This document shows positions 1-64,000 of a stretch of DNA of 64,000 nucleotides, piece by piece (within the stretch, counting starts at the first letter, position 1; every line of letters begins with the position of its first letter). The DNA is from Myxococcus sp. RHSTA-1-4. Lineage in GTDB: Bacteria > Myxococcota > Myxococcia > Myxococcales > Myxococcaceae. The stretch covers positions 1 to 64,000 of the forward strand of contig NZ_JAIQDG010000019.1 of NCBI RefSeq assembly GCF_020037125.1, written 5' to 3'. Both the position numbers and the translations under genes were made by a program. The notes beneath the pieces were generated by a model that saw only the letters and a program-made list of their open reading frames with translations, was not told the origin of the DNA and did not search any database.

Positions 1-1019
1 CTCACGGCGGCCACGTGCGGCCAGGGCAAGTCATCCTCCGGCCGGGGCACCAGGTCCGCGTCCAGACTCTCCTGCTCTTCGGGCGGCACCGCAGCGCCTT
101 CAGGCCGCTCGCCCGGAGACAGGGCATAGGCACCCTCCAGCCGCAGGCCCGTCATGACCGAGAGAGCCTCTCCCGCCAATTGCGCCACCTCGGGCACCTC
201 GAGGTACTCCACGCAGGCCTCCATGGCCGCCACCCGGCCGCTGAAGCCCAGCGCCCAGAGCGCCTGAGCACGCAACTCGGCGGACTTGAGCAAGCCCACC
301 AGCATGGACGCCTCCGTCTCGTCGCCGCCCAGGGCCAGCAACACCATGGCTTCCCGGACATGCGCGCCGGGCGACTGCACCGCCTTGCGACAGGCCTCCC
401 AGGCCAGGCGCACCCCGGAGGCCAGTCCCGCCTCCATGGCCGCCGCGCGAATGGCGGGGTGCGCCGAGTCCAGCAGCGCGGGCAATTGCCTGCGCACCGT
501 GTCCTCCGGCAGCGGCAGCACCCCGCGCAGGGCCGCTACCTGCGCCCGCGGCTCGTCATGTCTGAAGAAGCGCACCAGCACCTCGGCAGGAGCCTCCTGG
601 CGGAAGACCAGTGCCTCCAGCACTCCGGCCTGCAGGGCCGTGTCCTCCAGCTTCAGCAACTCCAGGAGGCGTGCGCCCAGCCCCGGGGCCTCACTCACCT
701 CCAACGCCCGGAGATTGGCGGCACGAGCCGGCGCTTCTGCCCCTCGCAGCCGCACGAGCACCTCCTCCACCTCCCCCAGCGCAAGCAGCGCGTGGGCCGC
801 GGCCGAAATACGCGGTGCCTCCTCCGAGTCGAAGGCCGGGCGCACCACGGTGTCGAGCGCGGCCTCGTCCTCCAGCCCCTCCAGGTGCGCCAGCAGTCGC
901 TCCTCGCGCTCCGCCGTCTCCGCCAGCGTGAAGTCCGGCGCCACCAGGGCCCTTTGCCACTGCACCCACCGGAAGGCCGCCTCGTCCAGGTACTCCTCAA
1001 GCACATCCACCAACACCAT
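1..1019 (-). CDS. TIGR02270-type HEAT-repeat protein, partial (C-terminus beyond left edge)
   Basis: About 339 residues are visible, beginning MVLVDVLEEYLDEAAF and running off the left edge without a stop. The N-terminus (leader, then a WVQWQRALVAPDFTLAE stretch and an ERLLAHLEGL helix) and the body of Ala/Leu/Glu-rich helical pairs resemble TIGR02270, an alpha-helical HEAT-like family with several paralogues in Myxococcus that often sits near type VI secretion or PAAR-linked genes. Its molecular function is unknown; a scaffold role is inference. The start is chosen because GAGGGGG lies five to six bases upstream. The ATG eight bases upstream opens a different frame and is a shadow. A 10-bp palindrome (GATTCGAATC, 1039-1048) lies just upstream. 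The family call rests on recalled similarity only, while the reading frame is strong. Confidence 0.72.
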   Translation of the reverse strand, partial: MVLVDVLEEYLDEAAFRWVQWQRALVAPDFTLAETAEREERLLAHLEGLEDEAALDTVVRPAFDSEEAPRISAAAHALLALGEVEEVLVRLRGAEAPARAANLRALEVSEAPGLGARLLELLKLEDTALQAGVLEALVFRQEAPAEVLVRFFRHDEPRAQVAALRGVLPLPEDTVRRQLPALLDSAHPAIRAAAMEAGLASGVRLAWEACRKAVQSPGAHVREAMVLLALGGDETEASMLVGLLKSAELRAQALWALGFSGRVAAMEACVEYLEVPEVAQLAGEALSVMTGLRLEGAYALSPGERPEGAAVPPEEQESLDADLVPRPEDDLPWPHVAAV

Positions 1020-1561
1020 GACGGCATCCCCCTCAGTTGATTCGAATCGAGCCGCCCCGGAGGTGAATGACGCCCTCGGCGGACGTCTCCACGTACGTCC
1101 CCCCGTTGTTGTCTCTACCAGGCAACCCTACCGGCCCAGGCTGACTCGCGATGCATGAGGCATGCTGGGAGGAGCCCCCCAAAGTGCACTGGGACTGAGA
1201 TACCGAAACCAGGAGGCGCGGCATCGGCGGCCAATGTCATGACGTGGACAGCCCTCATTTCCACCCGCGGCATGTACGGGGCATGCGGACCGGCCCCTCG
1301 ACGATTGAGGGGAGTGGGCAAGGGTCTTCGACGGGACACGCATCACCGTCTCCCGCTCGCCAGAGCCCGTGGGCCGAGCACCACTGTCACCATGGACGCC
1401 GTCGACGGCGACACGCGCTCCTACCCGTGGACGGCCGCCCGCGCGGGCACCTGGACCGGGGCCAACACGCCCAGCGCGTCCTTCACCCCGAGCGCCGTGC
1501 CCACCGGGACCCGTGCGGCAACGGCCCGCTCGGAGTGCTGCGGGCAGCAGCGGCGCGGAAC
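1020..1561. other. Gene-poor spacer
   Basis: No reading frame here has a convincing start, codon pattern or recognisable product. It contains the presumed promoter of the leftward HEAT gene, a 10-bp palindrome at 1039-1048, and a short hairpin (CCCCTC/GAGGGG, 1294-1312) without a T-run. The part next to 1562 has coding-like GC skew but is broken by stops, so it may be decayed coding DNA linked to the ileS-tail remnant. Confidence 0.5.
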
Positions 1562-1633
1562 CACGCCGCCAGCGCATTGAGGCGCACGCCACCGCCCTGC
1601 CCCACCGCCTCCGAGTACGTCCAGCAGCGCGGG
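1562..1633 (-). pseudogene. Degenerate copy of the ileS 3' end
   Basis: On the + strand, 1577-1633 matches 3739-3795 inside intact ileS at all but about four positions, and 1562-1575 matches 3715-3728. Ten or eleven bases are missing between these two blocks. The matched segment encodes the C-terminal zinc-finger tail of isoleucyl-tRNA synthetase. In this copy the stop codon TAG reads TGG, the second cysteine pair is lost, and similarity ends abruptly at 1633, so it cannot encode the domain. Both copies have the same orientation and form a direct repeat about 2.15 kb apart around the 1663-3633 genes. It could be the scar of a duplication or an integration-site repeat at the ileS 3' end; no integrase is visible. 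Confidence 0.8.
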
Positions 1634-1662
1634 CTTCACGGCTTCGGGCACTCCCCCATCGC

Positions 1663-2166
1663 TCACCGGAACTCGTCGACGATGAACACGCCCGCGTTGG
1701 AGGCGCCGAGGATGGCGGTTCCAGGCTTGGAATCGGGTCGCTTGCGGAGCTGCCCGAGGCCGAGGCGAGCCACCGCGCAGATGGGAATCTTGTTCCCGCC
1801 CTTCACGGGCTGAGCCTCGTAGTATCGGATGACGACTTGCGGGCCACCCGTCCAGACGCGGCCGTAGAGCCTGGCGGGCGCTTCAAGCAGGCCCAGGTTG
1901 TCTTCGAGCATGCTCTCGATGGGACCGTCATACAGCGTGACGTCCCGCACGAAGCCCTGGTTCGCGTCGAGCACCACGAATGCAGCCTCGCCCACGAACA
2001 TACGCAGGTAGTCCATCGCCTTCCTGGCCTCTTCCGGGCACTTCTCGGGCCCGGGAGTTCCGTCCGGGCGCAGCCGCACGTCCCCTGGCGTCGGGGTCGT
2101 AGCGCAACTGGAGGACGTCACGAGGAGGGCGGCGCCCCACACGAGCATGGACCTGATGGCGGACAT
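1663..2166 (-). CDS. Lipoprotein resembling the partner/C-terminal domain of myxobacterial DUF2381 and kinase loci
   Basis: This is 167 residues. The N-terminus MSAIRSMLVWGAALL ends in a lipobox (TSSSC, Cys about residue 21), so it is probably lipid-anchored. After a Pro/Gly linker comes a compact domain with CPEEARKAMDYL, VVLDANQG and GRVWTGGPQVVIRYYEA segments. I recall similar domains in Myxococcaceae both as stand-alone lipoproteins and at the C-termini of Ser/Thr kinases next to DUF2381 genes. The start has AGGAG a few bases upstream and follows the DUF2381 stop by 10 bases, so the two are likely co-transcribed. No kinase accompanies them here. Function unknown. Confidence 0.75.
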   Translation of the reverse strand: MSAIRSMLVWGAALLVTSSSCATTPTPGDVRLRPDGTPGPEKCPEEARKAMDYLRMFVGEAAFVVLDANQGFVRDVTLYDGPIESMLEDNLGLLEAPARLYGRVWTGGPQVVIRYYEAQPVKGGNKIPICAVARLGLGQLRKRPDSKPGTAILGASNAGVFIVDEFR

Positions 2167-2176
2167 GCCCGCGCTC

Positions 2177-3097
2177 CTACTTCCCCATCAGGCTACGTTC
2201 CAGTGTCACGTAGGCCGTCCGCCGGCCATCGTGCCGGTAGACCTCCAGGAACAGGTTCGCCAACTGCCCATCCTCCGAGAACGCGCTTCCGTCCGCGACG
2301 ATGGCAATGACACCGGATGCCCCAGGCGCGATGGTGGGTGCACTGGCCTTGAACGCCACCGCCCGCTCACTCCCCCCTACCAGGGTGGTGAGCCGCACCT
2401 GCCGCACGCTCCATGGGCTCTCCGGCTGGAGATTCGTGACATTGAAGACGACGGCTGCCTTCCCCTTGCCACGAAACAGGGTGGCTTTCGTCTTCGCGTC
2501 CTGGTCCGTATCCGAAAAGGTCTGCACAATGGTGAACGGCGTCTGCTCGATGGCCCCCGCGGCCAGGAGCGCGGCGAGCGCATGGTCCTCGGAGGTCTCC
2601 TCCTTGCGGAGCCGCTCGTTCTCCTCCCGTAGAGCCCGGGCCTCCTTCCGCACGCGCTTCAATGCGGACGCCATGGCCTCGTAGCTCTCGGCGTCCCTGA
2701 ACACGTTCACCTGCTGGTCCGCCGCCCGCTCCTCGTCTGCCGGCGGCCTCAAGAGGAATGGAACCTCCGTTCCATCATGGAGCGTCACGAGCAGGGACAC
2801 ACCCTCATCGGAGGCGAGGTCACGGATGGGCTCCAGGATGACCTTCCGCCCGACCACCCCCAGCGGCTCGAACCGTCCCTCCCAGCCCAGCAACCGGGTC
2901 TTGCCCGCATCCACGGGCTGCTCGAACCGCAGGCTGGTGATGACCTGCCCCGTCACGTAGATGCGATGGGTCGCATCGTCCGGGTGCTCCGAGAGCAGCA
3001 GGGTCCGGACACCGCTCCGCTCGCGGTCACCCGCCAGCGCGGCGGATGCCACGAGGGCGACGAACAGTACAAACCTGGACGGTAGTGCGCTCCGCAT
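2177..3097 (-). CDS. DUF2381 family exported protein (Myxococcus paralogous family TIGR02268)
   Basis: This is 306 residues from the ATG at 3097. The signal peptide RFVLFVALVASAALAG is followed by a beta-rich region with a SLRFEQPVDAGKT segment typical of DUF2381, then a coiled-coil stretch (roughly residues 155-190, repeated REENERLRKEE-like heptads), then a second beta-rich domain ending LFLEVYRHDGRR. The family is largely restricted to myxobacteria, has many paralogues and no known function; it commonly neighbours Ser/Thr kinases. An alternative start at 3121 has a better-placed GGAGGGG and would add eight residues. It is probably the first gene of a two-gene unit with the downstream lipoprotein. 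The absence of a kinase partner is the odd feature. Confidence 0.85.
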   Translation of the reverse strand: MRSALPSRFVLFVALVASAALAGDRERSGVRTLLLSEHPDDATHRIYVTGQVITSLRFEQPVDAGKTRLLGWEGRFEPLGVVGRKVILEPIRDLASDEGVSLLVTLHDGTEVPFLLRPPADEERAADQQVNVFRDAESYEAMASALKRVRKEARALREENERLRKEETSEDHALAALLAAGAIEQTPFTIVQTFSDTDQDAKTKATLFRGKGKAAVVFNVTNLQPESPWSVRQVRLTTLVGGSERAVAFKASAPTIAPGASGVIAIVADGSAFSEDGQLANLFLEVYRHDGRRTAYVTLERSLMGK

Positions 3098-3213
3098 AGA
3101 ACCTGGAACCTCCCAGGGCATCGGCGCCCCTCCAAAGCGCGAAGCCCAGGACCCACCTCCACGATGGGAAGAGTCCAGTCCGTCGTTCGTAACATCAGCT
3201 CCGATTCGCCCGT

Positions 3214-3633
3214 CTATTTCTGGACGGCCAGAATCCGCCAGGTGCGCACGTCAACCGCGTAGGTAGCAGCGTCCGTCGCGGTCTTCCCCTCGGCGCGGCA
3301 GGCCCCCTCCCTGACGCGAAAGCCGACGAGCATCACCTCCTCGTTCAGCGGAGCCGCCTCCACGTCGTACGAGTCTCGCCGGTACAGACACACCTCGTCG
3401 GGAGAGGCTCCTCGGGGTGGCTCGACATCGCGAGGGAGCATGTCGTCGAACGCGAGCGAGATGGCCGCGGCGACCACCGCCGGCACCTGCACCCGCCCCG
3501 ACTCCGGCAGCCAGAGGGGATACGGAAGCCTTGCCGCTTCCTCCTTCGGAGCGTGCTCCGGACGAAAGGGCCGGCGAGAGAGCGCGCACCCGGAGAACAC
3601 CACCGCAGCCAACAGCAGGGCAGAGCACCGCAT
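3214..3633 (-). CDS. Small lipoprotein, function unknown
   Basis: This is 139 residues. I start it at 3633 (MRCSALLLAAVVFSGC), because GGAGAG precedes that ATG and a clear lipobox (FSGC, Cys16) follows. A longer in-frame extension upstream lacks signal-peptide character. The mature part is a compact domain with a DDMLPRDVEPP loop, a CLYRRDSYDVEAAPL strand pair, VMLVGFRVREGAC and a final strand pair ending RTWRILAVQK. Two cysteines could pair. It lies 81 bases after ileS on the same strand, inside the block bracketed by ileS-tail repeats. I do not recognise the family. Confidence 0.75.
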   Translation of the reverse strand: MRCSALLLAAVVFSGCALSRRPFRPEHAPKEEAARLPYPLWLPESGRVQVPAVVAAAISLAFDDMLPRDVEPPRGASPDEVCLYRRDSYDVEAAPLNEEVMLVGFRVREGACRAEGKTATDAATYAVDVRTWRILAVQK

Positions 3634-3713
3634 GGGACTCTCCGGGTCTTCATCTTCCGTGTCGTCAGCGGGAACATGCCACGGCCCCACCGTGGCACAT
3701 CCCCATCACTCCC

Positions 3714-6614
3714 CTACGCCGCCAGCGCCTCGCGGCACTTGAGGCACACCTCACCGCCCTGCCCCACGGCCTCCGAGTACGTCCAGCAGCGCGGGCACTT
3801 CTCGCCCTTCGCCGACAGCACCTCGGCCGTCACCTTCACGCCCTCGCCGAACGCCTGCGTCACGTCCAGCGCCTGCGCCTTCCCACCCGCCGCGTCCGCC
3901 AACTCCACCTGGCTGGTGATGAACAGCCCCGGCAGCTCGTCCAGGTGCGCCTTCAGGAAGTCGCGCGCCTTCGCGTCCGCCGTCAGCACCACCCGCGCCT
4001 CCAGCGACGCGCCAATCAGCTTGTCCCGCCGCGCCGCCTCCAGCACGCCCTGCACCGCGCCGCGCACCGCGAACAGCTTCCCGTACCGCTCCGCCAGCGC
4101 CGCATCCAGCTTCACCGCCGGCTCCGGGAAGCCCGCCAGGAACACGCTCTCCGCCGGCGCCCCAGGCAGGTACTGCCACGCCTCCTCCGCCGTGAAGCTC
4201 ATCACCGGCGCCAGCAGCCGCAGCAGCACCGACGCCACCTCGTGCAGCACCGTCTGCGCGCTCCGCCGCGCCTTCCCATCCGTCCGCCACGTGTAGAGCC
4301 GGTCCTTCAGGATGTCGAAGTACACCGCCGACAAATCACCGGCGCAGAAGTCCACCACCGTCGCGAAGACGAGGTGGAACTCGTAGTCCTCGTACGCCTT
4401 GCGCACCCGCGCGACGACCTCCGCCAGCCGGCCTCGCGCCCACTGGTCCAGCGGCAGCAGCTCCTCGGCCGGTACCGCGTGCTTCGCCGGGTCGAAGTCG
4501 TACAGGTTGCTCAGCGCGTAGCGGACCGTGTTGCGAATCTTCCGGTAGCTCTCCGACAGGCCCTTCAGAATCTGGTCCGACAGGCGCACGTCGTTGCGGT
4601 AGTCGCTCGCCGCCACCCACAGGCGCAGCACCTCCGCGCCGTACTGCTGGATGATTTTCTCCGGCGCGACGGTGTTGCCCACGCTCTTCGACATCTTCTC
4701 GCCCTTGCCGTCCACCACGAAGCCGTGCGTCAGGCACGCCTTGTAGGGCGACATGTCGCGAGTCCCCACCGCCACCAGCATGGACGAGTGGAACCACCCA
4801 CGGTGCTGGTCGCTGCCCTCCAGGAACAGGTCCGCCGGAATCCGCTGCCGCTTCTCCAGCACCGCGGAGAACATGCACGCCGAGTCGAACCACACGTCGA
4901 GGATGTCCGTCTCGCGCCGGAACTCCTCCTTGCCGCAGCGCGGGCACTTGAAGCCCGCCGGCAGGAACTCCTTCACCGGCGTGCGGTACCACACGCCCAC
5001 GCCCTCCTGCTCCACGCGGTCCGCCACCCGGTTCATCAGCTCGGGAGACACCACCGCCTCCTCGCAACCCTCGCAGTAGGCGATGCAGATGGGCACGCCC
5101 CACGTGCGCTGCCGGCTGATGGTCCAGTCCGGCCGCGTCTCCAGCATACCCCGGATGCGGCTGTGCCCCCACGAGGGCACCCACTGCACCTTGTCCACCT
5201 CGTCCAGCACCGCCTGGCGGAACGTCTTCTCCCCGCGGAACGGCTTGTCCAGCGGGATGAACCACTGGTACGTCGCGCTCAGGATGATGGGGTTGTGGCA
5301 CCGCCAGCAGTGCGGGTAGCTGTGCGCCACCGTGTCCTTCGAGTCATTCAGCAGCACGCCCCGCTCCACCAGCATGCCGATGACCAGCGGGTTCGCCTCG
5401 AAGACCTTCTTGCCCGCCAGCACCTCGCCCACCGTCTCGTCGTAGCGGCCGTCCGGGCGCACCGGGTTGTAGATGTCCAGCCCGTACTTCAGGCCGACCT
5501 CGTAGTCCTCCTGGCCGTGCCCCGGCGCCGTGTGCACCAGGCCCGTACCGGCGTCCAGCGTCACGTGCTCGCCCAGCAGCAGCCGCCCGCGCCGCTCATG
5601 GAAGGGGTGCTGGTACGTCAGGTGCTCCAGCTCCTCGCCGCGCGCGTACGCGAGGATGCGCGACGGGTCCACCATCGCCGCGGCGGACACCTCGCCGCCG
5701 GGCAGCGGCACGTTCTTCACCGCCAGCTCGTCCGCCTTCACCTCCGCCAGCACCTTCGGCAGCAGGTCCTTGGCCACGCAGATGACGCGCGCGCCGAGCT
5801 GGTAGAAGACGTACTCGAACTCCGGGTTGACGGCGATGGCCAGGTTGGCCGGCAGCGTCCACGGCGTCGTGGTCCAGATGACGTACGCGACGTCCTTCCC
5901 CTTCAGCGCGGGCACCCGCTCCGCCACTTCCGGTCCGGCCGCGAAGGCCACGTACACGGACGGGGACTCGTGGTCCTCGTATTCGACCTCCGCCTCGGCC
6001 AGCGCCGTCTGGTCCGTGAGGCACCAGTACACCGGCTTCTTGCGCCGGTAGAGCATGTCCCGGCTCGCGAACCTGGCCAGCTCGCGGATTTCCTGCGCCT
6101 CGAAGCTGAAGTCGAGCGTCTTGTACGGCTTGTCCCACGAGGCGAAGGTGCCCATGCGCTGGGCCTCGCCCTTCTGGATTTCGATGAACTCCAGCGCGTA
6201 GGCGCGGCACGCCTCCAGGAAGGCGTCGCGCGACAGGGTGCGCTTGTCCACCTTCTTGTCCTTCAGCCGCTTCTCCACCGCCTGCTCAATCGGAAGGCCG
6301 TGCGTGTCCCAGCCGGGGATGAAGTCGCACAGCCGGCCGGACATGTTCCGGTACTTCACGACGATGTCCTTGAGCACGCGGTTGAGCGCGTGGCCGGCAT
6401 GCAGGTGGCCGTTGGCGTACGGCGGCCCGTCCGGCAGCACGAAGGGCTCGGCCTTCGCGTTCCTCTCCAGAATCTTGCCCCAGATGCCCCGCTCTCCCCA
6501 CCAGCCGAGCATCCTCGGCTCGAGCTGCGCCAGGTTCCCCTTCATCGGGAACTCCGTGCGGGGCAGGTTGACGGTGTCCTTGTAGTCCTTCTCCTTCGGG
6601 GGCGTATCACTCAT
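3714..6614 (-). CDS. ileS: Isoleucyl-tRNA synthetase
   Basis: This is 966 residues, normal for bacterial IleRS with a C-terminal zinc module. It charges tRNA-Ile using ATP in the cytoplasm. The class I signatures are clear: the HIGH-type motif HAGH at residues 72-75 (in PYANGHLHAGH) and KMSKS near residue 640. The CP1 editing region with GTGLVHTAPGHG lies between them. The tail has CPRCW and CLKC, the zinc-binding cysteines. The start at 6614 (MSDTPPKEKDYKD) fits the family; the upstream open frame is a shadow of the preceding gene. It follows the 302-residue secreted protein by 38 bases, so it may be read through from the Tad-like operon, an unusual neighbour. Its 3' end is partly duplicated at 1562-1633. 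Confidence 0.98.
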   Translation of the reverse strand: MSDTPPKEKDYKDTVNLPRTEFPMKGNLAQLEPRMLGWWGERGIWGKILERNAKAEPFVLPDGPPYANGHLHAGHALNRVLKDIVVKYRNMSGRLCDFIPGWDTHGLPIEQAVEKRLKDKKVDKRTLSRDAFLEACRAYALEFIEIQKGEAQRMGTFASWDKPYKTLDFSFEAQEIRELARFASRDMLYRRKKPVYWCLTDQTALAEAEVEYEDHESPSVYVAFAAGPEVAERVPALKGKDVAYVIWTTTPWTLPANLAIAVNPEFEYVFYQLGARVICVAKDLLPKVLAEVKADELAVKNVPLPGGEVSAAAMVDPSRILAYARGEELEHLTYQHPFHERRGRLLLGEHVTLDAGTGLVHTAPGHGQEDYEVGLKYGLDIYNPVRPDGRYDETVGEVLAGKKVFEANPLVIGMLVERGVLLNDSKDTVAHSYPHCWRCHNPIILSATYQWFIPLDKPFRGEKTFRQAVLDEVDKVQWVPSWGHSRIRGMLETRPDWTISRQRTWGVPICIAYCEGCEEAVVSPELMNRVADRVEQEGVGVWYRTPVKEFLPAGFKCPRCGKEEFRRETDILDVWFDSACMFSAVLEKRQRIPADLFLEGSDQHRGWFHSSMLVAVGTRDMSPYKACLTHGFVVDGKGEKMSKSVGNTVAPEKIIQQYGAEVLRLWVAASDYRNDVRLSDQILKGLSESYRKIRNTVRYALSNLYDFDPAKHAVPAEELLPLDQWARGRLAEVVARVRKAYEDYEFHLVFATVVDFCAGDLSAVYFDILKDRLYTWRTDGKARRSAQTVLHEVASVLLRLLAPVMSFTAEEAWQYLPGAPAESVFLAGFPEPAVKLDAALAERYGKLFAVRGAVQGVLEAARRDKLIGASLEARVVLTADAKARDFLKAHLDELPGLFITSQVELADAAGGKAQALDVTQAFGEGVKVTAEVLSAKGEKCPRCWTYSEAVGQGGEVCLKCREALAA
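3715..3795 (+). repeat. Direct-repeat partner inside the 3' end of ileS
   Basis: This is the intact member of the direct repeat described at 1562-1633. It spans the ileS stop codon and the codons for the terminal zinc-binding region. The match ends at about 3795 on one side and at the stop codon on the other, which is what a recombination or integration event at the gene's 3' end would leave. Confidence 0.75.
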
Positions 6615-6652
6615 GTCGGAGCGCCCGTAACACGCTCCCCGCACACCTTCAA

Positions 6653-7561
6653 TCAATCGACGGTGGGCTTCCCCGCCTCGGGAGCAACGGTGCGGCGCAG
6701 CACCGCCACCGAGAGCTGTCCGGGCTGCACGGAGCGGATGACCAGCTCCATCTCCTCGTGCCCCGAGCGGAACCGGCGCGGCTCCACTTCCTTGAAGCCG
6801 GCCTTGCCCAGCTCGGCGCGGTAGAAGGCCTCCACCTCCGCCTCCTTCGCGCGCACCGTGTAGTTGACCGAGCGGACCACCTCCAGCTCGCTCGTCATCA
6901 CGCCCTCGGCCCCGGCGAACACCGGCGCCACCGAGGACACGGCCTGGGGCGGCTGGGACATGTTGGCTTCGCCCAGGTACAGCGTGGTGGTGCCGTCCGG
7001 GTTGGGCTGGAAGATGACGGTGTAGGTGATGAGCCGCTCGGGGTCGAGGGCCGTGATTTGCGCCTCGCGCAGCGTCTGCGGCTGGTGCTCCACCGGAGGA
7101 ATGAAGAGGCCCCACGCCTCCCAGCGGTCCACGATGTGCTGGAGCAGCGGCTCCGGCTTCTCCTTGCTGCGCACCGCCTTCAGCCGCACCGGGACGCCGT
7201 CCGCCAGCATCACCCCGGGCACGTCGACGATGTCCACCACCTTGGGCACGTCCCAGACGAAGGGCTGCCGGTACACCGGCGGCACCTCGATGCCGGGCGG
7301 GATGTCCAGCAGGTTCACCGGCGGCGTGTCCTCGTCCAGGCCGAGCAGGTCCGACACGGTGGACGGCTTCGGCTCCTCGAGCTCCAGGGCCCACGCGGCG
7401 GGAGGCTTCGACTCCCGCGCCTGCGACTCCGGCTTCTTCGGCTCCGGGGCCTTCGAGTCCTTCGCCTTCGCGGCCTCCTGTACCTGGGGAGCCCGCGCGG
7501 GCCGCGTGGGTGCTTCGGTGCCGCTCGCGCCCAGCGCCAGCAGCATCAGGGTCCAATTCAT
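6653..7561 (-). CDS. Exported protein with Pro/Lys-rich linker, function unknown
   Basis: This is 302 residues beginning MNWTLMLLALGASGTEA, a short hydrophobic leader that may be a signal peptide. Residues about 20-60 are a low-complexity Ala/Lys/Pro/Glu linker. The remainder is an ordered domain: VNLLDIPPGIEVPPVYRQPF, a VVDIVDVPGVMLADGV strand region, YTVIFQPNPDGTTTLYLGEA, and a final alpha/beta segment with FYRAELGKAGFKEVE and ELVIRSVQPGQLSV. No catalytic motif is recognised. It is the last gene before ileS (38-base gap) and 43 bases after the CX3C protein, so it belongs to the Tad-like transcription unit by spacing. A role in that surface system is inference only. Confidence 0.75.
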   Translation of the reverse strand: MNWTLMLLALGASGTEAPTRPARAPQVQEAAKAKDSKAPEPKKPESQARESKPPAAWALELEEPKPSTVSDLLGLDEDTPPVNLLDIPPGIEVPPVYRQPFVWDVPKVVDIVDVPGVMLADGVPVRLKAVRSKEKPEPLLQHIVDRWEAWGLFIPPVEHQPQTLREAQITALDPERLITYTVIFQPNPDGTTTLYLGEANMSQPPQAVSSVAPVFAGAEGVMTSELEVVRSVNYTVRAKEAEVEAFYRAELGKAGFKEVEPRRFRSGHEEMELVIRSVQPGQLSVAVLRRTVAPEAGKPTVD

Positions 7562-7604
7562 GCCGTGTTCTCGACTCCGCCGTGCCCGGGCGCGCGCCCG
7601 GGTG

Positions 7605-7928
7605 TCAGTCCTCTTCGGGCAGGCTCTTCGCCTTGTCCTTCCCGCTGGGCCCCTCCTTGGGGCAGCGGCTGGAGCACTGGTTGAAGGCCTTCTCGTACTT
7701 CTGGCTGCAGCGCATGGCGCAGGTCTGGAACTGGCTGGCCTTGCTGCCCCTTCCCGGGGCGGTGGGGGTGGGGCAGCGGTCCATGCAGGCCTGGAGCGTC
7801 TCGCTGCCCTTGCCGGCGCAGGTGGCCTCGCACTCGGCGCGGTCGGCCAGCGCGGGAGAGGCGGACAGCAGCGCGCCGAGGAACGCGGCGGCGGCGAGGC
7901 GGGTGAAGGAGTGGCGCTTCGTCTTCAT
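7605..7928 (-). CDS. Small secreted protein with four CX3C motifs
   Basis: This is 107 residues. A clear signal peptide (basic MKTKRHSF, hydrophobic core AAAAFLGALLSA, cleavage near SPALA-D) precedes about 78 mature residues. They contain eight cysteines arranged as four CX3C pairs: CEATC, CMDRC, CAMRC and CSSRC. Paired CX3C on antiparallel helices is the pattern of helical hairpin proteins locked by disulfides (for example small Tim chaperones), and this protein looks like two such hairpins in tandem. Homology to Tim proteins is not claimed. The tail is Lys/Glu/Asp-rich. It sits 34 bases after the third TadE-like gene and 43 bases before the next, within the same unit. Function unknown. Confidence 0.8.
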   Translation of the reverse strand: MKTKRHSFTRLAAAAFLGALLSASPALADRAECEATCAGKGSETLQACMDRCPTPTAPGRGSKASQFQTCAMRCSQKYEKAFNQCSSRCPKEGPSGKDKAKSLPEED

Positions 7929-7962
7929 GTGAGGAGGGTCCTTGTGGAGGGGGATTCAGGGG

Positions 7963-9012
7963 CTACTCGTCGCAGTCCCTACCGAGGAAGCACCGGCCGT
8001 TGGCCAGCCGCCGGGCCCACGCGTAGCCGTAGGTGCCGGACGAAATCGCGATGGGCGAGCCCGGAGTCGTCGGGAACATGCCGGAGCCCCGCCACTGGTC
8101 CAGCGTGGGCACCTGCATGAACAGCATCTCCTCGCCCGGCGCGCTCATGAAGAAGTACCGGGACTTGATGGGCACCATCTGCTCGGGAATCTGCATCACC
8201 GCCATCGGCATCATGTCGGACATCCAGGGGATGACGATGGCCGTCGGAAGGTACGTGCCGTACACCGCGCTGTAGAAGGGCAGATTCAGACAGGGCGTGG
8301 GCACGTAGATGGGCAGGCTGAACATGTCGTACGGCGTGTGCCCCATGGGGAGCTGACAGGTCAGCACCTCGCTGGGGAAGTTGCCGGCCAGCCCCCAGTC
8401 ATCCACCAGCATGTTGAAGCGGGCCTGGCACTCGCCGGCCACCGCGCGGCCCGCGGCGCACACGCGCATGTTGGTGAAGCGGTCGTCGGCGTGCTGCTCC
8501 TGGTAGAGCCCGCCCTCCGCCGGGTTGTCGTCGTCGAGGAACCGGCGGGGGAGGCGGATGGCGCTCAGGTCCGCCTGGGCCTCGCAGTGGGCGGCCCCCT
8601 GGTCGCGGTAGACTGGCTGGGTGAGGACGGCGCCCTCCCAGTCGGGAGCGCCGCCCTGGCCACACGTCACCCGCAGGTTCCGGCCCGCGGTGAAGGCCTG
8701 GGTGACGCCCGGCGCCCGGTTGATGGTGGACCGGCCGTCGAAGTCCGCGTAGCGCTGCTGCGCGTTCGCCGCCGAGGCGGCCATGGAGTCTTCCGCCTTC
8801 TCGTAGTCCACGGGGATGCTGTGCATCTGCCGGTGGGTGCCGTTCCACAGCGCGGAGATGGCGGCCTCCTGCACCTTCAGCGACAGGTAGCCCACCTCCG
8901 CGAAGTGGATGCCGAAGATGATGACGGTCACCATCAGCGTGGCGCCCAGCGCCGTCTCCACCAGCGCCGCGCCGCGGGCCTTCCTCCGGCTCGACGGGAC
9001 GTGCGTGCTCAT
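7963..9012 (-). CDS. TadE/TadF-like pseudopilin family protein
   Basis: This is 349 residues from the ATG at 9012. After a basic N-terminus (PSSRRKARG) comes the TadE-like signature AALVETALGATLMV and a single membrane segment (about residues 14-38), then a long extracytoplasmic domain with several Cys (CGQGG, HCEAQ, VCAAG, CQLPM, CFLGRDC) and Pro/Met-rich loops. It is much larger than classical TadE (about 200 residues). Its start overlaps the stop of the upstream TadG-like gene by four bases (ATGA), so it is translationally coupled. In tight-adherence systems such proteins are minor pilins or assembly factors. Here the TadA ATPase and TadB/C platform are not in the window. Confidence 0.85.
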   Translation of the reverse strand: MSTHVPSSRRKARGAALVETALGATLMVTVIIFGIHFAEVGYLSLKVQEAAISALWNGTHRQMHSIPVDYEKAEDSMAASAANAQQRYADFDGRSTINRAPGVTQAFTAGRNLRVTCGQGGAPDWEGAVLTQPVYRDQGAAHCEAQADLSAIRLPRRFLDDDNPAEGGLYQEQHADDRFTNMRVCAAGRAVAGECQARFNMLVDDWGLAGNFPSEVLTCQLPMGHTPYDMFSLPIYVPTPCLNLPFYSAVYGTYLPTAIVIPWMSDMMPMAVMQIPEQMVPIKSRYFFMSAPGEEMLFMQVPTLDQWRGSGMFPTTPGSPIAISSGTYGYAWARRLANGRCFLGRDCDE

Positions 9013-10691
9013 TGAATCCCCCTGTAGCCCGCCCCGAGCAGGGCGTCGAAGGTCTGCGCGGCGGTGCCGGCCCCGCCGTTCTGCAGCGTCCGCCTCGCGT
9101 CGTCCAGGCCGGACTCGTCGATGTCGGGCGCGACGAGGGTGGCGCGCCAGTACGGGTTGAGCAGGTTGGGCGGCTCGGCCCAGTGATTGATGCCCAGGCT
9201 CACCCCGCGATGGTAGTAGGCGATGCCGGTGGCCAACGCCGTCTGCACCGAGTTGGGCGTGCCGTCCGCCAGCTCCAGCCCGCGGGTGCTGAACTCGTTG
9301 TTCCGCCCGCCGCGCTCGAAGCGGAAGCGGGTGAAGAAGTTCCACGGGTCCGCCACCGGGCGCGCGCTCATGTCCCGCTGCACCAGCGCGAAGTTCTTCG
9401 GCTGGGCGTAGTTGTTGTCCTCCTCGGTGACGCCGGTGAAGTGGTAGTCGATGAAGGCCGGCCAGATGCCGGGGCAGCTCGACGGGCCGCCCGTGCACGG
9501 CACCAGGAAGTGGACGAAGGGTATCGAGTCCTGCCCGCCCGTCCACCGGTGCCGGAACTGGAAGCCGGACGCCACCACCTCCGAGCGCGCCGTCTGCCGG
9601 CTGCCCGGCATGATGAGCGGACAGGGCAGGCCGCCTCCGTTGAGGAGGTGCATGTAGATGGTGTCCACCGTGCCCTCGTCCTGGCCGGTGACGGCGGACG
9701 CGTAGGGCGGGATGAGGTTCATCACCGCGCCCATGGTGAAGTTGCCCGCGGGCTTGTTGAAGTACGCGGTGCCCTCGCCCGTGGCGAAGGCGAAGCTGCG
9801 GCGCGAGAGGAAGGCCAGCAGGAAGACGCGCAGCTGGTGGGGCAGGTAGTGCCCCATCTCGGTGGAGCGGTGGGTGACGAAGCGGTAGCCCCGGCTGCCC
9901 GAGGCCGCGTTGACGGCGTGGGCCACCGACATGGGGAGGTCACACGCCGCGCCGTCGTCCGAGCAGGCCGTGCCGCCCCGGAGCTCCTTCCGGTTCACCT
10001 CCAGCCCGCCGGGGGTCCGCCACTCGCCGGGGTTGCCGCCCGCCGAGGCCGCCTGCGCGACGTCGCGCGCGAAGGACTGGTCCCTCAGCTTGTCCGACAG
10101 GTCACCGAACGTGTCCCGCTGCGAGGCGTAGATGCCGAGCTGCGCCGTCTGGTGGAGGAGGACCTGCAGCGCGGCCCGCGCGTCCGCGCCCCGGAAGATG
10201 GGGTCGATGCGGCGGTCCTCGTTCAGGAAGGCGTTCTGCAGGGCGCGCAAGTCGCTCATGCCCCGGCGGCCGCACCGGCACGCGCGGCGGCAGAACCCGT
10301 TGAAGGGCGCGCAGGCGCACAACGCCTGCATGATTTGATACGGCCACTGGGCGCCGCGGAAGGACGAGCGCGTGGCGTTCAGGTGCGCGCGGTACAGCGT
10401 CGTCCAGGAGATGAGGCTCTGCGCGCCGGCCTGGGCCACCGCGTGCGCAATCTGCGCGCGGTTGAGCACGGCGATGTTGTTGAAGGTGCGCGCGGTGGCC
10501 ACCGCGTTGGTGTAGGCGGCGGCGTCCGCCACCGTCTGCACCTCGATGCGCTCGCGCACCTTCATGGAGAAGGACAGCGTGAGCACCACCATCAGCACCA
10601 CCAGCAGCATGCTGAGGACGAACAGCGTCATCGTCTGGCCGCGGGAGCGGGCTCCGGTCCGGCGGGCTCTGGCAATCAGGCGCGCAATCAT
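9009..10691 (-). CDS. TadG-like membrane-anchored Flp-pilus assembly/pseudopilin protein
   Basis: This is 560 residues. The cytoplasmic basic leader (LIARARRTGARSRGQ) precedes one membrane helix (MTLFVLSMLLVVLMVVLTL, about residues 21-42), then KVRERIEVQTVADAAAYTNAVATA, the pattern seen in TadG/TadE-like 'Flp pilus assembly' proteins. The rest is extracytoplasmic and includes an unusual cysteine cluster around residues 125-145 (CACAPFNGFCRRACRCG). The start lies 4 bases after the upstream TadE-like stop, and the 3' end overlaps the next gene's ATG. Lack of a von Willebrand domain sets it apart from classical TadG. Assignment to the broad family is secure; its exact role in a pilus or secretion device is inferred. 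Confidence 0.82.
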   Translation of the reverse strand: MIARLIARARRTGARSRGQTMTLFVLSMLLVVLMVVLTLSFSMKVRERIEVQTVADAAAYTNAVATARTFNNIAVLNRAQIAHAVAQAGAQSLISWTTLYRAHLNATRSSFRGAQWPYQIMQALCACAPFNGFCRRACRCGRRGMSDLRALQNAFLNEDRRIDPIFRGADARAALQVLLHQTAQLGIYASQRDTFGDLSDKLRDQSFARDVAQAASAGGNPGEWRTPGGLEVNRKELRGGTACSDDGAACDLPMSVAHAVNAASGSRGYRFVTHRSTEMGHYLPHQLRVFLLAFLSRRSFAFATGEGTAYFNKPAGNFTMGAVMNLIPPYASAVTGQDEGTVDTIYMHLLNGGGLPCPLIMPGSRQTARSEVVASGFQFRHRWTGGQDSIPFVHFLVPCTGGPSSCPGIWPAFIDYHFTGVTEEDNNYAQPKNFALVQRDMSARPVADPWNFFTRFRFERGGRNNEFSTRGLELADGTPNSVQTALATGIAYYHRGVSLGINHWAEPPNLLNPYWRATLVAPDIDESGLDDARRTLQNGGAGTAAQTFDALLGAGYRGIQ

Positions 10692-10695
10692 CGGG

Positions 10696-11499
10696 TCACC
10701 GGGGGCAGTTCATGGTGGGGAAGTGGCGGGCCTTCAGCGGCGTCATCATCCGCATGGTGAAGGTCGTCTCGATGGGGAAGACGTACTGCCGCGCGCGCAC
10801 GCGGTTGAGCAGCTCGGCGCCGACCTCTCCGCTGAGCGAGAACGGGTCGGTGAACTCGCCGCGGTTCCAGTTGGCATCGCGCTCGGCGAGCAGCAGCGGG
10901 TTGGCGGCGGTGTAGTCCTCCAGCCCGAGCTGCGCCAGGAACATGTGCGACATCACCCAGTTGGCGAAGGGAATCCGCAGCGGGTACCAATAAATCATCC
11001 GCACCTCGAGCTGCCGCAGGTGCCCGGGCTCGTCGAAGTCGCGGTCCTGCTCGCCGCCGATGCCGCCGCCCTCGATGTGGCGGTCAATCCACACGATGCT
11101 GCCGTCGTGCTCTCCGTCCAGCCGGGGCCCCGGGTTGGCGCCGCCCGCGTAGCGGTTGAACCGGCGGGCCGCGAAGGCCGCCGCCAGCTTCGCCGGGGCG
11201 TTGCCTCCTCCGCCGTGCTGGACGACGGCCGCCGGCGTGGAGTCTCCGAGGAAGGAGTGGAACGAGGGCAGCAACGCGAGGATGGCCGAGTGGGTCATCC
11301 GCTCGCAGTCCCCGTAGCCCACCGCGCCCGCCCGCGTGGCGCGGAAGACGGCGTAGTGCGCCAGCACCCGCGCCTGCAGCATCAGGAAGAGCTGCAGCGT
11401 GCCCAGCACGAGGAACACGACGAGCGGAAGCGTCAGCGCCGCCTCCACCATCGCCTGTCCCGATTGGCGCCCTCCTCGAAGCGGCCGCTCAGATTTCAT
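10696..11499 (-). CDS. TadE-like pseudopilin family protein
   Basis: This is 267 residues from the ATG at 11499 (MKSERPLRGGRQSGQ). The TadE hallmark GQAMVEAALTLPLVV is followed by the remainder of a membrane helix (LVLGTLQLFLMLQ) and AVFRATRAGAVG, all typical of the family. The extracytoplasmic part includes a GGGGNAP loop, YWYPLRIPFANWVM and a C-terminal CPR. An extension upstream to 11586 lacks a ribosome site and would bury the signature, so it was not used. It is the first gene of the Tad-like run (10696 down to 6653) and lies 123 bases after the FHA-sigma54 activator gene on the same strand. Confidence 0.85.
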   Translation of the reverse strand: MKSERPLRGGRQSGQAMVEAALTLPLVVFLVLGTLQLFLMLQARVLAHYAVFRATRAGAVGYGDCERMTHSAILALLPSFHSFLGDSTPAAVVQHGGGGNAPAKLAAAFAARRFNRYAGGANPGPRLDGEHDGSIVWIDRHIEGGGIGGEQDRDFDEPGHLRQLEVRMIYWYPLRIPFANWVMSHMFLAQLGLEDYTAANPLLLAERDANWNRGEFTDPFSLSGEVGAELLNRVRARQYVFPIETTFTMRMMTPLKARHFPTMNCPR

Positions 11500-11517
11500 G
11501 GCACTCGTATGTTCCGG

Positions 11518-11553
11518 GAATTCCGTTGCGATCGGACATACGTCAACTTGACG
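11518..11553 (-). promoter_or_regulatory. Candidate promoter/operator of the Tad-like operon
   Basis: In the 123-base gap before the first TadE-like gene there is a perfect 13-bp palindrome (CGTCAACTTGACG, 11541-11553). On the minus strand it contains TTGACG, a fair -35. Seventeen bases on, the -10 position reads GAATTC, which is a poor match, so activation or another sigma factor would be needed. No convincing sigma54 site was found in the gap. Confidence 0.3.
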
Positions 11554-11622
11554 GCAAGCCCACCTTGGCGGCCCACAGCAGACCACATCCCTGTCACGGA
11601 CCTGTAGCGGGCGGCGGGAGGG

Positions 11623-13053
<1,431 letters not shown>

Positions 13054-13107
13054 CTGACGTGAGGATAGCAAACGGCACCCACTCGGCCCGCCCTGACGGG
13101 TGGTACG

Positions 13108-13116
13108 TGCTAGGCT
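13108..13116 (+). promoter_or_regulatory. Extended -10 promoter of the RimK-like gene
   Basis: TGC followed by TAGGCT (13111-13116) fits an extended -10 element. The expected transcription start is near 13123, leaving about eight bases before the ATG and no ribosome-binding site (the gap is C-rich). This suggests a nearly leaderless mRNA. No good -35 is visible. Confidence 0.45.
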
Positions 13117-13130
13117 CCCGCGCCCCGCCC

Positions 13131-14156
13131 ATGTCTCCTCGCAAAGTGAAGTCGAAGAAGGCCCCGGCCCCGCCTGGGTCCCAGGCACCCGAGCGTCCCA
13201 CGCGAGTCGCTCGCGCCCCACGCGCGAAGAAGACGGTCGCCGAGAAGAAGACGGTCGCCATCCTGTCCCGCAAACGGTCGCTGTACTCCACGCGCCGCCT
13301 GGTGCAGGCCGTCAAGGAGCGGGGCCACCGCCCGCTGGTCTTCGACACGCTGCGCTGCTGCCTGCTGCTGGCGAAGGGGAAGCCGCGGATGACGTACCGT
13401 GGCGTGGAGGTGCGCGGCGTGGACGTGGTGGTGCCGCGCATCGGCGCGTCGATTACGGCCTACGGGCTGGCGGTGGTGAACCACTTCGAGATGATGGGCG
13501 TGCCCGTCCTCAACCCGCCCACGTCCATTGCCCGCAGCCGGGACAAGCTGCGCGCGCTGCAGTTCCTGGCCGCGTCCGGGCTGGACATCCCCCGCACGGT
13601 GATGGCGCATGACCGCAGCAACGTGCGCCGCCTGGTGGACGAGGTGGGCGGGCTGCCCGTCATCATCAAGCTCATCAAGGGCACCCAGGGCGTGGGGGTG
13701 ATGATCGCCCACACGCTGCCGGAGGTGCAGACCATCCTCGACACCTTCTGGGACCTGGGTCAGGAAATCGTCCTCCAGGAGTTCGTCGCGGAGAGCGAGG
13801 GACGGGACGTGCGGGCCCTCGTCGTGGGTGAGCGGGTGGTGGGGGCGATGCGGCGCAAGGCGAAGAAGGGCGAGTTCCGCTCCAACATCCACCGCGGCGG
13901 CGAGGGGCAGGCAATCGAGCTTCCGGAGTCGTACGTGGAGGCGGCGGTGAAGGCCGCGCGCATCATCGGCCTGGAGGTGGCCGGGGTGGACATGCTGGAG
14001 GGGCACGCCGGCCCCCGGTTGATGGAAATCAACTCCAGCCCGGGCTTCGAGGGGCTGGAGGGGGCCACGGGCCAGGACATCGCCGGGGCCATCATCGACC
14101 ACGCGCTCGCCTACGCGGAGGCGCGGGCGGGACGGCTGAGGGCACCGGGAGGGTGA
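13131..14156 (+). CDS. RimK-family ATP-grasp ligase (alpha-L-glutamate ligase-like)
   Basis: This is 341 residues. A basic, Pro/Ala/Lys-rich N-terminal tail of about 40 residues precedes a Rossmann-like preATP-grasp domain (VAILSRKRSLYSTRRLVQAVKERGH) and an ATP-grasp fold: KLIKGTQGVGVMIA forms the nucleotide-binding loop, LQEFVAESEGRDVRALVVG is the strand carrying metal and ATP contacts, and GVDMLEG with LMEINSSPGFEG supplies the metal-binding Glu/Asn. The family adds glutamate or other amino acids to protein or small-molecule carboxylates; the substrate cannot be told here. The start has no Shine-Dalgarno sequence and sits close to an extended -10 element. The basic tail is longer than in E. 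coli RimK. Confidence 0.93.
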   Translation: MSPRKVKSKKAPAPPGSQAPERPTRVARAPRAKKTVAEKKTVAILSRKRSLYSTRRLVQAVKERGHRPLVFDTLRCCLLLAKGKPRMTYRGVEVRGVDVVVPRIGASITAYGLAVVNHFEMMGVPVLNPPTSIARSRDKLRALQFLAASGLDIPRTVMAHDRSNVRRLVDEVGGLPVIIKLIKGTQGVGVMIAHTLPEVQTILDTFWDLGQEIVLQEFVAESEGRDVRALVVGERVVGAMRRKAKKGEFRSNIHRGGEGQAIELPESYVEAAVKAARIIGLEVAGVDMLEGHAGPRLMEINSSPGFEGLEGATGQDIAGAIIDHALAYAEARAGRLRAPGG

Positions 14157-14278
14157 GCACGACGCCGGCCGTGCGGGACGGCCCGCGCGCCGTGAAGCAG
14201 GCAGGCAGCCTGGGCAAGGTGCCTCGTTTGCTCCTCAGGAACACAGGAATGCACTTCGCGCCCACGTGTCTTCGGGAG

Positions 14279-14308
14279 TTGGCAGCGGCGTGGAGAGCCC
14301 TCTAATCT
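14279..14308 (+). promoter_or_regulatory. Candidate sigma70-type promoter of the DsbA-like gene
   Basis: TTGGCA (14279-14284) and TAATCT (14303-14308) are separated by 18 bases. The predicted start of transcription is about 14315, four or five bases before the ATG at 14320, and there is no ribosome-binding site, so the mRNA would be essentially leaderless. Confidence 0.45.
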
Positions 14309-14319
14309 GGCGCTCCTCA

Positions 14320-14991
14320 ATGAAAACGCTGCACAAGCCGCTGCAGATCACCGTCTACCAGGACGTGCTTTGTGCCTGGTGCTACCTCGCCGAGCATCGC
14401 CTGGACGTGTTGCGCCAGGAGTTCGGTGAGGTCATCCGCTGGAGCGTCAGGCCGTATCCGCTGCGCCTCCACGACGCGCTTCCCACGGAGCGCGAGAAGC
14501 GCGGGCTGGTGGAGGAGGTGCAGCGTGCGATGCGCGAGCCCGACCCCGCCGCGAAGCTGCTCACCACGGACCTGTGGCTCGGGGGAGACCCGCCGCGCAC
14601 CAGCGTGCCGGCGCTCGCGGCGCTCGAGGCGGCGCGGCTCCAGGGCCCGCAGGCGCGCGCGTTCCTCGCGCGCTCCATGCAGCGCGCGGCGCTGGAGCAG
14701 GGCATCAACGTGTCGCGCACGGACGTGGTGTTCGAGCTGGCGTCGCGCGTGGGCCTGGCGATGAACGAGTTCTCCGCCGCCTTCCGCTCGGAGGAGACGC
14801 GGCGGCTCATCCTCGACGAGCACCGCGACGCGGCCAACCGCGGCGTGCGCGGCGTGCCCACGCTGGTCATCGGCGGCCGGTGGATGCTGTGCGGCCTGCG
14901 CGAGGTGACCGAGTACCGCGAGCACATCCTCGCGTGCCTGGGGAAGATTTCCGCGCCGCGCTCGGGCTCCCCCGAGCGGCTGGTGCACTGA
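14320..14991 (+). CDS. DsbA-family (FrnE-like) thioredoxin-fold oxidoreductase
   Basis: This is 223 residues with no signal peptide, so it is probably cytoplasmic. The thioredoxin-fold start ITVYQDVLCAWCYLAEHRLDVL contains the redox motif CAWC (Cys18/Cys21) followed by the helical insertion of DsbA/FrnE proteins. The cis-Pro loop is RGVRGVPTLVIGGRWML near residues 182-198. FrnE-like enzymes are thiol oxidoreductases or isomerases, some acting on small molecules, some in stress resistance. The start at 14320 places the protein right after a promoter-like element with no leader. It is an isolated gene between the RimK-like gene and a convergent membrane-protein gene. Confidence 0.92.
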   Translation: MKTLHKPLQITVYQDVLCAWCYLAEHRLDVLRQEFGEVIRWSVRPYPLRLHDALPTEREKRGLVEEVQRAMREPDPAAKLLTTDLWLGGDPPRTSVPALAALEAARLQGPQARAFLARSMQRAALEQGINVSRTDVVFELASRVGLAMNEFSAAFRSEETRRLILDEHRDAANRGVRGVPTLVIGGRWMLCGLREVTEYREHILACLGKISAPRSGSPERLVH

Positions 14992-15028
14992 AGCCCCTCT
15001 GGAGCCCGCGTGACGCGGGCTCCGGCGC

Positions 15029-16036
15029 TCAGGTCTCCTCGGCGCCGTTGCTGAGCGCCAGGTAGAGCCCCGCCATCATCAGGTTGAAGAGACCCGCGGC
15101 GGGCACCAGTCCCACGCAGCACGCGAGGATGCCCGCGAACGTGATGAGGGTGCCGAGCAGCGCGGCCCCCAGCATGCCGAGCCGGTGCCCGCGCGCGTAG
15201 GCGAAGCAGCGGCGCAGCGTGGCCATGGCGGTGGGGTTCTCGGAGCGGGCCAGCTCCGGCTGCACCAGCAGCAGGGGCATGCCGAGCCACATGCCCGGGA
15301 AGATGCTGAGCCCGCCGCCCACGACGAGCATCGCCACCATGGCGGGCCACAGCGTCCCGAACTCCCGCACCGTCTCCTCGGAGGGATTTCCCTCGTTCAG
15401 CGACGTCCAGTCCAGGGACTCCAGGGCCCCGAGTCCTCCCGTGACGGCCGCCGCGCCCACCCCGGCACCGAAGACGAGGAGGAGGAACGGCAGCATCACC
15501 GCGAAGATGATCAGCGTGGTGAGCAGGTACGGGACGGCCTTGTGGAACTGGGTGAAGATCCGCCCCAGGTCCGCCTTCCGCCCTTCCAGCACGTCCAGCA
15601 GCATCCGCATGAGGCCGAGGTTCGCCACGCCCTGCACCACCGTGGAGCCGAGGTAGCCGAGGCCGATGAACACCGCGGTGACGGCGACGTTGTCCACCAC
15701 GCCGCCCATCAGCGTGAGGATCTGCTTGACGATTTCCCCCACGATGGACCCGGCCATGGCGATGAGCACGCCGACGCAGATCATCACCCAGTCGCGCTTG
15801 AAGGCGGCCCAGGCGGTGTCCAGCAGCGCGCTGACCGTCCACGTCCCCCGGGTCAGCGGGAAGGACTGCCCCAGTCCCGTGCGCTCGCGGCAGCCGGGGC
15901 ACAGGGCCTGGGCGCCGCCCTCGCTGCACGTGTCGCACATGAAGTTGCCGCAGCGCGTGCAGGTGCTCGACGCCGCATGGGCCGGGTGAAGCGGGCAGAG
16001 CGCCCCCGCCCCCCCTCCGAAGTCCATCTCCGCCAT
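15029..16036 (-). CDS. Membrane protein with N-terminal B-box/zinc-ribbon-like domain
   Basis: This is 335 residues. The first 55 hold a zinc-binding pattern: CPLHPAH, CTRC, CDTC and CPGC, reminiscent of B-box or double zinc-ribbon modules. The rest is a multi-spanning membrane domain with about five or six hydrophobic segments, for instance MICVGVLIAMAGSIVG, TTLIIFAVMLPFLLLVFGAG, MVAMLVVGGGL and GALLGTLITFAGILACCVGLV. It resembles bacterial DUF4013- or glycerophosphodiester-domain-like membrane proteins, but I do not assign a family. GGAGTC lies nine bases upstream of the ATG. It is convergent with the DsbA-like gene. Function unknown; fusion of a soluble zinc finger to a polytopic membrane protein recurs in myxobacteria (from memory). 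Confidence 0.85.
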   Translation of the reverse strand: MAEMDFGGGAGALCPLHPAHAASSTCTRCGNFMCDTCSEGGAQALCPGCRERTGLGQSFPLTRGTWTVSALLDTAWAAFKRDWVMICVGVLIAMAGSIVGEIVKQILTLMGGVVDNVAVTAVFIGLGYLGSTVVQGVANLGLMRMLLDVLEGRKADLGRIFTQFHKAVPYLLTTLIIFAVMLPFLLLVFGAGVGAAAVTGGLGALESLDWTSLNEGNPSEETVREFGTLWPAMVAMLVVGGGLSIFPGMWLGMPLLLVQPELARSENPTAMATLRRCFAYARGHRLGMLGAALLGTLITFAGILACCVGLVPAAGLFNLMMAGLYLALSNGAEET

Positions 16037-16275
16037 GATTGCCGACTCCTCATGCGGCCGGCCTCCGGTCCACCCCGGAGCGGGCCGCGCCCAGCTACAC
16101 CTACACCAGCCGGGGCGATGTCCACCAGAGGACAGGAGTGGGTATCCTGGGGCCGCGGCCCGGCGGAGAAAGACTCGGCGCCACGGTGTGAATTTCCTTC
16201 ACGCCCGCCCGTCTACCCCCACGTGGTTGCGCAGGTGGATGGTCTCGCGGTCCACTCCGCCCCCAGGAGATTCCC

Positions 16276-17589
16276 ATGCGTCGCTTGCTCGCACTCGCCA
16301 TCCCGGTCGCCCTGATGATGGGCACCGGATGTGTCGCCCACGTCCACGATGGCCACTACCGCACCCGGACGGTCGAGGTCGTCGAATACAGCTACTCGGG
16401 CGACCACCCGGTGCCGGACGACTACGGCGGTGGCTGGTGCTCGCACACGCACGTGCACGTGCACGACTACCGGCCGGCGACGACGTACTACGTCTACACG
16501 GACAACGTGTACTACTACCGGGGCCCGTCGGTGGTCTGGTACTGGGACTACCACCCGCATGCGCACGGCGGTTACTGCGACCTGCGCGGGCGCCACTCCC
16601 ACGACTACTACCCCACCACGAGCGGCGGCTACCGCTACGAGCGCAACCGCGGCTACGTGTGGGACCGGACGCACCGGGCCACCCCGGGCTACGGCTACGT
16701 GAGGCAGGCGTCGCGCCCGGCGTCGCCTCCGCCCACGCGGTACTACAACGATGACTCCCAGGGCCGCCGTCCTCCTCCGCCGTCCGGCACCGGCTACGGC
16801 ACCGCGCCCCCGCGTGGCGACCACGGCGGCGGCTACGGCAACTCCGGCGGCTGGGGCAACGGCGGTGGCCGCGGCAACGGCGGCGGCTACGGCAACTCCG
16901 GCAACGGCAACTCCGGCAACGGCAACTCCGGTGGTGGCTACGGCGGCCCGCCCCCGGGACGCGGCAACAGCGGTGGCCGCGGCAACGACGATGACCACGG
17001 CAATGGCGGCGGCTGGGGCAACAGCGGCGGCAATGGCAACGGCGGCGGCTACGGTGGCCGCGGCAACGATGACCGGGGCAACGGCGGCGGCTGGGGCAAC
17101 AGCGGCGGAAGCAGCGGCAACGGCAACAGCTCCGGTGGCGGCTACGGTGGCCGCGGCAACGATGACCGGGGCAACAGCGGCGGCAACGGCGGCGGCTGGG
17201 GCAACAGCGGAGGAAGCAGCGGCGGCAACAGCTCCGGTGGCGGCTACGGTGGCCGCGGCAACGATGACCGGGGCAACAGCGGCGGCAACGGCGGCGGCTG
17301 GGGCAACAGCGGAGGAAGCAGCGGCGGCAACAGCTCCGGTAGTGGCTACAGCCCTCCGTCGGGTCGTGGCAACAGCGGCAGCCGGGGCAACAGCGACAAC
17401 GGCGGCAGCCGCTGGGACAGCGGTGGCGGCCGGAGCTCCAGCAGCAGCAGCGGCGGTGGCTGGAGCAGTGGCAACAGCGGCAGCTCGGGCGGATCGCGCT
17501 CTGGCTCCAGCAGTGGCGGCTCCTCCTCGCCCCCGAGCGGCCGTGGCCGCTCCTCCAAGAGCAATGGCGGTGGCGGCGGCTGGCGCTGA
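16276..17589 (+). CDS. Gly/Asn/Ser-rich repeat lipoprotein
   Basis: This is 437 residues. The signal MRRLLALAIPVALMMGTGC ends in a lipobox (Cys19). Residues 20-160 are Tyr/His-rich (THVHVHDY, YYVYTDNVYYY, DYHPHAHGGY), possibly metal-binding. From about residue 165 to the end it is low complexity, dominated by Gly, Asn, Ser, Asp and Arg, with GNDDRGN and GGGWGN units in tandem (see repeat). Such glycine-rich tails are probably disordered or adhesive at the cell surface; this is inference. AGGAGA lies six bases upstream of the ATG. A strong nested terminator follows at 17622-17681, suggesting a monocistronic, well-expressed gene. The long antisense frames across it are shadows of the repeats. 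Confidence 0.9.
   Translation: MRRLLALAIPVALMMGTGCVAHVHDGHYRTRTVEVVEYSYSGDHPVPDDYGGGWCSHTHVHVHDYRPATTYYVYTDNVYYYRGPSVVWYWDYHPHAHGGYCDLRGRHSHDYYPTTSGGYRYERNRGYVWDRTHRATPGYGYVRQASRPASPPPTRYYNDDSQGRRPPPPSGTGYGTAPPRGDHGGGYGNSGGWGNGGGRGNGGGYGNSGNGNSGNGNSGGGYGGPPPGRGNSGGRGNDDDHGNGGGWGNSGGNGNGGGYGGRGNDDRGNGGGWGNSGGSSGNGNSSGGGYGGRGNDDRGNSGGNGGGWGNSGGSSGGNSSGGGYGGRGNDDRGNSGGNGGGWGNSGGSSGGNSSGSGYSPPSGRGNSGSRGNSDNGGSRWDSGGGRSSSSSSGGGWSSGNSGSSGGSRSGSSSGGSSSPPSGRGRSSKSNGGGGGWR
17041..17337 (+). repeat. Tandem in-frame repeat (102-bp unit)
   Basis: Two adjacent 102-bp units (17134-17235 and 17236-17337) look identical, each encoding 34 residues with the pattern GGYGGRGNDDRGN...GGGWGNSGGSSGGNSSG in shortened form. 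A preceding related unit at 17041-17133 is 93 bp long with in-frame changes. All unit lengths are multiples of three, so copy number could change without breaking the frame. Confidence 0.92.
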
Positions 17590-17621
17590 CGCGTAGCCGG
17601 CTCCGAAGGCTGATGGATTTC

Positions 17622-17681
17622 CGACACCGGGCCGCGTCCCCTGTCTCCCGCAGACAGGCGGACCGCCCGGTGTCGCGTTTT
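17622..17681 (+). terminator. Nested rho-independent terminator of the repeat lipoprotein gene
   Basis: An outer stem of 11 perfect bp (CGACACCGGGC at 17622-17632 with GCCCGGTGTCG at 17665-17675) encloses an inner hairpin of 7 perfect bp (CCTGTCT/AGACAGG, loop CCCGC). CGTTTT follows directly. It lies 33 bases after the stop codon. Confidence 0.85.
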
Positions 17682-17773
17682 CCGGGTGCCCCTCCCGCGG
17701 GGCGTCGGACAGGGGACGGACGGCGGGCGGGGTGGATTGCCGCCGCGGGGGTGCGTGGAAATGTTGCCGGCCG

Positions 17774-18634
17774 ATGAAGCGCCCTCTCTTGATTGCGACC
17801 TGTGTCCTGCTGGGGCTGACGTCGGGCTGTGGCTCCGGCGATGCCAACCCGGACCCGGGCGTCCGTACCGAGGACGCCGAGGCAGTGGACCTGGACAACC
17901 TCCGCATCCGCGTCAGCGGCCGGGTGGAGGTGCTGCCCGAGGCCGCGCGCCTGCTCGAGTCGCGAGGCCAGCCGGTGCCCTCGCTGGCGGGAGTCCCCGT
18001 CACCATCGAGGAGCCGCTGCGCCTCGCGGTGAACGACGTGAATGCCACCTTCGGCACGGGAGCGCTGGCCGAGGACGGTGACTTCAGCGTGGCCGAGGTG
18101 CCCGTGCGCGAGGTGCACCAGAGCCTCGCGGTGGGCCTGGCCGCGCCCGGGCTCGTGCGCACGGCCACCGTCGTCTACGACACGGCCTTCACCGGCGGGC
18201 GGCCGCGCACGGACCTCATCGACACACGCGCCTGGGCGTTGCCGGAGTCCTTCCACGACGCGCTCGGCGCCGCCGTGGGCGAGGTCCGCCTGCGCGGCCA
18301 CACCGGAGACAAGGCCGGCACCCTGCGCGACGCGGGCTTCGTGCTGGGCCGCGTGGTGGACGCGGACGGCAACCCGGTGGCGGGCGTGCGCGTGACGCCG
18401 GACCGGAGCGAGCTGGCCGACCGCGTCTACTACCCCACCCCGGACTTCAGCGGCGTGGGCCAGGACGGCACCGGCGCGGACGGCCTGTTCCTCTACGTCC
18501 ACTCCGCCGGGGACGCGGAGACGTTCCGCCTGAGCGTGGACGGCGCGGAGGGCTACACGCCGCGCAACGCGGGCGCCGCGCCCGGTTGGGGACTGTTGCT
18601 CACCGTCTACCCGGGCCAGCACCCGCCTCCGTAG
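17774..18634 (+). CDS. Lipoprotein with carboxypeptidase-regulatory-like (Ig-fold) domain
   Basis: This is 286 residues. The signal MKRPLLIATCVLLGLTSGC gives a lipidated Cys19, followed by an acidic linker. The middle part has VRISGRV-like strands. Around residue 195 GFVLGRVVDADGNPVAGVRVTPDRS is the hallmark of a carboxypeptidase-regulatory-like beta-sandwich (residues about 195-275), a fold that usually serves binding or stability in surface proteins. I start at 17774 rather than at the upstream in-frame ATG because only this gives a signal peptide at the N-terminus. No enzymatic domain is present. It follows the terminator of the repeat lipoprotein and appears monocistronic. Confidence 0.85.
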   Translation: MKRPLLIATCVLLGLTSGCGSGDANPDPGVRTEDAEAVDLDNLRIRVSGRVEVLPEAARLLESRGQPVPSLAGVPVTIEEPLRLAVNDVNATFGTGALAEDGDFSVAEVPVREVHQSLAVGLAAPGLVRTATVVYDTAFTGGRPRTDLIDTRAWALPESFHDALGAAVGEVRLRGHTGDKAGTLRDAGFVLGRVVDADGNPVAGVRVTPDRSELADRVYYPTPDFSGVGQDGTGADGLFLYVHSAGDAETFRLSVDGAEGYTPRNAGAAPGWGLLLTVYPGQHPPP

Positions 18635-19030
18635 CCCGGAAGCCCGTCGGCTCCGGTGCGTCCGCCGCTCTGGAGCCGCGTGACTTCGAGCCGGGGCACG
18701 ATTCCCCGCTCGCCGTGCGGACGGCCGGCCATGCGAGGCCGGGGCCCGCTGGGGATGCCCATCCTGGGCCTGTACCCGGGCGTCGGCACGGGTGAGGCCG
18801 TGCTGCTGTCGGTGGCGGGGCTGCTGACGGGCGCGGCGCCGCGCGGCCTGCTCGCATGGGCCCGGCCGTTCCGCGGCAGACGCCTGCCCCCCGGGCCGAT
18901 GTCAGGAGCCCTCGCGCGGCGCATGCCTCCCCGAGGCATCTCGTCCGTGGACAAGGCCCTGCCTTGACCGGCCCCTCGGCCCGGACCAGGCATTGAAGGA
19001 GTCCCATGCGTTCCAGGGGGGACGCCAACG
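18635..19030. other. Spacer with a doubtful small reading frame
   Basis: An ATG at 18731 opens a 78-codon frame with high GC at third positions and a hydrophobic stretch (MPILGLYPGVGTG, AVLLSVAGLLTGAA). It has no clear ribosome site and an Arg/Pro-rich tail, so I treat it as doubtful. The remainder upstream of the histidine kinase shows a G-rich ribosome site (GGGGGGAC) but no clear promoter. Confidence 0.35.
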
Positions 19031-21043
19031 ATGAGCTGGACCGGGAGGCCCCAGAGTCGTATCGAGGCCTGGGCCCGCGCGCTGGCCTGGCTCGCGGCGC
19101 TGGGAGTCCCTGCCCTGGGGCTGCTGAACCTGGTGGGCTGGGCCCGGGGCGTGCCGGTGCTCGAGCCGGTGATGGCCGGCCTGCCCACGCCGCCTCCTCA
19201 AACCAGCCTCGCGCAGATGCTCGGAGGCATGGCGCTGGGCCTGAGGCTGCCTCGCCGCCCCTCCCTGCTCCATGAACTGCTGGCGGAGGCCTGCGCGGTG
19301 GGGGTGCTGACCCTTGGCGTGATGAGCCTCTCCCACGACCTGGCGGGACTGAGCGTATCAGCGCACACCACGCTGACGCGGTTGCTGGATGGAGCGGAGG
19401 CGCCCGTGCGCCGTCCCTCGCCCCTCACCTCCACCTGCCTGCTGCTGCTGGGACCCGCGCTGATGTTGCAGTGGCGCTCCGGGCGGTGGCATTCCACGAA
19501 GGACACCCTCACGGTGCTGGCCATGCTGGGCGCGCTGCTGGGCTTCAACGGCGTGCTGCTCGGCCCCGTCGTGGGAGTGAGCGCCATGCCCTTCCTCGCG
19601 CGGCGCAGCATGAGCCTGCCCACCGCGCTGTCACTGCTCTTCCTCGGCCTGGGAACGCTGTGCGCGCAGCCCAGGCAGGGGCTCATGGGCCGCATCACCC
19701 GGAACACGCTCGGCGGGTTGCTGGGGCGCCGGCTCATCCCCGTGGCCCTGCTGGGCCCGCCGCTGCTGGGAGTGGCGCTGGTGCTGCTGGAGGGCGCGGG
19801 CGCCATCAAACACGAGGCGAGGTTCCCCCTCTTCGCCACCGTGGTGAGCGCGGCGGGCCTGGTGCTGGTGCTGCTTTCCGCGCGGGCACTGGACATGATT
19901 GAGGTCCGGCGCCAGCAGGCCCACGCGGAAGCGGAGATGCAGCGCGGCCTCCTCCAGACGGTGCTTGACCATGCGCCGGTGGGCGTCATCCTCGTGGACC
20001 CGGAGCGCGGCACGGTGGTGTCCAACCGGGTGGCGGACACGATGCTCGGGCGGCCCCTGTCCGAGGGGAGCCGGGAACGGTACATGGAGCAACTCCGCCA
20101 CGTGGACGGGCGGCCGGTGCGGCTGGAGGAGCTTCCCTCCACGCGGGTGGCGGAGACGGAACGGGTGGTGGGGCCGGAGGAGTACCTCGTCCTCCAGCCG
20201 GACGGCCACACGCTCCCGGTGCTGGCCACGGCGGCCCCCGTCCCCGGCGGGCGTGGCGTGGTGGTCAGCTTCCAGGACCTGACCCCGCGCCGCGAGCTGG
20301 AGCGGCTGCGCGAGGAGTACGTGAGCCTCATCTCGCACGACCTTCGCACCCCGCTCAACACCATCTCCCTCCGGGCGGACCTGCTCCAGCGCCTGCTGCG
20401 CGAGCGGCACCTGTCGCGCGAGCAGGGCCTGTCGGAAGCCATCCTGGGCAGCGTGGCCTGGATGAGCTCCATGATTGAGGAACTGCTGGAGGGCGCGAGG
20501 CTGGAAGCGAAGCGGGAAACGCCGCGCCGCGAGCCAAGGGACCTGGTGCGCTTCCTGGAAGAGGTGATGGAGCGGGACGTGCCGCCGGACCAGCGCGAGC
20601 GCTTCCGCTTGGAGGTGGCCGGGCCGATGCCGGCCGTCTGGATGGACGCGCCACGGCTGGAGCGGGTGCTGGCCAACCTGCTGGGCAACGCCGCGAAGTA
20701 CAGCCCGCCGCACCTGCCCGTGGTGGTGCGCGCCCGGGTGCGGGACTCGTGGGTGGAGGTGTCGGTGAGCGACCAGGGCCCGGGGCTGTCCCCCGAGGAC
20801 GCGGCGCACGTCTTCGACAAGTACTACCGCACACGGAAGGGCAGCGCGTCCGACACGAAGGGACTGGGGCTGGGGCTCTACATCAGCCGCCTCATCGTGG
20901 AGGCGCACGGCGGCCGCATCTGGGTGGAGAGCGAGCCCGGCCGGGGCGCCACCTTCTGCTTCAGCCTGCCGGTGGGGCCCCCGCGGGAGGCGCCCGTCCC
21001 CGGCCCGGCGCCCGAGGAGCCAGGACCGGGGGAAGGCGCGTGA
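19031..21043 (+). CDS. Membrane-bound PAS histidine kinase (orphan)
   Basis: This is 670 residues. The N-terminal half (about 1-290) is a membrane sensor with roughly seven to eight hydrophobic helices (ALAWLAALGVPALGLLNLVGW through LVLVLLSARALDM). A PAS domain (about 310-415, GVILVDPERGTVVSNRVADTMLG) leads into the dimerisation and phosphoacceptor helix with SHDLRTPLN (His436). The ATPase domain has the N box LLGNAAKYSPPH, G1 DQGPGLSP and G2 GLGLGLYISR. No response regulator is adjacent, so it is an orphan sensor, common in Myxococcus. It converges with the PD40 gene, leaving only three bases between stop codons. The stimulus is unknown. Confidence 0.95.
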   Translation: MSWTGRPQSRIEAWARALAWLAALGVPALGLLNLVGWARGVPVLEPVMAGLPTPPPQTSLAQMLGGMALGLRLPRRPSLLHELLAEACAVGVLTLGVMSLSHDLAGLSVSAHTTLTRLLDGAEAPVRRPSPLTSTCLLLLGPALMLQWRSGRWHSTKDTLTVLAMLGALLGFNGVLLGPVVGVSAMPFLARRSMSLPTALSLLFLGLGTLCAQPRQGLMGRITRNTLGGLLGRRLIPVALLGPPLLGVALVLLEGAGAIKHEARFPLFATVVSAAGLVLVLLSARALDMIEVRRQQAHAEAEMQRGLLQTVLDHAPVGVILVDPERGTVVSNRVADTMLGRPLSEGSRERYMEQLRHVDGRPVRLEELPSTRVAETERVVGPEEYLVLQPDGHTLPVLATAAPVPGGRGVVVSFQDLTPRRELERLREEYVSLISHDLRTPLNTISLRADLLQRLLRERHLSREQGLSEAILGSVAWMSSMIEELLEGARLEAKRETPRREPRDLVRFLEEVMERDVPPDQRERFRLEVAGPMPAVWMDAPRLERVLANLLGNAAKYSPPHLPVVVRARVRDSWVEVSVSDQGPGLSPEDAAHVFDKYYRTRKGSASDTKGLGLGLYISRLIVEAHGGRIWVESEPGRGATFCFSLPVGPPREAPVPGPAPEEPGPGEGA

Positions 21044-21046
21044 GCT

Positions 21047-22150
<1,104 letters not shown>

Positions 22151-22151
22151 C

Positions 22152-23756
22152 TCAGCGGACCCGGATGGCGTCCGCCATGACCACGTAGCCGGCGGTGGTC
22201 CAGCGGCTGAGCTGCACCTTGTTCCAGCCGGCCGGGAAGCTCCAGGTGCCCAGCGTGTTCCACTTGCTGCCGTTGAGCTGCTGGTTCACGCTCACCGTCA
22301 CGTTGCCCGACGAGGTGGTGACGATGAAGGGCGCCGTCGCGGAGCGGTTGGTGCCCGCCACCCACCAGGCGTCGATGGTCTTCGTGGCCGCCGCCGGCAG
22401 GTAGAACTCGAAGACGGCCGGCGCGGAGACGGCCTCGGTGGCGGCGTAGTAGTAGCCGCTGCCGTAGTAGCCGGCGCTGTAGCCGTCCGTCCAGGTGCCC
22501 ACCGTGGAGAAGCGGGCGTTGGCCGAGTTGTTGTTGGCGTTGTTGCTGTCGACGACGATGGACGTCGACGTGGCGTCACCGCAGTAGCTCTTGATCTTGC
22601 TGATGTACGTGGACCACGGCCAGTTCGCACCCGGGTCCGTGCGGGTGGCCGGCTGCAGGCGGCCGTGCGCGACGATGTGGTAGCTGTCGCGGACGATGCC
22701 CTGGCCCTGGGTGATGTCGCAGGACAGCTTCGCCGAGGCGTCAATCTGGCCGGCGGGGAACGAGGACTGGCTGGCGTAGCCGCCGTGCTCGATGCCCACG
22801 GAGAAGTGGTTCACCGACACGCCCTGCAGGCCGCACATCACGCCGCCGTTGAGGTTGCAGTCGTAGCTGGCGCCCACGTGCCAGGCGCGGTCTGCCTCGC
22901 GCACGAGCTGCGAAATCTCCGTGCCGCCCTCGTTGACGACGTAGTGCGCGCTGACGCCCGCGGCGGAGTTGGTCAGCCAGCCCCAGCAGCCCGAGTAGCC
23001 ACCCTCACAGGTGTGGATGACAATCATGGACACGTCCGTGCCGGCCGGACGCGAGTTGTAGTTGGGCGACGGCCGCCAGATGGAGGCGGCGTAGTCCGGG
23101 CCGGCCGCGAAGGCGCGCAGCTTCGGCAGCGCGAACTTCGCCTCGACGGCGGAGGGCTCCAGCGAGACGGCGACCTTGCCCTCGGGGGTGAAGGCGGTGG
23201 CACCCTCGACGAGGGCGGCGTACACGTCCTCGTGGATGTAGTGCGCCTGGATGTCGGGGTCGGTGATGTCCGTCAGGCGGACGGCCACCGGGGCCCACGC
23301 GCCCAGGTCCGCGCGGTCGATGCCCGCCTCGGCGGCGAACTTCGACAGCAGCGCGGCGCCCGCGCGGATGTTGGCGGCCGGGTCGGCGCGCACGGCCTCC
23401 GCGGACACGCCCGCGAGCGCGGCGCCGTCGTCGAGGAGCTGCCCGCGCAGGCCCATGACGCCGAACGCCGCGGGACGGCCCTCGAACTCCTGCTCGCCCT
23501 GGACGTGCTCCCAGCGCGTCTCCGCGTAGGAGATGGCCTTGAGCAGGCTCACCGGGACGTCGAACTCCGCGGCGGCGTCGGCGAACACCGCGTCCAGCTC
23601 ATACGGCGTGCGACGGGAGGCGTCCTGCTGTGTCTCGGTGGACGGGGTCTCCGCGGCCGGGGGCGCCTCGGGCGCCGGAGCCTCCGGCTGGGGGCCGCAG
23701 GATGCCAGGGCCATGGCGGCGGCGGTCGCCGCGAGCGTCTTACGGAAGAGGAACAC
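22152..23756 (-). CDS. Peptidoglycan amidase lipoprotein: transglycosylase-like, Amidase_2 and golvesin-type domains
   Basis: This is 534 residues from a GTG at 23756, which has AAGGAG six bases upstream and yields a lipoprotein signal (FLFRKTLAATAAAMALASC). Domains follow in order. Residues about 45-150 resemble a lytic-transglycosylase fold (LLKAISYAETRWEHV, AFGVMGLRG). Residues about 225-395 form an N-acetylmuramoyl-L-alanine amidase of the Amidase_2 type, with zinc-ligand regions VIHTCEGGY, AWHVGAS and VAHGRLQPATRTDPG. From about 405 a golvesin-like C-terminal beta domain (VDSNNANNNSANARF...GYVVMADAIRV) could bind carbohydrate. It would act on peptidoglycan at the envelope, in prey lysis or self-remodelling; which one is not known. 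A TTG start five codons upstream is less likely. Confidence 0.9.
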   Translation of the reverse strand: MFLFRKTLAATAAAMALASCGPQPEAPAPEAPPAAETPSTETQQDASRRTPYELDAVFADAAAEFDVPVSLLKAISYAETRWEHVQGEQEFEGRPAAFGVMGLRGQLLDDGAALAGVSAEAVRADPAANIRAGAALLSKFAAEAGIDRADLGAWAPVAVRLTDITDPDIQAHYIHEDVYAALVEGATAFTPEGKVAVSLEPSAVEAKFALPKLRAFAAGPDYAASIWRPSPNYNSRPAGTDVSMIVIHTCEGGYSGCWGWLTNSAAGVSAHYVVNEGGTEISQLVREADRAWHVGASYDCNLNGGVMCGLQGVSVNHFSVGIEHGGYASQSSFPAGQIDASAKLSCDITQGQGIVRDSYHIVAHGRLQPATRTDPGANWPWSTYISKIKSYCGDATSTSIVVDSNNANNNSANARFSTVGTWTDGYSAGYYGSGYYYAATEAVSAPAVFEFYLPAAATKTIDAWWVAGTNRSATAPFIVTTSSGNVTVSVNQQLNGSKWNTLGTWSFPAGWNKVQLSRWTTAGYVVMADAIRVR

Positions 23757-24210
23757 TGGGAACTCCTTCAAGGGGGGTCAGCAGCTCCACGGTCCGCCCC
23801 CACCTTCCGGGAGCGGCGCAGGGGCGGGCCGTCAGCATCATCCGTGCCAGCCTCGTGCTCCCCGAGAGAACCTCCTTCCCGGACTCCAGGTGGAGCATGC
23901 ATGCACCACCCGGGTGTCAAGAAATCCGCTGCCGGACAGCCTGGGGCAGCGCCGCAAACACTTGAAATCGCGAGACATGGCCCCCCTCTGGCCCCTACCT
24001 GCCGCGTCGCATTGGCCCAGGCGTGTCGCACTGTCGTAATTCGAGACAGTCTTGATGTAAGAAGAGTTTACCTTCCCTCCCTGCCCCGCCCTTTCTGGCG
24101 TGGAGCCGGACGAGCGGGTGCGGGTTGCCCCTCCCGGGCGCGCGCCGGGAAGACCTTCAGCTGACGTGGCGTTGCCGACAGGGACGAGGGCTTCCGCTAT
24201 GAGGAGGGAC
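23757..24210. other. Divergent promoter region
   Basis: It separates the leftward amidase gene from the rightward metallophosphoesterase gene. Most is GC-rich without coding character. A more A/T-rich patch at 24030-24075 (around CTTGATGTAAGAAGAGTTTACC) is a likely promoter zone, but no single -35/-10 pair stands out. Confidence 0.4.
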
Positions 24211-24948
24211 ATGCGGCTCTTCGGCATTGGCGACACGCACCTGCCCTCCACGCGGCAGAAGGACATGCACCGCTTCGGATGGACGGACCATCCGCTCCCC
24301 TTGCAGCGGGCCTGGGACGAGCGGGTGCGCCCGGAGGACGTGGTCATCGTCGCGGGCGACATCTCCTGGGGCACGCGGCCGCACGAGGTGCTGGAGGATT
24401 TGGCGTGGCTGGACGCGCGCCCGGGCCGCAAGGTGCTGGTGCGCGGCAACCATGACTACTGGTGGGGCGACTCCGCCTCCAAGCTGCGCAAGCTGCTGGA
24501 GCCGTACCGCACGCTGGAGGGCTTCCTCCAGAACAGCGCCGTCGTCATGGGCCCGTGGGTGATTGCCGGCAGCCGGCTGTGGACGGCGCCCGAGGCCCCG
24601 CCCATGCCCGGCGGAGAGATGGGCGACGAGCCCATCGACCTGGGCTACGTGGAGCGCGAGACGCGCCGGCTGGCGGCCTCCTTCGAGGACGCGAAGAAGA
24701 AGGAGGCGGCCAGCCCCACGCCGCTGGTGCGCGTGGTGGCGGTGCACTTCCCGCCGGTGTACGCCAACCAGAAGCCCACCGCCTTCAGTGAGCCCATTGA
24801 AGCCTTCCACCCGAAGGTGTGTGTGTATGGGCACCTGCACGCGGAGGGCATCTCCGCGGGCTTCACGGGGGAGCGCGCCGGGGTGCGCTACGTGCTGGCC
24901 TCGTGTGACGCGGCGCACTTCGCGCCGGTGCTGCTCGACGAGGTGTGA
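24211..24948 (+). CDS. Calcineurin-like metallophosphoesterase
   Basis: This is 245 residues. The metallophosphoesterase ligands are all visible: GDTHLP (DxH), VVIVAGDISWG (GDxxW variant), VRGNHDYWW (GNHD), VAVHFPP (H) and YGHLHAEG (GHxH). This is a cytoplasmic two-metal phosphoesterase of the bacterial YkuE/Rv-type group; the substrate is unknown. I choose the ATG at 24211 because GAGGAGG precedes it by four bases. An in-frame ATG at 24199 is also possible. The gene precedes TIGR02265 by 71 bases, with a promoter-like TAAGCT and a GC hairpin between, so they may be separate units. Confidence 0.93.
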   Translation: MRLFGIGDTHLPSTRQKDMHRFGWTDHPLPLQRAWDERVRPEDVVIVAGDISWGTRPHEVLEDLAWLDARPGRKVLVRGNHDYWWGDSASKLRKLLEPYRTLEGFLQNSAVVMGPWVIAGSRLWTAPEAPPMPGGEMGDEPIDLGYVERETRRLAASFEDAKKKEAASPTPLVRVVAVHFPPVYANQKPTAFSEPIEAFHPKVCVYGHLHAEGISAGFTGERAGVRYVLASCDAAHFAPVLLDEV

Positions 24949-25019
24949 GGGTGAGGCAGTCCAGCTAAGCTCCCGCCCCTCCCCCTGTGGGGCCGCGGGC
25001 GGGGAGCAGGAGTGGAGTC

Positions 25020-25601
25020 ATGCCGTCCAACAAGGCCGAGCTCGCCGTCCGCATCGCCGCCGCCCAGCCGGGCGACCTGGTGCGAGGCCTGTTCTTCAAG
25101 ACGGTCTTCAGCCTCGTCCAGCAGCACGCGGGCCTCGCCGCGCTGGAAGGGGTGCGCGAGGGCGCGCTGGCGGCGGACTACTCGGACCTGCGCACGTACC
25201 CGGTGCAGGACTTCCTGACGCTGCTCTACCGCGCGGCGGACGTGCTCGAGGACACGGTGGGGCCGGAGAACGCCGTGTTCCACGCGTGCGGCGAGACGGG
25301 GGTGACTCGCTACGCCACCGGCCCCGGAATGCTCATCTTCGGCATCATCTCCCGGGGCGACCCGCAGAAGCTCTTCGCGGGGGCGCAGATGGGCTACAGC
25401 GCGGCCGTCACGTACGGCAGCCGGGAGTACCTCTCCACGGGCCCGACGTCGGGCACGCTGCGCGTGCGAAGGGACATGCTGCCACCCGCGTACCACGAGG
25501 GCATCCTGACCGGCGCGCTGAAGGTGCTGGGATTGAAGGGTACGGCGAAGGCTCACGCGTTGGACGTGGACCGCGTGGACTACGACATCCAGTGGGAGTA
25601 G
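25020..25601 (+). CDS. TIGR02265/DUF2378-like protein (Myxococcus paralogous family)
   Basis: This is 193 residues and soluble. GDLVRGLFFKTVFSLVQQHAG near the N-terminus, YSDLRTYPVQDFLTLLYRAADVLED in the middle, then a GPGMLIFGIISRGDPQKLFAGAQMGY segment and a beta-rich C-terminal half match my memory of the TIGR02265 family, which expanded in Myxococcus and Stigmatella and has no known function. GGAGTGGAG lies just upstream of the ATG. A TAAGCT element at 24966-24971 followed by a GC-rich hairpin lies in the leader. It is convergent with the hot-dog gene, 27 bases apart. The family call is moderate; the gene itself is secure. Confidence 0.75.
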   Translation: MPSNKAELAVRIAAAQPGDLVRGLFFKTVFSLVQQHAGLAALEGVREGALAADYSDLRTYPVQDFLTLLYRAADVLEDTVGPENAVFHACGETGVTRYATGPGMLIFGIISRGDPQKLFAGAQMGYSAAVTYGSREYLSTGPTSGTLRVRRDMLPPAYHEGILTGALKVLGLKGTAKAHALDVDRVDYDIQWE

Positions 25602-25628
25602 GGGCCGCGCTCGCGGGGCCGCGCTACT

Positions 25629-26651
25629 TCAGTCCACTCGGGTGAAGGTGACGTCGAGGCTCGCCACCACGCGCTCGCCCACGGACGCCTGGCAGGTGAA
25701 GGTGTGGTCGGCGCCGTTGACCTCGCGGCGGTGCGCGCCGAACGTCACCGTCTGGCCGGCGAAGGCGAGGCTGTCCGCGGACAGGCGCACGTCCTTCGCG
25801 AGGCAGCGCGCCCAGGGCGCCCCCTCCAGCCGGCGCAGCAGCGTGGTGGCCACGCGCGTCATCCCGCTGGCGACGATGGCCACCGGCATCACCGGGTGCA
25901 GGGCGAAGTGGCCCTTGCACATGTCGGGCGTCACCGGGCCCAGCGTGGCGTTGAGGGACTCGCCGTCCGGGCGCCAGTCGCGCAGGGCCAGCGGCTTGCT
26001 GTACGGGTTCTGCCGCAGCTTCGCCCACTCCTCGGGGGTGCGCTGGATGCCGTCGTCACGGCGCGGCTCGCGGCGCATGTCCATGCGCGCCTCGCCGAAC
26101 AGGCGGGTGAAGGCGGCGGCGGACAGCACGTTGTAGTCCACCTCCAGGCGGAACACCGGCGTGCCGTCCTCCAGCGACAGCAGCGTGCGCGCGGTGGCGG
26201 TGCGCTTGCCGGTGAACTCGGCCTGGGCCAGGCCCCACATCAGCTCCGTGGAGCGGGCCATCGGCTGCTTGCTCAGCCACTGCCCGCGCGCGCCGCACGC
26301 CAGGTAGAAGTGCTGCCCGTCCTTCGGCGTCACCAGCGCGGACGCGCACGAGCCGAGGATGGCCAGGTGACGCCCCGACTCCGCGATGCTGATGGGGCCG
26401 GCTTCCGCGTCCGGGTCCTGCTGCACCGGAATCCGCGCCACCACCTCACCCTGCCCCATCACCGTCACGTCCTTCAGCGCGAAGTACGGGTCCCTCACGC
26501 AGATGCGCGGGTACAGCTCCTGCGCGCTCAGCACCGTGTGCGGCGCGAGGTCGCTCAGCGCGCGCAGGGGCTCCTGCGACTGGGTCCAGGAGGCTCCAGG
26601 GACGGAGGCGATCATCGAAGGGGCAGCGGCGAGGGGAGCGGAATCGAACAT
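25629..26651 (-). CDS. Double hot-dog-like protein, possibly acyl-thioester related
   Basis: This is 340 residues from the ATG at 26651 (AGAGG nine bases upstream). Two halves look alike in layout: a helix with GRHLAILGSCASALVT then FYLACGARGQWL, and HPVMPVAIVASGMTRVATTLL then strands ending TFTCQASVGERVVASLDVTF. This arrangement suggests a double hot-dog fold, as in FabA/FabZ-type dehydratases or acyl-CoA thioesterases. I do not see a confident catalytic His/Asp or His/Glu pair, so enzymatic activity is uncertain. It stands alone, preceded by a 22-bp inverted repeat in a more A/T-rich upstream region, which points to its own regulated promoter. Confidence 0.7.
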   Translation of the reverse strand: MFDSAPLAAAPSMIASVPGASWTQSQEPLRALSDLAPHTVLSAQELYPRICVRDPYFALKDVTVMGQGEVVARIPVQQDPDAEAGPISIAESGRHLAILGSCASALVTPKDGQHFYLACGARGQWLSKQPMARSTELMWGLAQAEFTGKRTATARTLLSLEDGTPVFRLEVDYNVLSAAAFTRLFGEARMDMRREPRRDDGIQRTPEEWAKLRQNPYSKPLALRDWRPDGESLNATLGPVTPDMCKGHFALHPVMPVAIVASGMTRVATTLLRRLEGAPWARCLAKDVRLSADSLAFAGQTVTFGAHRREVNGADHTFTCQASVGERVVASLDVTFTRVD

Positions 26652-27024
26652 GGGGGCTGACCTCTTTCTGGACACAGGGTGCCGGGGGACACCTGCACGC
26701 CTTGTAACCGAGCAGGCTTCTGCTGGTACAGGACTTTTTCTGTACCGATGCAAAATTCTCGGTTGGACAGCCCGATTTGTTGCTTCGGCCGGTAATTTTC
26801 TTCCGTGGACGCAATTTCAGCGCGGATTCTTGCGCTCGGACGGCCGACGGACGGCACATGAACCCCGCCCGACGCGCGGAGTCAAGCAGTGTCTGGGGTA
26901 CCCCTCACCCAGAGGCAGCGAAATGTTCGTGAGTGAATCCGGGTATTTAGGAGCACCCCGGAAAAGGGGCCGTGAAGTCCCTTTTCGGACGCCCCGGGTC
27001 GGCCCGGCCACCGCTCAACAGCCC
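26652..27024. other. A/T-enriched regulatory spacer
   Basis: It lies between the stop of kup (27025) and the start of the hot-dog gene (26651), both on the minus strand. The segment 26725-26810 is notably richer in A/T than its surroundings and holds an inverted repeat and a TTGCAT element that could be a -35. A G/C hairpin-like stretch near 26950-26985 (CCCCGGAAAAGGGGC) may end kup transcription. Confidence 0.45.
26725..26746. promoter_or_regulatory. Inverted repeat, putative operator
   Basis: GGTACAG (26725-26731) and CTGTACC (26740-26746) are perfect 7-bp arms around an eight-base T-rich spacer. The site is about 75 bases upstream of the hot-dog gene start and overlaps a plausible promoter (TTGCAT about 17 bases from TGTACC on the minus strand). 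The geometry suits a dimeric repressor. The regulator is unknown. Confidence 0.45.
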
Positions 27025-28935
27025 TTACAGCTCCACCTGGCTGCCCAGCTCCACCACGCGGTTGGGCGGAATGCGGAAGTACGCCGTGGCGCTGCGCGCG
27101 TTCCGGCTCATCCAGGCGAACAGCGCCTCGCGCCACACCGCCATGCCGGGGCGCTTCGTCGGAATCAGCGTCTCCCGCCCCAGGAAGAAGCTCGTCCCCA
27201 TGAGCTGGAACTGGAGCCCCTTCTCCCGGCAGCGCTTCAGCACGTCCGGAATGCTCGGGTTCTCCATGAAGCCGTAGCGCGCCACCACCCGCACGAAGCC
27301 CTGCTCCAGCGGCTCCACCTCCACCCGCTCCTCGCCCGGCACGTGCGGCACCTCTTCCGAGATAATCGTCAGCAGCACCACCTGCTCATGAAGCACCTTG
27401 TTGTGCTTCAGGTTGTGCAGCAGCGCCGGCGGCGTGCCCTCCGCGTTGCCCGTCATGAAGACGGCCGTGCCCGGCACCCGCACCGGCGGGTGGCCTCCGA
27501 AGCTCTCCACGAGCTCCTTCAGCGGAATGCTCGCCGCGCGCAGCTTGCCCGCCAGGATTTCACGCCCCCGCTTCCACGTCGTCATCAGCGTGAAGATGGC
27601 GATGGCCAGCAGCAGCGGGAACCAGCCACCGTCGGCAATCTTCACCGCGTTGGCGCCAAAGAAGGACAGGTCCACCAGCAGGAACACCCCCGCCACGGGC
27701 AGCGCCAGCGCCCGCCCCACGCCCCACCGCTCGCGCGCCACCACGTAGGCCAGCAGGGTGGTGATGGCCATCGTCGTCGTCACCGCGATGCCGTACGCCG
27801 CCGCCAACCCGCTGGAGGAGCGGAAGCCCAGCACCAGCGCCACCACGCCCAGCATCAGCACCCAGTTGAGCCCCGGCAGGTATATCTGCCCCATCTCCTC
27901 CGCCGACGTGTGCACCACCTCCATGCGCGGGCTGTAGCCCAGCTGCATGGCCTGGCGCGTAATCGAGAACGCCCCGGAGATGAGCGCCTGGGAGGCGATG
28001 ATGCCCGCCCCCGTGGCCAGCACCACCATGGGATAGAGCGCCCACTCAGGCGCCAGCAGGTAGAAGGGATTGCGCGCGGCGCTCGCGTCCCGCAGCAGCA
28101 GCGCCCCCTGCCCCAGGTAGTTGAGCATCAGCGCGGGCAGCACCAGGAAGAACCAGGCCCGCTTGATGGGCTTCCATCCGAAGTGGCCCATGTCCGCGTA
28201 GAGCGCCTCGCCCCCCGTCACCACCAGGAACACCGAGCCCAGCACCAGGAAGCCGTGCCCACCGTTGCGTGCGAAGAACTCCGCGCCATGCACCGGCGAC
28301 AGCGACCACAGCACCGCCGGATTGTGCACCAGCTCCTTCACACCCAGCACCGCCAGCGCCACGAACCACAGGCTCATGAAGGGCCCGAACACCGCGCCGA
28401 TGCCCGCCGTGCCGTGCCGCTGCACCAGGAACAGCCCCAGGATGATGACCAGGGTGATGGGGATGATGTAGGGCTCGAAGACGGGGGTGGCCACACTCAG
28501 GCCCTCCACCGCGCTGAGCACCGTAATCGCGGGGGTGATGACCCCGTCTCCATACAGCAGCGCCGCCCCGAAGATGCCCAGCGTCATCAGCACCGGCCGC
28601 GCGCTGTGCGTCTGGCCCCGGGGCCGCTGCATGGCGAGCGCCATCAGCGCCAGGATGCCGCCCTCGCCCCGGTTGTCCGCCCTCATCACGAAGATGAGGT
28701 ACTTCACCGACACGACGATGATGAGAGACCAGAAGATGAGCGAGAGCACCCCCAGCACGTTGGCCGGTGTGGCCGACACGCTGTGGGGGCCGTGGAAGCA
28801 CTCGCGCAGCGCGTACAGCGGGCTCGTTCCGATGTCCCCATAGACGATGCCCAGGGCCCCCAGGGCCAGCACCGCCGTCCGCTTGAAGCTGTCCGGAGCC
28901 CCCCGGGCCTCATCGCCTCCCGGGACTCCGGTCAT
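27025..28935 (-). CDS. kup: Kup-type low-affinity potassium/proton symporter
   Basis: This is 636 residues, the usual Kup size. Around twelve membrane helices fill residues about 15-440, starting with the diagnostic LGALGIVYGDIGTSPLYALRE, then WSLIIVVSVKYL, DNRGEGGILALMAL and the GEALYADMGHFG motif. A hydrophilic C-terminal domain follows, including FMENPSIPDVL and SFFLGRETLIP. It imports K+ at the inner membrane. The ATG at 28935 is chosen because the membrane domain starts soon after; the upstream extension is Arg/Gly-rich and uncharacteristic. It stands alone, divergent from the GAF/PAS kinase. Confidence 0.97.
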   Translation of the reverse strand: MTGVPGGDEARGAPDSFKRTAVLALGALGIVYGDIGTSPLYALRECFHGPHSVSATPANVLGVLSLIFWSLIIVVSVKYLIFVMRADNRGEGGILALMALAMQRPRGQTHSARPVLMTLGIFGAALLYGDGVITPAITVLSAVEGLSVATPVFEPYIIPITLVIILGLFLVQRHGTAGIGAVFGPFMSLWFVALAVLGVKELVHNPAVLWSLSPVHGAEFFARNGGHGFLVLGSVFLVVTGGEALYADMGHFGWKPIKRAWFFLVLPALMLNYLGQGALLLRDASAARNPFYLLAPEWALYPMVVLATGAGIIASQALISGAFSITRQAMQLGYSPRMEVVHTSAEEMGQIYLPGLNWVLMLGVVALVLGFRSSSGLAAAYGIAVTTTMAITTLLAYVVARERWGVGRALALPVAGVFLLVDLSFFGANAVKIADGGWFPLLLAIAIFTLMTTWKRGREILAGKLRAASIPLKELVESFGGHPPVRVPGTAVFMTGNAEGTPPALLHNLKHNKVLHEQVVLLTIISEEVPHVPGEERVEVEPLEQGFVRVVARYGFMENPSIPDVLKRCREKGLQFQLMGTSFFLGRETLIPTKRPGMAVWREALFAWMSRNARSATAYFRIPPNRVVELGSQVEL

Positions 28936-29191
28936 GGTGGCTTTCACGCCCCCCGCTTTAGCCGAACCCGTGCCCCGAGCAACCCGCGAGACACCCCGCC
29001 CCCCGTTTTCCAACGTCCGGGTAACCCCGTGTGCGGCCGGGTAGGCACCCACTGTCCCGGTAGAGGGCCTGGGTACAAGGAAGGCGTCCAGGGCGGACAG
29101 TCACGGGGGCCGGGATGTTGGCCACCCGAGAAGCGGGGGGCGGATTCCCCGTAGCACCATCCCGGGCCCACTCCCCCCGTGCTCCCATGCC

Positions 29192-31906
29192 ATGGCGAGG
29201 ATGGGAATGCGCATGGCGGCGGTCTCCAGGCTGGGTGAGTCATGGCAGTACGGGGCCCGGGCTCCGGAAGTGGAAGAGCGGCTGGCGCTGCTGGCCGAGG
29301 CCTCCCGGCTGCTGGCCGACGCCAGCCTGGAGCCTCCCGCCGTCATGGAGCGGCTGTGCGCGCTGGTCGTCCCCCTGCTGGGCTCGGCGTGCGCGCTGAG
29401 GCTGCGCTCGGAGGACGGGCGGTGGCTGCGCACGGTGGCCTCGGCGTCGTCCACGCCGGAGGCCCGGCCCCTGTTCCAGTACCTCATCGCCCCCGTGCTG
29501 CGCGCGGACGAGGGCCCGTCCGCCGAGGTGCTGCGCACGGGGGTGGCCATGATGGTGCCGCGCCTGGAGGTGGAGGAGCTGCGCCGCCAGCTTCCGCCCC
29601 AGCACCATGGAATGCTGGAGCGGCTGCCCCTCACCGGCTCGCTGGTGCTGCCGCTGCGGGCCCGGGGACGGGGGCTGGGCACGCTCACCGTGTGGCGGGA
29701 GCCGGCGGCGGCGCCCTTCGACGCGGGCGAGCAGCTGCTCCTCCAGGAGCTGGCGGACCGCGCCGCGCTGGCGCTGGACGTGGCGCGCGCGTACGCGGCG
29801 GAGCGGCAGGCCCGTCAGGCGGCGGAGGTGGCCGCGGGCCGGCTGGCGCGGCTGCAGCGCGTGACGGCGGAGCTGTCCCAGGTGCTCACCGCGGCGCGCA
29901 TGGCGGAGGTCGTCGTGGACCAGGGCGTGGAGGCGGTGGGCGCGCGCAGCGGCGGGCTCTGGCTGGTGGAGCCCGGAGACGCCCAGGCGCGGCTGCTGCG
30001 CTGCGAGGGCGAGGACTCGCGCATGCTGGCCGACGTCTTCGGCGCGGTACCGCTGGAGCAGCCCTCGCCCATCGCCGAGGCCATCCACGGCGCGCAGCCG
30101 GTGTGGCTGGAGACGCCGGACGCGCTGGGCGCGCACTTCCCGGAGCTGGCCGAGCGGTGCCGGCGGGCGCGCGGCAACCCGGCGCCCTCGTCGGTGTGCC
30201 TGCCGCTGGCGGTGGACGGGCGCGCGCTGGGAGCGCTGCTGTTCTCCTTCGCCGAGCCCCATGCCTTCGACGGGGACGAGCGCGCCTTCCTCGAGCTGCT
30301 GGCGCACCACGCCGCGCAGGCGCTGGCCCGGGCCCGCCTGCTGGAGCAGGAGCAGCGCGCGCGCGCGGCGCTGCGAGAGGCGCACCAGACGCTGTCGGCC
30401 ATCATCCAGGCCTCGCCCGCGGCCATCATGCTGCTGGACATGGACGGCACGGTGCGGCTGTGGAACCCCGCCGCGGAGCGCATCTTCGGATGGACGGCGG
30501 ACGAGGTGCTCGGCCAGGAGCTGCCCGTGGTGCCCGAATCGCACCGGGAGGAGTTCCGCCGAAACCTCGAGGGCGCGGCGCGGGGCCAGTTGCTGTCGGG
30601 CGCGGAGACGCAGCGGCGGCGGCGCGACGGCTCCCTCATCCAGGTGGCGCTGTGGACGGCGCTGCTGCGCACCCCGAGCGGCGCCCCGCAGTGCCTGGGC
30701 ATCTTCGTGGACATCACCGAGCGCAAGCGCGGCGAGGACACCCAGCGCTTCCTGGCGGAGGCCGGCGGGGTGCTCGCCGCCAGCCTGGAGCAGGAGGAGA
30801 CGCTGGAGCGCGTGGCGCACCTGGCCGTGCCCGCGTACGCGGAGGCCTGCGGCGTGTACCTCTCGGACGAGGCGGGCGCGGTGTGCTGCGTGGCCACCGC
30901 GTTCGCGGACGGACTCCGCTACCCGCCCGGGACGCCGCTGGCCCCCTCCTCGGAGGTGGTGTCGCGGGTCATCGCGTTGGGCGCGCCGGAGCTGTGCGGG
31001 AGCCTGGCGCCGGACGGGCCCGGAGGCGCGGAGCGTGTCCTCGCGGGGCTGTGCGTGCCGCTGGAGGTGCGGGGGCAGACGCTGGGGGCGCTGACGTTCG
31101 TCACCTCGCGGCGGCCGTATGACGTGCAGGACCTGGCGCTGGCGCAGGAGCTGGCGCGGCGGGCGGCGCTCGCCATCGACAACGCGCGGCTGTACCGCGA
31201 GGCGCGGCAGGCCATCCGCCTGCGCGAGGAGTTCCTCTCCATCGCCAGCCATGAGCTGAGGACGCCCACCACCGCGCTGCAGCTCCAGGTGCAGAGCCTG
31301 CAAAGCAGCCTGGACCGCGCGCCCGCGGCCCTGGCCCCGGAGCGCCTGCGCCGGGGACTGGAGGTGATGGGCCGCCAGGTGAAGCGGCAGGCGCGGCTCG
31401 TCGACGCGCTGCTGGACGTGTCACGCATCAGCGCCGGACGCCTGGAGCTGAACCCCGAGCCGCTGGATTTGGGCGCCCTGGTGCGCGAGGTGGCCGAGCG
31501 CTTCGAGCCGGAGCTGGCGCGCACCGGCACGACGCTGCACCTGGTGCTCACGGTGGATGCCCACGGCCAGTGGGACCGGCTGCGGCTGGACCAGGTGCTG
31601 ACGAACCTGCTGTCCAACGCGGTGAAGTACGGGCGGGGCAACCCGGTGCACGTGGAGCTGTCGGCCACCAGGGGGCGGGTGCGCCTGGACGTGCGCGACA
31701 GAGGCATCGGCATCTCGGCGGAGCACCTGCCGCGCCTCTTCCACCGCTTCGAGCGCGCCGTGTCCGAGCGGAACTACGGCGGCTTCGGGCTGGGACTGTG
31801 GATTGCCCGGCAGATGGTCGAGGCCATGGGCGGCCACATCGCCGTGCACAGCGAGCCCGGCGTGGGCTCCACCTTCACCGTGGAGCTGCCCCGGGCCGGG
31901 GGATGA
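29192..31906 (+). CDS. Soluble histidine kinase with GAF-GAF-PAS-GAF sensory modules (orphan)
   Basis: This is 904 residues with no membrane segment. In order: GAF-like domain (about 20-200, ending LADRAALALDVARAY), a second GAF (about 225-385, with LPLAVDGRALGALLFSF), PAS (about 400-515, IMLLDMDGTVRLWNPAAERIFGW, closing DITERKRG), a third GAF (about 530-670, LCVPLEVRGQTLGALTF), the phosphoacceptor helix with SHELRTPT (His687), and an ATPase domain (LLSNAVKYG, DRGIGI, GFGLGLWIAR). Linkers repeat an ARLLEQEQ-type coiled coil. There is no adjacent response regulator. In-frame ATGs at 29201 and 29207 compete with 29192 as start, since GAGG sits just before 29201. Signal unknown. Confidence 0.95.
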   Translation: MARMGMRMAAVSRLGESWQYGARAPEVEERLALLAEASRLLADASLEPPAVMERLCALVVPLLGSACALRLRSEDGRWLRTVASASSTPEARPLFQYLIAPVLRADEGPSAEVLRTGVAMMVPRLEVEELRRQLPPQHHGMLERLPLTGSLVLPLRARGRGLGTLTVWREPAAAPFDAGEQLLLQELADRAALALDVARAYAAERQARQAAEVAAGRLARLQRVTAELSQVLTAARMAEVVVDQGVEAVGARSGGLWLVEPGDAQARLLRCEGEDSRMLADVFGAVPLEQPSPIAEAIHGAQPVWLETPDALGAHFPELAERCRRARGNPAPSSVCLPLAVDGRALGALLFSFAEPHAFDGDERAFLELLAHHAAQALARARLLEQEQRARAALREAHQTLSAIIQASPAAIMLLDMDGTVRLWNPAAERIFGWTADEVLGQELPVVPESHREEFRRNLEGAARGQLLSGAETQRRRRDGSLIQVALWTALLRTPSGAPQCLGIFVDITERKRGEDTQRFLAEAGGVLAASLEQEETLERVAHLAVPAYAEACGVYLSDEAGAVCCVATAFADGLRYPPGTPLAPSSEVVSRVIALGAPELCGSLAPDGPGGAERVLAGLCVPLEVRGQTLGALTFVTSRRPYDVQDLALAQELARRAALAIDNARLYREARQAIRLREEFLSIASHELRTPTTALQLQVQSLQSSLDRAPAALAPERLRRGLEVMGRQVKRQARLVDALLDVSRISAGRLELNPEPLDLGALVREVAERFEPELARTGTTLHLVLTVDAHGQWDRLRLDQVLTNLLSNAVKYGRGNPVHVELSATRGRVRLDVRDRGIGISAEHLPRLFHRFERAVSERNYGGFGLGLWIARQMVEAMGGHIAVHSEPGVGSTFTVELPRAGG

Positions 31907-31922
31907 GGCCCCCCCCGGGGCC
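31907..31922. terminator. Short GC hairpin between convergent genes
   Basis: GGCCCC and GGGGCC flank a C-run between the stops of the histidine kinase and the small secreted protein. There is no T-run, so intrinsic termination would be weak. Confidence 0.3.
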
Positions 31923-31927
31923 GTCAC

Positions 31928-32473
31928 TCACAGCGCCAGGAGCAGGATGACGGCCTGCTCCTCGGGGCTCGCGGCGTGGAACTCGTCGGGCAGCCACACC
32001 TCGGCCGGCGGCGTCGACGCCACGTCGCAGCTCCGCCTGCCCGTGTAGTAGCGGTGCGGCTCCTCCGCCTTCAGCCGGTAGGTGCAGTCGCGGACGTAGA
32101 CCTTCAGCTCGCTCGGGCTCAGCTTGAGGTCCACCGGACGCCCGCCGAAGCCGCCCTTGGCGACAATCGCGTCCCCGTCCTTCGACACCTTCAGGTTCAC
32201 CACGGCGCCGCCCAGCGCGCCCTTCACCTGCCCGTTCTTCAACTCCAGCGTGAAGGTGCCCAGATACGTCTGCCCCCGCAGCTCCCCCGGCGAGCGCGAA
32301 ATCTGGAAGTCCGCCCCCGTCACCGACTCGGGCGTCATCACCAGGTTGTACTGCTGGCGTGCAATCCGCAGGTTGATGGCGTCCTGCCGGGGCGCCGACA
32401 CCGCGGCCCCCGCGCCCAGCAGCACCCCCATCACCAGCACACCCCGGCGCAGCGGCATCAGAAAGCGCTTCAT
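31928..32473 (-). CDS. Small secreted protein, function unknown
   Basis: This is 181 residues from the ATG at 32473, with GAGGAGGA six to eight bases upstream. A signal peptide (KRFLMPLRRGVLVMGVLLGAGAAVSA) precedes a beta-rich domain: strands such as YNLVMTPESVTGADFQISRS, YLGTFTLELKNGQVKGALGGAVVNLKVSKDG and VDLKLSPSELKVYVRDCTYRLKAEE, ending with PDEFHAASPEEQAVILLLAL. Two cysteines (DCTYR and RRSCD) could form a disulfide. I recall similar short proteins annotated as hypothetical in Myxococcus genomes. No neighbour hints at function; it lies downstream of the S9 peptidase on the same strand but 157 bases away. Confidence 0.8.
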   Translation of the reverse strand: MKRFLMPLRRGVLVMGVLLGAGAAVSAPRQDAINLRIARQQYNLVMTPESVTGADFQISRSPGELRGQTYLGTFTLELKNGQVKGALGGAVVNLKVSKDGDAIVAKGGFGGRPVDLKLSPSELKVYVRDCTYRLKAEEPHRYYTGRRSCDVASTPPAEVWLPDEFHAASPEEQAVILLLAL

Positions 32474-32630
32474 ACGGAGTCCTCCTCTCCCGGAATCCCG
32501 GGAGTCAAACGACAGTCTGCTCACCCCATACCGGCCCGTCACGCGCCCGGCCCCAACCTCCGGGAAATACTTTCCCCGTGGTACCTATCCCGCGCCTGCC
32601 CGCCTGCCCCGCCCCCGAGGACGATGCGCG

Positions 32631-34658
32631 CTACTTCGAGCCCGGCGCCCCACCGCCCCGCGCGCGCGGCGTGCCCAGGTGCTTCTCGAAGAACATCAAC
32701 GCCGTCATCTGCGCGTAGTCGCGGTTGTCCTTCTTCTGGAAGCCGTGGCCCTCGTCGGTGGCCAGCATGTACCAGACATCCGCGCCGCGCTTGCGCACCG
32801 CCTGGACAATCTGCTCCGCCTCCGACTGTGGCACGCGCGGGTCATTGGCCCCCTGTTGCACGTAGAGCGCCGCGCGAATCTTCTCCACCGAGTTCAGCGG
32901 GGAGATGCGCTCCTGCACCTTGCGCACCTCCGCGTCGCGCTCGTCGCCGTACTCCATGCGCCGCAAGTCCCTCCGGTACGCCTGCGTGTTCTGCAGGAAC
33001 GAGCCCAGCGAGGAGATGCCCACCACGTCCACCGCCGCCTTGATGCGCTCCGGGTAGTACGCCGCCGACGCCAGCGTCAGGTAGCCGCCGTACGAGCCGC
33101 CGAAGACACCCACGCGCGAGGCCTCCAGGTCCTTCCGCGAGGCGATGAAGTCCAGCGTCGCGCCGATGTCCGCGAGGCTCTGCTCGCGCTTCACGCCGTC
33201 ATCCATGGCCCGGTACGTCTTGCCGTACCCGTCCGAGCCGCGCACGTTGGGCACCAGCACCGCCCTGCCCATCTCCGTCACCAGGAACTGCGTGAAGTTG
33301 TTGAAGACGGGCAGGCTCTGCGCCTCCGGACCGCCGTGGAAGAGGACCACCACCGGCACCTTCCCGGAGGACGCCTTCGGCTTGTAGAGGAAGGCCGGCA
33401 CCCGCACGCCGTCCGTGGACGGGTAGCGCACCAGCTCCGGCTCCACGAAGAGGGACGGGTCGATGCCGCCCACCTCGGAGCGCGTCCACCGCGTCGTCTT
33501 GCGGCTCTTCAGGTCCACCATCCACGCGTCCATGGGCGAGCGTGCGTCCCCCATGCCGAAGGCCAGCACGTCCGAGCGCCGCGAGGGGAAGCGCAGCGTG
33601 GACACCACGCCCTTCGGCACGTCCAGCGGCGAGAGCGCCTGCGTGCGCGTGTCCAGCAGGTACACGCGGACATAGCCGTCCTCGTTGATGCCCACCGCCA
33701 GCCGGCGGCCGTCCGGCGAAATCGCCAGGCTCACCACGTTCCACCGCACCGCCTTCGTCAGCGACGGAGGCGCCTCGGTGTAGGGCGCCTTCGCCAGCTC
33801 CAGCCGGTACAGCTCGTTGAAGTCCGAGTAGCGGTCCGTCACCAGGTACACGGCCTGGCCGTCCTGGCTGAAGACGGCGGCATTGACGCTGCCCTTGCCC
33901 TCCTTCGGCGTGAGCTGCCGGCGCTCTCCCGACTTCAGGTCCACCACGTGGAGGTCGGTGTCATCCACCGCGCGCGTCTGCATCACCAGCAGCTTCGAGC
34001 CGTCCAGTGAGAACTCCACGGGCAGCCACGTGCCCTCCGCCTCGGTGAGGCGGCGGGCCTGACGCGGGTCGCTGGTGGGTGCCACGTACACGTCCGTGTC
34101 CTTCCCGTTGCGCCCCGTTCCGCTGTACGTCAGCCAGCGGCCGTCCTGTGAAACGCGCAGCGCCTCGTGGCGGCTCCTGCCGTCCGTCAGCAGCTCCGAG
34201 CGGCCCGTGCGGCGGTCGAGCTGGAACACCTGGTAGAACTCACCGCCGCCCTTGTCCTGCAGGTAGTAAATGACCTGCGGATTGCCGGGCAGGAAGCGCG
34301 CCTGGTTGATGGGCTCGTCCGTGAAGGTGAGCTGCGTTCGCGCACCCATGGGCGACTCCACCACGTGGAGCTGGTTGGTGTCCGCGAAGCGCGTGGAGAT
34401 GAGCAACTGCCCGCCATCCGCGCTCACGTCCACCAGCGACGCGAAGCGGGCCTCCAGGTACTGGTCCATCCGCTGGCGCAGCTCCGGCGGCACCGGCGGC
34501 ACGTTGCTCACCCAGACGTTGGGCTGGCCGGGCAGCGGCGCGATGCCGGACACCTGTGAGGGCACCGCCTTCTGCTGCTGCGACGCCGGCGGCTTCGCGG
34601 GAGACGGCGCCTGCGCGGTGAGCAGCGACACGACGAGAGGAAGGGCTCCAAGGTTCAT
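32631..34658 (-). CDS. S9 family prolyl-oligopeptidase-type serine peptidase, exported
   Basis: This is 675 residues. A short signal ([17 protein letters not shown]) precedes a beta-propeller with SPDGR/SLDGS/SQDGQ blades (about 70-400), which gates the alpha/beta-hydrolase domain (about 420-670). The catalytic nucleophile is in GGSYGGY (Ser522), the acid in GANDPRVP, and the His in TDEGHGF. GGPEAQ follows FH in the oxyanion-hole region ([13 protein letters not shown]). It cleaves short peptides, probably in the periplasm or outside. The gene is monocistronic by spacing. A related enzyme lies at 54405-56498; the two differ enough in sequence that a recent duplication is unlikely. Confidence 0.95.
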
Positions 34659-35014
34659 GGTGGGTGCACGCTAACAGCGCCTCCCGTGGGCGCACACACC
34701 CCTGGCCCTGGGGGGCGGGGGCACTGGCCTGGCGAGCGATGCGCTCCCGCATCGTTCCCCCGCCAGACATGCGGAACCCGGGCCACGGGGTGCGCCGATT
34801 CCCCAGGAGCCCGGTGTGCTCACCGGCAGACACTCGGGCCCTGGCCGCACGGGGCCACGCCCGATTGCACGGTGTTCCCATGCACAGCGTCGCGGGCCGT
34901 CACGCAAGCGGCCCCCGGGTGACACCTCCAGGAGCGGCCCCTCTTCCATAGCCTCCGCGAGAACAAGCCCACCCGCTCCACGTGGGAGGGCCCACACCCG
35001 AGGGGGGACCGTAG
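34659..35014. other. Divergent promoter region
   Basis: It separates the leftward S9 peptidase gene from the rightward DUF4397 lipoprotein gene. A TAGCCT element around 34952-34957 is a possible -10 for the rightward gene, and a GGGGGGACC ribosome site precedes its ATG. No other feature is evident and short frames across it look non-coding. Confidence 0.35.
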
Positions 35015-36502
35015 ATGACCCAGACGCGATGGAAGTCCTGGATGGCCGTACTCCTGGCTGGCCTCGCCGTGCTCGCGCCCGGCTGCGACGACGACGATGA
35101 CGACGACACCACGCCGCCGCCCATCGAGGAGCGCCCGGACGAGGAGGTCTCGAAGCTGCGCATCATCCATGCCTCGCCGGACGCGCCGGCGGTGGACATC
35201 TACGCGGCGGGCAGCACCACGCCGCTGCTCACCGACGTGGCGTATGGCGACACCACGGAGTACCTCACCCTGGAGCCCGGCGACGTCGCGGTGGACATCC
35301 GGCCCGCGGGCGCGCCGGCCGAGTCCGCCCCGGTCTTCACCACCGGCACGCTCACGCTGACGCCGGGCCTGCGGGCGACAGCCATCGCCACGGGCCTGCT
35401 GAATGGAGACAGCGCCTCCGAGTCCTTCCGCGTGCTGGTGCTGCCGGAGAACTTCGGGGAGGACCAGGCCGGACAGGCGCGGGTGCGCATCGTCCATGCC
35501 TCGCCGGACGCGCCCACGGTGGGCATCGACCTGGGCAATGACGGCTCCGTGGACGTCGCGGACCTGGAGCGCTTCGAGGACACGGGAGAGGTGGGAGTGC
35601 TGCTGCCGGCGGACACGGCCGCGCAGGTGGGCATCACCGCCGGCCCCAACAACGAGCGCGTGACGGCCTTCACCGTGCCGCCGCTGCCCGAGGGCGTGGA
35701 GGTGTTCGTGGTGGCCAGCGGCCTGCTGGAGCGCAAGCCTCGCGAGGAGCAGGGCTTCCTGCTGCTGACGGCGGGTCCTGAAGGCGACCTGGGCGAGGTG
35801 CGGCAGAACCCGGTGGTGTACGCGCTGCACGCATCGCCGGACGCGCCGGAGGTGGACATCTTCGCGGGTGACACCGAGCTGGCCGGAGAGCTGTCCTTCG
35901 GCGACCTGTCCAAGCCCATCCAGGTGCCGCCGGGGACGTACACGCTGGACTTCTTCGCCACCGCGCCCGGAGGCACCCGCCCGCCGGACGCTCCCGCCGC
36001 CAGCAGCGGCACGCCGGAGCTGGTCGCGGGCGAGCGCTACCTCGTGGTGGCCTCCGGCTACCTCACGACGCAGGGCGGCCCGCGGAGCTTCACGCTGCTG
36101 CCCTACGCGGAAGCCTTCTCCGAGGACCCCAACTCCGCGCGGGTGCGGGTGGTGCACGCGTCCGCGGGTGCTCCGGCGGTGGACATCGCTCCGGTGGGAG
36201 CTGACGGCACCGTGCCAGCCGATGCGCCCGTCAACGACCTGAACTTCTCCGAGGCCACACCGGCCGAGGGTCTGCCGCTGCCGGCCGCCACGGTGGAGCT
36301 GGGCGTTGCGCCGGCCGCAGCGTCGGACCGCGCGCCCATTGCCCGATTCCAACTGGATTCGGCGCCCTTCGTGGGCAAGGGCGTCTTCGCGGTGGCCGCC
36401 GGCGCGCTGACGCCCCTCGGCAACCAGCCCGGCTTCCAGCTCCTCATGGTGGACACCTCCGAGACGCCGTGGGAGGCCCGCGCGGTGCAGCCGGAGGAGT
36501 AG
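35015..36502 (+). CDS. Lipoprotein with four DUF4397 repeats
   Basis: This is 495 residues. The lipobox LAPGC (Cys24) is followed by an acidic run of Asp residues, then four beta-sandwich repeats, each opening with a HASPDAP-type motif: RIIHASPDAPAVDIY, RIVHASPDAPTVGID, YALHASPDAPEVDIF and, diverged, RVVHASAGAPAVDI. They start near residues 50, 160, 270 and 375. DUF4397 domains are extracytoplasmic and of unknown function, often in multi-copy surface proteins. The Asp run right after the lipid anchor could influence sorting (Asp at +2 retains lipoproteins at the inner membrane in E. coli; whether this holds in myxobacteria is uncertain). A hairpin terminator follows at 36529-36566. Confidence 0.92.
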   Translation: MTQTRWKSWMAVLLAGLAVLAPGCDDDDDDDTTPPPIEERPDEEVSKLRIIHASPDAPAVDIYAAGSTTPLLTDVAYGDTTEYLTLEPGDVAVDIRPAGAPAESAPVFTTGTLTLTPGLRATAIATGLLNGDSASESFRVLVLPENFGEDQAGQARVRIVHASPDAPTVGIDLGNDGSVDVADLERFEDTGEVGVLLPADTAAQVGITAGPNNERVTAFTVPPLPEGVEVFVVASGLLERKPREEQGFLLLTAGPEGDLGEVRQNPVVYALHASPDAPEVDIFAGDTELAGELSFGDLSKPIQVPPGTYTLDFFATAPGGTRPPDAPAASSGTPELVAGERYLVVASGYLTTQGGPRSFTLLPYAEAFSEDPNSARVRVVHASAGAPAVDIAPVGADGTVPADAPVNDLNFSEATPAEGLPLPAATVELGVAPAAASDRAPIARFQLDSAPFVGKGVFAVAAGALTPLGNQPGFQLLMVDTSETPWEARAVQPEE

Positions 36503-36528
36503 CTCCGGGCACGGCACGCCCTGAGAGC

Positions 36529-36566
36529 CGCCCCGATGGGCCGGAGTCGACCGGTCCCTCGGGGCG
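36529..36566 (+). terminator. Nested hairpin after the DUF4397 gene
   Basis: CGCCCCGA (36529-36536) and TCGGGGCG (36559-36566) pair perfectly, enclosing a second stem (GGGCCGG with CCGGTCCC, one bulged base). No T-run follows, so it may need Rho, but position and stability suit a terminator. Confidence 0.55.
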
Positions 36567-36705
36567 CTCCCGTCCACGCCGTGAGCAGCGCGGTGTGAAC
36601 GGCGTTGACACTTCGGCCCGCGCGTCCTCGCAAGCGCCCGGAATCAGGCCCGTGCCTGGCTGGCAGGGCGCTTGCGATGGCCTCCCTCCGAAAGGGGAGC
36701 AGGCC

Positions 36706-37989
36706 ATGGACGGACGCGGCACGCGGTGGGGCGAGGCGAAGCTGGACGGGAGCAAGGTGCTCCGCTGGAGCCTGCTGCACGCGGGCTCACTGGTGGGCGG
36801 AGCGCTGTGCTTCTCGTGGAGCGCGGTGGCGGTGTTCGCCGTGCTGACGGCGGTGACGATGTGCCTGGGCGTGTCGGTGGGCATGCACCGCGGGCTCATC
36901 CACCGCGCCTTCCGCGCTCCGCTCGCGGTGGAGCGCACGCTGGCGCTGGTGGGCGCGCTGGCCGGGCTGGGCGGCATCATCGGCATGAGCCGCATGCACC
37001 ACCTGCGCGACTTCCACCAGAACCAGCCCGAGCCCGACTGCCCGCCGTACTTCGGCTACCGCGACGGCTTCGCGTGCAGCATGGCGTACGCCCTCTTCCA
37101 CACGTGGCACCCGCGCGACGCGGCCGTGTACCCGCCCGTGGAGCCACGCGTGCTGGAGGACCCGTTCTTCCGCTTCCTGGAGCGCGCGGGGCTGTGGCTC
37201 CAGGTGCCGCTCGCCGCCGCGCTGTACGCGATGGGCGGCGCCGCCTGGGTGGCGTGGGGCGTGCTGGTGCGGCTGGCGCTCACGCAGGACGGCTTCTGGA
37301 GCGTCCACTACGTGAGCCACGTGGAGGGCGAGCAGCCCTATGAGCTGCCCGGCTGCGCGGAGCAGGGACGCAACGCGGGCTGGCTGGCGCTCGTGAGCAT
37401 GGGCGAGTCGTGGCACAACAACCACCATGCGTACCCGGGCTCGGCGCAGATGGGGCAGGGCTGGCGGCAGCCGGACCCGGGCTGGTGGGCGGTGCGCGCG
37501 CTGGCCGCGCTGGGACTCGTGTTTGACGTGAAGGCCATCGCGGACCTGCCGCTGCGCCCGGGGGCCCGCGCGCGGAGCGGCCGCCAGCCCCCCCGAGCGC
37601 CGTCACGGAGACCGGCGCCACGGTGGCCCGCGCTGCCTGCCGGTGTGACGGCGCCCACCCGAGCGTGCCGCTCAGAAGGCCCAGCCCAGGGACAGGGCGA
37701 CACGCTCATTCACGTACCAGGAGCGGTTCCGGCTCGACGACTCGCTCCCGGACAGACCCGCCTCGGGCGGCGGCGTGTAGTGGGTGGACGACCGAATGCT
37801 CTGGTACCGCGTCTCGACTCCCGCGCCGAGCTGGACCGCGAGCCCCTTTCCCACGACGGTGCTGTACCCGATGAGCGCGGTGCCTCCGACACTCCAGCCG
37901 CGCGATTCCGACTCGATGGACCACGGCGACTGGGGACCGCCACGATTGTCGAAGCGCTCCCACCTCCGGGTGAATTCGAGCTGCGGTGA
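36706..37989 (+). CDS. Acyl-lipid/acyl-CoA desaturase-like protein, probable C-terminal frameshift
   Basis: The open frame is 427 residues. The first about 290 form a membrane di-iron fatty acid desaturase: HRGLIH (His61-His66), MHHLRDFH (His98-His104) and HNNHH near residue 230 are the metal-binding His boxes, between hydrophobic segments. It would introduce a double bond into fatty acyl chains at the inner membrane. GGGGAG lies about eight bases before the ATG. After LPLRPGARARSG the sequence becomes Arg/Pro-rich and reads antisense through 318 bases of the convergent outer-membrane gene, which is unnatural. One base fewer in the C7 run at 37588-37594 would end translation at 37648 (about 314 residues). 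A sequencing error or real slippage is likely. Confidence 0.85.
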   Translation: MDGRGTRWGEAKLDGSKVLRWSLLHAGSLVGGALCFSWSAVAVFAVLTAVTMCLGVSVGMHRGLIHRAFRAPLAVERTLALVGALAGLGGIIGMSRMHHLRDFHQNQPEPDCPPYFGYRDGFACSMAYALFHTWHPRDAAVYPPVEPRVLEDPFFRFLERAGLWLQVPLAAALYAMGGAAWVAWGVLVRLALTQDGFWSVHYVSHVEGEQPYELPGCAEQGRNAGWLALVSMGESWHNNHHAYPGSAQMGQGWRQPDPGWWAVRALAALGLVFDVKAIADLPLRPGARARSGRQPPRAPSRRPAPRWPALPAGVTAPTRACRSEGPAQGQGDTLIHVPGAVPARRLAPGQTRLGRRRVVGGRPNALVPRLDSRAELDREPLSHDGAVPDERGASDTPAARFRLDGPRRLGTATIVEALPPPGEFELR

Positions 37990-38337
37990 CAGCCACAGCC
38001 CCTCCGGCGCGGTGCCTGTCAGGAAGAAGCGGGCCTGCGGCCCGGCGCCCACCACGTACGCGGAGCTGTCGCTCTCCGCTTCGGAGTCCAGCCTGTTGGG
38101 GTACTCGGAGCGGCCTCCCGCGCGGACGACGCCCGCCCTCACCCCCACTCCCACCATCACGCGCGGACTCACCACCCGCTCGCCTTGCAGCGCCAGCACG
38201 CCGAGCTGGCTCGGGTTGATGAGGATTCCCAGGACGGTGCGGCGCGCCTCGGGAGCCGCCGGTGTGGTACCCGCATCGTCGGCGCCCGCGGACGCGGAAA
38301 GCAGAACGGTCATCAACAGCGTGGAGATGTGCTTCAT
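37672..38337 (-). CDS. Outer-membrane beta-barrel-type protein
   Basis: This is 221 residues from the ATG at 38337 (GAGGGGGC upstream). The signal peptide MKHISTLLMTVLLSASAGA is followed by alternating amphipathic strands with small loops, for example VVSPRVMVGVGVRAGVV, SSAYVVGAGPQARFFL, WLSPQLEFTRRWERF, GWSVGGTALIGYSTVV and a C-terminal ERVALSLGWAF that ends in Phe, as barrel proteins do. About eight to ten strands fit. It probably sits in the outer membrane; no ligand can be inferred. Its 3' part lies antisense to the overlong desaturase frame, and the conventional barrel C-terminus argues that this gene is real and the desaturase extension is not. Confidence 0.82.
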   Translation of the reverse strand: MKHISTLLMTVLLSASAGADDAGTTPAAPEARRTVLGILINPSQLGVLALQGERVVSPRVMVGVGVRAGVVRAGGRSEYPNRLDSEAESDSSAYVVGAGPQARFFLTGTAPEGLWLSPQLEFTRRWERFDNRGGPQSPWSIESESRGWSVGGTALIGYSTVVGKGLAVQLGAGVETRYQSIRSSTHYTPPPEAGLSGSESSSRNRSWYVNERVALSLGWAF

Positions 38338-38541
38338 CGGTGAGAGCCCCCTCATGGGCGAATGGACCCGGCGGTCCGGATGTGCACGCCCCCCTTTGCA
38401 ACCCGCATGCACAACGGCTCACCCGAGGAGCACGAAGCACGCGCGGTGCCCCTTCCACGTCACCCTGTCATCCGAGCCGGGTGGCCATGTGACAGCCTGA
38501 CACCGGGCACCAGGACACGCGCGGGAGCGAAGCCCGGGGCC

Positions 38542-41500
38542 TCACAGCGTCAGCACGGCGGCCTCCCGGCGGAGCTGGAGCACGCGCACGTCGGGGTCCA
38601 CCACCCACCGCTCGGGCGGGAAGTCCGCGCGCACCGTCACCTCCGCCTTCTCCCCCGCCCCGAGCACCACCCGCGTCCTCGCCTCCCGGTAGTCCGGTGA
38701 CTGCGTGGCAGGCCCCTTCGCGGCCTCCTCCTCCGTCCGCTCCGGGAAGCGCTCGCCCTTCACCGCCGCCACCTCCACCGGCATGCGCCCGCTGCCCGCG
38801 TTCTCCACCATCACCGTGGCCACCCACTGCCCGCCCTCCTGCTTCACGCTCGCGCCGGACAGGCGGTACTCCGGCACGTGCACCTCGTGGAACCACTGCC
38901 GCACGAAGGCGTCGTAGGCCGCAGCGTCCGGAGCGAAGGGCCGCAGCGCCGCGGTGAAGTCCTGCGGCACCGGGTGGTCGGCGTCGTTCATGTACCGGCG
39001 CAGGAAGGCCTGGAGGCCCGCGTGCATCGCCTCGCGGCCCATCAGGTCCTCCAGCATCCAGAACACCCAGCCGCCCTTGTCGTAGAGGACGGTGTTGTCC
39101 CCCTCGCGCGTGTTGTCCAGCTTCACCAGCGGCTGCTCCGCGTCCACGCGCCGGTTCTTCGCGTAGCGCTCCTCCAGCCGCTTCGCGATTTCCATCCGCA
39201 CCGCCGGCCCCTCGAGCTGCTCAATCAGCTTCAGCGCCGAGTAGTGCGACGTGCCCTCCGACAGCACCTCGCCGCCGGGCCCCTCGCCGGGGATGAGCAG
39301 GTTGCCCCACCACTGGTGCGCCGCCTCGTGCGCGGTAATCAGCAGCACCGCGTTGGCCTTCGGCGTGCTCTTCGTCAGGAAGCCGATGCTCTCCGAGAAG
39401 GTGATGTTGGTGGCGAAGCCCTGCGCGTACGTGTCCAGGCCGGGGAACTCGGACAGCTTCAATTCCTTCCACGGGTAGGGGTGGAACCACTCCGAGTAGT
39501 ACCGGCGCGCCGCTTCCAGCCCGCGCTGCATCTGCGCCACGTTGTAGCCGTGCGCGGGGTGGTGGAAGACGGCCGTTCCGGCACCGCGCCGCACCGCCCA
39601 GCGTCCCGCGACGATGTTGAACATGCTCACCGGGTGGTCGCTCTTCCACACGCTCTCGCGGCGGCCGTCCTTCACCTCGTCACGCTCCAGCACGCCCACC
39701 GAGTTGAGCGTGTACTCCGCCGGGCCCGTCACCCGGATGCGCGTGGTGAAGGGAGTCCCCGTGCCCCATGCGGGCTCCGTCGGCCCCTCGTAGTAGTGGT
39801 CCGAGTACACGCGCGGCTCGTACTTGTTCTCCTTCTCGTCGATGCCGATGTCCTCCCGGTAGCCAATCACCGGCGCGAAGGAGGGATTGAAGGACGTCAG
39901 CACCACGCCAGACGGGAGGATGAACTCCTCCACCTCGCCGCCGTCCTTCGTGGCGCCGCGAGGGAAGCGGCCGTGGAAGTCGAAGCCCACGCGCACCACC
40001 GCGCCCGGCGGCAGGGGCGTCTTGAAGACATACAACCTGGAGCGGTCCTCCGGCGCGGCCTCCTTCCCGTCCACCGTCCAGCGCACGTCCTCCCAGTGGT
40101 CCCCGCCGGTGAGGGCGAAGGACTCCAGCGGCTTCTCGTGCCGGTTCACCAGCGTGTACGTGCCGCGCGTGCGGAACGCCCCGCCCTCGGGTTCCAGGTC
40201 CACGTCCAGGTCCACGTCCTGAATCGCGGGCCGCGGCGCGTCCTTCCACGTGGCCAGGTTCTTCTGCCAGTACTCCTTGGCGCGCTTCTTCGCCGCGTCG
40301 CCCTGCCAGCCCTGCCCCACCTGCACCGCCGCGCCGATGAGCGCCACCGCCGGCACCACCGCCCACGGCGACAGCCTCCACGCGCCGCGCAGCAGCCCAC
40401 CCGGCTTCAGCCGCTCCAGCGTGCTCACCGAGTCCGCCGCCCGCCGCCCATCCAGCCGCACCGCGAGCGCGGCGAAGAAGGCCGCCAGCCCCAGCGCGCC
40501 CAGCCGGTTGAGCACGAGCGCCGTCCTGTCCAGCTCGAAGGCCCCCAGGTCCGACCACCGCACCGAGCCCCACAGCGGCCAGTTCGTCGCCCAGCTCAGC
40601 TCGCCGCGCACCGCCGCGAAGCCGGTGAGGCACAGCGCCGCCAGCGCCAGTCCGTACGCGCCGAAGCGCCCACCGGCCACCGCGCGCGCCGCCAGCACGA
40701 AGCACGTCCACAGGATGAACGTCGGCACCAGCAGCAGGCCCCAGACGGCGAGGAAGGGCCCCAGCGCCACCGGCACCTGCCCCTGCGCGAGCTGCACCAG
40801 CGTCCCCGCCAGCCCCGCCGCCACGAGCATGGCCACGCCCACGACGCTGTTGGCGAGCGCCTTGCCCAGCAGCACCGACAGCGTGCGCACCGGCGTGGCG
40901 TCATGGATGGGCGCGAAGCCGGCGGCGCGCTCCCGCTCCAGCGACTCCACCGTGTAGAACATCAGCAGCAGGCACACCAACACGGACGCCTGCCCCATGA
41001 CGCGCACCGCGAAGTGGCCCGGGGAGACGAGCATCGGCGTGTCGAACGGGCCCAGCAGGTTGAGCGACTGCACCACCATCTGCAGGAGGATGATGGGCAC
41101 GAAGAGGTAGAGCCCCGGCTGCGACAGCAGGCCCCGCAGCTCCACGCGCGCCACGTGCCCCAGGCCGGACAGCAGCCCCGGTGCGCGCACGCCCATGTTC
41201 AGCGAGGCCAGGGGCACCTCATCTCGCACCACGCCCAGCGGCGTAGCGGGCGGCGCGTCCGCCAGCGTCTTCCCCTTCGCGGCCCGCACCGGCGCGCCCC
41301 GCAGCCCCCGCGCCACGTGGCGCACGCTCCACGCCACGCCGCCCAGGCCCAACGCGATGAAGCCCAGCCGGCTGAGGACGAAGAGCGCGTCCAGCCGCAC
41401 GCGGCCCGTGTTGTAGAACTCCACGCCCCGGTCCACCTTCACCCAGGTCTCGCTCAGCCAGCGGAAGCCCGACGGGTCCACCGCCATGAGGAACCGGTTC

Positions 41501-42147
41501 ACCCGCGCGTCCAGCCATCCGGGCGACCATTCCCAGAGGAAGAAGGCGCAGATGAACAGCATCACCACCGGCAGGAAGTAGACGAGCACCGGCCTCCGCG
41601 TCAGCTCGCCCACCGCGAACGCGGCGCCCGCGGTGAACACCAGCAGCGGCACGCCGAAGAAGAGCGCCGGGCGCAGGTAGTTGAGCAGCGACAGCGGGCC
41701 CCGGTACTCCGCGTTCTCCCCGGCGGGCACCCCGTGGTGGAAGAACACCAGGAAGAGCACCAGCGCCCCCAGCGCCAGCGCGTAGGTGCCCAGCACCGCG
41801 AGGAACTTGCCCCACACGTACTCGCGCGGCGTCAGCGGCGTGGTGTGGAGGATGGGGCCGATGCGCGCCTCGTCGTCCGCGATGACGCCCATGCCGGCGC
41901 CCACGGAGATGAAGAAGGTGTAGAGGAGGAAGGTGAGGAAGATGAGTGTCTGGGAGACGGCGAACTCGCTCGTCACCCACGCCTTCTGCCCGCCCACCTG
42001 GCTGGCCCCGGACTCGATGGTGACGTTGCCGGACGACAGGCCCCACACCACCAGGAAGGTGATGACCAGCAGGATGACGAAGAGCGGGCGGCGCACCTGG
42101 TGCGCCATCTCCGCGCGCACCACCGTGCCCAGCCGTTGCGCGTTCAT
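38542..42147 (-). CDS. ABC-2 permease fused to M1-family zinc metallopeptidase
   Basis: This is 1201 residues. Residues 1 to about 600 contain two sets of membrane helices with long loops, each like an ABC-2 permease (FVILLVITFLVVWGLSSG; LFFGVPLLVFTAGAAFAVGELTRRPVLVYFLPVVML; later LVPTFILWTCFVLAARAVAGG). After a last helix near residue 600 comes an M1 aminopeptidase module with HEAAH (His940, Glu941, His944) and a third ligand Glu964 in LSEGTSHY. That Glu is 19 residues after the second His, one more than the classical 18. The peptidase is expected on the periplasmic side. It overlaps the ATPase gene (ATGA), forming an ABC system. Comparable fusions are known in other bacteria, but their substrates are not. 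Role in peptide or protein export coupled to cleavage is inference. Confidence 0.93.
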   Translation of the reverse strand: MNAQRLGTVVRAEMAHQVRRPLFVILLVITFLVVWGLSSGNVTIESGASQVGGQKAWVTSEFAVSQTLIFLTFLLYTFFISVGAGMGVIADDEARIGPILHTTPLTPREYVWGKFLAVLGTYALALGALVLFLVFFHHGVPAGENAEYRGPLSLLNYLRPALFFGVPLLVFTAGAAFAVGELTRRPVLVYFLPVVMLFICAFFLWEWSPGWLDARVNRFLMAVDPSGFRWLSETWVKVDRGVEFYNTGRVRLDALFVLSRLGFIALGLGGVAWSVRHVARGLRGAPVRAAKGKTLADAPPATPLGVVRDEVPLASLNMGVRAPGLLSGLGHVARVELRGLLSQPGLYLFVPIILLQMVVQSLNLLGPFDTPMLVSPGHFAVRVMGQASVLVCLLLMFYTVESLERERAAGFAPIHDATPVRTLSVLLGKALANSVVGVAMLVAAGLAGTLVQLAQGQVPVALGPFLAVWGLLLVPTFILWTCFVLAARAVAGGRFGAYGLALAALCLTGFAAVRGELSWATNWPLWGSVRWSDLGAFELDRTALVLNRLGALGLAAFFAALAVRLDGRRAADSVSTLERLKPGGLLRGAWRLSPWAVVPAVALIGAAVQVGQGWQGDAAKKRAKEYWQKNLATWKDAPRPAIQDVDLDVDLEPEGGAFRTRGTYTLVNRHEKPLESFALTGGDHWEDVRWTVDGKEAAPEDRSRLYVFKTPLPPGAVVRVGFDFHGRFPRGATKDGGEVEEFILPSGVVLTSFNPSFAPVIGYREDIGIDEKENKYEPRVYSDHYYEGPTEPAWGTGTPFTTRIRVTGPAEYTLNSVGVLERDEVKDGRRESVWKSDHPVSMFNIVAGRWAVRRGAGTAVFHHPAHGYNVAQMQRGLEAARRYYSEWFHPYPWKELKLSEFPGLDTYAQGFATNITFSESIGFLTKSTPKANAVLLITAHEAAHQWWGNLLIPGEGPGGEVLSEGTSHYSALKLIEQLEGPAVRMEIAKRLEERYAKNRRVDAEQPLVKLDNTREGDNTVLYDKGGWVFWMLEDLMGREAMHAGLQAFLRRYMNDADHPVPQDFTAALRPFAPDAAAYDAFVRQWFHEVHVPEYRLSGASVKQEGGQWVATVMVENAGSGRMPVEVAAVKGERFPERTEEEAAKGPATQSPDYREARTRVVLGAGEKAEVTVRADFPPERWVVDPDVRVLQLRREAAVLTL

Positions 42148-43058
42148 CGCGCCACCTCACGGACCGGTGCCACGGCCTCGGCGGGCTCGCGCGTGTCCTT
42201 CATCAGCAGGAGGTAGGCGTCCTCCAGCGTGGGCGTCACGCGCTCGAAGCCCGGGGGCACGGCGCCGCCCGGCTCGTGAATACGCACGCGGTTGCGGCCC
42301 TCGAAGAGCACGGCCTGGGTGACGCGGCGGGTGCGCTGCAGCTCGGACAGCTCGGCGGCGGACGCGGTGCCCTCGAAGATGGTGCCCTGGATGGCGGCCT
42401 TCGCCTCGGTGGGGGACGTAATCGCCACCACGCGGCCCTGGCGGATGACGGCGAAGCGCGGGCACAGCATGGCCACGTCCTCGACGATGTGCGTGGACAG
42501 CAGCACCGTGCGCTCGTGGGCCACCTCCGCCAGCAGCCGGTAGAAGCGCAGCCGCTCCTCCGGGTCCAGGCCCGCGGTGGGCTCGTCCACGATGATGAGC
42601 TTCGGGTTGCCCGCCAGCGCCTGGGCAATGCCGAGCCGCTGCCGCATGCCACCCGAGTACTCCTTCACCTTCCGCTTCGCCGCGAAGGTGAGGTTGACGC
42701 GCTCCAGCAGCTCCGCGCACAGCTTCTTCAAGCCCTGCGGCGCGGTGACGCCCTTGAGTTCCAGCAGGTACAGCAGCATGGCCTCGCCCGTGAGGTACGG
42801 GTAGAAGCCGAACTCCTGCGGCAGGTAGCCCAGGTGCGGCCGCAGCGCCTCCGGATGGCGGACGATGTCCACCCCGTCCAGCGTCACCTCTCCGGAGGTG
42901 GGCTCCAGCAGGCCCGAGAGAATCTTCATCAGCGTGGACTTGCCGGCGCCGTTCGGGCCCAGCAGCCCGAACATCCCGCGCGGCACGTCCAGGTCCACGC
43001 CCCGGAGTGCGGAGACGGGGCCCGGGTAGACCTTCACCAGATTGCGGAGGGAGAGCAT
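42144..43058 (-). CDS. ABC transporter ATP-binding protein
   Basis: This is 304 residues. Walker A GPNGAGKST (about residues 34-42), Q-loop LPQEFGFYP, signature YSGGMRQRL, Walker B LIIVDEP and H-loop STHIVED are all intact. A C-terminal extension of about 70 residues follows, common in ABC-2 exporter ATPases. It powers the permease-peptidase encoded next, with which it overlaps by four bases (ATGA), giving coupled translation. The pair is most like export-type ABC-2 systems. The ribosome site is weak: the best purine-rich element upstream of the ATG is short. Confidence 0.95.
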   Translation of the reverse strand: MLSLRNLVKVYPGPVSALRGVDLDVPRGMFGLLGPNGAGKSTLMKILSGLLEPTSGEVTLDGVDIVRHPEALRPHLGYLPQEFGFYPYLTGEAMLLYLLELKGVTAPQGLKKLCAELLERVNLTFAAKRKVKEYSGGMRQRLGIAQALAGNPKLIIVDEPTAGLDPEERLRFYRLLAEVAHERTVLLSTHIVEDVAMLCPRFAVIRQGRVVAITSPTEAKAAIQGTIFEGTASAAELSELQRTRRVTQAVLFEGRNRVRIHEPGGAVPPGFERVTPTLEDAYLLLMKDTREPAEAVAPVREVAR

Positions 43059-43217
43059 GGCCCATGTACGCCTGGGACCATGCGGTCATTTCCATTTCCG
43101 CGCGCCACGGAACAGCCCGGCACGGTGCGGGGCGCGCCCCGGCTGTCAAACCCGGGTTCCAGACTCCGGGGGACATGGGCAGGGCCCAGGCCCGAGGGCG
43201 CTCAACAGCGCCTCGAG

Positions 43218-44627
43218 CTACGGGGCATCCTCAGGGCGATTCGCTGGACTCGAGGTGGGAGGGCGCGCGGGAGGAACGGAGGGCACATAGCATCCGCCCT
43301 CGTGGATGTAGCCCTCCTCCCCGCAGGTCTTCAGGTCCACGTTCAGCTTGATCCAACAGCCTCCATTGATGGGCACCTGCTCCTTGAGGGGACAGCGGCC
43401 GTTGGCATCCGGCCGCCGCTGGCCCGGGAGAGGCCTGGGAGGCAGGTCCACGGCGATGGTGGACCACGCAGAGGGGGCGCGGGTGAGAGGCACCGGGGCC
43501 GTCAGCACCGAGTCTCCGACGGCGACTGTGCCGCCATCCCTGCCCTCCTCGGGCGCTGAAGCCTGCACCGTCTCCGCCTCCTCTCCAGGATTCGCGCTCA
43601 GCATCCACCCAGCTCCCAGCGCGAGCGCGCCTCCGAGGCTGGCCGCCGTGAGCCAGGACCGCCTGGAGCGACTGGGAGGGTGACGCGGGACGTGCCGGGG
43701 AGCGGCCCGGGCCTCCACGGGCCGAGACACCTCCCGGACGAAGAGGGGCACATCCGCTTCCGGCCCCGCCTCGCGCACGGCGTGCTCCAGCGCCGCGGCC
43801 AGCTCGCGCGCACTTCCGCGTGCCTCGGGGCTCGCGGAGAGCATCCGGGTCGTCAGCGCACTCAACTCCTCGCAGCAGCGGGCGTTGACCGCTCGCACGG
43901 ACGGAGGCGTGGCTCCCTCCATGGACACGGCATCGGGCGCCGGATTCGAAGGGAAGGGGTACTCCCCGGTCACCAGTCGGTAGGCGGTGACACCCAGCGC
44001 GAAGACGTCATCCGCCGGCCCGGGGGCGTAGGGCACGATGGGCTCGCGCATGGGCAGCTGCACGGACCGCCACGCCTCCGGCGAACGGTAGGGCGGCGTC
44101 CCGGGCGGAAACGGCGGCTGCGTGAGCGTGGCGGCTCCAATGTAGTGCCCGGAGCTGAAGTCGGTGAGGAAGACCCGGCCGTCCGCCTCTCTGACGAGCG
44201 TGTTGTCGCCCTTCACGTCGCGGTGGACGCCGCCCGCTGAATGTGTCGCCTCCAGGGCCCGCGCGAGGCTGGCGAGGGCGTGGAGCACCTGCCGCGAGGT
44301 GGGCACGCGCTCCAGCGCCCAGTCATACAGCGACGCGCCGTCAGCCAGCTCCATCGCGAGGTACGGGTACTGTTGCCAGACGCCATGGTCCACGAGGCGT
44401 GGGACGTTGGGATGACGGAGGCGGGAGAGCAGCTCCACCTCCCGCGCGAAGCGCTCGTTGCGAGGGTGCAGGGCCAGCTTGAGGGCCACGAAGCCGCGGG
44501 GTACCTCCGCGCCGATGGCCCGGTAGACGGCCCCGTGGGCCCCCAACCCGCGCCGCTCCAGCACGCGCCAGGACCCCACCCTCGTCCCCGAGGGAAGGCG
44601 CGCCGGATTCAATGGGCCATACTGCAT
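43218..44627 (-). CDS. Membrane Ser/Thr protein kinase with DFS motif and Cys-containing extracytoplasmic tail
   Basis: This is 469 residues from the ATG at 44627. The kinase domain (about 18-290) has GLGAHGAVYRA (glycine loop), Lys50 in FVALK, HRD at 135-137 with Asn142, and SPEAW in place of APE. The magnesium motif reads DFSSG (156-160), with Ser where Gly is nearly invariant. After a Pro/Arg/Ser linker comes a single membrane helix (LTAASLGGALALGAGWML), then a Pro-rich segment and an extracytoplasmic tail with four Cys (GRCPLKEQ, GGCWIKL, KTCGEEGY, GGCYVPS). This tail occurs on several myxobacterial kinases in my recollection. Activity is uncertain because of the DFS change. A 15-bp palindrome lies about 50 bases upstream. 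Confidence 0.92.
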   Translation of the reverse strand: MQYGPLNPARLPSGTRVGSWRVLERRGLGAHGAVYRAIGAEVPRGFVALKLALHPRNERFAREVELLSRLRHPNVPRLVDHGVWQQYPYLAMELADGASLYDWALERVPTSRQVLHALASLARALEATHSAGGVHRDVKGDNTLVREADGRVFLTDFSSGHYIGAATLTQPPFPPGTPPYRSPEAWRSVQLPMREPIVPYAPGPADDVFALGVTAYRLVTGEYPFPSNPAPDAVSMEGATPPSVRAVNARCCEELSALTTRMLSASPEARGSARELAAALEHAVREAGPEADVPLFVREVSRPVEARAAPRHVPRHPPSRSRRSWLTAASLGGALALGAGWMLSANPGEEAETVQASAPEEGRDGGTVAVGDSVLTAPVPLTRAPSAWSTIAVDLPPRPLPGQRRPDANGRCPLKEQVPINGGCWIKLNVDLKTCGEEGYIHEGGCYVPSVPPARPPTSSPANRPEDAP

Positions 44628-44951
44628 GAGTGCCTCGCAAGGAGATGCGCGGTTCGCACCGCTCGCCAGGAGGCTACTCCCGGAGTAGGCGCGTGTCAGC
44701 GCAATCCCCCAGGTCAACGAGCTCCGTCGCGACGTACTCCCGCCGCGAAGGGTCGCGACATGCGCGGTCACGCACAGAGCCAACGTCCCCAACGTGCCAC
44801 CAACGCAGTGCGAGCCGTGCCGCCGTGACCGGGGGCCATGGTGTCATCTCCTGTCCAGAAGCCACTGAACGGCCTTGCAGCCCGAGCCCTGGTGCGCGCA
44901 GCCTCCCCGCCCCCACCCCCGCATGGAGCGGGCCCACCCCCAGGAGCAGCC
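44628..44951. other. Divergent promoter region with a 15-bp palindrome
   Basis: Between the leftward kinase and the rightward VOC gene. CTACTCC and GGAGTAG flank one base at 44674-44688, a perfect palindrome 47 bases upstream of the kinase ATG, suitable for a dimeric regulator. The rest is ordinary GC-rich DNA; open frames here do not look coding. Confidence 0.45.
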
Positions 44952-45407
44952 ATGCCCAAGGCGATTCCCGACGGCTATCACTCCCTCACGCCGTACCTCG
45001 CGCTGAACGACGCCACGAAGGCCATCGAGTTCTACAAGGCCGCGCTCGGCGCCACCGAGTTGTTCCGGATGCCAATGCCGAACGGAAAGGTCGGACACGC
45101 GGAACTGCAGATTGGCAACTCGCGGCTCATGGTGTCGGACGAGTTCCCCGAGATGGGCAGCAAGAGCACGAAGCAGTACGGCGGCTCACCGGTGGGGCTC
45201 TGCCTCTACACGGAGAACGTGGACGCGCTCGCCGAGCGCTTCGTGAAGGCCGGCGGCAAGGTGGTGCGACCACTGGAGAACCAGTTCTACGGCGACCGCT
45301 CCGGCCAGTTCGAGGACCCCGAGGGCTTCCGGTGGACGCTCGCGCAGCACATCGAGGACGTGTCGCCCGAGGAGATGCAGCGCCGCATGGCGAAGATGGG
45401 CGGATAG
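44952..45407 (+). CDS. VOC/PhnB-like (glyoxalase-fold) protein
   Basis: This is 151 residues. It has two beta-alpha-beta-beta-beta modules: SLTPYLALNDATKAIEFYKAALGA, AELQIGNSRLMVSDE, then GLCLYTENVDALAERFVKAGGKVVRPLENQFYGDRSGQFEDPEGFRWTLAQH. The pattern (tyrosine-rich start, GDRSGQFEDPEG) is that of PhnB/DUF1428-type VOC proteins. Metal binding and substrate are not established for this group. I start at 44952 (MPKAIPDGYHS), where GGAG precedes the ATG; the upstream extension is Pro/Ala-rich and non-homologous. A hairpin (45429-45466) follows closely. Confidence 0.93.
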   Translation: MPKAIPDGYHSLTPYLALNDATKAIEFYKAALGATELFRMPMPNGKVGHAELQIGNSRLMVSDEFPEMGSKSTKQYGGSPVGLCLYTENVDALAERFVKAGGKVVRPLENQFYGDRSGQFEDPEGFRWTLAQHIEDVSPEEMQRRMAKMGG

Positions 45408-45428
45408 CGCCGTCCTGCTGAATTCAAA

Positions 45429-45466
45429 CGCTCGCTCCTTGATACCCACGATGCGAGGAGCGAGCG
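45429..45466 (+). terminator. Hairpin downstream of the VOC gene
   Basis: CGCTCGCTCC (45429-45438) pairs perfectly with GGAGCGAGCG (45457-45466) across an 18-base loop, 21 bases after the stop. It lacks a T-run. It also lies just upstream of the lower-GC immunity gene, so it could mark an insertion boundary. Confidence 0.5.
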
Positions 45467-45528
45467 CTCGAAGCGTCCGAGGCTGGCATCTTCCCGCGGG
45501 TCGCTGGATTGCTGAACGGGAACGAGTT

Positions 45529-46131
45529 GTGGCGCACCATTTCTACGACATTGGCATTGCAGATGTCCCTCAGTGGTGTCTGGGACTGCCCGTCCCAGCA
45601 TCGGGTGGCGAGTTGGATGACCCGTGGATGTTTGGCGACGGTAGGCTGCTGCCAGATCCAGGACCGCTCAAGACCCGGCCACTCCACGGCGGCCCCCAGC
45701 GCTCCTTCTCGGTGGCCAACTCCGGGAGAGCGCCCATCGCAGATGAGTTGGTCGCGCGTGCCTTCCGTGAACTCGCGCCCAACGACGTCCAGGTGTTCCC
45801 TGTAGACGTCGAAGGGGCGGCGAAGCCGCTCTACATCATCAACGCAACAAAGTGCTTCAAGTGCGTTGATGAAGCGAACTCCAGAGAGGTCCAGCTCTAT
45901 CCTCCAAACGGCGCTGCACCTGAACGGGCGGGCGAATACCGCTCCATCTCCGGGCTGCGGATAGACACCTCGAAAATCGAAAACGCGCGTGTCTTCCGGA
46001 TTCAGGGCTATCGGTCAGCCTTCATCGTGTCCGAGGAAATCAAGAACGCGCTTGAGGGAATCGGGAACCTTGGAGTGCATTTCGAGCGTGTGACAGGGCA
46101 TCGTGGAGGACACGCTGACCAGCGAGCCTGA
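45529..46131 (+). CDS. Imm11-like (DUF1629-type) immunity protein, orphan
   Basis: This is 200 residues from a GTG at 45529 (VAHHFYDIGIADVPQW). The order of segments, DDPWMFGDG with PDPGPL, FRELAPNDVQVFPVDVEGAAKP, LYIINATKCFKCVDEANS, EYRSISGLRIDTSKIENARVFR, AFIVSEEIKNALE and a final VHFERV, matches Imm11-family proteins that are numerous in myxobacteria and usually sit beside polymorphic toxin genes. Here no toxin gene adjoins it on either side. Base composition is visibly lower in GC than the neighbours and codons with A/T at third position are common, suggesting acquisition. Neutralisation of an incoming toxin is the likely role, by family inference. Confidence 0.82.
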   Translation: MAHHFYDIGIADVPQWCLGLPVPASGGELDDPWMFGDGRLLPDPGPLKTRPLHGGPQRSFSVANSGRAPIADELVARAFRELAPNDVQVFPVDVEGAAKPLYIINATKCFKCVDEANSREVQLYPPNGAAPERAGEYRSISGLRIDTSKIENARVFRIQGYRSAFIVSEEIKNALEGIGNLGVHFERVTGHRGGHADQRA

Positions 46132-46201
46132 ATGGCGAGAATTCAGCGCTGGCACGCCCATCCGTCACAGTCTCTGAACGAATACTCCGGCCACTTCCAC
46201 C

Positions 46202-47143
46202 TCAGCCGCCATGCACGAGACGCAGCGCGCTGCGCGAGGAGGGCACGGCCGAGGCCATCACCGCCGGCACCGGCCATTCGCCGCGCGGGCGGCCTTCCGC
46301 GATGAAGTCCACCGCGGGCGCCACCACCTCCGGCGAGTACAGGATGCGGTAGTGGCCCAGCCCCTCCGTGCGCGTCAGCGTCGCGCCCGGCCACGCCTGG
46401 GCCACCGCCTCGCCCGCCGCCAGCGGCACCTCACGGTCCCCCACGTCGTGGAAGATGCGCAGCGGCACGCGCAGCAGGCCCACGAAGTTCGGCAGCGCCA
46501 AATCCCTCATCCGCATGTCGAACCGCGTCTCGATGCGCGCCTGGATTCGCCGCTGGACGCCGTCGGACAGGCCCATCGCCTTCCCGAAGGCCCAGATACC
46601 TCCGCGCGGGTCCGAGGGCGGTGACAGGAACACCGCGCGCTCCGCCTTCAGCCCGTCCCGCATCGCCACCGCCGTGGCCGACGCGCCGAGCGAGTGCGCC
46701 ACCACCGCGAACGGCCCGCCCGTCGCGCGCCCCACCTCCGCCACCAACTCCGCCATCTCCGGCAGCGAGCTGCGGCGTCCGGACGACACCCCGTGCCCCG
46801 GCGCGTCGTACGCCACCACGGAGAAGCCCGCCTCCACCAGCGGTGCCACGAAGGCCGTGAGCTGCCCGCCGTAGCCGCTCCACCCGTGCACCAGCAGCAC
46901 CCGGGGGCCCTCGCCCCAGCTCCACACCGCCACCTGCTCGCCCGCCAGCTTCAGCATCCGCTGCTGCCCCTTCGCCAGCACCGCCTCCGCCGTGCGCGAG
47001 CGCCGCGTCCGCCGGGGCGTCAGGAACAGCCGCTCCCCCCACGACGCCGCCAGCCCCGGCGCCACCACCCCCAGGCTCCGCGCCGTCGCCCGCACTCCCC
47101 ACAGCGCCATCTTCGTCCGAACGTTCGTGCTATTTTCTGCCAT
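46202..47143 (-). CDS. Alpha/beta hydrolase
   Basis: This is 313 residues. The hydrolase core runs from about residue 75. VLLVHGWSGYGGQL is the oxyanion strand-loop, VVAHSLGASATAVAM carries the nucleophile Ser in a variant AHSLGAS elbow, HDVGDREVPL gives the acid and EGLGHYRILY the His. It is probably a cytoplasmic esterase/lipase-like enzyme of unknown substrate. GAGGAGG eight bases before 47143 selects this start. The first codons overlap a perfect palindrome CGAACGTTCG (47118-47127), which belongs to a motif shared with the tetR promoter. Being 36 bases after tetR, it is likely both co-transcribed and repressed by that TetR protein. Confidence 0.92.
   Translation of the reverse strand: MAENSTNVRTKMALWGVRATARSLGVVAPGLAASWGERLFLTPRRTRRSRTAEAVLAKGQQRMLKLAGEQVAVWSWGEGPRVLLVHGWSGYGGQLTAFVAPLVEAGFSVVAYDAPGHGVSSGRRSSLPEMAELVAEVGRATGGPFAVVAHSLGASATAVAMRDGLKAERAVFLSPPSDPRGGIWAFGKAMGLSDGVQRRIQARIETRFDMRMRDLALPNFVGLLRVPLRIFHDVGDREVPLAAGEAVAQAWPGATLTRTEGLGHYRILYSPEVVAPAVDFIAEGRPRGEWPVPAVMASAVPSSRSALRLVHGG
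47118..47138. promoter_or_regulatory. Putative TetR operator inside the hydrolase 5' coding region
   Basis: AACGTTCGTGCTATTTTC here matches AACGGTCGTGCTTTTTCC at 47793-47810 in the tetR promoter at nearly every position and in the same orientation. The core CGAACGTTCG is a perfect 10-bp palindrome. A second binding site for the adjacent TetR regulator is the simplest reading. Confidence 0.5.
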
Positions 47144-47179
47144 GACGAGGGCCTCCTCGAAGGACTCCAGAATGAAGAA

Positions 47180-47779
47180 TCAGTGGGCGGGGGCCCGGGC
47201 GGCGGCGAGCAGCGCCTCGAAGGCGCGCCGGGCGCGCGTCTCCGCCTGGGGGTCTCTCATCAGCCGCTTCGCGTGGTGGAAGCCCAGCATCACCGCGTAC
47301 TCGTCGTGGGCGAACTGCTCCACGTCCACGTCCTCGCGGAAGTGCCCTTCCGCCACGGCGATGCGCGCGGCCTGCGCCAGCACGTCCAGCCAGTCCCGCT
47401 GCGTCTGCACCAGCTTGTCCCGCGCGGGCCCGGGTGAGTCATCCAACTCCACCGACGCCGCCACGAAGATGCAGCCGCCCTCGAGGAGCTGGTCCTTGTC
47501 CCACGCCAGCCAGCCCTCGAAGAGGGCGCGCACCCGGGGCTCGCCGCGGGGCTTCGTCAGCGCCGGGCGGATGACGCGCTCGGTGAAGAGCGCGGTGGCG
47601 GTCTCCAGCACCTGCACCTGGAGGACCGCCTTGGACTTGAAGTGCGCGAAGAGGCCGCTCTTGGAGAGGTTCAGCTCCTCCGCCAGCCCGCCGATGCTCA
47701 GACCCTCCAGGCCCACCCGGCTCGCCAGCCGGACGGCCCGTTCGAGAATGGTCTGGTGCGTGAGCTCGCCCTTCCGCAT
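47180..47779 (-). CDS. TetR-family transcriptional regulator
   Basis: This is 199 residues. The N-terminal helix-turn-helix is classic (TILERAVRLASRVGLEGLSIGGLAEELNLSKSGLFAHFKSKAVL, about residues 10-53); the C-terminal helical domain would bind ligand and dimerise. It is a probable repressor of itself and of the downstream alpha/beta hydrolase. The ATG is preceded by CTCCTCC rather than a ribosome site, but a good promoter ends about seven bases before it, so the mRNA may be leaderless. The gene sits between the globin gene (42-base gap) and the hydrolase (36-base gap), all on the minus strand. Confidence 0.95.
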   Translation of the reverse strand: MRKGELTHQTILERAVRLASRVGLEGLSIGGLAEELNLSKSGLFAHFKSKAVLQVQVLETATALFTERVIRPALTKPRGEPRVRALFEGWLAWDKDQLLEGGCIFVAASVELDDSPGPARDKLVQTQRDWLDVLAQAARIAVAEGHFREDVDVEQFAHDEYAVMLGFHHAKRLMRDPQAETRARRAFEALLAAARAPAH

Positions 47780-47785
47780 GGAGGA

Positions 47786-47814
47786 GATATAAAACGGTCG
47801 TGCTTTTTCCGCAA
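47786..47814 (-). promoter_or_regulatory. tetR promoter with embedded operator-like motif
   Basis: On the minus strand, TTGCGG (47814-47809) and TATATC (47791-47786) are separated by exactly 17 bases. The expected transcription start falls at or one base from the tetR ATG. The motif shared with the hydrolase 5' end lies between the two hexamers, where a repressor would block polymerase. Confidence 0.6.
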
Positions 47815-47821
47815 CCGGGGC

Positions 47822-48262
47822 TCAGCCCTCGGTGTTGCGGAGGAAGTCCGCCACGTTGGCGAAGCGCTCATCGAGGAAGCGGCGCAGCCCGCCGGTGATG
47901 CCTCGCGCGTCCATGGCCTTGCGCATGCAGCGCAGCCAGGCGTCACGCATGGCCGTGTCCACCGGCACGTGCGCGTGGCGCATGCGCAGGCGGGGGTGGC
48001 CGTGGCGCTCCATATAATGTTGCGGGCCCCCCAGCCAGCCGATGAGGAACAGGCCGAAGCGCTCGCGGATGCCGGCGTTCACCCGGCCGTGCTCGTCCAG
48101 CTCGTGCAGCTTCGCCAGCGCCGGCTCGTCGGCGTCCATGGCGTCATAGAAGGCGTAGGCCAGCGCGCGCACCTGCTCCTCACCGCCCAGGCGGTGGTAC
48201 GGCAGGTCGTCCATGGAGGGGACCCAGTCATCCGAGGTGGGCATCTTCAGTTCAACGGACAT
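47822..48262 (-). CDS. Group II truncated hemoglobin-like protein
   Basis: This is 146 residues. The short 2-over-2 globin fold is seen from LGGEEQVRALAYAFYDAMDADEPALAKLHE through RFGLFLIGWLGGPQHYMERHGHPRLRMRHAHVPVDTAMRDAWLRCMRKAMD. The His in RMRHAHVPV is the likely proximal haem ligand and the Trp in DAWLRCM is conserved in group II. It would bind O2 or NO in the cytoplasm. I start at 48262 (MSVELKMPTSDD); the much longer open frame upstream is antisense to a lipoprotein gene and not real. It is upstream of tetR on the same strand, but tetR has its own promoter. Confidence 0.94.
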   Translation of the reverse strand: MSVELKMPTSDDWVPSMDDLPYHRLGGEEQVRALAYAFYDAMDADEPALAKLHELDEHGRVNAGIRERFGLFLIGWLGGPQHYMERHGHPRLRMRHAHVPVDTAMRDAWLRCMRKAMDARGITGGLRRFLDERFANVADFLRNTEG

Positions 48263-48568
48263 GACTTCCTTCAACGGCAGGAGTGACTTCGTCCATCCTG
48301 ACCGGCTCTCGAGCCCCGGGCACCTGGGAATCGCGCCGGGGAAGTAGCCAGGGTGGCAGGCGGTACGCGCCTTCACCGTGAACCTGCCGCGCCCCATGCC
48401 CCCGGCGGACCAGGGCGGCACGGGCCAGGCGACAGGGTAGGCACAGCACCTCCCTGGGTCACAATCCATCCCTTGATGCTGGATTTTTGCACCCATAGGC
48501 TCAAGCCGCTTGAAGCCCCGCCTGCGAGAGTTCTCTCTTGAACTCAGGGCGGGTGCGAGGAGAGCCGC
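48263..48568. other. Divergent promoter region
   Basis: It separates the leftward globin gene from the rightward propeller lipoprotein. It holds a convincing rightward promoter (48473-48501), a TCAAGCCGCTTGA palindrome (48501-48513) directly after its -10, and a GAGGAGAG ribosome site before the TTG start. No leftward promoter stands out. Confidence 0.5.
48473..48501 (+). promoter_or_regulatory. Sigma70-type promoter of the lipoprotein pair
   Basis: TTGATG (48473-48478), a 17-base spacer containing a T5 run, and TAGGCT (48496-48501). A 13-bp palindrome overlaps the base after the -10 and may be an operator. The leader would be about 60 bases. Confidence 0.55.
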
Positions 48569-49714
48569 TTGAATCTCACATCGCAGTATTTTCCGACCTC
48601 CGCCCGGCGGCTGCTGGCGGCGGTCCTCCTGTTGGGTGCCGCCGGCTGTGGTGACGGCACCGACCCCACCTCGATGAAGGCGGTGAACATCGGCTTCCCA
48701 CCGGTGGGCCGGACCCTTGGCGCGCTCGCCGTGACGGATGACGGCCACGCCTACGTGAACCTGCAGTCCTCCATGGGCCTGTGGAAGCTCCAGGGCTCGC
48801 TCGAGGAGGACACCCAGGTCTGGGTGCAGCGTAGCGACGTCGCCGGCAACATCATGGACCTGCCCCGCACCGTCCCGGGCCTCGGCATCATCGCCTCCGT
48901 GAGCGAGAACGGGACGAACGGGTACATCGAGCGGTACCGCGTCCTCACCGAGGACGGCTTCACGCCCGTCCCCACGCTCGCCGACGGCGGCCGGGTGATG
49001 CCGGTGCTGAAGACGCCTGGCGGCGCGATGCTCGGCATGGCGGGCTCGGCCAGCGGCTTCCGGCCGCTGCAGCGGCTCGCCCCGGGAGCCTCGGTGTGGG
49101 AGGAGATTCCCAACACCCCGCCGAGCGCCGGCACTACCTCCGCGCCCGTGAGCGCCGTGCTCCACCCCAACGGGAAGGTCTACGCCACCAACGGCTCGCG
49201 CATCTTCGAGCTGCCTGCGGACCTGTCGAGCGCGACGAAGATTTTCGACTGTGACACGCGCGAGCTGGGGAGCTGCAACGCCTCCTCCAACGTCATCGGC
49301 GGCCTCCGCATCGACGGCGAAGGCCACATGACGCTCGCGGTGATGAACGACGAGCCGGAGCTGTACACGTTCAAGCCCGGCGACGCGCGGCTCACGAAGC
49401 GCGCCATCGTCCGCTCGCCCGTCAACGACCAGAGCTACTTCGGCAGGCCCTTCGCGATGGTCGTCGACAAGGACAACAACGCGTACGTCGCGATGCGCAC
49501 GGAGCAGATTGGCGGCGAGGGCCACGTGCTCGCCCACCGCGCGGGCGACAAGCAGACCGAGTGGGTCACCGTCGTCACGGGCCTGCCGCGCGTGCTCAAC
49601 ATGGTCATGGACGGCAAGGACGGCATCTGGTTGTGGGACCACAGCGACTCGCACACGGGCCTGTGGAAGCTGGTGGACGAGGACCTGGAGTGCCCCAAAT
49701 GCGTCGCGCGATGA
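48569..49714 (+). CDS. Propeller-like lipoprotein, function unknown
   Basis: This is 381 residues from a TTG start with AGGAGAG six bases upstream. The signal segment RLLAAVLLLGAAGC gives a lipid-anchored Cys about residue 27. The mature part shows repeated strand motifs of a beta-propeller (ALAVTDDGHAYVNLQ, PVSAVLHPNGKVYATNG, GGLRIDGEGHMTLAV, AMVVDKDNNAYVAM, NMVMDGKDGIWLWD). Two Cys pairs occur (DCDTRELGSC and the terminal CPKC). No enzyme motif is seen. It overlaps the next lipoprotein gene by four bases (ATGA), so the two are made together. A role as paired surface or periplasmic proteins is inference. Confidence 0.87.
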   Translation: MNLTSQYFPTSARRLLAAVLLLGAAGCGDGTDPTSMKAVNIGFPPVGRTLGALAVTDDGHAYVNLQSSMGLWKLQGSLEEDTQVWVQRSDVAGNIMDLPRTVPGLGIIASVSENGTNGYIERYRVLTEDGFTPVPTLADGGRVMPVLKTPGGAMLGMAGSASGFRPLQRLAPGASVWEEIPNTPPSAGTTSAPVSAVLHPNGKVYATNGSRIFELPADLSSATKIFDCDTRELGSCNASSNVIGGLRIDGEGHMTLAVMNDEPELYTFKPGDARLTKRAIVRSPVNDQSYFGRPFAMVVDKDNNAYVAMRTEQIGGEGHVLAHRAGDKQTEWVTVVTGLPRVLNMVMDGKDGIWLWDHSDSHTGLWKLVDEDLECPKCVAR

Positions 49715-50712
49715 GCTCTATCGGAAACGTGGGCCGGCTGCTGCTCGTGGCGCTGCTCGCCGCGTGCGGGGACGAGGCGACCCGCATCGACCTGGAGGCC
49801 ATGGAAGAGGTCGCGTCGTTCAAGACGTCGAGCTCGCCCACCGGCGCCGCCTTCGACGTCGAGGAGCTCGACGGCGTCGTCTGGGTGCGTGACAGCTACG
49901 GCCTCCAGATGTACCGCCTCCACTCCGGCGAGGACGCGGAGCACCTGGGGGCCTTGAGGGTGGAGCCCCAGTCACCGCAGGCGGGCAACCACCTCGCCGT
50001 GAAGAAGGGGCTGGTCGCGGTGGGACATGGCGCCCGCGTGGTGCTCTTCGCATACGACTCCGGAGATGCACCCAACCCGCGGCAGATTGCGGCGTTCAGC
50101 TCGGGCGGCACCGGCGTCGGACAGCTCACCTTCGACGGCAACTGGCTGTATTACGCCGGCCTCGAGGCGGGCGTGCGGCGCGTGGACGTGTCGACGCCGT
50201 CGGAGCCGGGCGCACCGGAAATCATCTCCCCGGCGTACGCGAAGTCCATCCACCTGGAGGGCGGCCGGCTGTACGCGGGCGGCTCCGACGGGCTGACCAT
50301 CGTCTCGCTGGACACGGGCCTGCAGCGGCTCGGCACCGTGAAGGTGCCGATGATGAGCGACCTGGCGCTGTACGACGGCCGCTGGCTGTACGGCTCGGTG
50401 GGCGACGTGGGCGACACCGCCATCATCGACGTGAAGGACCCCGCGGCGCCGCGAGTGGCCAAGGCCGGCTTCGGGTCAGGCACCAACTCCGCCGGCATGC
50501 TGCTGAACGGAGACCAGCTCATCGTCCCGTCCGGCAGCACCGGACAGCTCAAGGACTACGACCTCGGCAACCCGGAGGCGCCGGACGTCCATCGGCTGGT
50601 GACGCCGATAGAGCGCTACTCCCGGTTCGTCACCCACGACCTGGCGCTGGCCGGAGACTACCTGCTGCTCGCGCACGACCAGGGCTTCTTCGTCTTCCGC
50701 CGCCACGACTGA
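49711..50712 (+). CDS. LVIVD-like beta-propeller lipoprotein
   Basis: This is 333 residues. I choose the ATG at 49711 because it overlaps the upstream stop as ATGA. The signal GRLLLVALLAAC provides a lipobox (Cys18). The body has repeated blades: GLVAVGHGARVVLFAYD, NWLYYAGLEAGVRRVDVSTPSEPG, GRLYAGGSDGLTIVSLD, RWLYGSVGDVGDTAIIDVKDPAAPR and YLLLAHDQGFFVFRR, similar to LVIVD-repeat proteins of the bacterial surface. No catalytic residues are recognised. It is the second gene of a pair; a hairpin at 50726-50744 follows between convergent stops. Confidence 0.88.
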   Translation: MSSIGNVGRLLLVALLAACGDEATRIDLEAMEEVASFKTSSSPTGAAFDVEELDGVVWVRDSYGLQMYRLHSGEDAEHLGALRVEPQSPQAGNHLAVKKGLVAVGHGARVVLFAYDSGDAPNPRQIAAFSSGGTGVGQLTFDGNWLYYAGLEAGVRRVDVSTPSEPGAPEIISPAYAKSIHLEGGRLYAGGSDGLTIVSLDTGLQRLGTVKVPMMSDLALYDGRWLYGSVGDVGDTAIIDVKDPAAPRVAKAGFGSGTNSAGMLLNGDQLIVPSGSTGQLKDYDLGNPEAPDVHRLVTPIERYSRFVTHDLALAGDYLLLAHDQGFFVFRRHD

Positions 50713-50725
50713 GCCGGCCGGGCGT

Positions 50726-50744
50726 CCGCGCACACTCCGCGCGG
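50726..50744. terminator. Bidirectional hairpin between convergent genes
   Basis: CCGCGC (50726-50731) and GCGCGG (50739-50744) pair around a seven-base loop in the 52-base gap between the lipoprotein and exonuclease genes. No T-run follows on either strand. Confidence 0.4.
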
Positions 50745-50764
50745 GCGTCCGGTGGTTTCGCGCC

Positions 50765-51649
50765 CTACGCCGCCCAGCGCTTCGGGCGGCGCTTGAGGGT
50801 GGTGAGCCCCAGCCTGTCGCAGAGCGCCTCGTAGAGACCCTGGGGCACGCCCGCCCACTCCAGGTCCGCCAGGGACGCCGTGCCCGGCAGCGGCGCATCC
50901 GTCACCAGCGTGGCGAGCCGGCGGTACAGGAGCGCGTCCTCGCGGTGCTCGCGCAGCGTGGCGGCCAGCTTCTCCGCGCCGCGCGGGCGCACCTTCCACT
51001 CCGACGCGTCCGCCGGAATGGCCTCCAGGTGGCCGTAGGCGCCCAGCAGCGCGGACGCGCCCTTCTCACCGAAGCCCGGCAGCCCGGGGATGCCGTCCGC
51101 GTCGTCGCCCATCAGCGCCAGCAGGTCCGGCACGCTCGCGGGGGACACGCCCAGCTTCGCGCGCACGCCGTCCTCGTCGATTTCCTTCTCCTGCCGCCGG
51201 TCCACCTGCACCACCTTCTTGCCGCGCACGCACTGGCCCAGGTCCTTGTCCGGCGTGAGCAGCCGCACCTGCTCCACCTCGCCCGCCCAGCGCGCCGCGG
51301 CCGTGGCCAGCGCGTCGTCCGCCTCCTGCTCCTTCATGGACCACACCCTCACGCCCAGCGCGCGCACCGCCTCCTCCGCGAGGTCGAACTGCGCGTGCAG
51401 CTCCGGCGGCACGCCCTCGTCGCTCTTGTAGCCGGCGAACAGCGCGTTGCGGAACGAGCGGATGGGGTTGTCGAACGCCACCGCCACGTGCGTCACGCCC
51501 TCCGCCGCGTCGTGCAGCAGCGCGAGCAGCGAGGACATCAACCCCACCGTGGCCTTCACGTCCTTCCCGTCCGGCGCCGTGTGGCCGGGCCGGGGCGAGA
51601 AGTGGGCGCGATACAGCTCATAGGTACCGTCCACCAGGTGCAAGCGCAT
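50765..51649 (-). CDS. Stand-alone 5'-3' exonuclease (Pol I N-terminal-domain-like)
   Basis: This is 294 residues, matching the size of the 5'-nuclease domain of DNA polymerase I without the polymerase. MRLHLVDGTYELYRAHF gives the first metal Asp, VAVAFDNPIRSFRNALFAGYKSDE the arch region, EADDALATAA and LLTPDKDLGQCV further acidic ligands, and LALMGDDADGIPGLPGFGEKGASALL the H3TH DNA-binding motif. It removes RNA primers or flaps in DNA replication and repair. AGGGAG precedes the ATG at 51649. It is convergent with the lipoprotein pair and divergent from the DUF4398 gene. Confidence 0.95.
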   Translation of the reverse strand: MRLHLVDGTYELYRAHFSPRPGHTAPDGKDVKATVGLMSSLLALLHDAAEGVTHVAVAFDNPIRSFRNALFAGYKSDEGVPPELHAQFDLAEEAVRALGVRVWSMKEQEADDALATAAARWAGEVEQVRLLTPDKDLGQCVRGKKVVQVDRRQEKEIDEDGVRAKLGVSPASVPDLLALMGDDADGIPGLPGFGEKGASALLGAYGHLEAIPADASEWKVRPRGAEKLAATLREHREDALLYRRLATLVTDAPLPGTASLADLEWAGVPQGLYEALCDRLGLTTLKRRPKRWAA

Positions 51650-51862
51650 GCCGCTCCCTCTACCCTTCCCGGTGCGCCCCGGCCAGTCCGGTGGTGCGCG
51701 GTGACAAGGGACTTCATCCTCTGGGGCGACAGCGTACACGGCCGCCCGCCCCCTCTTCAGGCGACCCTATCTCCTGCGGATTGCCGGCCTGCGGGGAAGG
51801 GCTCACCTCTGGCTGTGGGCGCGGCGTCCCGCGCCCGGTGTCCCGACGGCTGGAGGTGAACC

Positions 51863-52222
51863 GTGCGCCCGAAGCTGCTTGCCGCCCTGCTGTGCCTGAC
51901 CGTGGTCGGGTGCGCCGGACAGCGTGTTGTTCCCGTTCCCAATGAGCGCCGCGTGGAGGCGGAGGCCTCGCTGAAGGCCGCGGAAGGAGCCGGCGCGGAC
52001 CGGATTCCCGAGGCCGCCCGGCACCTGGAGTACGCCCGGCAGCAGGTCTCCGACGCGGAGCGCCTGCTGGTGGAGGGCGAGGAAGAGGCCGCGGAGCTGC
52101 GCTTCATGCAGGCCGCGGCGGACGCGGACCTGGCGCACGCGCTGGCCCGCTCCATTCCCATCCAGCGGCAGGCGGACCGAGCCACCCAGCAGGCGGAGTC
52201 CCTCCGCCGCGGTCTCCAGTAG
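51863..52222 (+). CDS. DUF4398 lipoprotein
   Basis: This is 119 residues from a GTG with TGGAGGTG just upstream. The signal RPKLLAALLCLTVVGC gives Cys17. The rest is a helical hairpin: EAEASLKAAEGAGADRIPEAARHLEYARQQVSDAERLLVEGEEEAAELRFMQAAADADLAHALA, typical of DUF4398, a periplasmic helical domain often placed beside or fused to OmpA domains. It precedes the OmpA-DUF4398 gene by 24 bases and is probably co-transcribed with it. It shares the domain with the next protein's N-terminal part, so the pair may interact; this is inference. Confidence 0.9.
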   Translation: MRPKLLAALLCLTVVGCAGQRVVPVPNERRVEAEASLKAAEGAGADRIPEAARHLEYARQQVSDAERLLVEGEEEAAELRFMQAAADADLAHALARSIPIQRQADRATQQAESLRRGLQ

Positions 52223-52246
52223 CCGCCAGCCCGAGAGGAGAGCGTC

Positions 52247-53695
52247 ATGGTGCGTTGGAAGCATGGATGGAAGGCCCTCGCCGGGGCCACGGCGTTGGTG
52301 GCGGTGGGATGTGCGAGCGGACCGCCGCCGAAGGAGCTGACCGCGGCACGCGCGGCGTACCAGGAGCTGTCCACCAGCCCCGAGGGGCAGGCGCGCCCGG
52401 AGGACGTCGCGGACGCCCGCGACGCGCTGCTGGAAGCCGAGCGGGAGTATGACCGCAGCAAGGACTCGCCTCGCGCGCGCTCGCTGGCGTACGTGGCGCT
52501 CCGGAAGGCGGAGACCGCGGATGCGCGCGGCACGGCGGACCTCTCGGCGCGCCGCTTCGCGGAGGCGCAGGCGGCGATGAAGGAAGCGCAGGCACGCCAG
52601 CGCGAGCGCGTGGAGGCGGAGCTGGAGGCGGCGCGGCAGCAGCTCGCCCAGGCCGAGCGTGAGCGGCAGGAGGCGCTCGCGCAGCAGCAGCGGGCCTCGC
52701 AGCTCGCGCAGACGCAGCAGCAGGAGGCGGAGCGGCTGCGGGCGGATGCCCAGCGGCGCCAGCAGGAGGCGGAGCGGCTGAGGGTCCAGGCCCAGCAGCG
52801 GCAGGCGGAGGCGCAGCGGCTGGCCGCGGAGACGGCGCGGCGGCAGGAGGAGGAGCAGCGCCGCATGCAGGCCGAGGCCGAGGCGCAGCGGCTGGCGCAG
52901 CAGAACGTGGAGCTGCAGCAGCAGGCCGCGCAGCTCGAGCAGGAGCGCCAGGCGCGCGTGCAGGCGGAGCAGCAGGCCGAGCAGGAGCGCCAGGCGCGGC
53001 TGGAGGCGGAGCGCAAGGCCACCGAGGCGCTGACGCGGCTGGATGAGACGGCGAAGGACCTGAAGGTGCGGGAGGAGGCGCGCGGCCTGGTGGTGACGCT
53101 GTCCGGCAGCGTGCTCTTCGCCTCGGACGCGGTGGACCTGCTCCCGGCGGCGCGGGACAGGCTGACCCAGGTCGCGGACGTGCTGAAGCAGACGCAGAGC
53201 CCGTTACTCATCGAGGGGCACACGGACTCGCAGGGGCCGGACGACTACAACGAGGAGCTGTCCTACCGCCGCGCCGAGCGCGTGCGTGAGTTCCTCGTCT
53301 CGCAAGGCGTGCCCGCCGAACGTGTCCGCATCCGGGGCCTGGGCGAGTACCGGCCGGTGGCCACCAACACCTCGCCCGAGGGCCGGGCCAACAACCGGCG
53401 CGTGGAAATCATCATCGAGCGCGAGGCGCGGGCCATCGGTGGAAGTGGCGAGCAACCCGCGCCCCAGCAGGGCACGGGCGGCACGGGCACGGAGCAGCAG
53501 CCCGCGCCCCAGGGCTCGCAGGAGCCAGCGCCCCAGCAGGGCACGGGCGGCACGGGCACGCAGCAGCCCTCAGAGGGGACCGACGTGCAGGGGCCGGAGA
53601 GCGGCAGTCACACCCTGGACGGAGACATCGAAGGCGCCACCCCGCCGCGGCCCGGCGCCCAGCCCGGCCAGAGCGACACGCAGCCGCCTCGCTGA
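52247..53695 (+). CDS. OmpA-family lipoprotein with DUF4398 and long coiled coil
   Basis: This is 482 residues. A lipobox (VAVGC, Cys22) is followed by a DUF4398-like helical region (about 28-115) and a long Glu/Gln/Arg/Ala coiled coil (about 115-285), which may span the periplasm. The OmpA peptidoglycan-binding domain (about 290-395) has SVLFASDAVDLLP, EGHTDSQGPDDYNEELSYRRAERVREFL and RANNRRVEI. The C-terminal about 85 residues are Gly/Gln/Pro/Thr-rich with a repeated PAPQQGTGGTGT unit, probably disordered. It likely ties the outer membrane to the wall, like Pal. A ribosome site AGAGGAG precedes the ATG. Confidence 0.95.
   Translation: MVRWKHGWKALAGATALVAVGCASGPPPKELTAARAAYQELSTSPEGQARPEDVADARDALLEAEREYDRSKDSPRARSLAYVALRKAETADARGTADLSARRFAEAQAAMKEAQARQRERVEAELEAARQQLAQAERERQEALAQQQRASQLAQTQQQEAERLRADAQRRQQEAERLRVQAQQRQAEAQRLAAETARRQEEEQRRMQAEAEAQRLAQQNVELQQQAAQLEQERQARVQAEQQAEQERQARLEAERKATEALTRLDETAKDLKVREEARGLVVTLSGSVLFASDAVDLLPAARDRLTQVADVLKQTQSPLLIEGHTDSQGPDDYNEELSYRRAERVREFLVSQGVPAERVRIRGLGEYRPVATNTSPEGRANNRRVEIIIEREARAIGGSGEQPAPQQGTGGTGTEQQPAPQGSQEPAPQQGTGGTGTQQPSEGTDVQGPESGSHTLDGDIEGATPPRPGAQPGQSDTQPPR
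53459..53560 (+). repeat. Direct repeat in the OmpA protein tail
   Basis: A 33-bp sequence at 53459-53491, encoding the APQQGTGGTGT unit, recurs without visible change at 53528-53560, 69 bases on. The spacing is a multiple of three, so changes in copy number would keep the frame. Confidence 0.8.
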
Positions 53696-53796
53696 GCGTG
53701 GGACTCCCCGGAGCAGGCCCGCCTCGCGAGCACGCCAGGACCCGCGAGCGCCGGCCGGCTCGGGAGTCCGCGGCCCCCACCGCCCCCGAGAAGCGC

Positions 53797-53802
53797 TAGC
53801 CT
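53797..53802 (+). promoter_or_regulatory. Candidate -10 element of a GNAT gene
   Basis: TAGCCT preceded by GC lies 18 bases before the ATG at 53821. The expected mRNA start is about a dozen bases before the ATG, and no ribosome-binding site is present. No -35 is evident. Confidence 0.35.
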
Positions 53803-53820
53803 CGGGGGCGGTTCCGCGCC

Positions 53821-54408
53821 ATGGCCTCCGATACCTCCGCCCTGCTCACCACCGAGCGCCTGCACCTGGCGCTCCTCCCACCGGACGCGGCGTGGCGCGT
53901 GCTGGAGTACCACGAAGCCAACCGCGACCACTTCGGCCCGGTGTCCCCGGAGCGGCCCGCCAACTTCTTCTCGGTGACGTACTGGCGCACGCGGCTCGCG
54001 CAGGACCGCGAGGACTTCCGGCACGACGTCTCCCTGCGCCTGCTCCTCCTCCCGCGCGAGAGGCCCCTCGGCTCGGCGCCCGTCATCGGCAACCTCTCCC
54101 TCACGAACATCCGCCGCGGCCCCCTCCAGTCCGCGGACCTGGGCTACGCCCTGGACCACCGCTACGAGGGCAGGGGCCTCATGACGGAGGCCCTGCGCGC
54201 CGTCTGCGACTACGCCTTCGGCGTCATGCGCCTGCACCGCCTCCACGCCAACCACCTGCCGGAGAACCTCAAGAGCGCCGCCGTGCTCAAGCGCCTGGGC
54301 TTCACCGTGGAGGGCTACGCGCGCAGCTTCCTCCTCATCGACGGCCGCTGGCGCGACCACGTCCTCACCGCCCGCGTCGCGCCCGATGACACCCCGGAGC
54401 CGCGTTAG
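53821..54408 (+). CDS. RimJ/RimL-type GNAT N-acetyltransferase
   Basis: This is 195 residues. The fold follows RimJ/RimL proteins: LLTTERLHLALLPPDAAWRVLEYH at the start, GNLSLTNIRRGPLQSADLGYALDHRYEGRGLMTEALRAVCDYAFG covering the acetyl-CoA pyrophosphate loop (RYEGRGLM in place of QGRGYG-like), and NLKSAAVLKRLGFTVEGYARSFLLIDGRWRDHVLTAR at the end. It would acetylate an alpha- or side-chain amine; the substrate is unknown. The 3' end overlaps the convergent S9 peptidase stop by four bases. The start lacks a ribosome site and lies close to a -10-like element. Confidence 0.94.
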   Translation: MASDTSALLTTERLHLALLPPDAAWRVLEYHEANRDHFGPVSPERPANFFSVTYWRTRLAQDREDFRHDVSLRLLLLPRERPLGSAPVIGNLSLTNIRRGPLQSADLGYALDHRYEGRGLMTEALRAVCDYAFGVMRLHRLHANHLPENLKSAAVLKRLGFTVEGYARSFLLIDGRWRDHVLTARVAPDDTPEPR

Positions 54409-56498
54409 CGCAGCGGCGTCGTAACCCTCGGCGCGGGCAGGTTCGGCGGAGGCAGGTGCGTGTCGAACCACTCCACCAGCCGCTTCGAGCGGTCCCACTG
54501 GTGCTCCAGCTTGCGCAGCCCGTGCCCCTCGTCCGCGTAGATGACGAGCTGGGTCTTCTGCCCCAGCGCCTTGAGCGCCTTGAAGAACTCGTAGCTCTGC
54601 GACGCGGGCACCTCCACGTCCCGCTCACCGTGCAGCAGCAGCGTCGGCGTGCGCACCAGCTTCACGAAGTTGATGGGCGAGCTGCGCGAGTACACGTCCG
54701 GCTCGTCGTACACGGACGCGCCGAAGTACGGCAGCATCCACGTGTCGATGCGGTTCGTCCCGTAGTAGCTCTGCCAGTTGGAGACGCCCGCGCCCGCCAC
54801 CGCCGCCCGGAAGCGCTGCGTCTGCGTCACCGCCCACATCGTCATGTAGCCGCCGTAGCTCCACCCGGTGATGCCCAGCCGCGTCGGGTCCACCGGCTCG
54901 CTGGCCAGCACCGCGTCCACGCCCGCCATGACGTCCCGCAGGTCGCCGTAGCCGAAGTCGCGCCGGTTGGCCTGCACGAAGTCCGCGCCCTGCCCGAAGC
55001 TGCCGCGCGCGTTGGGGAGGAAGACGTAGTAGCCCTGGCTCGTGAGCAGCAGCGCCTGCGGGTGGAAGGCCGGCAGCACTCCCGCCGCCGGCCCGCCGTG
55101 AATCGACGTCACCATGGGCGCCCGGGCACTGCCCACCGGCGGCGTGGGCGGCGCCATCAGCCAACCCTGCATCTCCAGCCCGTCGCTCTTCCACGTCACG
55201 CTGCGCACCGCTCCCACGGGGAGCTTCACCTCCGCGTTGTGACGGGTGACCGGCTTCCACGCCCCCACCGGCCCCACCCACACGTCCGGCGCGCGCGTGA
55301 AGGACTCGCGCAGCACCGCGCTCAGCTCCCCGTCACGTGACAGCGAGGCTCCCACGGAGCCGCCCGCGCTGATGTGCTCGGGGCCCTTCCACAGCATCGT
55401 CACCCCGCCCTTCACCGGGTCTACCGCCCCCAGCGCCGACTCCCCTTGCACCTGCGCGCCAAACACCAGCCGCCCCGGCGCCACCCAGTCCAGGCTGGTG
55501 GCGGTGGCCTTCATCCCCGGGGTGACGTTGCGCGCCTTGCCGCCCGCCGCCGGCACCACGTGGACGTCACCACCATGGACGCCCTGGTCGCTCATCAGCC
55601 CCTCGATGAAGGCGACGTGCTTCCCGTCGGGGCTCCACGTGGGCTCGGCCAGCGCCCACTTCGGCGCGTGGAGCAGCCGCGCGCGGCCCGACTCCACGTC
55701 CACCGCGTGCAGCTTCGCCACCCACCAGTTCGCGTCTCCGGGCGGAGGCGCGGCGGTGATGGCCAGCGTCTCGCTGTCCGGGCTCCACGAGAACTCGTAG
55801 ACGAACAGGTGCTCCGGAGACACGAAGCGGTGCCCGTCACCGTCCGCGTCGACGACGGCCACGCGCCGCACGGGGTGCGACTCCTGCACCACGCCCGTCT
55901 CGCGGGACGCGGGCCCCGTGGGGCCCTTGGCGTGCTCGGCACCGTCGCCCTGCATGACGAGCACCGCGACCGAGTCCCCATCCGGCGCCCACCGCGGAGC
56001 GGACACCGCCGTGGTGAATGACGTCAGCTTCCGCGCAGGGCCGTTGGACACGACGTCCACCACGTAGAGCTGCGCCGTCCCGCCCAGCCCGGCGTCGGAC
56101 AGGAACGCCAGCCGCCGCCCATCCGAATCCCATGTCAGCGAGGACTCGTTGCACGCGCTGTGTCCGAGACAGACGGTGACGTGGACCGGCTTCGCGCCGG
56201 GCTCGGAGAGGTCCAGCACCTGGATGACGCCCCCTCCGTTCCGCGAGCCCGGCTCCGAGCCGGACTCCACCCAGGCCACGCGCTTGCCGTTCGGAGCCAG
56301 GGCCACCTGCCGGAAGCGCACGGTGTCCAGGAGCGCCTCGTAGACGGACTCCAGCGGAGGGCGGACCGCCTTCACCACCGCGCCGCGGAGCGCCACGTCC
56401 GCCTGACGCAGCTCGGCGCCGGAAGTGGCCTGCTGTCCGAGGCCGGGCGCTCCCAGCAGCATCGCGCCCAGTCCGAAGATTCGCGTCACCCGACGCAT
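54405..56498 (-). CDS. S9 family peptidase (dipeptidyl-peptidase/acylaminoacyl type), exported
   Basis: This is 697 residues. The N-terminal GLGAMLLGAPGLGQQA is a signal peptide. The propeller (about 60-430) has repeated WDSDGRR, WAPDGDS, WSPDSET and WSPDGKH blades. The alpha/beta-hydrolase domain (about 440-690) has GWSYGGY with Ser547, LLHGERDVEVP for the Asp and YADEGHGLRK for the His. SIHGGPAAGVL is the oxyanion region. It would cleave oligopeptides outside the cytoplasm. GGGGGAC precedes the ATG. It is a distant homologue of the peptidase at 32631-34658 and convergent with the GNAT gene. Confidence 0.95.
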   Translation of the reverse strand: MRRVTRIFGLGAMLLGAPGLGQQATSGAELRQADVALRGAVVKAVRPPLESVYEALLDTVRFRQVALAPNGKRVAWVESGSEPGSRNGGGVIQVLDLSEPGAKPVHVTVCLGHSACNESSLTWDSDGRRLAFLSDAGLGGTAQLYVVDVVSNGPARKLTSFTTAVSAPRWAPDGDSVAVLVMQGDGAEHAKGPTGPASRETGVVQESHPVRRVAVVDADGDGHRFVSPEHLFVYEFSWSPDSETLAITAAPPPGDANWWVAKLHAVDVESGRARLLHAPKWALAEPTWSPDGKHVAFIEGLMSDQGVHGGDVHVVPAAGGKARNVTPGMKATATSLDWVAPGRLVFGAQVQGESALGAVDPVKGGVTMLWKGPEHISAGGSVGASLSRDGELSAVLRESFTRAPDVWVGPVGAWKPVTRHNAEVKLPVGAVRSVTWKSDGLEMQGWLMAPPTPPVGSARAPMVTSIHGGPAAGVLPAFHPQALLLTSQGYYVFLPNARGSFGQGADFVQANRRDFGYGDLRDVMAGVDAVLASEPVDPTRLGITGWSYGGYMTMWAVTQTQRFRAAVAGAGVSNWQSYYGTNRIDTWMLPYFGASVYDEPDVYSRSSPINFVKLVRTPTLLLHGERDVEVPASQSYEFFKALKALGQKTQLVIYADEGHGLRKLEHQWDRSKRLVEWFDTHLPPPNLPAPRVTTPLR

Positions 56499-56574
56499 CG
56501 AGTCCCCCAGGAGGTAGTGAAGGAAGGGGCCAGCCTACAGGAGTGGACACCGAACACCCACCCCGGATGAGCAC

Positions 56575-57333
56575 CTAGCCGCCGCGCTTCGTCATGTCGA
56601 AGAGCGCTCGCGCCTGCGGCCCCAGGAAGCCGTCGAAGTCCACCGAGCGCTGGGCAATCTCGAAGTAGGCATAGGGCCACGCGCGCGCGCCACCGCCCTT
56701 CAGCGCCACCGGCAGCGGCGCGGCGTGGGTGGCCGTCTGCCGCAGCGACGTGCCGGGGGCGCCCTCGATGTCCGCCTTCATGGGCACACCCGCCTCGCGC
56801 ATGCGCCGCTGCCACACCTCCACGTCATCCACGGAGCCGGTGAAGTGGTTCACCTTGCGGCCGAACGCGAGCAGCCACGCGCCGTACTGCGACTCCTTCT
56901 CCAGCTCCAGCAGCGCGGCCTCGTCCGGCGGCGCCGGCGGCGCGGAGAACCACGCGGCGAGCGCCTCCACGTCATCCGGCGCGGGCGGGTCCTCGGGCAG
57001 CGCGGCGAGCAGCTCGCGGGCGCGCGGGGAGAGCTCCTCCTGCTTCAGCTCGGAGATGAAGACGCGCGGCAGCCCCGCCGGATGGGACATGTAGATGGCG
57101 GACAGGTGCGCGTCGGGGAAGGTGTACGCACCCGCGGGCTTCCACCCGAGCCGCTCGAAGGGCCGGGAGAACATCGCGATGCCGCTGCCGGGCCGGGCCA
57201 GCGAACGGAGCGCGACGTGGTCGTTGCGGAAGCTGCCCCCGGAGAGCTGGACGAAGGTGCGCGCGTAGGGCACCTCGGCGGCGTAGCGCTCCCAGAGCAG
57301 CGCGAGGAGACGGGTGGCATGGGCGGTCGTCAT
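56575..57333 (-). CDS. DUF1338 protein (2-oxoadipate dioxygenase/decarboxylase-like)
   Basis: This is 252 residues from the ATG at 57333 (the upstream Arg-rich extension is not used). FRNDHVALRSLA (His39), KVNHFTGSVDDVEVW (His) and YAYFEIAQRSVDF (Glu) match the Fe(II)-binding triad of DUF1338 enzymes; a characterised member in Pseudomonas putida (HglS) converts 2-oxoadipate to D-2-hydroxyglutarate in lysine catabolism. This protein is shorter than HglS, so substrate may differ. It stands alone: the upstream 588 bases are non-coding and the downstream gene is 76 bases away on the same strand. Confidence 0.88.
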   Translation of the reverse strand: MTTAHATRLLALLWERYAAEVPYARTFVQLSGGSFRNDHVALRSLARPGSGIAMFSRPFERLGWKPAGAYTFPDAHLSAIYMSHPAGLPRVFISELKQEELSPRARELLAALPEDPPAPDDVEALAAWFSAPPAPPDEAALLELEKESQYGAWLLAFGRKVNHFTGSVDDVEVWQRRMREAGVPMKADIEGAPGTSLRQTATHAAPLPVALKGGGARAWPYAYFEIAQRSVDFDGFLGPQARALFDMTKRGG

Positions 57334-57921
57334 GGCGCGGCAATGTAGCGCCACGCCTGGACGTGCGGCCCGCGCCCGAGAAGCTCCTGATGCCGGAAAA
57401 AAGAGCGGCGGCGCGCGGGTCCGGGTCCTTGGAGGGGACTGCTCAACCGGATACGCGCGCCGCCGTGCAGCGCGGAGGCTGCTGGAGACTCGCCTTGGAG
57501 TTTCGAGTCTCCACACCCATGGTATGCATTGACTTCCTTCCCGCCACCGCCCTCACCGCCCGAAAGCGAGCGCGGAGATAGGGTGTGCCGGGTAAAAACG
57601 CCAGCGCCACGCAAGACTCTTCATCAACAGCGCATTGCGCCATCCTGAAGCAAAGCTAATTGACAGGTTCGTCACGGTAAGATTGCGCCATCAATGTGCG
57701 ACGGGGAGCCAAAGGCAGCTCCACGGAACGCCTGTGCCCGCCCGTCCCCCCACATGCCTTCGTGCGGCACATCTGCCAGGAGTTGAGAACGCGAGAGCGG
57801 AGACGGCCCCACAGGCCCGGCTCCACCCTCTGCCAGCGCGACGCCCCACACCGGGCCCCGCGCGGGTGTGGAAGGAACGCTCGTTCCACGAAATCTTCCC
57901 GGGCGTGCGCCGCGCGTCCGG
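57334..57921. other. 588-base gene-free region with hairpins and a repeated 11-mer
   Basis: No coding frame is convincing. It holds a hairpin with 9-bp arms (GGAGACTCG 57484-57492, CGAGTCTCC 57504-57512), an A/T-richer stretch at 57580-57695 with the 11-mer ATTGCGCCATC twice in direct orientation (57634-57644 and 57682-57692, 48 bases apart), a consensus TTGACA at 57660-57665 and a palindrome GGAACG/CGTTCC at 57874-57887. The last is just after the stop of the leftward gene at 57922 and may end it. A small RNA or regulated promoter is possible but not shown. Confidence 0.45.
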
Positions 57922-58443
57922 TCAGTGCAGGTGCTCGGGGAGCATGGGCAGGCCGTGGAAGAAGCGGCGCCCGCTCTCGAAGCGGCGGTGGAAGCAGAGG
58001 CGGTCCTCCAGGTAGAGCCGGGCCATGTCCTCCTCGCCGTAGGCGCGGAAGAAGGTGGCTCGGGCCTCGTCGCACGCGGCCTCGTACTCCGCGCAGAGGG
58101 CCTCCCACTCCTCGGGCGGCGTCTCGTCGTCGTGCCAGGCTCCGTCGCCCAGGCCGTACTCGCGCTCCATCAGGTCCAGCTCGCGCGCGAGCCGCCGCAC
58201 GCGCGGGTCCTCGCTGATGGCCTCGTCCGCCATGGCGGTGAGGATGTGGGCCACCAGGAAGAAGCCCGCGTCCGGCGGCACCACGCCCTCCTCGCGCGCG
58301 GCGCGGAAGGCCACCAGCAGCTGCGCGTCCATGGCGTCGTCGCCCAGCTCCATCAACCGCGCGGCGAGTCCCCGCCACCGCGCCTCCGTCTCGCGGGCCT
58401 CCTGGAGGGCCAGCGTCAGCTCCTGGTCTCGCGTCTTCTTCAT
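57922..58443 (-). CDS. Helical protein, function unknown
   Basis: This is 173 residues from the ATG at 58443 (GGAGC upstream). It is predicted soluble and almost wholly helical: TRDQELTLALQEARETEARWRGLAARLMELGDD, DAQLLVAFRAAREEG, GFFLVAHILTAMADEAIS, VRRLARELDLMEREYGL, then EEWEALCAEYEAACDEARATFFRAYGEEDMARLYLEDR and a His/Phe-rich tail (FFHGLPMLPEHLH). The sequence is acidic with no signal peptide. I do not recognise the family. It is divergent from a GNAT gene with a 165-base gap and has a palindrome shortly after its stop. Confidence 0.8.
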   Translation of the reverse strand: MKKTRDQELTLALQEARETEARWRGLAARLMELGDDAMDAQLLVAFRAAREEGVVPPDAGFFLVAHILTAMADEAISEDPRVRRLARELDLMEREYGLGDGAWHDDETPPEEWEALCAEYEAACDEARATFFRAYGEEDMARLYLEDRLCFHRRFESGRRFFHGLPMLPEHLH

Positions 58444-58608
58444 GACGTGCTCCTGAATGAAAATCCCCTCGAGGCTCCCATCCGGGTCTGACGTTTGAGC
58501 GGCGATTCCCAGAACGTCAGAGCTTGCGGCTGCCTGCACCGCCGTTGCCTGGAGGACTCCGGGGGAAGGTCCGCGTGCGGTGGTGGACGCCGCGTTGCCC
58601 GGCGGTCC

Positions 58609-59118
58609 ATGCTGCCTTGCACCGTGCCCGTCACCCTGCGTCCCGCCACCGCCTCGGACGAGGCCTTCCTGTTCGCCCTCTACGCCAGCACCCGCGAGGA
58701 CGAGGTGGCCATGTGGGGCTGGGCCCCGGCACAGCGGGACGCCTTCCTGCGGATGCAGTGGCTGGCGCAGGGACGCGACTGGGCCACCCGTTACGCCGGG
58801 GCGGACCATCGCCTGGTGCTGGTGGAGGGGCAGCCCGCGGGGAGGCTGCTGGTGGCGCGCGGTGAACGGGAGTGGCGCCTCGTGGACATCGCCCTGCTGC
58901 CGGCGAGCCGGGGCTCGGGCGTGGGAACGCGCCTGCTGCGAGAGCTGCAAGGCGAGGCGGCGAAGGCGCGCGTGCCGCTGAAGCTGCGCGTGCTGAAGGG
59001 CAGCCCCGCGCACCGGCTGTACACGCGGCTGGGCTTCCAGCCGGACACGGCGGCGCCCGCCGGTGAGGGCGACCTGTACCTGGCCCTGGAGTGGCTGCCC
59101 ACGCCGCGCGGGGGCTGA
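58609..59118 (+). CDS. GNAT-family N-acetyltransferase
   Basis: This is 169 residues from the ATG at 58609 (MLPCTVPVTLRPATASDEAFLFALYASTREDEV). The GNAT core is LLVARGEREWRLVDIALLPASRGSGVGTRLLRELQGEA, whose RGSGVGT is the acetyl-CoA loop, followed by LRVLKGSPAHRLYTRLGFQPD. The substrate is unknown. There is no strong ribosome site, and the upstream in-frame extension is Arg/Cys-rich and not family-like. It is convergent with the collagen-like gene; a perfect hairpin separates them. Confidence 0.92.
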   Translation: MLPCTVPVTLRPATASDEAFLFALYASTREDEVAMWGWAPAQRDAFLRMQWLAQGRDWATRYAGADHRLVLVEGQPAGRLLVARGEREWRLVDIALLPASRGSGVGTRLLRELQGEAAKARVPLKLRVLKGSPAHRLYTRLGFQPDTAAPAGEGDLYLALEWLPTPRGG

Positions 59119-59170
59119 GGCTCCCCGGGCCAGGGCTTCGAGAGAACGCGGCATGCGCCTGGAACACGAA

Positions 59171-59199
59171 CGGCCCGCGAGCTGATTGCCCGCGGGCCG
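59171..59199. terminator. Perfect 9-bp hairpin between convergent genes
   Basis: CGGCCCGCG (59171-59179) and CGCGGGCCG (59191-59199) flank an 11-base loop in the 112-base gap between the GNAT gene and the collagen-like gene. There is no T-run. It probably serves both directions. Confidence 0.6.
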
Positions 59200-59230
59200 C
59201 CGTGTGTCACTTCAGGCCATCCGGCTCACG

Positions 59231-61399
59231 TCACATGAACAGGTTCTCCGGGGTGGGCGTCACCGTCTGGAAGCTGTAGCCGGCCGAGCCCGCCTGCGGC
59301 GCCTGGGGCGTCGTGAGGTTGCCCGAGCCACCATCGCCTCCGTTGCCGCCGCACGCGCCGCCGCCACCGCCGGAGGTGATGGCCGAGCTGGCCCCTGTGG
59401 GATTCGCCGTAACGCCCGCGGCCCCGCCGCTCACGTCGATGGTGCCGCTCACCGTGGGCGAGGCGGACGAGAGCAGGTGGATGAAGCCGCCACCACCGCC
59501 ACCACCACCGCCCTTGCCCGCGCCACCACCGTTGTTGCCGTCACCGCCACGGCCGCCGATGGCGCGGAGGGCGCCCCCCACGTTGATGGCCGTCTTGCCC
59601 ACGATGACGAGGGCACCACCCGCGCCACCGCCCGAGCCCGGGGTGTTGGCCAACGTGCCGCCGTTGTCGCCGATGGCGTTGATGGCCCCCCCCGGCTGTA
59701 CCCGGAAGGTGCCCGCCGCGAGGATGACCAGCGAGCCGCCGCCCGCGCCGCCGCTGACGCCAGCCTGCTTGGCGCCCGCGCCGCCACCCAGGGCGCCAGG
59801 CCGCACGAGCTGCGCGGCCTGGAGCGGTGCCAGCCCGCGCCCGGCCTGGGGCTCACTCGCCGGAGCCCGGGCCACTCCCGATTCCGGAGAACCAACGCCG
59901 GTATCCTCGGCGCTCGGGGCCACGAGGATCGTGCCCGTGCTGCTGACGGTGAAGTCCCCCGTGGCCCGAATGACGGTGCCGCTCGGGACGACGAGGGTGC
60001 TGTTGATGGTGACGGTGGTGAACTGCAGGTGCTGCCGGCCCGCCAGGGAGCTGTACCCCGCGACGGTGGTGAGGTCCGTCGGCGAGTTCACGGTGAGCGG
60101 GCCGGCCGAGCCATCACCGTAGACACCCGTCGAGCCCGCGGGCCCCTGCGGCCCCTGCGGACCCGTGGCGCCCTGCGGACCCGTGGCGCCCTGCTGACCC
60201 TGGATGCCCTGCGGACCCTGGATGCCCTGAGGGCCCTGCGCGCCGTTGCACACGTAGCGCGTCAGCGCGGCGTTCACCTCGCCTGCGTCCAGCGTGCCGT
60301 TGCTGTTGGCGTCCGTGCCGAACTGGAGCCGCACGCCGCCCGTGGCGCAGTTGGCGCCAGCGGCCTCGGCGGCCGTCGCCGACAGCGAGTTGAGCCCCGC
60401 CGGACCCGCCGGGCCCTGCTCACCGCGCAGGCCCTGGGGACCCTGGATGCCCTGGATGCCCTGAGGCCCCTGCGCGCCGTTGCAGACGTAGCGGGTCAGC
60501 GCGGCGTCCACTTCGGCCGCGTCCAGCGTGCCGTTGCGGTTGGCGTCGATGCCCGCCTCCAGCCTCACGCCGCCGGTGGCGCAGTTCGCCCCTGCCGCTT
60601 CGGCGCTGGTGCGCACCAGCGCGCTCAGGCCGACGAGGCCCTGCGGACCGGTGGGCCCCTGCGGGCCCTCGGGGCCGCGCTCCCCCTGGGGGCCCTGCGG
60701 GCCGGTGGCACCCTGCGGACCGGTGGCGCCCTGCTGGCCCTGCGGCCCCACCTCGCCCTGGGGCCCCTGCGGGCCCGTGTCACCCCGGGGACCGGTGAGG
60801 CCGATGGGCCCCTGGATGCCCTGCTCCCCCTGAATGCCCTGCAGACCGCGCTCGCCTTGCGGACCCGCCGGGCCCTGCTCGCCGCGAAGCCCCTGCGGAC
60901 CGGTCTCACCGATGGGACCCGCGGGGCCCTGCACGCCCTGCGCGCCGTTGCAGACGTAGCGGGTCAGGTCCGCGTCCACCTCGTCGTTCTCCAGTTCGCC
61001 GTTGCGGTTGGCGTCGACGCCCGCCTCGAACAGCACGCCGCCGGTGGCGCAATTGGCGCCCGCCGGCTCCGCGGTGGTGCGCACCAGCGCGCTCAGGCCC
61101 GTCTCGCCCTGCGGGCCACCCGCGGGGCCTGCTGGGCCTTGTGGCCCCTGCGGACCCGCCGGGCCCGCCTCTCCCGTGTCACCCTTCGGACCCGCGAGGC
61201 CCTGCTCGCCCTGAGGACCCGCGGGGCCGGCCACGCCCTGCTCCCCCTGGGGACCCGAGGGGCCCGCGGGGCCCGCCGGGCCCTGTGGCCCCTGCTTGCT
61301 CAGTTCATCACAGCCGGACAGCACCAACATCGCCGTCAGCGGGAGCGCCTTCCAGAACCTCGCATGCGCGGGGCGTCGCCAATTCACAAGAGCAGCCAT
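59231..61399 (-). CDS. Collagen-like lipoprotein with three 54-residue DUF7151-type modules
   Basis: This is 722 residues. The lipobox LVLSGC gives Cys30. Residues 37-101, 156-257, 312-335 and 390-425 are collagen-like Gly-X-Y triplets (GPQ, GPA, GEQ, GIQ). Between them lie three near-identical 54-residue modules (102-155, 258-311, 336-389), each with GANCATGGV, an EF-hand-like DANRNG loop and RYVCNG, so each probably has one disulfide and may bind Ca2+. The last 300 residues are a Gly-rich beta region ([25 protein letters not shown]) like pectate-lyase-type or adhesin stalks. GGAGA precedes the ATG. It is likely a rod-shaped surface protein; proline hydroxylation is not expected. Confidence 0.93.
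60233..61096 (-). repeat. Three modular repeats in the collagen-like gene
   Basis: The 162-bp modules lie at 60935-61096, 60467-60628 and 60233-60394. Each encodes 54 residues, exactly 18 triplets, so they drop into the Gly-X-Y register without disturbing it. Spacers are 102 and 24 residues of collagen-like triplets. This points to growth by unequal recombination between modules. Confidence 0.85.
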
Positions 61400-61846
61400 C
61401 TGCGGGTCTCCTCGTCGGGGAACTCAGTGCCGGGAGGCCCAGAGCAAGCCTCGCGCCAGAGAGTGTCTGGATGAGGGGAGGGGCAGCCATGCACGCCCTT
61501 CGGCAGTGAGGCGGGCGCTATCGTCGCTTGAGTTACTGCTGCGACCCCAGCCCCTCCGGCGTCCCGGAGGCACGCAGTCGCGTCACTTCCAGACGCACTG
61601 TTTCCGAGAAATCACCGCGCACCTCCATGCGTCACGGGGGAACGCATCCGCGTCTCAGCCGAACGCGCCGGCGCGGTGCACCATGCGCCCCATCCGCCGA
61701 GCCGCCGCGCGTGCCGCTCTCGTGGAGGCCGCGGCAAGGTCCTCTTCGCCCCGGGGTTTCACGCGTGGCCGGCTCTTTGCTCTGCGTGGGAGCGGCATGT
61801 TTTTGTTCTCAGTGAAACACTCACAGCCACACAAAGGAAGGCGTAC
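61400..61846. other. Divergent promoter region
   Basis: It lies between the leftward collagen-like gene and the rightward tail-collar gene. It contains a sigma54-like site (61766-61782) for the rightward gene. No leftward promoter is clear. In-frame extensions of the tail-collar gene into this stretch are Arg/Pro-rich and were not accepted as coding. Confidence 0.45.
61766..61782 (+). promoter_or_regulatory. Sigma54-like -24/-12 promoter candidate
   Basis: TGGCCGGCTCTTTGCT has the key GG and GC dinucleotides 10 bases apart, with TGGC at -24 and TTGCT at -12. It departs from consensus at TGGCAC (CG for AC). The expected start is near 61793, about 55 bases before the GTG start codon. Myxobacteria use many sigma54 promoters, so the match is plausible but unproven. 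Confidence 0.4.
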
Positions 61847-62371
61847 GTGTCCGAGCCATTCATCGGTGAGATTCGCATGTTCGGCGGCAACTTCGCTCCC
61901 CGGGGTTGGGCGTTCTGCCAGGGGCAGCTTCTCTCCATCGCGCAGAACTCGGCGCTCTTCTCCATCCTCGGCACCACGTACGGCGGCAACGGGCAGACGA
62001 CGTTCGCCCTGCCGGACCTGCGCGGCCGGTATCCCATGCAGCCCGGCCAGGGCCCGGGCCTGTCCCCCCGAACCCTGGGTGAGCAGGGCGGCAGCGAGAC
62101 GGTGACGCTGCTCTCCACGCAGATTCCGGCGCACAACCACACCCTCAGCGTGAGCAGCCAGAACGGCGACACGGAGACGCCCATCGGCACCGTGCTGGCG
62201 GCGGACTCGACGGCGACGGTCCTCAATTACCGCGCCGCGCCCATCGACGGGACCATGAACCCCGCGGCCATCGGCCTCACCGGCGGCAACCAGCCTCACA
62301 ACAACATGCCGCCCTTCACCTGCGTCAACTTCATCATCGCGCTGGAAGGCATCTACCCCTCGCGCAACTGA
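61847..62371 (+). CDS. Phage tail-collar domain protein (microcystin-dependent-protein family)
   Basis: This is 174 residues from a GTG with AAGGAAGG upstream (VSEPFIGEIRMFGGNFAPRGWAFCQGQLL). The tail-collar signature is clear: GEIRMFGGNFAPRGW, LFSILGTTYGGNGQTTFALPDLRGR and NHTLSVS, ending QPHNNMPPFTCVNFIIALEG. Such proteins are small, trimeric, secreted or phage-tail-like surface proteins; bacterial homologues (MdpB-type) are named after a cyanobacterial protein but their role is unknown. It is a single copy here, whereas myxobacterial genomes often carry two or three in tandem. A perfect GC hairpin follows. The candidate sigma54 promoter suggests regulated expression. Confidence 0.93.
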   Translation: MSEPFIGEIRMFGGNFAPRGWAFCQGQLLSIAQNSALFSILGTTYGGNGQTTFALPDLRGRYPMQPGQGPGLSPRTLGEQGGSETVTLLSTQIPAHNHTLSVSSQNGDTETPIGTVLAADSTATVLNYRAAPIDGTMNPAAIGLTGGNQPHNNMPPFTCVNFIIALEGIYPSRN

Positions 62372-62395
62372 AGCACCGCGCTGTCCCCTGAAGCA

Positions 62396-62434
62396 CGGCG
62401 CGCCTCGCTCCATCCTGGGAAGCGGGGCGCGCCG
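62396..62434 (+). terminator. Strong hairpin downstream of the tail-collar gene
   Basis: CGGCGCGCCTCGCT (62396-62409) pairs with AGCGGGGCGCGCCG (62421-62434) over 14 bp with a single G-T wobble, loop of 11 bases, 24 bases after the stop. No T-run. The remaining 274 bases to the next gene hold no coding frame with a plausible start. Confidence 0.65.
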
Positions 62435-62708
62435 GACGTCCCATCCGCCATCGCGAACCACGGCAGCGAAGCGAGCCGATTCACCGCCGCGTCCCGCGTT
62501 CACCGCTGAACGAGCCCCCTGCCCCTCCGGGCGACACGCCGTCGTGCATCCCGCCCTCCAAGCCGCGCCACATGACCGGCGACGCGGCGCGGGAGGGCGC
62601 ATCCCCACAGGTCAGTGGAGACCCTGCACGCGCGGGGGGCTGGCCCTCTCGTCCGGCAGGGCGCACTCGGATGAAGGGTACGACGGTCGAACAGGCGTGG
62701 AGGGCACA

Positions 62709-63803
62709 GTGGCCCCTGAGCGCGACGGAGCGGGACAGCGTTCGCAGGTGACGCTGAGGACGGCGTTCACCGTGTGTTTCGCGGTGCTCGGGGTGGCGGT
62801 GCTGGTGGCGCTGGTGGTGCGCACGCGGGTGGCGCTCACGCTGACGGGCATCGCGGCGCTGCTGGCCCTGGCGCTGGAGCATGCGGTGTCCCGGCTGGAG
62901 CGCGGGGGACTGCCGCGGATGGCGGCCATCGCGGTGGTGATGACCGGGCTGCTGGCGGTGCTGGTGACGCTGGCGCTGCTGGTGGTGCCCGCCGCGGCGG
63001 CGCAGGTGGACGCGATGGTGCTCCAGTGGCCACAGCTCTGGGAGGAGCTGCGCGGCTCGCGCCCGTTCCGGACGCTGGACGAGCGGCTCCACAGCCTGGG
63101 GTGGACGCGCCGGCTGGAGGAGGCCACGCCGCGGCTCGCCGCGGGGAAGCTGCCGGAATTGGTGGTGCTCGCCATCGGCGGAGCGGTGGGACTGGCCGGC
63201 GGAGCGCTCACCGTGTTCTTCCTGGTGGGCTTCATGCTGGCGTTCGGCGGCGGACTGCTGCGGCGGCTGCTGGACCTGGCGCGGCCGGAGCACCGCCTGC
63301 GCTACGTGCGCGTGCTGCGCAACGTGTACCGGGCCACCGGCGGCTACCTGGCCGGGCTCACGCTCATCTGCACCATCAACGCCACGCTCACCACCACCGT
63401 GCTGGCGCTGATGGGCGTGCCGTACTTCCTGCCGCTCGGCCTCGCCAGCGGCTTCTCCAGCATGGTGCCCTACGCGGGGCCGGTGGTCGCCGGTGGCTTC
63501 ATCACCCTGCTGACGTGGGCCACGGGGGGCATGTGGCTGGCGCTGGGGGTGCTCGCGTACTTCGTGCTGTACGGGCAGGTGGAGGGCAACGTGCTGGCGC
63601 CGCTCGTCTTCCGGCGCACGGTGCACGTCAACCCGCTCATCATCCTGCTGGCGGTGCTCTTCTGCGCGGAACTGGCGGGTGTGGTGGGCGCGATGGTGGC
63701 GGTGCCCGTGGCGGCCTCCGCGCAAATCATCACCCACGAACTGCTGCTGCTCCGCCAGGAGCGCCGCGCCGCCATGCGCCGCGCGCCTCCCGGAGCCGCG
63801 TGA
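62709..63803 (+). CDS. AI-2E family transporter-like permease
   Basis: This is 364 residues from a GTG at 62709 with GGAGGG five bases upstream. Eight or so membrane helices are visible (FTVCFAVLGVAVLVALVV, AIAVVMTGLLAVLVTLALLV, LAIGGAVGLAGGALTVFFLVGFML, LICTINATLTTTVLALMGVPYFLPLG and a cluster near the end). The family motif PYAGPVV and the last loop YFVLYGQVEGNVLAPLVFRR...HVNPLIILLAVLFCAELAGVVGAMVAVPVA match AI-2E (PerM) proteins. The name is historical; many members do not carry autoinducer-2. Substrate unknown. The bioA gene converges 13 bases beyond its stop. Confidence 0.92.
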   Translation: MAPERDGAGQRSQVTLRTAFTVCFAVLGVAVLVALVVRTRVALTLTGIAALLALALEHAVSRLERGGLPRMAAIAVVMTGLLAVLVTLALLVVPAAAAQVDAMVLQWPQLWEELRGSRPFRTLDERLHSLGWTRRLEEATPRLAAGKLPELVVLAIGGAVGLAGGALTVFFLVGFMLAFGGGLLRRLLDLARPEHRLRYVRVLRNVYRATGGYLAGLTLICTINATLTTTVLALMGVPYFLPLGLASGFSSMVPYAGPVVAGGFITLLTWATGGMWLALGVLAYFVLYGQVEGNVLAPLVFRRTVHVNPLIILLAVLFCAELAGVVGAMVAVPVAASAQIITHELLLLRQERRAAMRRAPPGAA

Positions 63804-63816
63804 CGCGAGCGGACGC

Positions 63817-64000
63817 TCAGCCCGCCGACACCTCGCGCAGCGACGCCTCCACCCCTTCGAGCAGCTCCGTCAGCGCGTCGTCGGGGATGTTGAGCGCGGG
63901 GGCGATGTACACGGTGTCGCCCAGGGGCCGGAGGTACAGCCCCCGGCGCCGGGCCGCCTCGTACACGCGCCAGCCGCCGCGCGCGAGGTAGCCGCCGCCG
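63817..64000 (-). CDS. bioA: Adenosylmethionine-8-amino-7-oxononanoate aminotransferase, C-terminal fragment
   Basis: The last 61 codons are visible; the rest lies beyond the right edge. The end reads GLYLRPLGDTVYIAPALNIPDDALTELLEG, the typical BioA C-terminus (RPLGDTVY followed by PPLNI-like residues). BioA makes 7,8-diaminononanoate from KAPA and S-adenosylmethionine, with pyridoxal phosphate, in biotin synthesis. Other class III aminotransferases share related tails, but RPLGDTVY strongly favours BioA. The neighbouring genes that would confirm a biotin cluster are not in the window. Confidence 0.85.
   Translation of the reverse strand, partial: GGGYLARGGWRVYEAARRRGLYLRPLGDTVYIAPALNIPDDALTELLEGVEASLREVSAG

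Follow-up and report, generated by a model that had tools for sequence, protein, structure and literature searches.

DUF7151 modules with a calcium-type loop as putative optional beads in a collagen-like lipoprotein of Myxococcus

Among the systems closest to the protein described here, PclA of Streptococcus pneumoniae has collagen-like regions interspersed with other domains (PMC8968730), and EPclB, a prophage fiber of E. coli O157:H7, appears in electron micrographs that suggest three globular parts and two stalks, one of the globular parts (Pf2) being internal (excerpt of PMC3368898). Trimerization has been shown for the C-terminal PfC and the coiled coil PCoil of EPclA (same excerpt of PMC3368898), and in Scl proteins it is the N-terminal domain that nucleates the trimer (excerpts of PMC8968730 and PMC3368898). 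A literature search combining Myxococcus with collagen triple helix matched a single paper, on red coral.

Here, we describe a gene for a 722-aa collagen-like protein in a window of 64,000 nucleotides (the whole stretch of DNA analyzed, positions 1 to 64,000 of contig NZ_JAIQDG010000019.1) from Myxococcus sp. RHSTA-1-4. From N to C terminus, the protein consists of a signal peptide with a lipobox, four Gly-X-Y runs alternating with three modules, and a 298-aa head. These features and the two neighboring genes are located as follows:

59231..61399, minus strand: gene of the 722-aa collagen-like (predicted) lipoprotein, a single ATG-started open reading frame
61310..61321, minus strand: lipobox LSGC (Cys30) at the end of the signal peptide, from the sequence
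61112..61291, minus strand: Gly-X-Y run 1, 20 triplets, residues 37-96, from the run count
60935..61096, minus strand: module 1 (DUF7151), 54 aa, from the Pfam profile
60980..61015, minus strand: EF-hand-type loop of module 1, residues 129-140, from the pattern
60629..60934, minus strand: Gly-X-Y between modules 1 and 2, 102 aa, from module matches and run count
60467..60628, minus strand: module 2 (DUF7151), 54 aa, from the Pfam profile and a structure model
60512..60547, minus strand: EF-hand-type loop of module 2, residues 285-296, from the pattern
60395..60466, minus strand: Gly-X-Y between modules 2 and 3, 24 aa, from module matches and run count
60233..60394, minus strand: module 3 (DUF7151), 54 aa, from the Pfam profile
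60278..60313, minus strand: EF-hand-type loop of module 3, residues 363-374, from the pattern
60128..60232, minus strand: Gly-X-Y between module 3 and the head, about 36 aa, from the run count
59234..60127, minus strand: C-terminal head, 298 aa, glycine-rich, predicted to be beta-solenoid-like, with no credible Pfam match
61802..62371, plus strand: divergent neighbor, a phage tail collar domain protein (PF07484), 104.5 bits
58579..59118, plus strand: neighbor on the other side, a GNAT acetyltransferase, from a family match

Runs 1 to 4 comprise 20, 36, 10, and 15 triplets; those of runs 2 to 4 were counted from the Gly after each module's second Cys, and module coordinates were taken from the profile matches, the third of which begins at module residue 2. 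The Pfam Collagen family (PF01391) is matched with 86.4 bits, above its cut-off of 27.2. A preliminary description of this DNA had reported three 54-residue modules, each with one Cys pair and an EF-hand-like loop, and both observations hold for all three modules at the positions given above; its Gly-X-Y spacings of 102, 24, and 36 residues are also correct, with the 20 triplets of run 1 missing from its list. A loose lipobox pattern at most 15 aa before the first run is found in 53 of the 59 head-bearing proteins having a Gly-X-Y run. Opposite the rod gene lies a 762-aa open frame (59186-61474, plus strand), most likely a by-product of GC-rich Gly-X-Y codons. An Rfam scan of positions 55000-64000 gave no match, and consensus scans found no promoter-like site and one terminator-like site, where 0.8 would be expected.

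The gene neighborhood is largely kept: the collar gene adjoins the rod gene in 25 of 28 loci and the GNAT gene in 24 of 28, these loci including at least two same-genome pairs (L038/L251 and L040/L250). The collar match is present in L249 and absent in L207 and L213. A functional link between the collar protein and the rod gene is possible, judging from this arrangement. In L036, the collar protein is 90% identical, and the best segment of the rod is 69% identical.

Scored together, the three modules match the Pfam family DUF7151 (PF23657) with 169.9 bits in three stretches (cut-off, 27.2), and each passes the cut-off when scored singly, so that their resemblance is not due to chance. Every module contains exactly two cysteines (residues 117/150, 273/306, and 351/384) and, once, the 12-residue loop D-x-N-x-N-G-x-L-x-x-x-E. 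We collected 398 modules, of which 392 distinct ones were used for the register count and 352, with a Cys spacing of 31 or 33 and enough flank, for the counts of loops, length forms, and positions; own-genome duplicate loci (L001-L033 and L151) and open reading frames inside longer ones were left out before all counts. The whole loop pattern is kept in 328 of the 352 modules, and its first Asp and last Glu in 99%. Conservation is strong outside the loop too, as exemplified by E-x-A-G-x-N-C in collagen-embedded modules.

An AlphaFold2 monomer model of the bead, built for module 2 with 70 relatives (set A1, out of 209 selected modules), is compact and confident (pLDDT 93.3). Its strands span residues 5-12, 22-29, and 48-51, and the loop follows the second of them; since helical turns reach three residues only, the predicted bead is without the helix-loop-helix of an EF-hand. 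All Pfam EF-hand models scored below their cut-offs (18.1 of 25, 16.8 of 25.4, and 12.4 of 25.9 bits), and the bead model matched no PDB structure at E ≤0.001, the best VIA-align Z among 12 chains being 2.3. The module likely binds calcium, given that the loop pattern is conserved and that the same loop is used in several known folds: a Dx[DN]xDG calcium motif occurs outside EF-hands in several folds (excerpt of PMC3123361). DUF7151, of which all three modules are members, is catalogued in Pfam without a described function, and its name was not found in our literature search; the present analysis describes its calcium-type loop, its two length forms, and how the number of beads varies.

The head was modeled as a monomer with high confidence (AlphaFold2, pLDDT 95.1, pTM 0.92; set A2, 49 of 57 heads) and is predicted to be beta-rich and solenoid-like. 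Searching the 49 heads against Pfam at E 0.1 returned only two families, each hit by a single head and neither credible; the head represents a family that is unlisted in Pfam and has no description. A Foldseek search of the PDB gave no match at E ≤0.001. The best solved structures in VIA-align were ice-binding proteins (Z 6.7, 115-121 residues aligned); the values for 5uyt_A were Z 6.7, rmsd 3.5, and 121 residues aligned, with a Foldseek E above 0.001, and a Z of this level may reflect a common arrangement only. Among predicted viral structures, Foldseek found nine matches at E ≤0.001, three of them to collagen proteins of Pandoravirus or Orpheovirus; these three have E values of 7.6e-7 to 7.8e-6 but TM-scores (query length) of 0.40-0.42 and rmsd values of 7.8-11.1, and glycine-rich composition may inflate such scores. 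At the sequence level, a PHROGs search at E 0.01 gave no match to the head. Neither phage and plasmid records nor 600 pattern-matched stretches from viral contigs yielded a relative, and for a domain this rich in glycine the latter negatives carry little weight, since BLAST masks low-complexity sequence. The head family may link bacterial and giant-virus collagen-like proteins.

The relatives that share this head differ widely in their beads. The preliminary description had suggested comparing module numbers, and across the 59 rows of the head-domain tree the count ranges from zero to four, with a minimum of 20 changes. Eight rows form a supported clade that has no bead on rods of 60-111 triplets, two of which are unbroken (93 and 95 triplets) and six of which carry a 1-2-residue slip. 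In L223, L225-L228, and L252, this slip lies about 15-16 triplets into the rod, near the start of module 1 in bead-bearing relatives. Altogether, 12 of the 59 rows are bead-free: the eight of the clade, L230 (19 triplets), L238 (35 triplets), L237 (no Gly-X-Y counted), and L244, which holds the head portion of a gene divided between two reading frames. The module part of the same rod-gene relative in genome G060 is L161, and this gene may be broken, or the assembly may be in error. Four bead-free loci were tested, and the collar and GNAT neighbors are both present in each of them; with the same neighbors and the same head, relatives at the same place therefore do without beads. Numbers varying from zero to four among close relatives make the beads look like optional spacers and not like parts that hold the rod together. 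As relatives of one family with the same anchor and head and zero to four beads, they provide a natural deletion series for the effects of beads on the rod.

Modules are also found without a collagen rod. DUF7151 is found in 77 of the 96 genomes searched in the family and in 120 of 195 of the window's phylum (Myxococcota). In the phylum of G195 it is present in 6 of 395 sampled genomes, and in that of G196 in 1 of 199 (centre genome included each time); the loci leading to these two phyla are titled Flavobacteriia (L042) and Acidobacteriota (L043). Three places in the own genome carry it: the window, L035, and L034. L035 encodes another collagen-like protein, whose head is of the same kind (40% identical). 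Positions 2362-8409 of L034 encode three adjacent proteins with four to five modules each and no Gly-X-Y run of four or more; all three pass the Pfam cut-off for Recep_L, which we take to be an LRR-like domain, and one also matches an LRR family below cut-off. Elsewhere, a module is combined with Kelch repeats and a short Gly-X-Y part (L195) or with Ig-type domains (L103). DUF7151 thus looks like a general stalk bead. Present in 120 genomes of its phylum, it becomes a testable object: a small two-Cys bead with a calcium loop for building stalks.

The reading that we favor, with a probability of roughly 60%, is that of a stalk protein displaying its head, in which calcium- and disulfide-stabilized beads are optional spacers. 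The gene product would be anchored in the membrane through its lipidated N-terminal Cys and exposed at the surface, and its Gly-X-Y runs would form a homotrimeric collagen-like rod with the beta-solenoid-like head at the tip. The DUF7151 beads, each presumably closed by one disulfide and one calcium-type loop, would be set in this rod as optional spacers, stiffeners, or joints that are gained and lost while anchor and head stay unchanged. The same bead is also strung in tandem in proteins that end in different domains (Recep_L, Kelch). Trimerization would more likely be driven by the head and by the Gly-X-Y sequence itself.

Two features hint that the role of the beads is more specific than that of a passive spacer: an insertion of two residues before Gly-X-Y and the identity of bead positions. 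Regarding the latter, 36 proteins have at least two modules, 94 in all, and for 80 of these the closest module of a different protein sits at the same position (first, middle, or last), while 9 have a still closer copy within their own protein. Regarding the former, 92 of the 103 modules in head-bearing proteins have a Cys-Cys distance of 33. In no-head proteins, modules with at least four triplets on both sides (n = 28) have a distance of 33 in 15 cases and of 31 in 7, and the remaining modules (n = 261) a distance of 31 in 208 and of 33 in 14. Seen from the other side, 120 of the 124 modules with distance 33 are followed by at least four triplets, and only 4 of the 189 modules not so followed have this distance; the 163 that are followed by Gly-X-Y divide into 120 with the two extra residues before the second Cys and 43 with distance 31. 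In the two-module proteins L075, L078, L084, and L185 and in two of L196, it is the 33 type that precedes the Gly-X-Y run and the 31 type that comes after it.

This pattern suggests, though it does not prove, that the two-residue insertion is an adaptation at the exit of the chain into the triple helix. With Gly-X-Y on both sides, the long form accounts for 112 of 135 modules; where only the C side has Gly-X-Y, the 28 modules split into 8 long and 20 short. Since the long form is found even there, with no register to keep, register as the cause of the insertion is weakened, and only weakened: the short form is the commoner one in this setting, which is therefore not a clean test. Among 32 nearest-sequence pairs differing in context, which are not fully independent, the flanked module exceeded its partner in length in 14, never fell below it, and matched it in 18. 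A protein-level Fisher test, which takes no account of relatedness, was not counted as proof. Module trees, from which near-duplicates had been removed, gave one supported independent pair (238 modules) or three (224 modules), and the three split on average into 0.7 with the idea, 1.0 against it, and 1.3 without a difference; trees on so few columns are too weak to count independent events. It is a tentative and rather doubtful proposal that the bead comes in two forms of which the 33 form, its two additional residues lying between calcium loop and second Cys, is adapted to pass the chain into the downstream triple helix, the bead being a calcium/disulfide clamp that seats or restarts the helix. 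If true, such clamps would give bacteria a novel means of punctuating collagen rods, and beads that control the helix by calcium could become switchable joints for recombinant bacterial collagens.

Alternatively, the modules could be ligand-binding (adhesive) domains along the stalk, with calcium shaping the binding face, which we consider unlikely. The surface lipoprotein architecture would suit such a function, as would the conservation that extends beyond the loop and the position-specific conservation of 80 of the 94 modules. However, there is no known binding partner and no clear fold match, and the same module is combined with several unrelated domains, for which a spacer is the better fit.

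Quite unlikely, in our estimate, is the model of the preliminary description, in which the modules are calcium-dependent trimerization nodules that keep the three chains in triplet register. Its collagen-like surface rod agrees with the sequence signs (lipobox and Gly-X-Y runs), and each module does have the calcium-type loop, but the modules have lost their place as elements necessary for the trimer: the eight same-head relatives with rods of 60-111 triplets have none, and modules outside collagen-like proteins, which that description had named as an argument against itself, are found in the same genome in the three L034 proteins. In the bead-free relatives, beads are evidently dispensable; where beads are present, they may still help to trimerize.

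The exact register did not hold up either. Within the 722-aa protein, run 1 is one residue out of phase with runs 2 to 4 due to an extra Gly two triplets before module 1. Moreover, it is the length of a module that fixes the Gly-to-Gly distance across it, and the modules are related, so that the window alone amounts to about one 1-in-3 coincidence; because the three share ancestry, their common length divisible by three is about one such event and not three. In favor of the nodules, the modules in head-bearing proteins mostly (92 of 103) take the longer form, for which the distance is 51, and the distance is a multiple of three in 106 of the 133 flanked modules (those, among the 392 distinct ones, with three or more triplets on the N side and four or more on the C side), well above a third if relatedness is ignored. 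Yet 27 of the 133 are out of phase. For flanked modules in same-head proteins, 88 are in phase and 14 out, and 11 of these 14 are copies of module 1 in relatives, with a distance of 49 and 11-28 triplets after them; on the N side, where the run is broken, these 11 have only 3-4 clean triplets. Phase between the nearest runs of at least four triplets is kept by only 72 of 105 modules of head-bearing proteins, and all runs are in one phase in only 9 of the 48 head-bearing proteins with modules. Furthermore, a homotrimer has no need to preserve phase modulo three, since all of its chains carry the same insert and are displaced equally, whatever the length of that insert. Distances divisible by three are frequent without being a rule, and on the shifted run 1, the out-of-phase modules, and the few single-phase proteins we discarded the idea that exact register governs the design. 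Rods of this kind accept inserts whose length is not a multiple of three, as the out-of-phase beads show.

That the gene pair is a domesticated phage tail-fiber set, with a collagen-like fiber beside a tail collar protein, is very unlikely, for the divergent PF07484 neighbor (104.5 bits, 25 of 28 loci) and the matches of the protein, mainly of its Gly-X-Y part, to 42 PHROG families (many tail fibers among the 25 listed) stand against the lipobox pattern of 53 of 59 head-bearing proteins having a Gly-X-Y run, which to our knowledge is unlike a tail fiber, against a head with no match in PHROGs (E 0.01) or in phage records (where BLAST masks low complexity), and against the other five scanned neighbors, among which there is no phage gene and one matches no family.

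How does the favored stalk with optional beads compare with known systems? PclA is similar in that its Gly-X-Y regions are broken by other domains, as in the 722-aa protein; it has a large C-terminal domain and LPXTG, whereas the 722-aa protein has a lipobox, DUF7151 beads, and another head, the two being set apart by description (excerpt of PMC8968730). EPclB shares an internal globular part between two stalks but is, again by description, a phage fiber with a coiled coil, unlike the 722-aa protein (excerpt of PMC3368898). The Scl1/Scl2 and Lcl adhesins, to which the protein has NCBIfam matches that are all below cut-off (128.4 of 325, 107 of 400, and 124.7 of 500 bits), are likewise Gly-X-Y surface rods, while the 722-aa protein is without LPXTG at its C terminus. 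With the proteins that carry Dx[DN]xDG outside EF-hands, DUF7151 shares an EF-type loop without helix-loop-helix (excerpt of PMC3123361), but its loop is predicted to sit behind a beta strand in a small two-Cys bead. Finally, trimerization by PfC and PCoil in EPclA and by the N-terminal domain in Scl proteins, as the cited excerpts describe it, fits the view that, by analogy, it would be end domains and not internal beads that assemble such rods.
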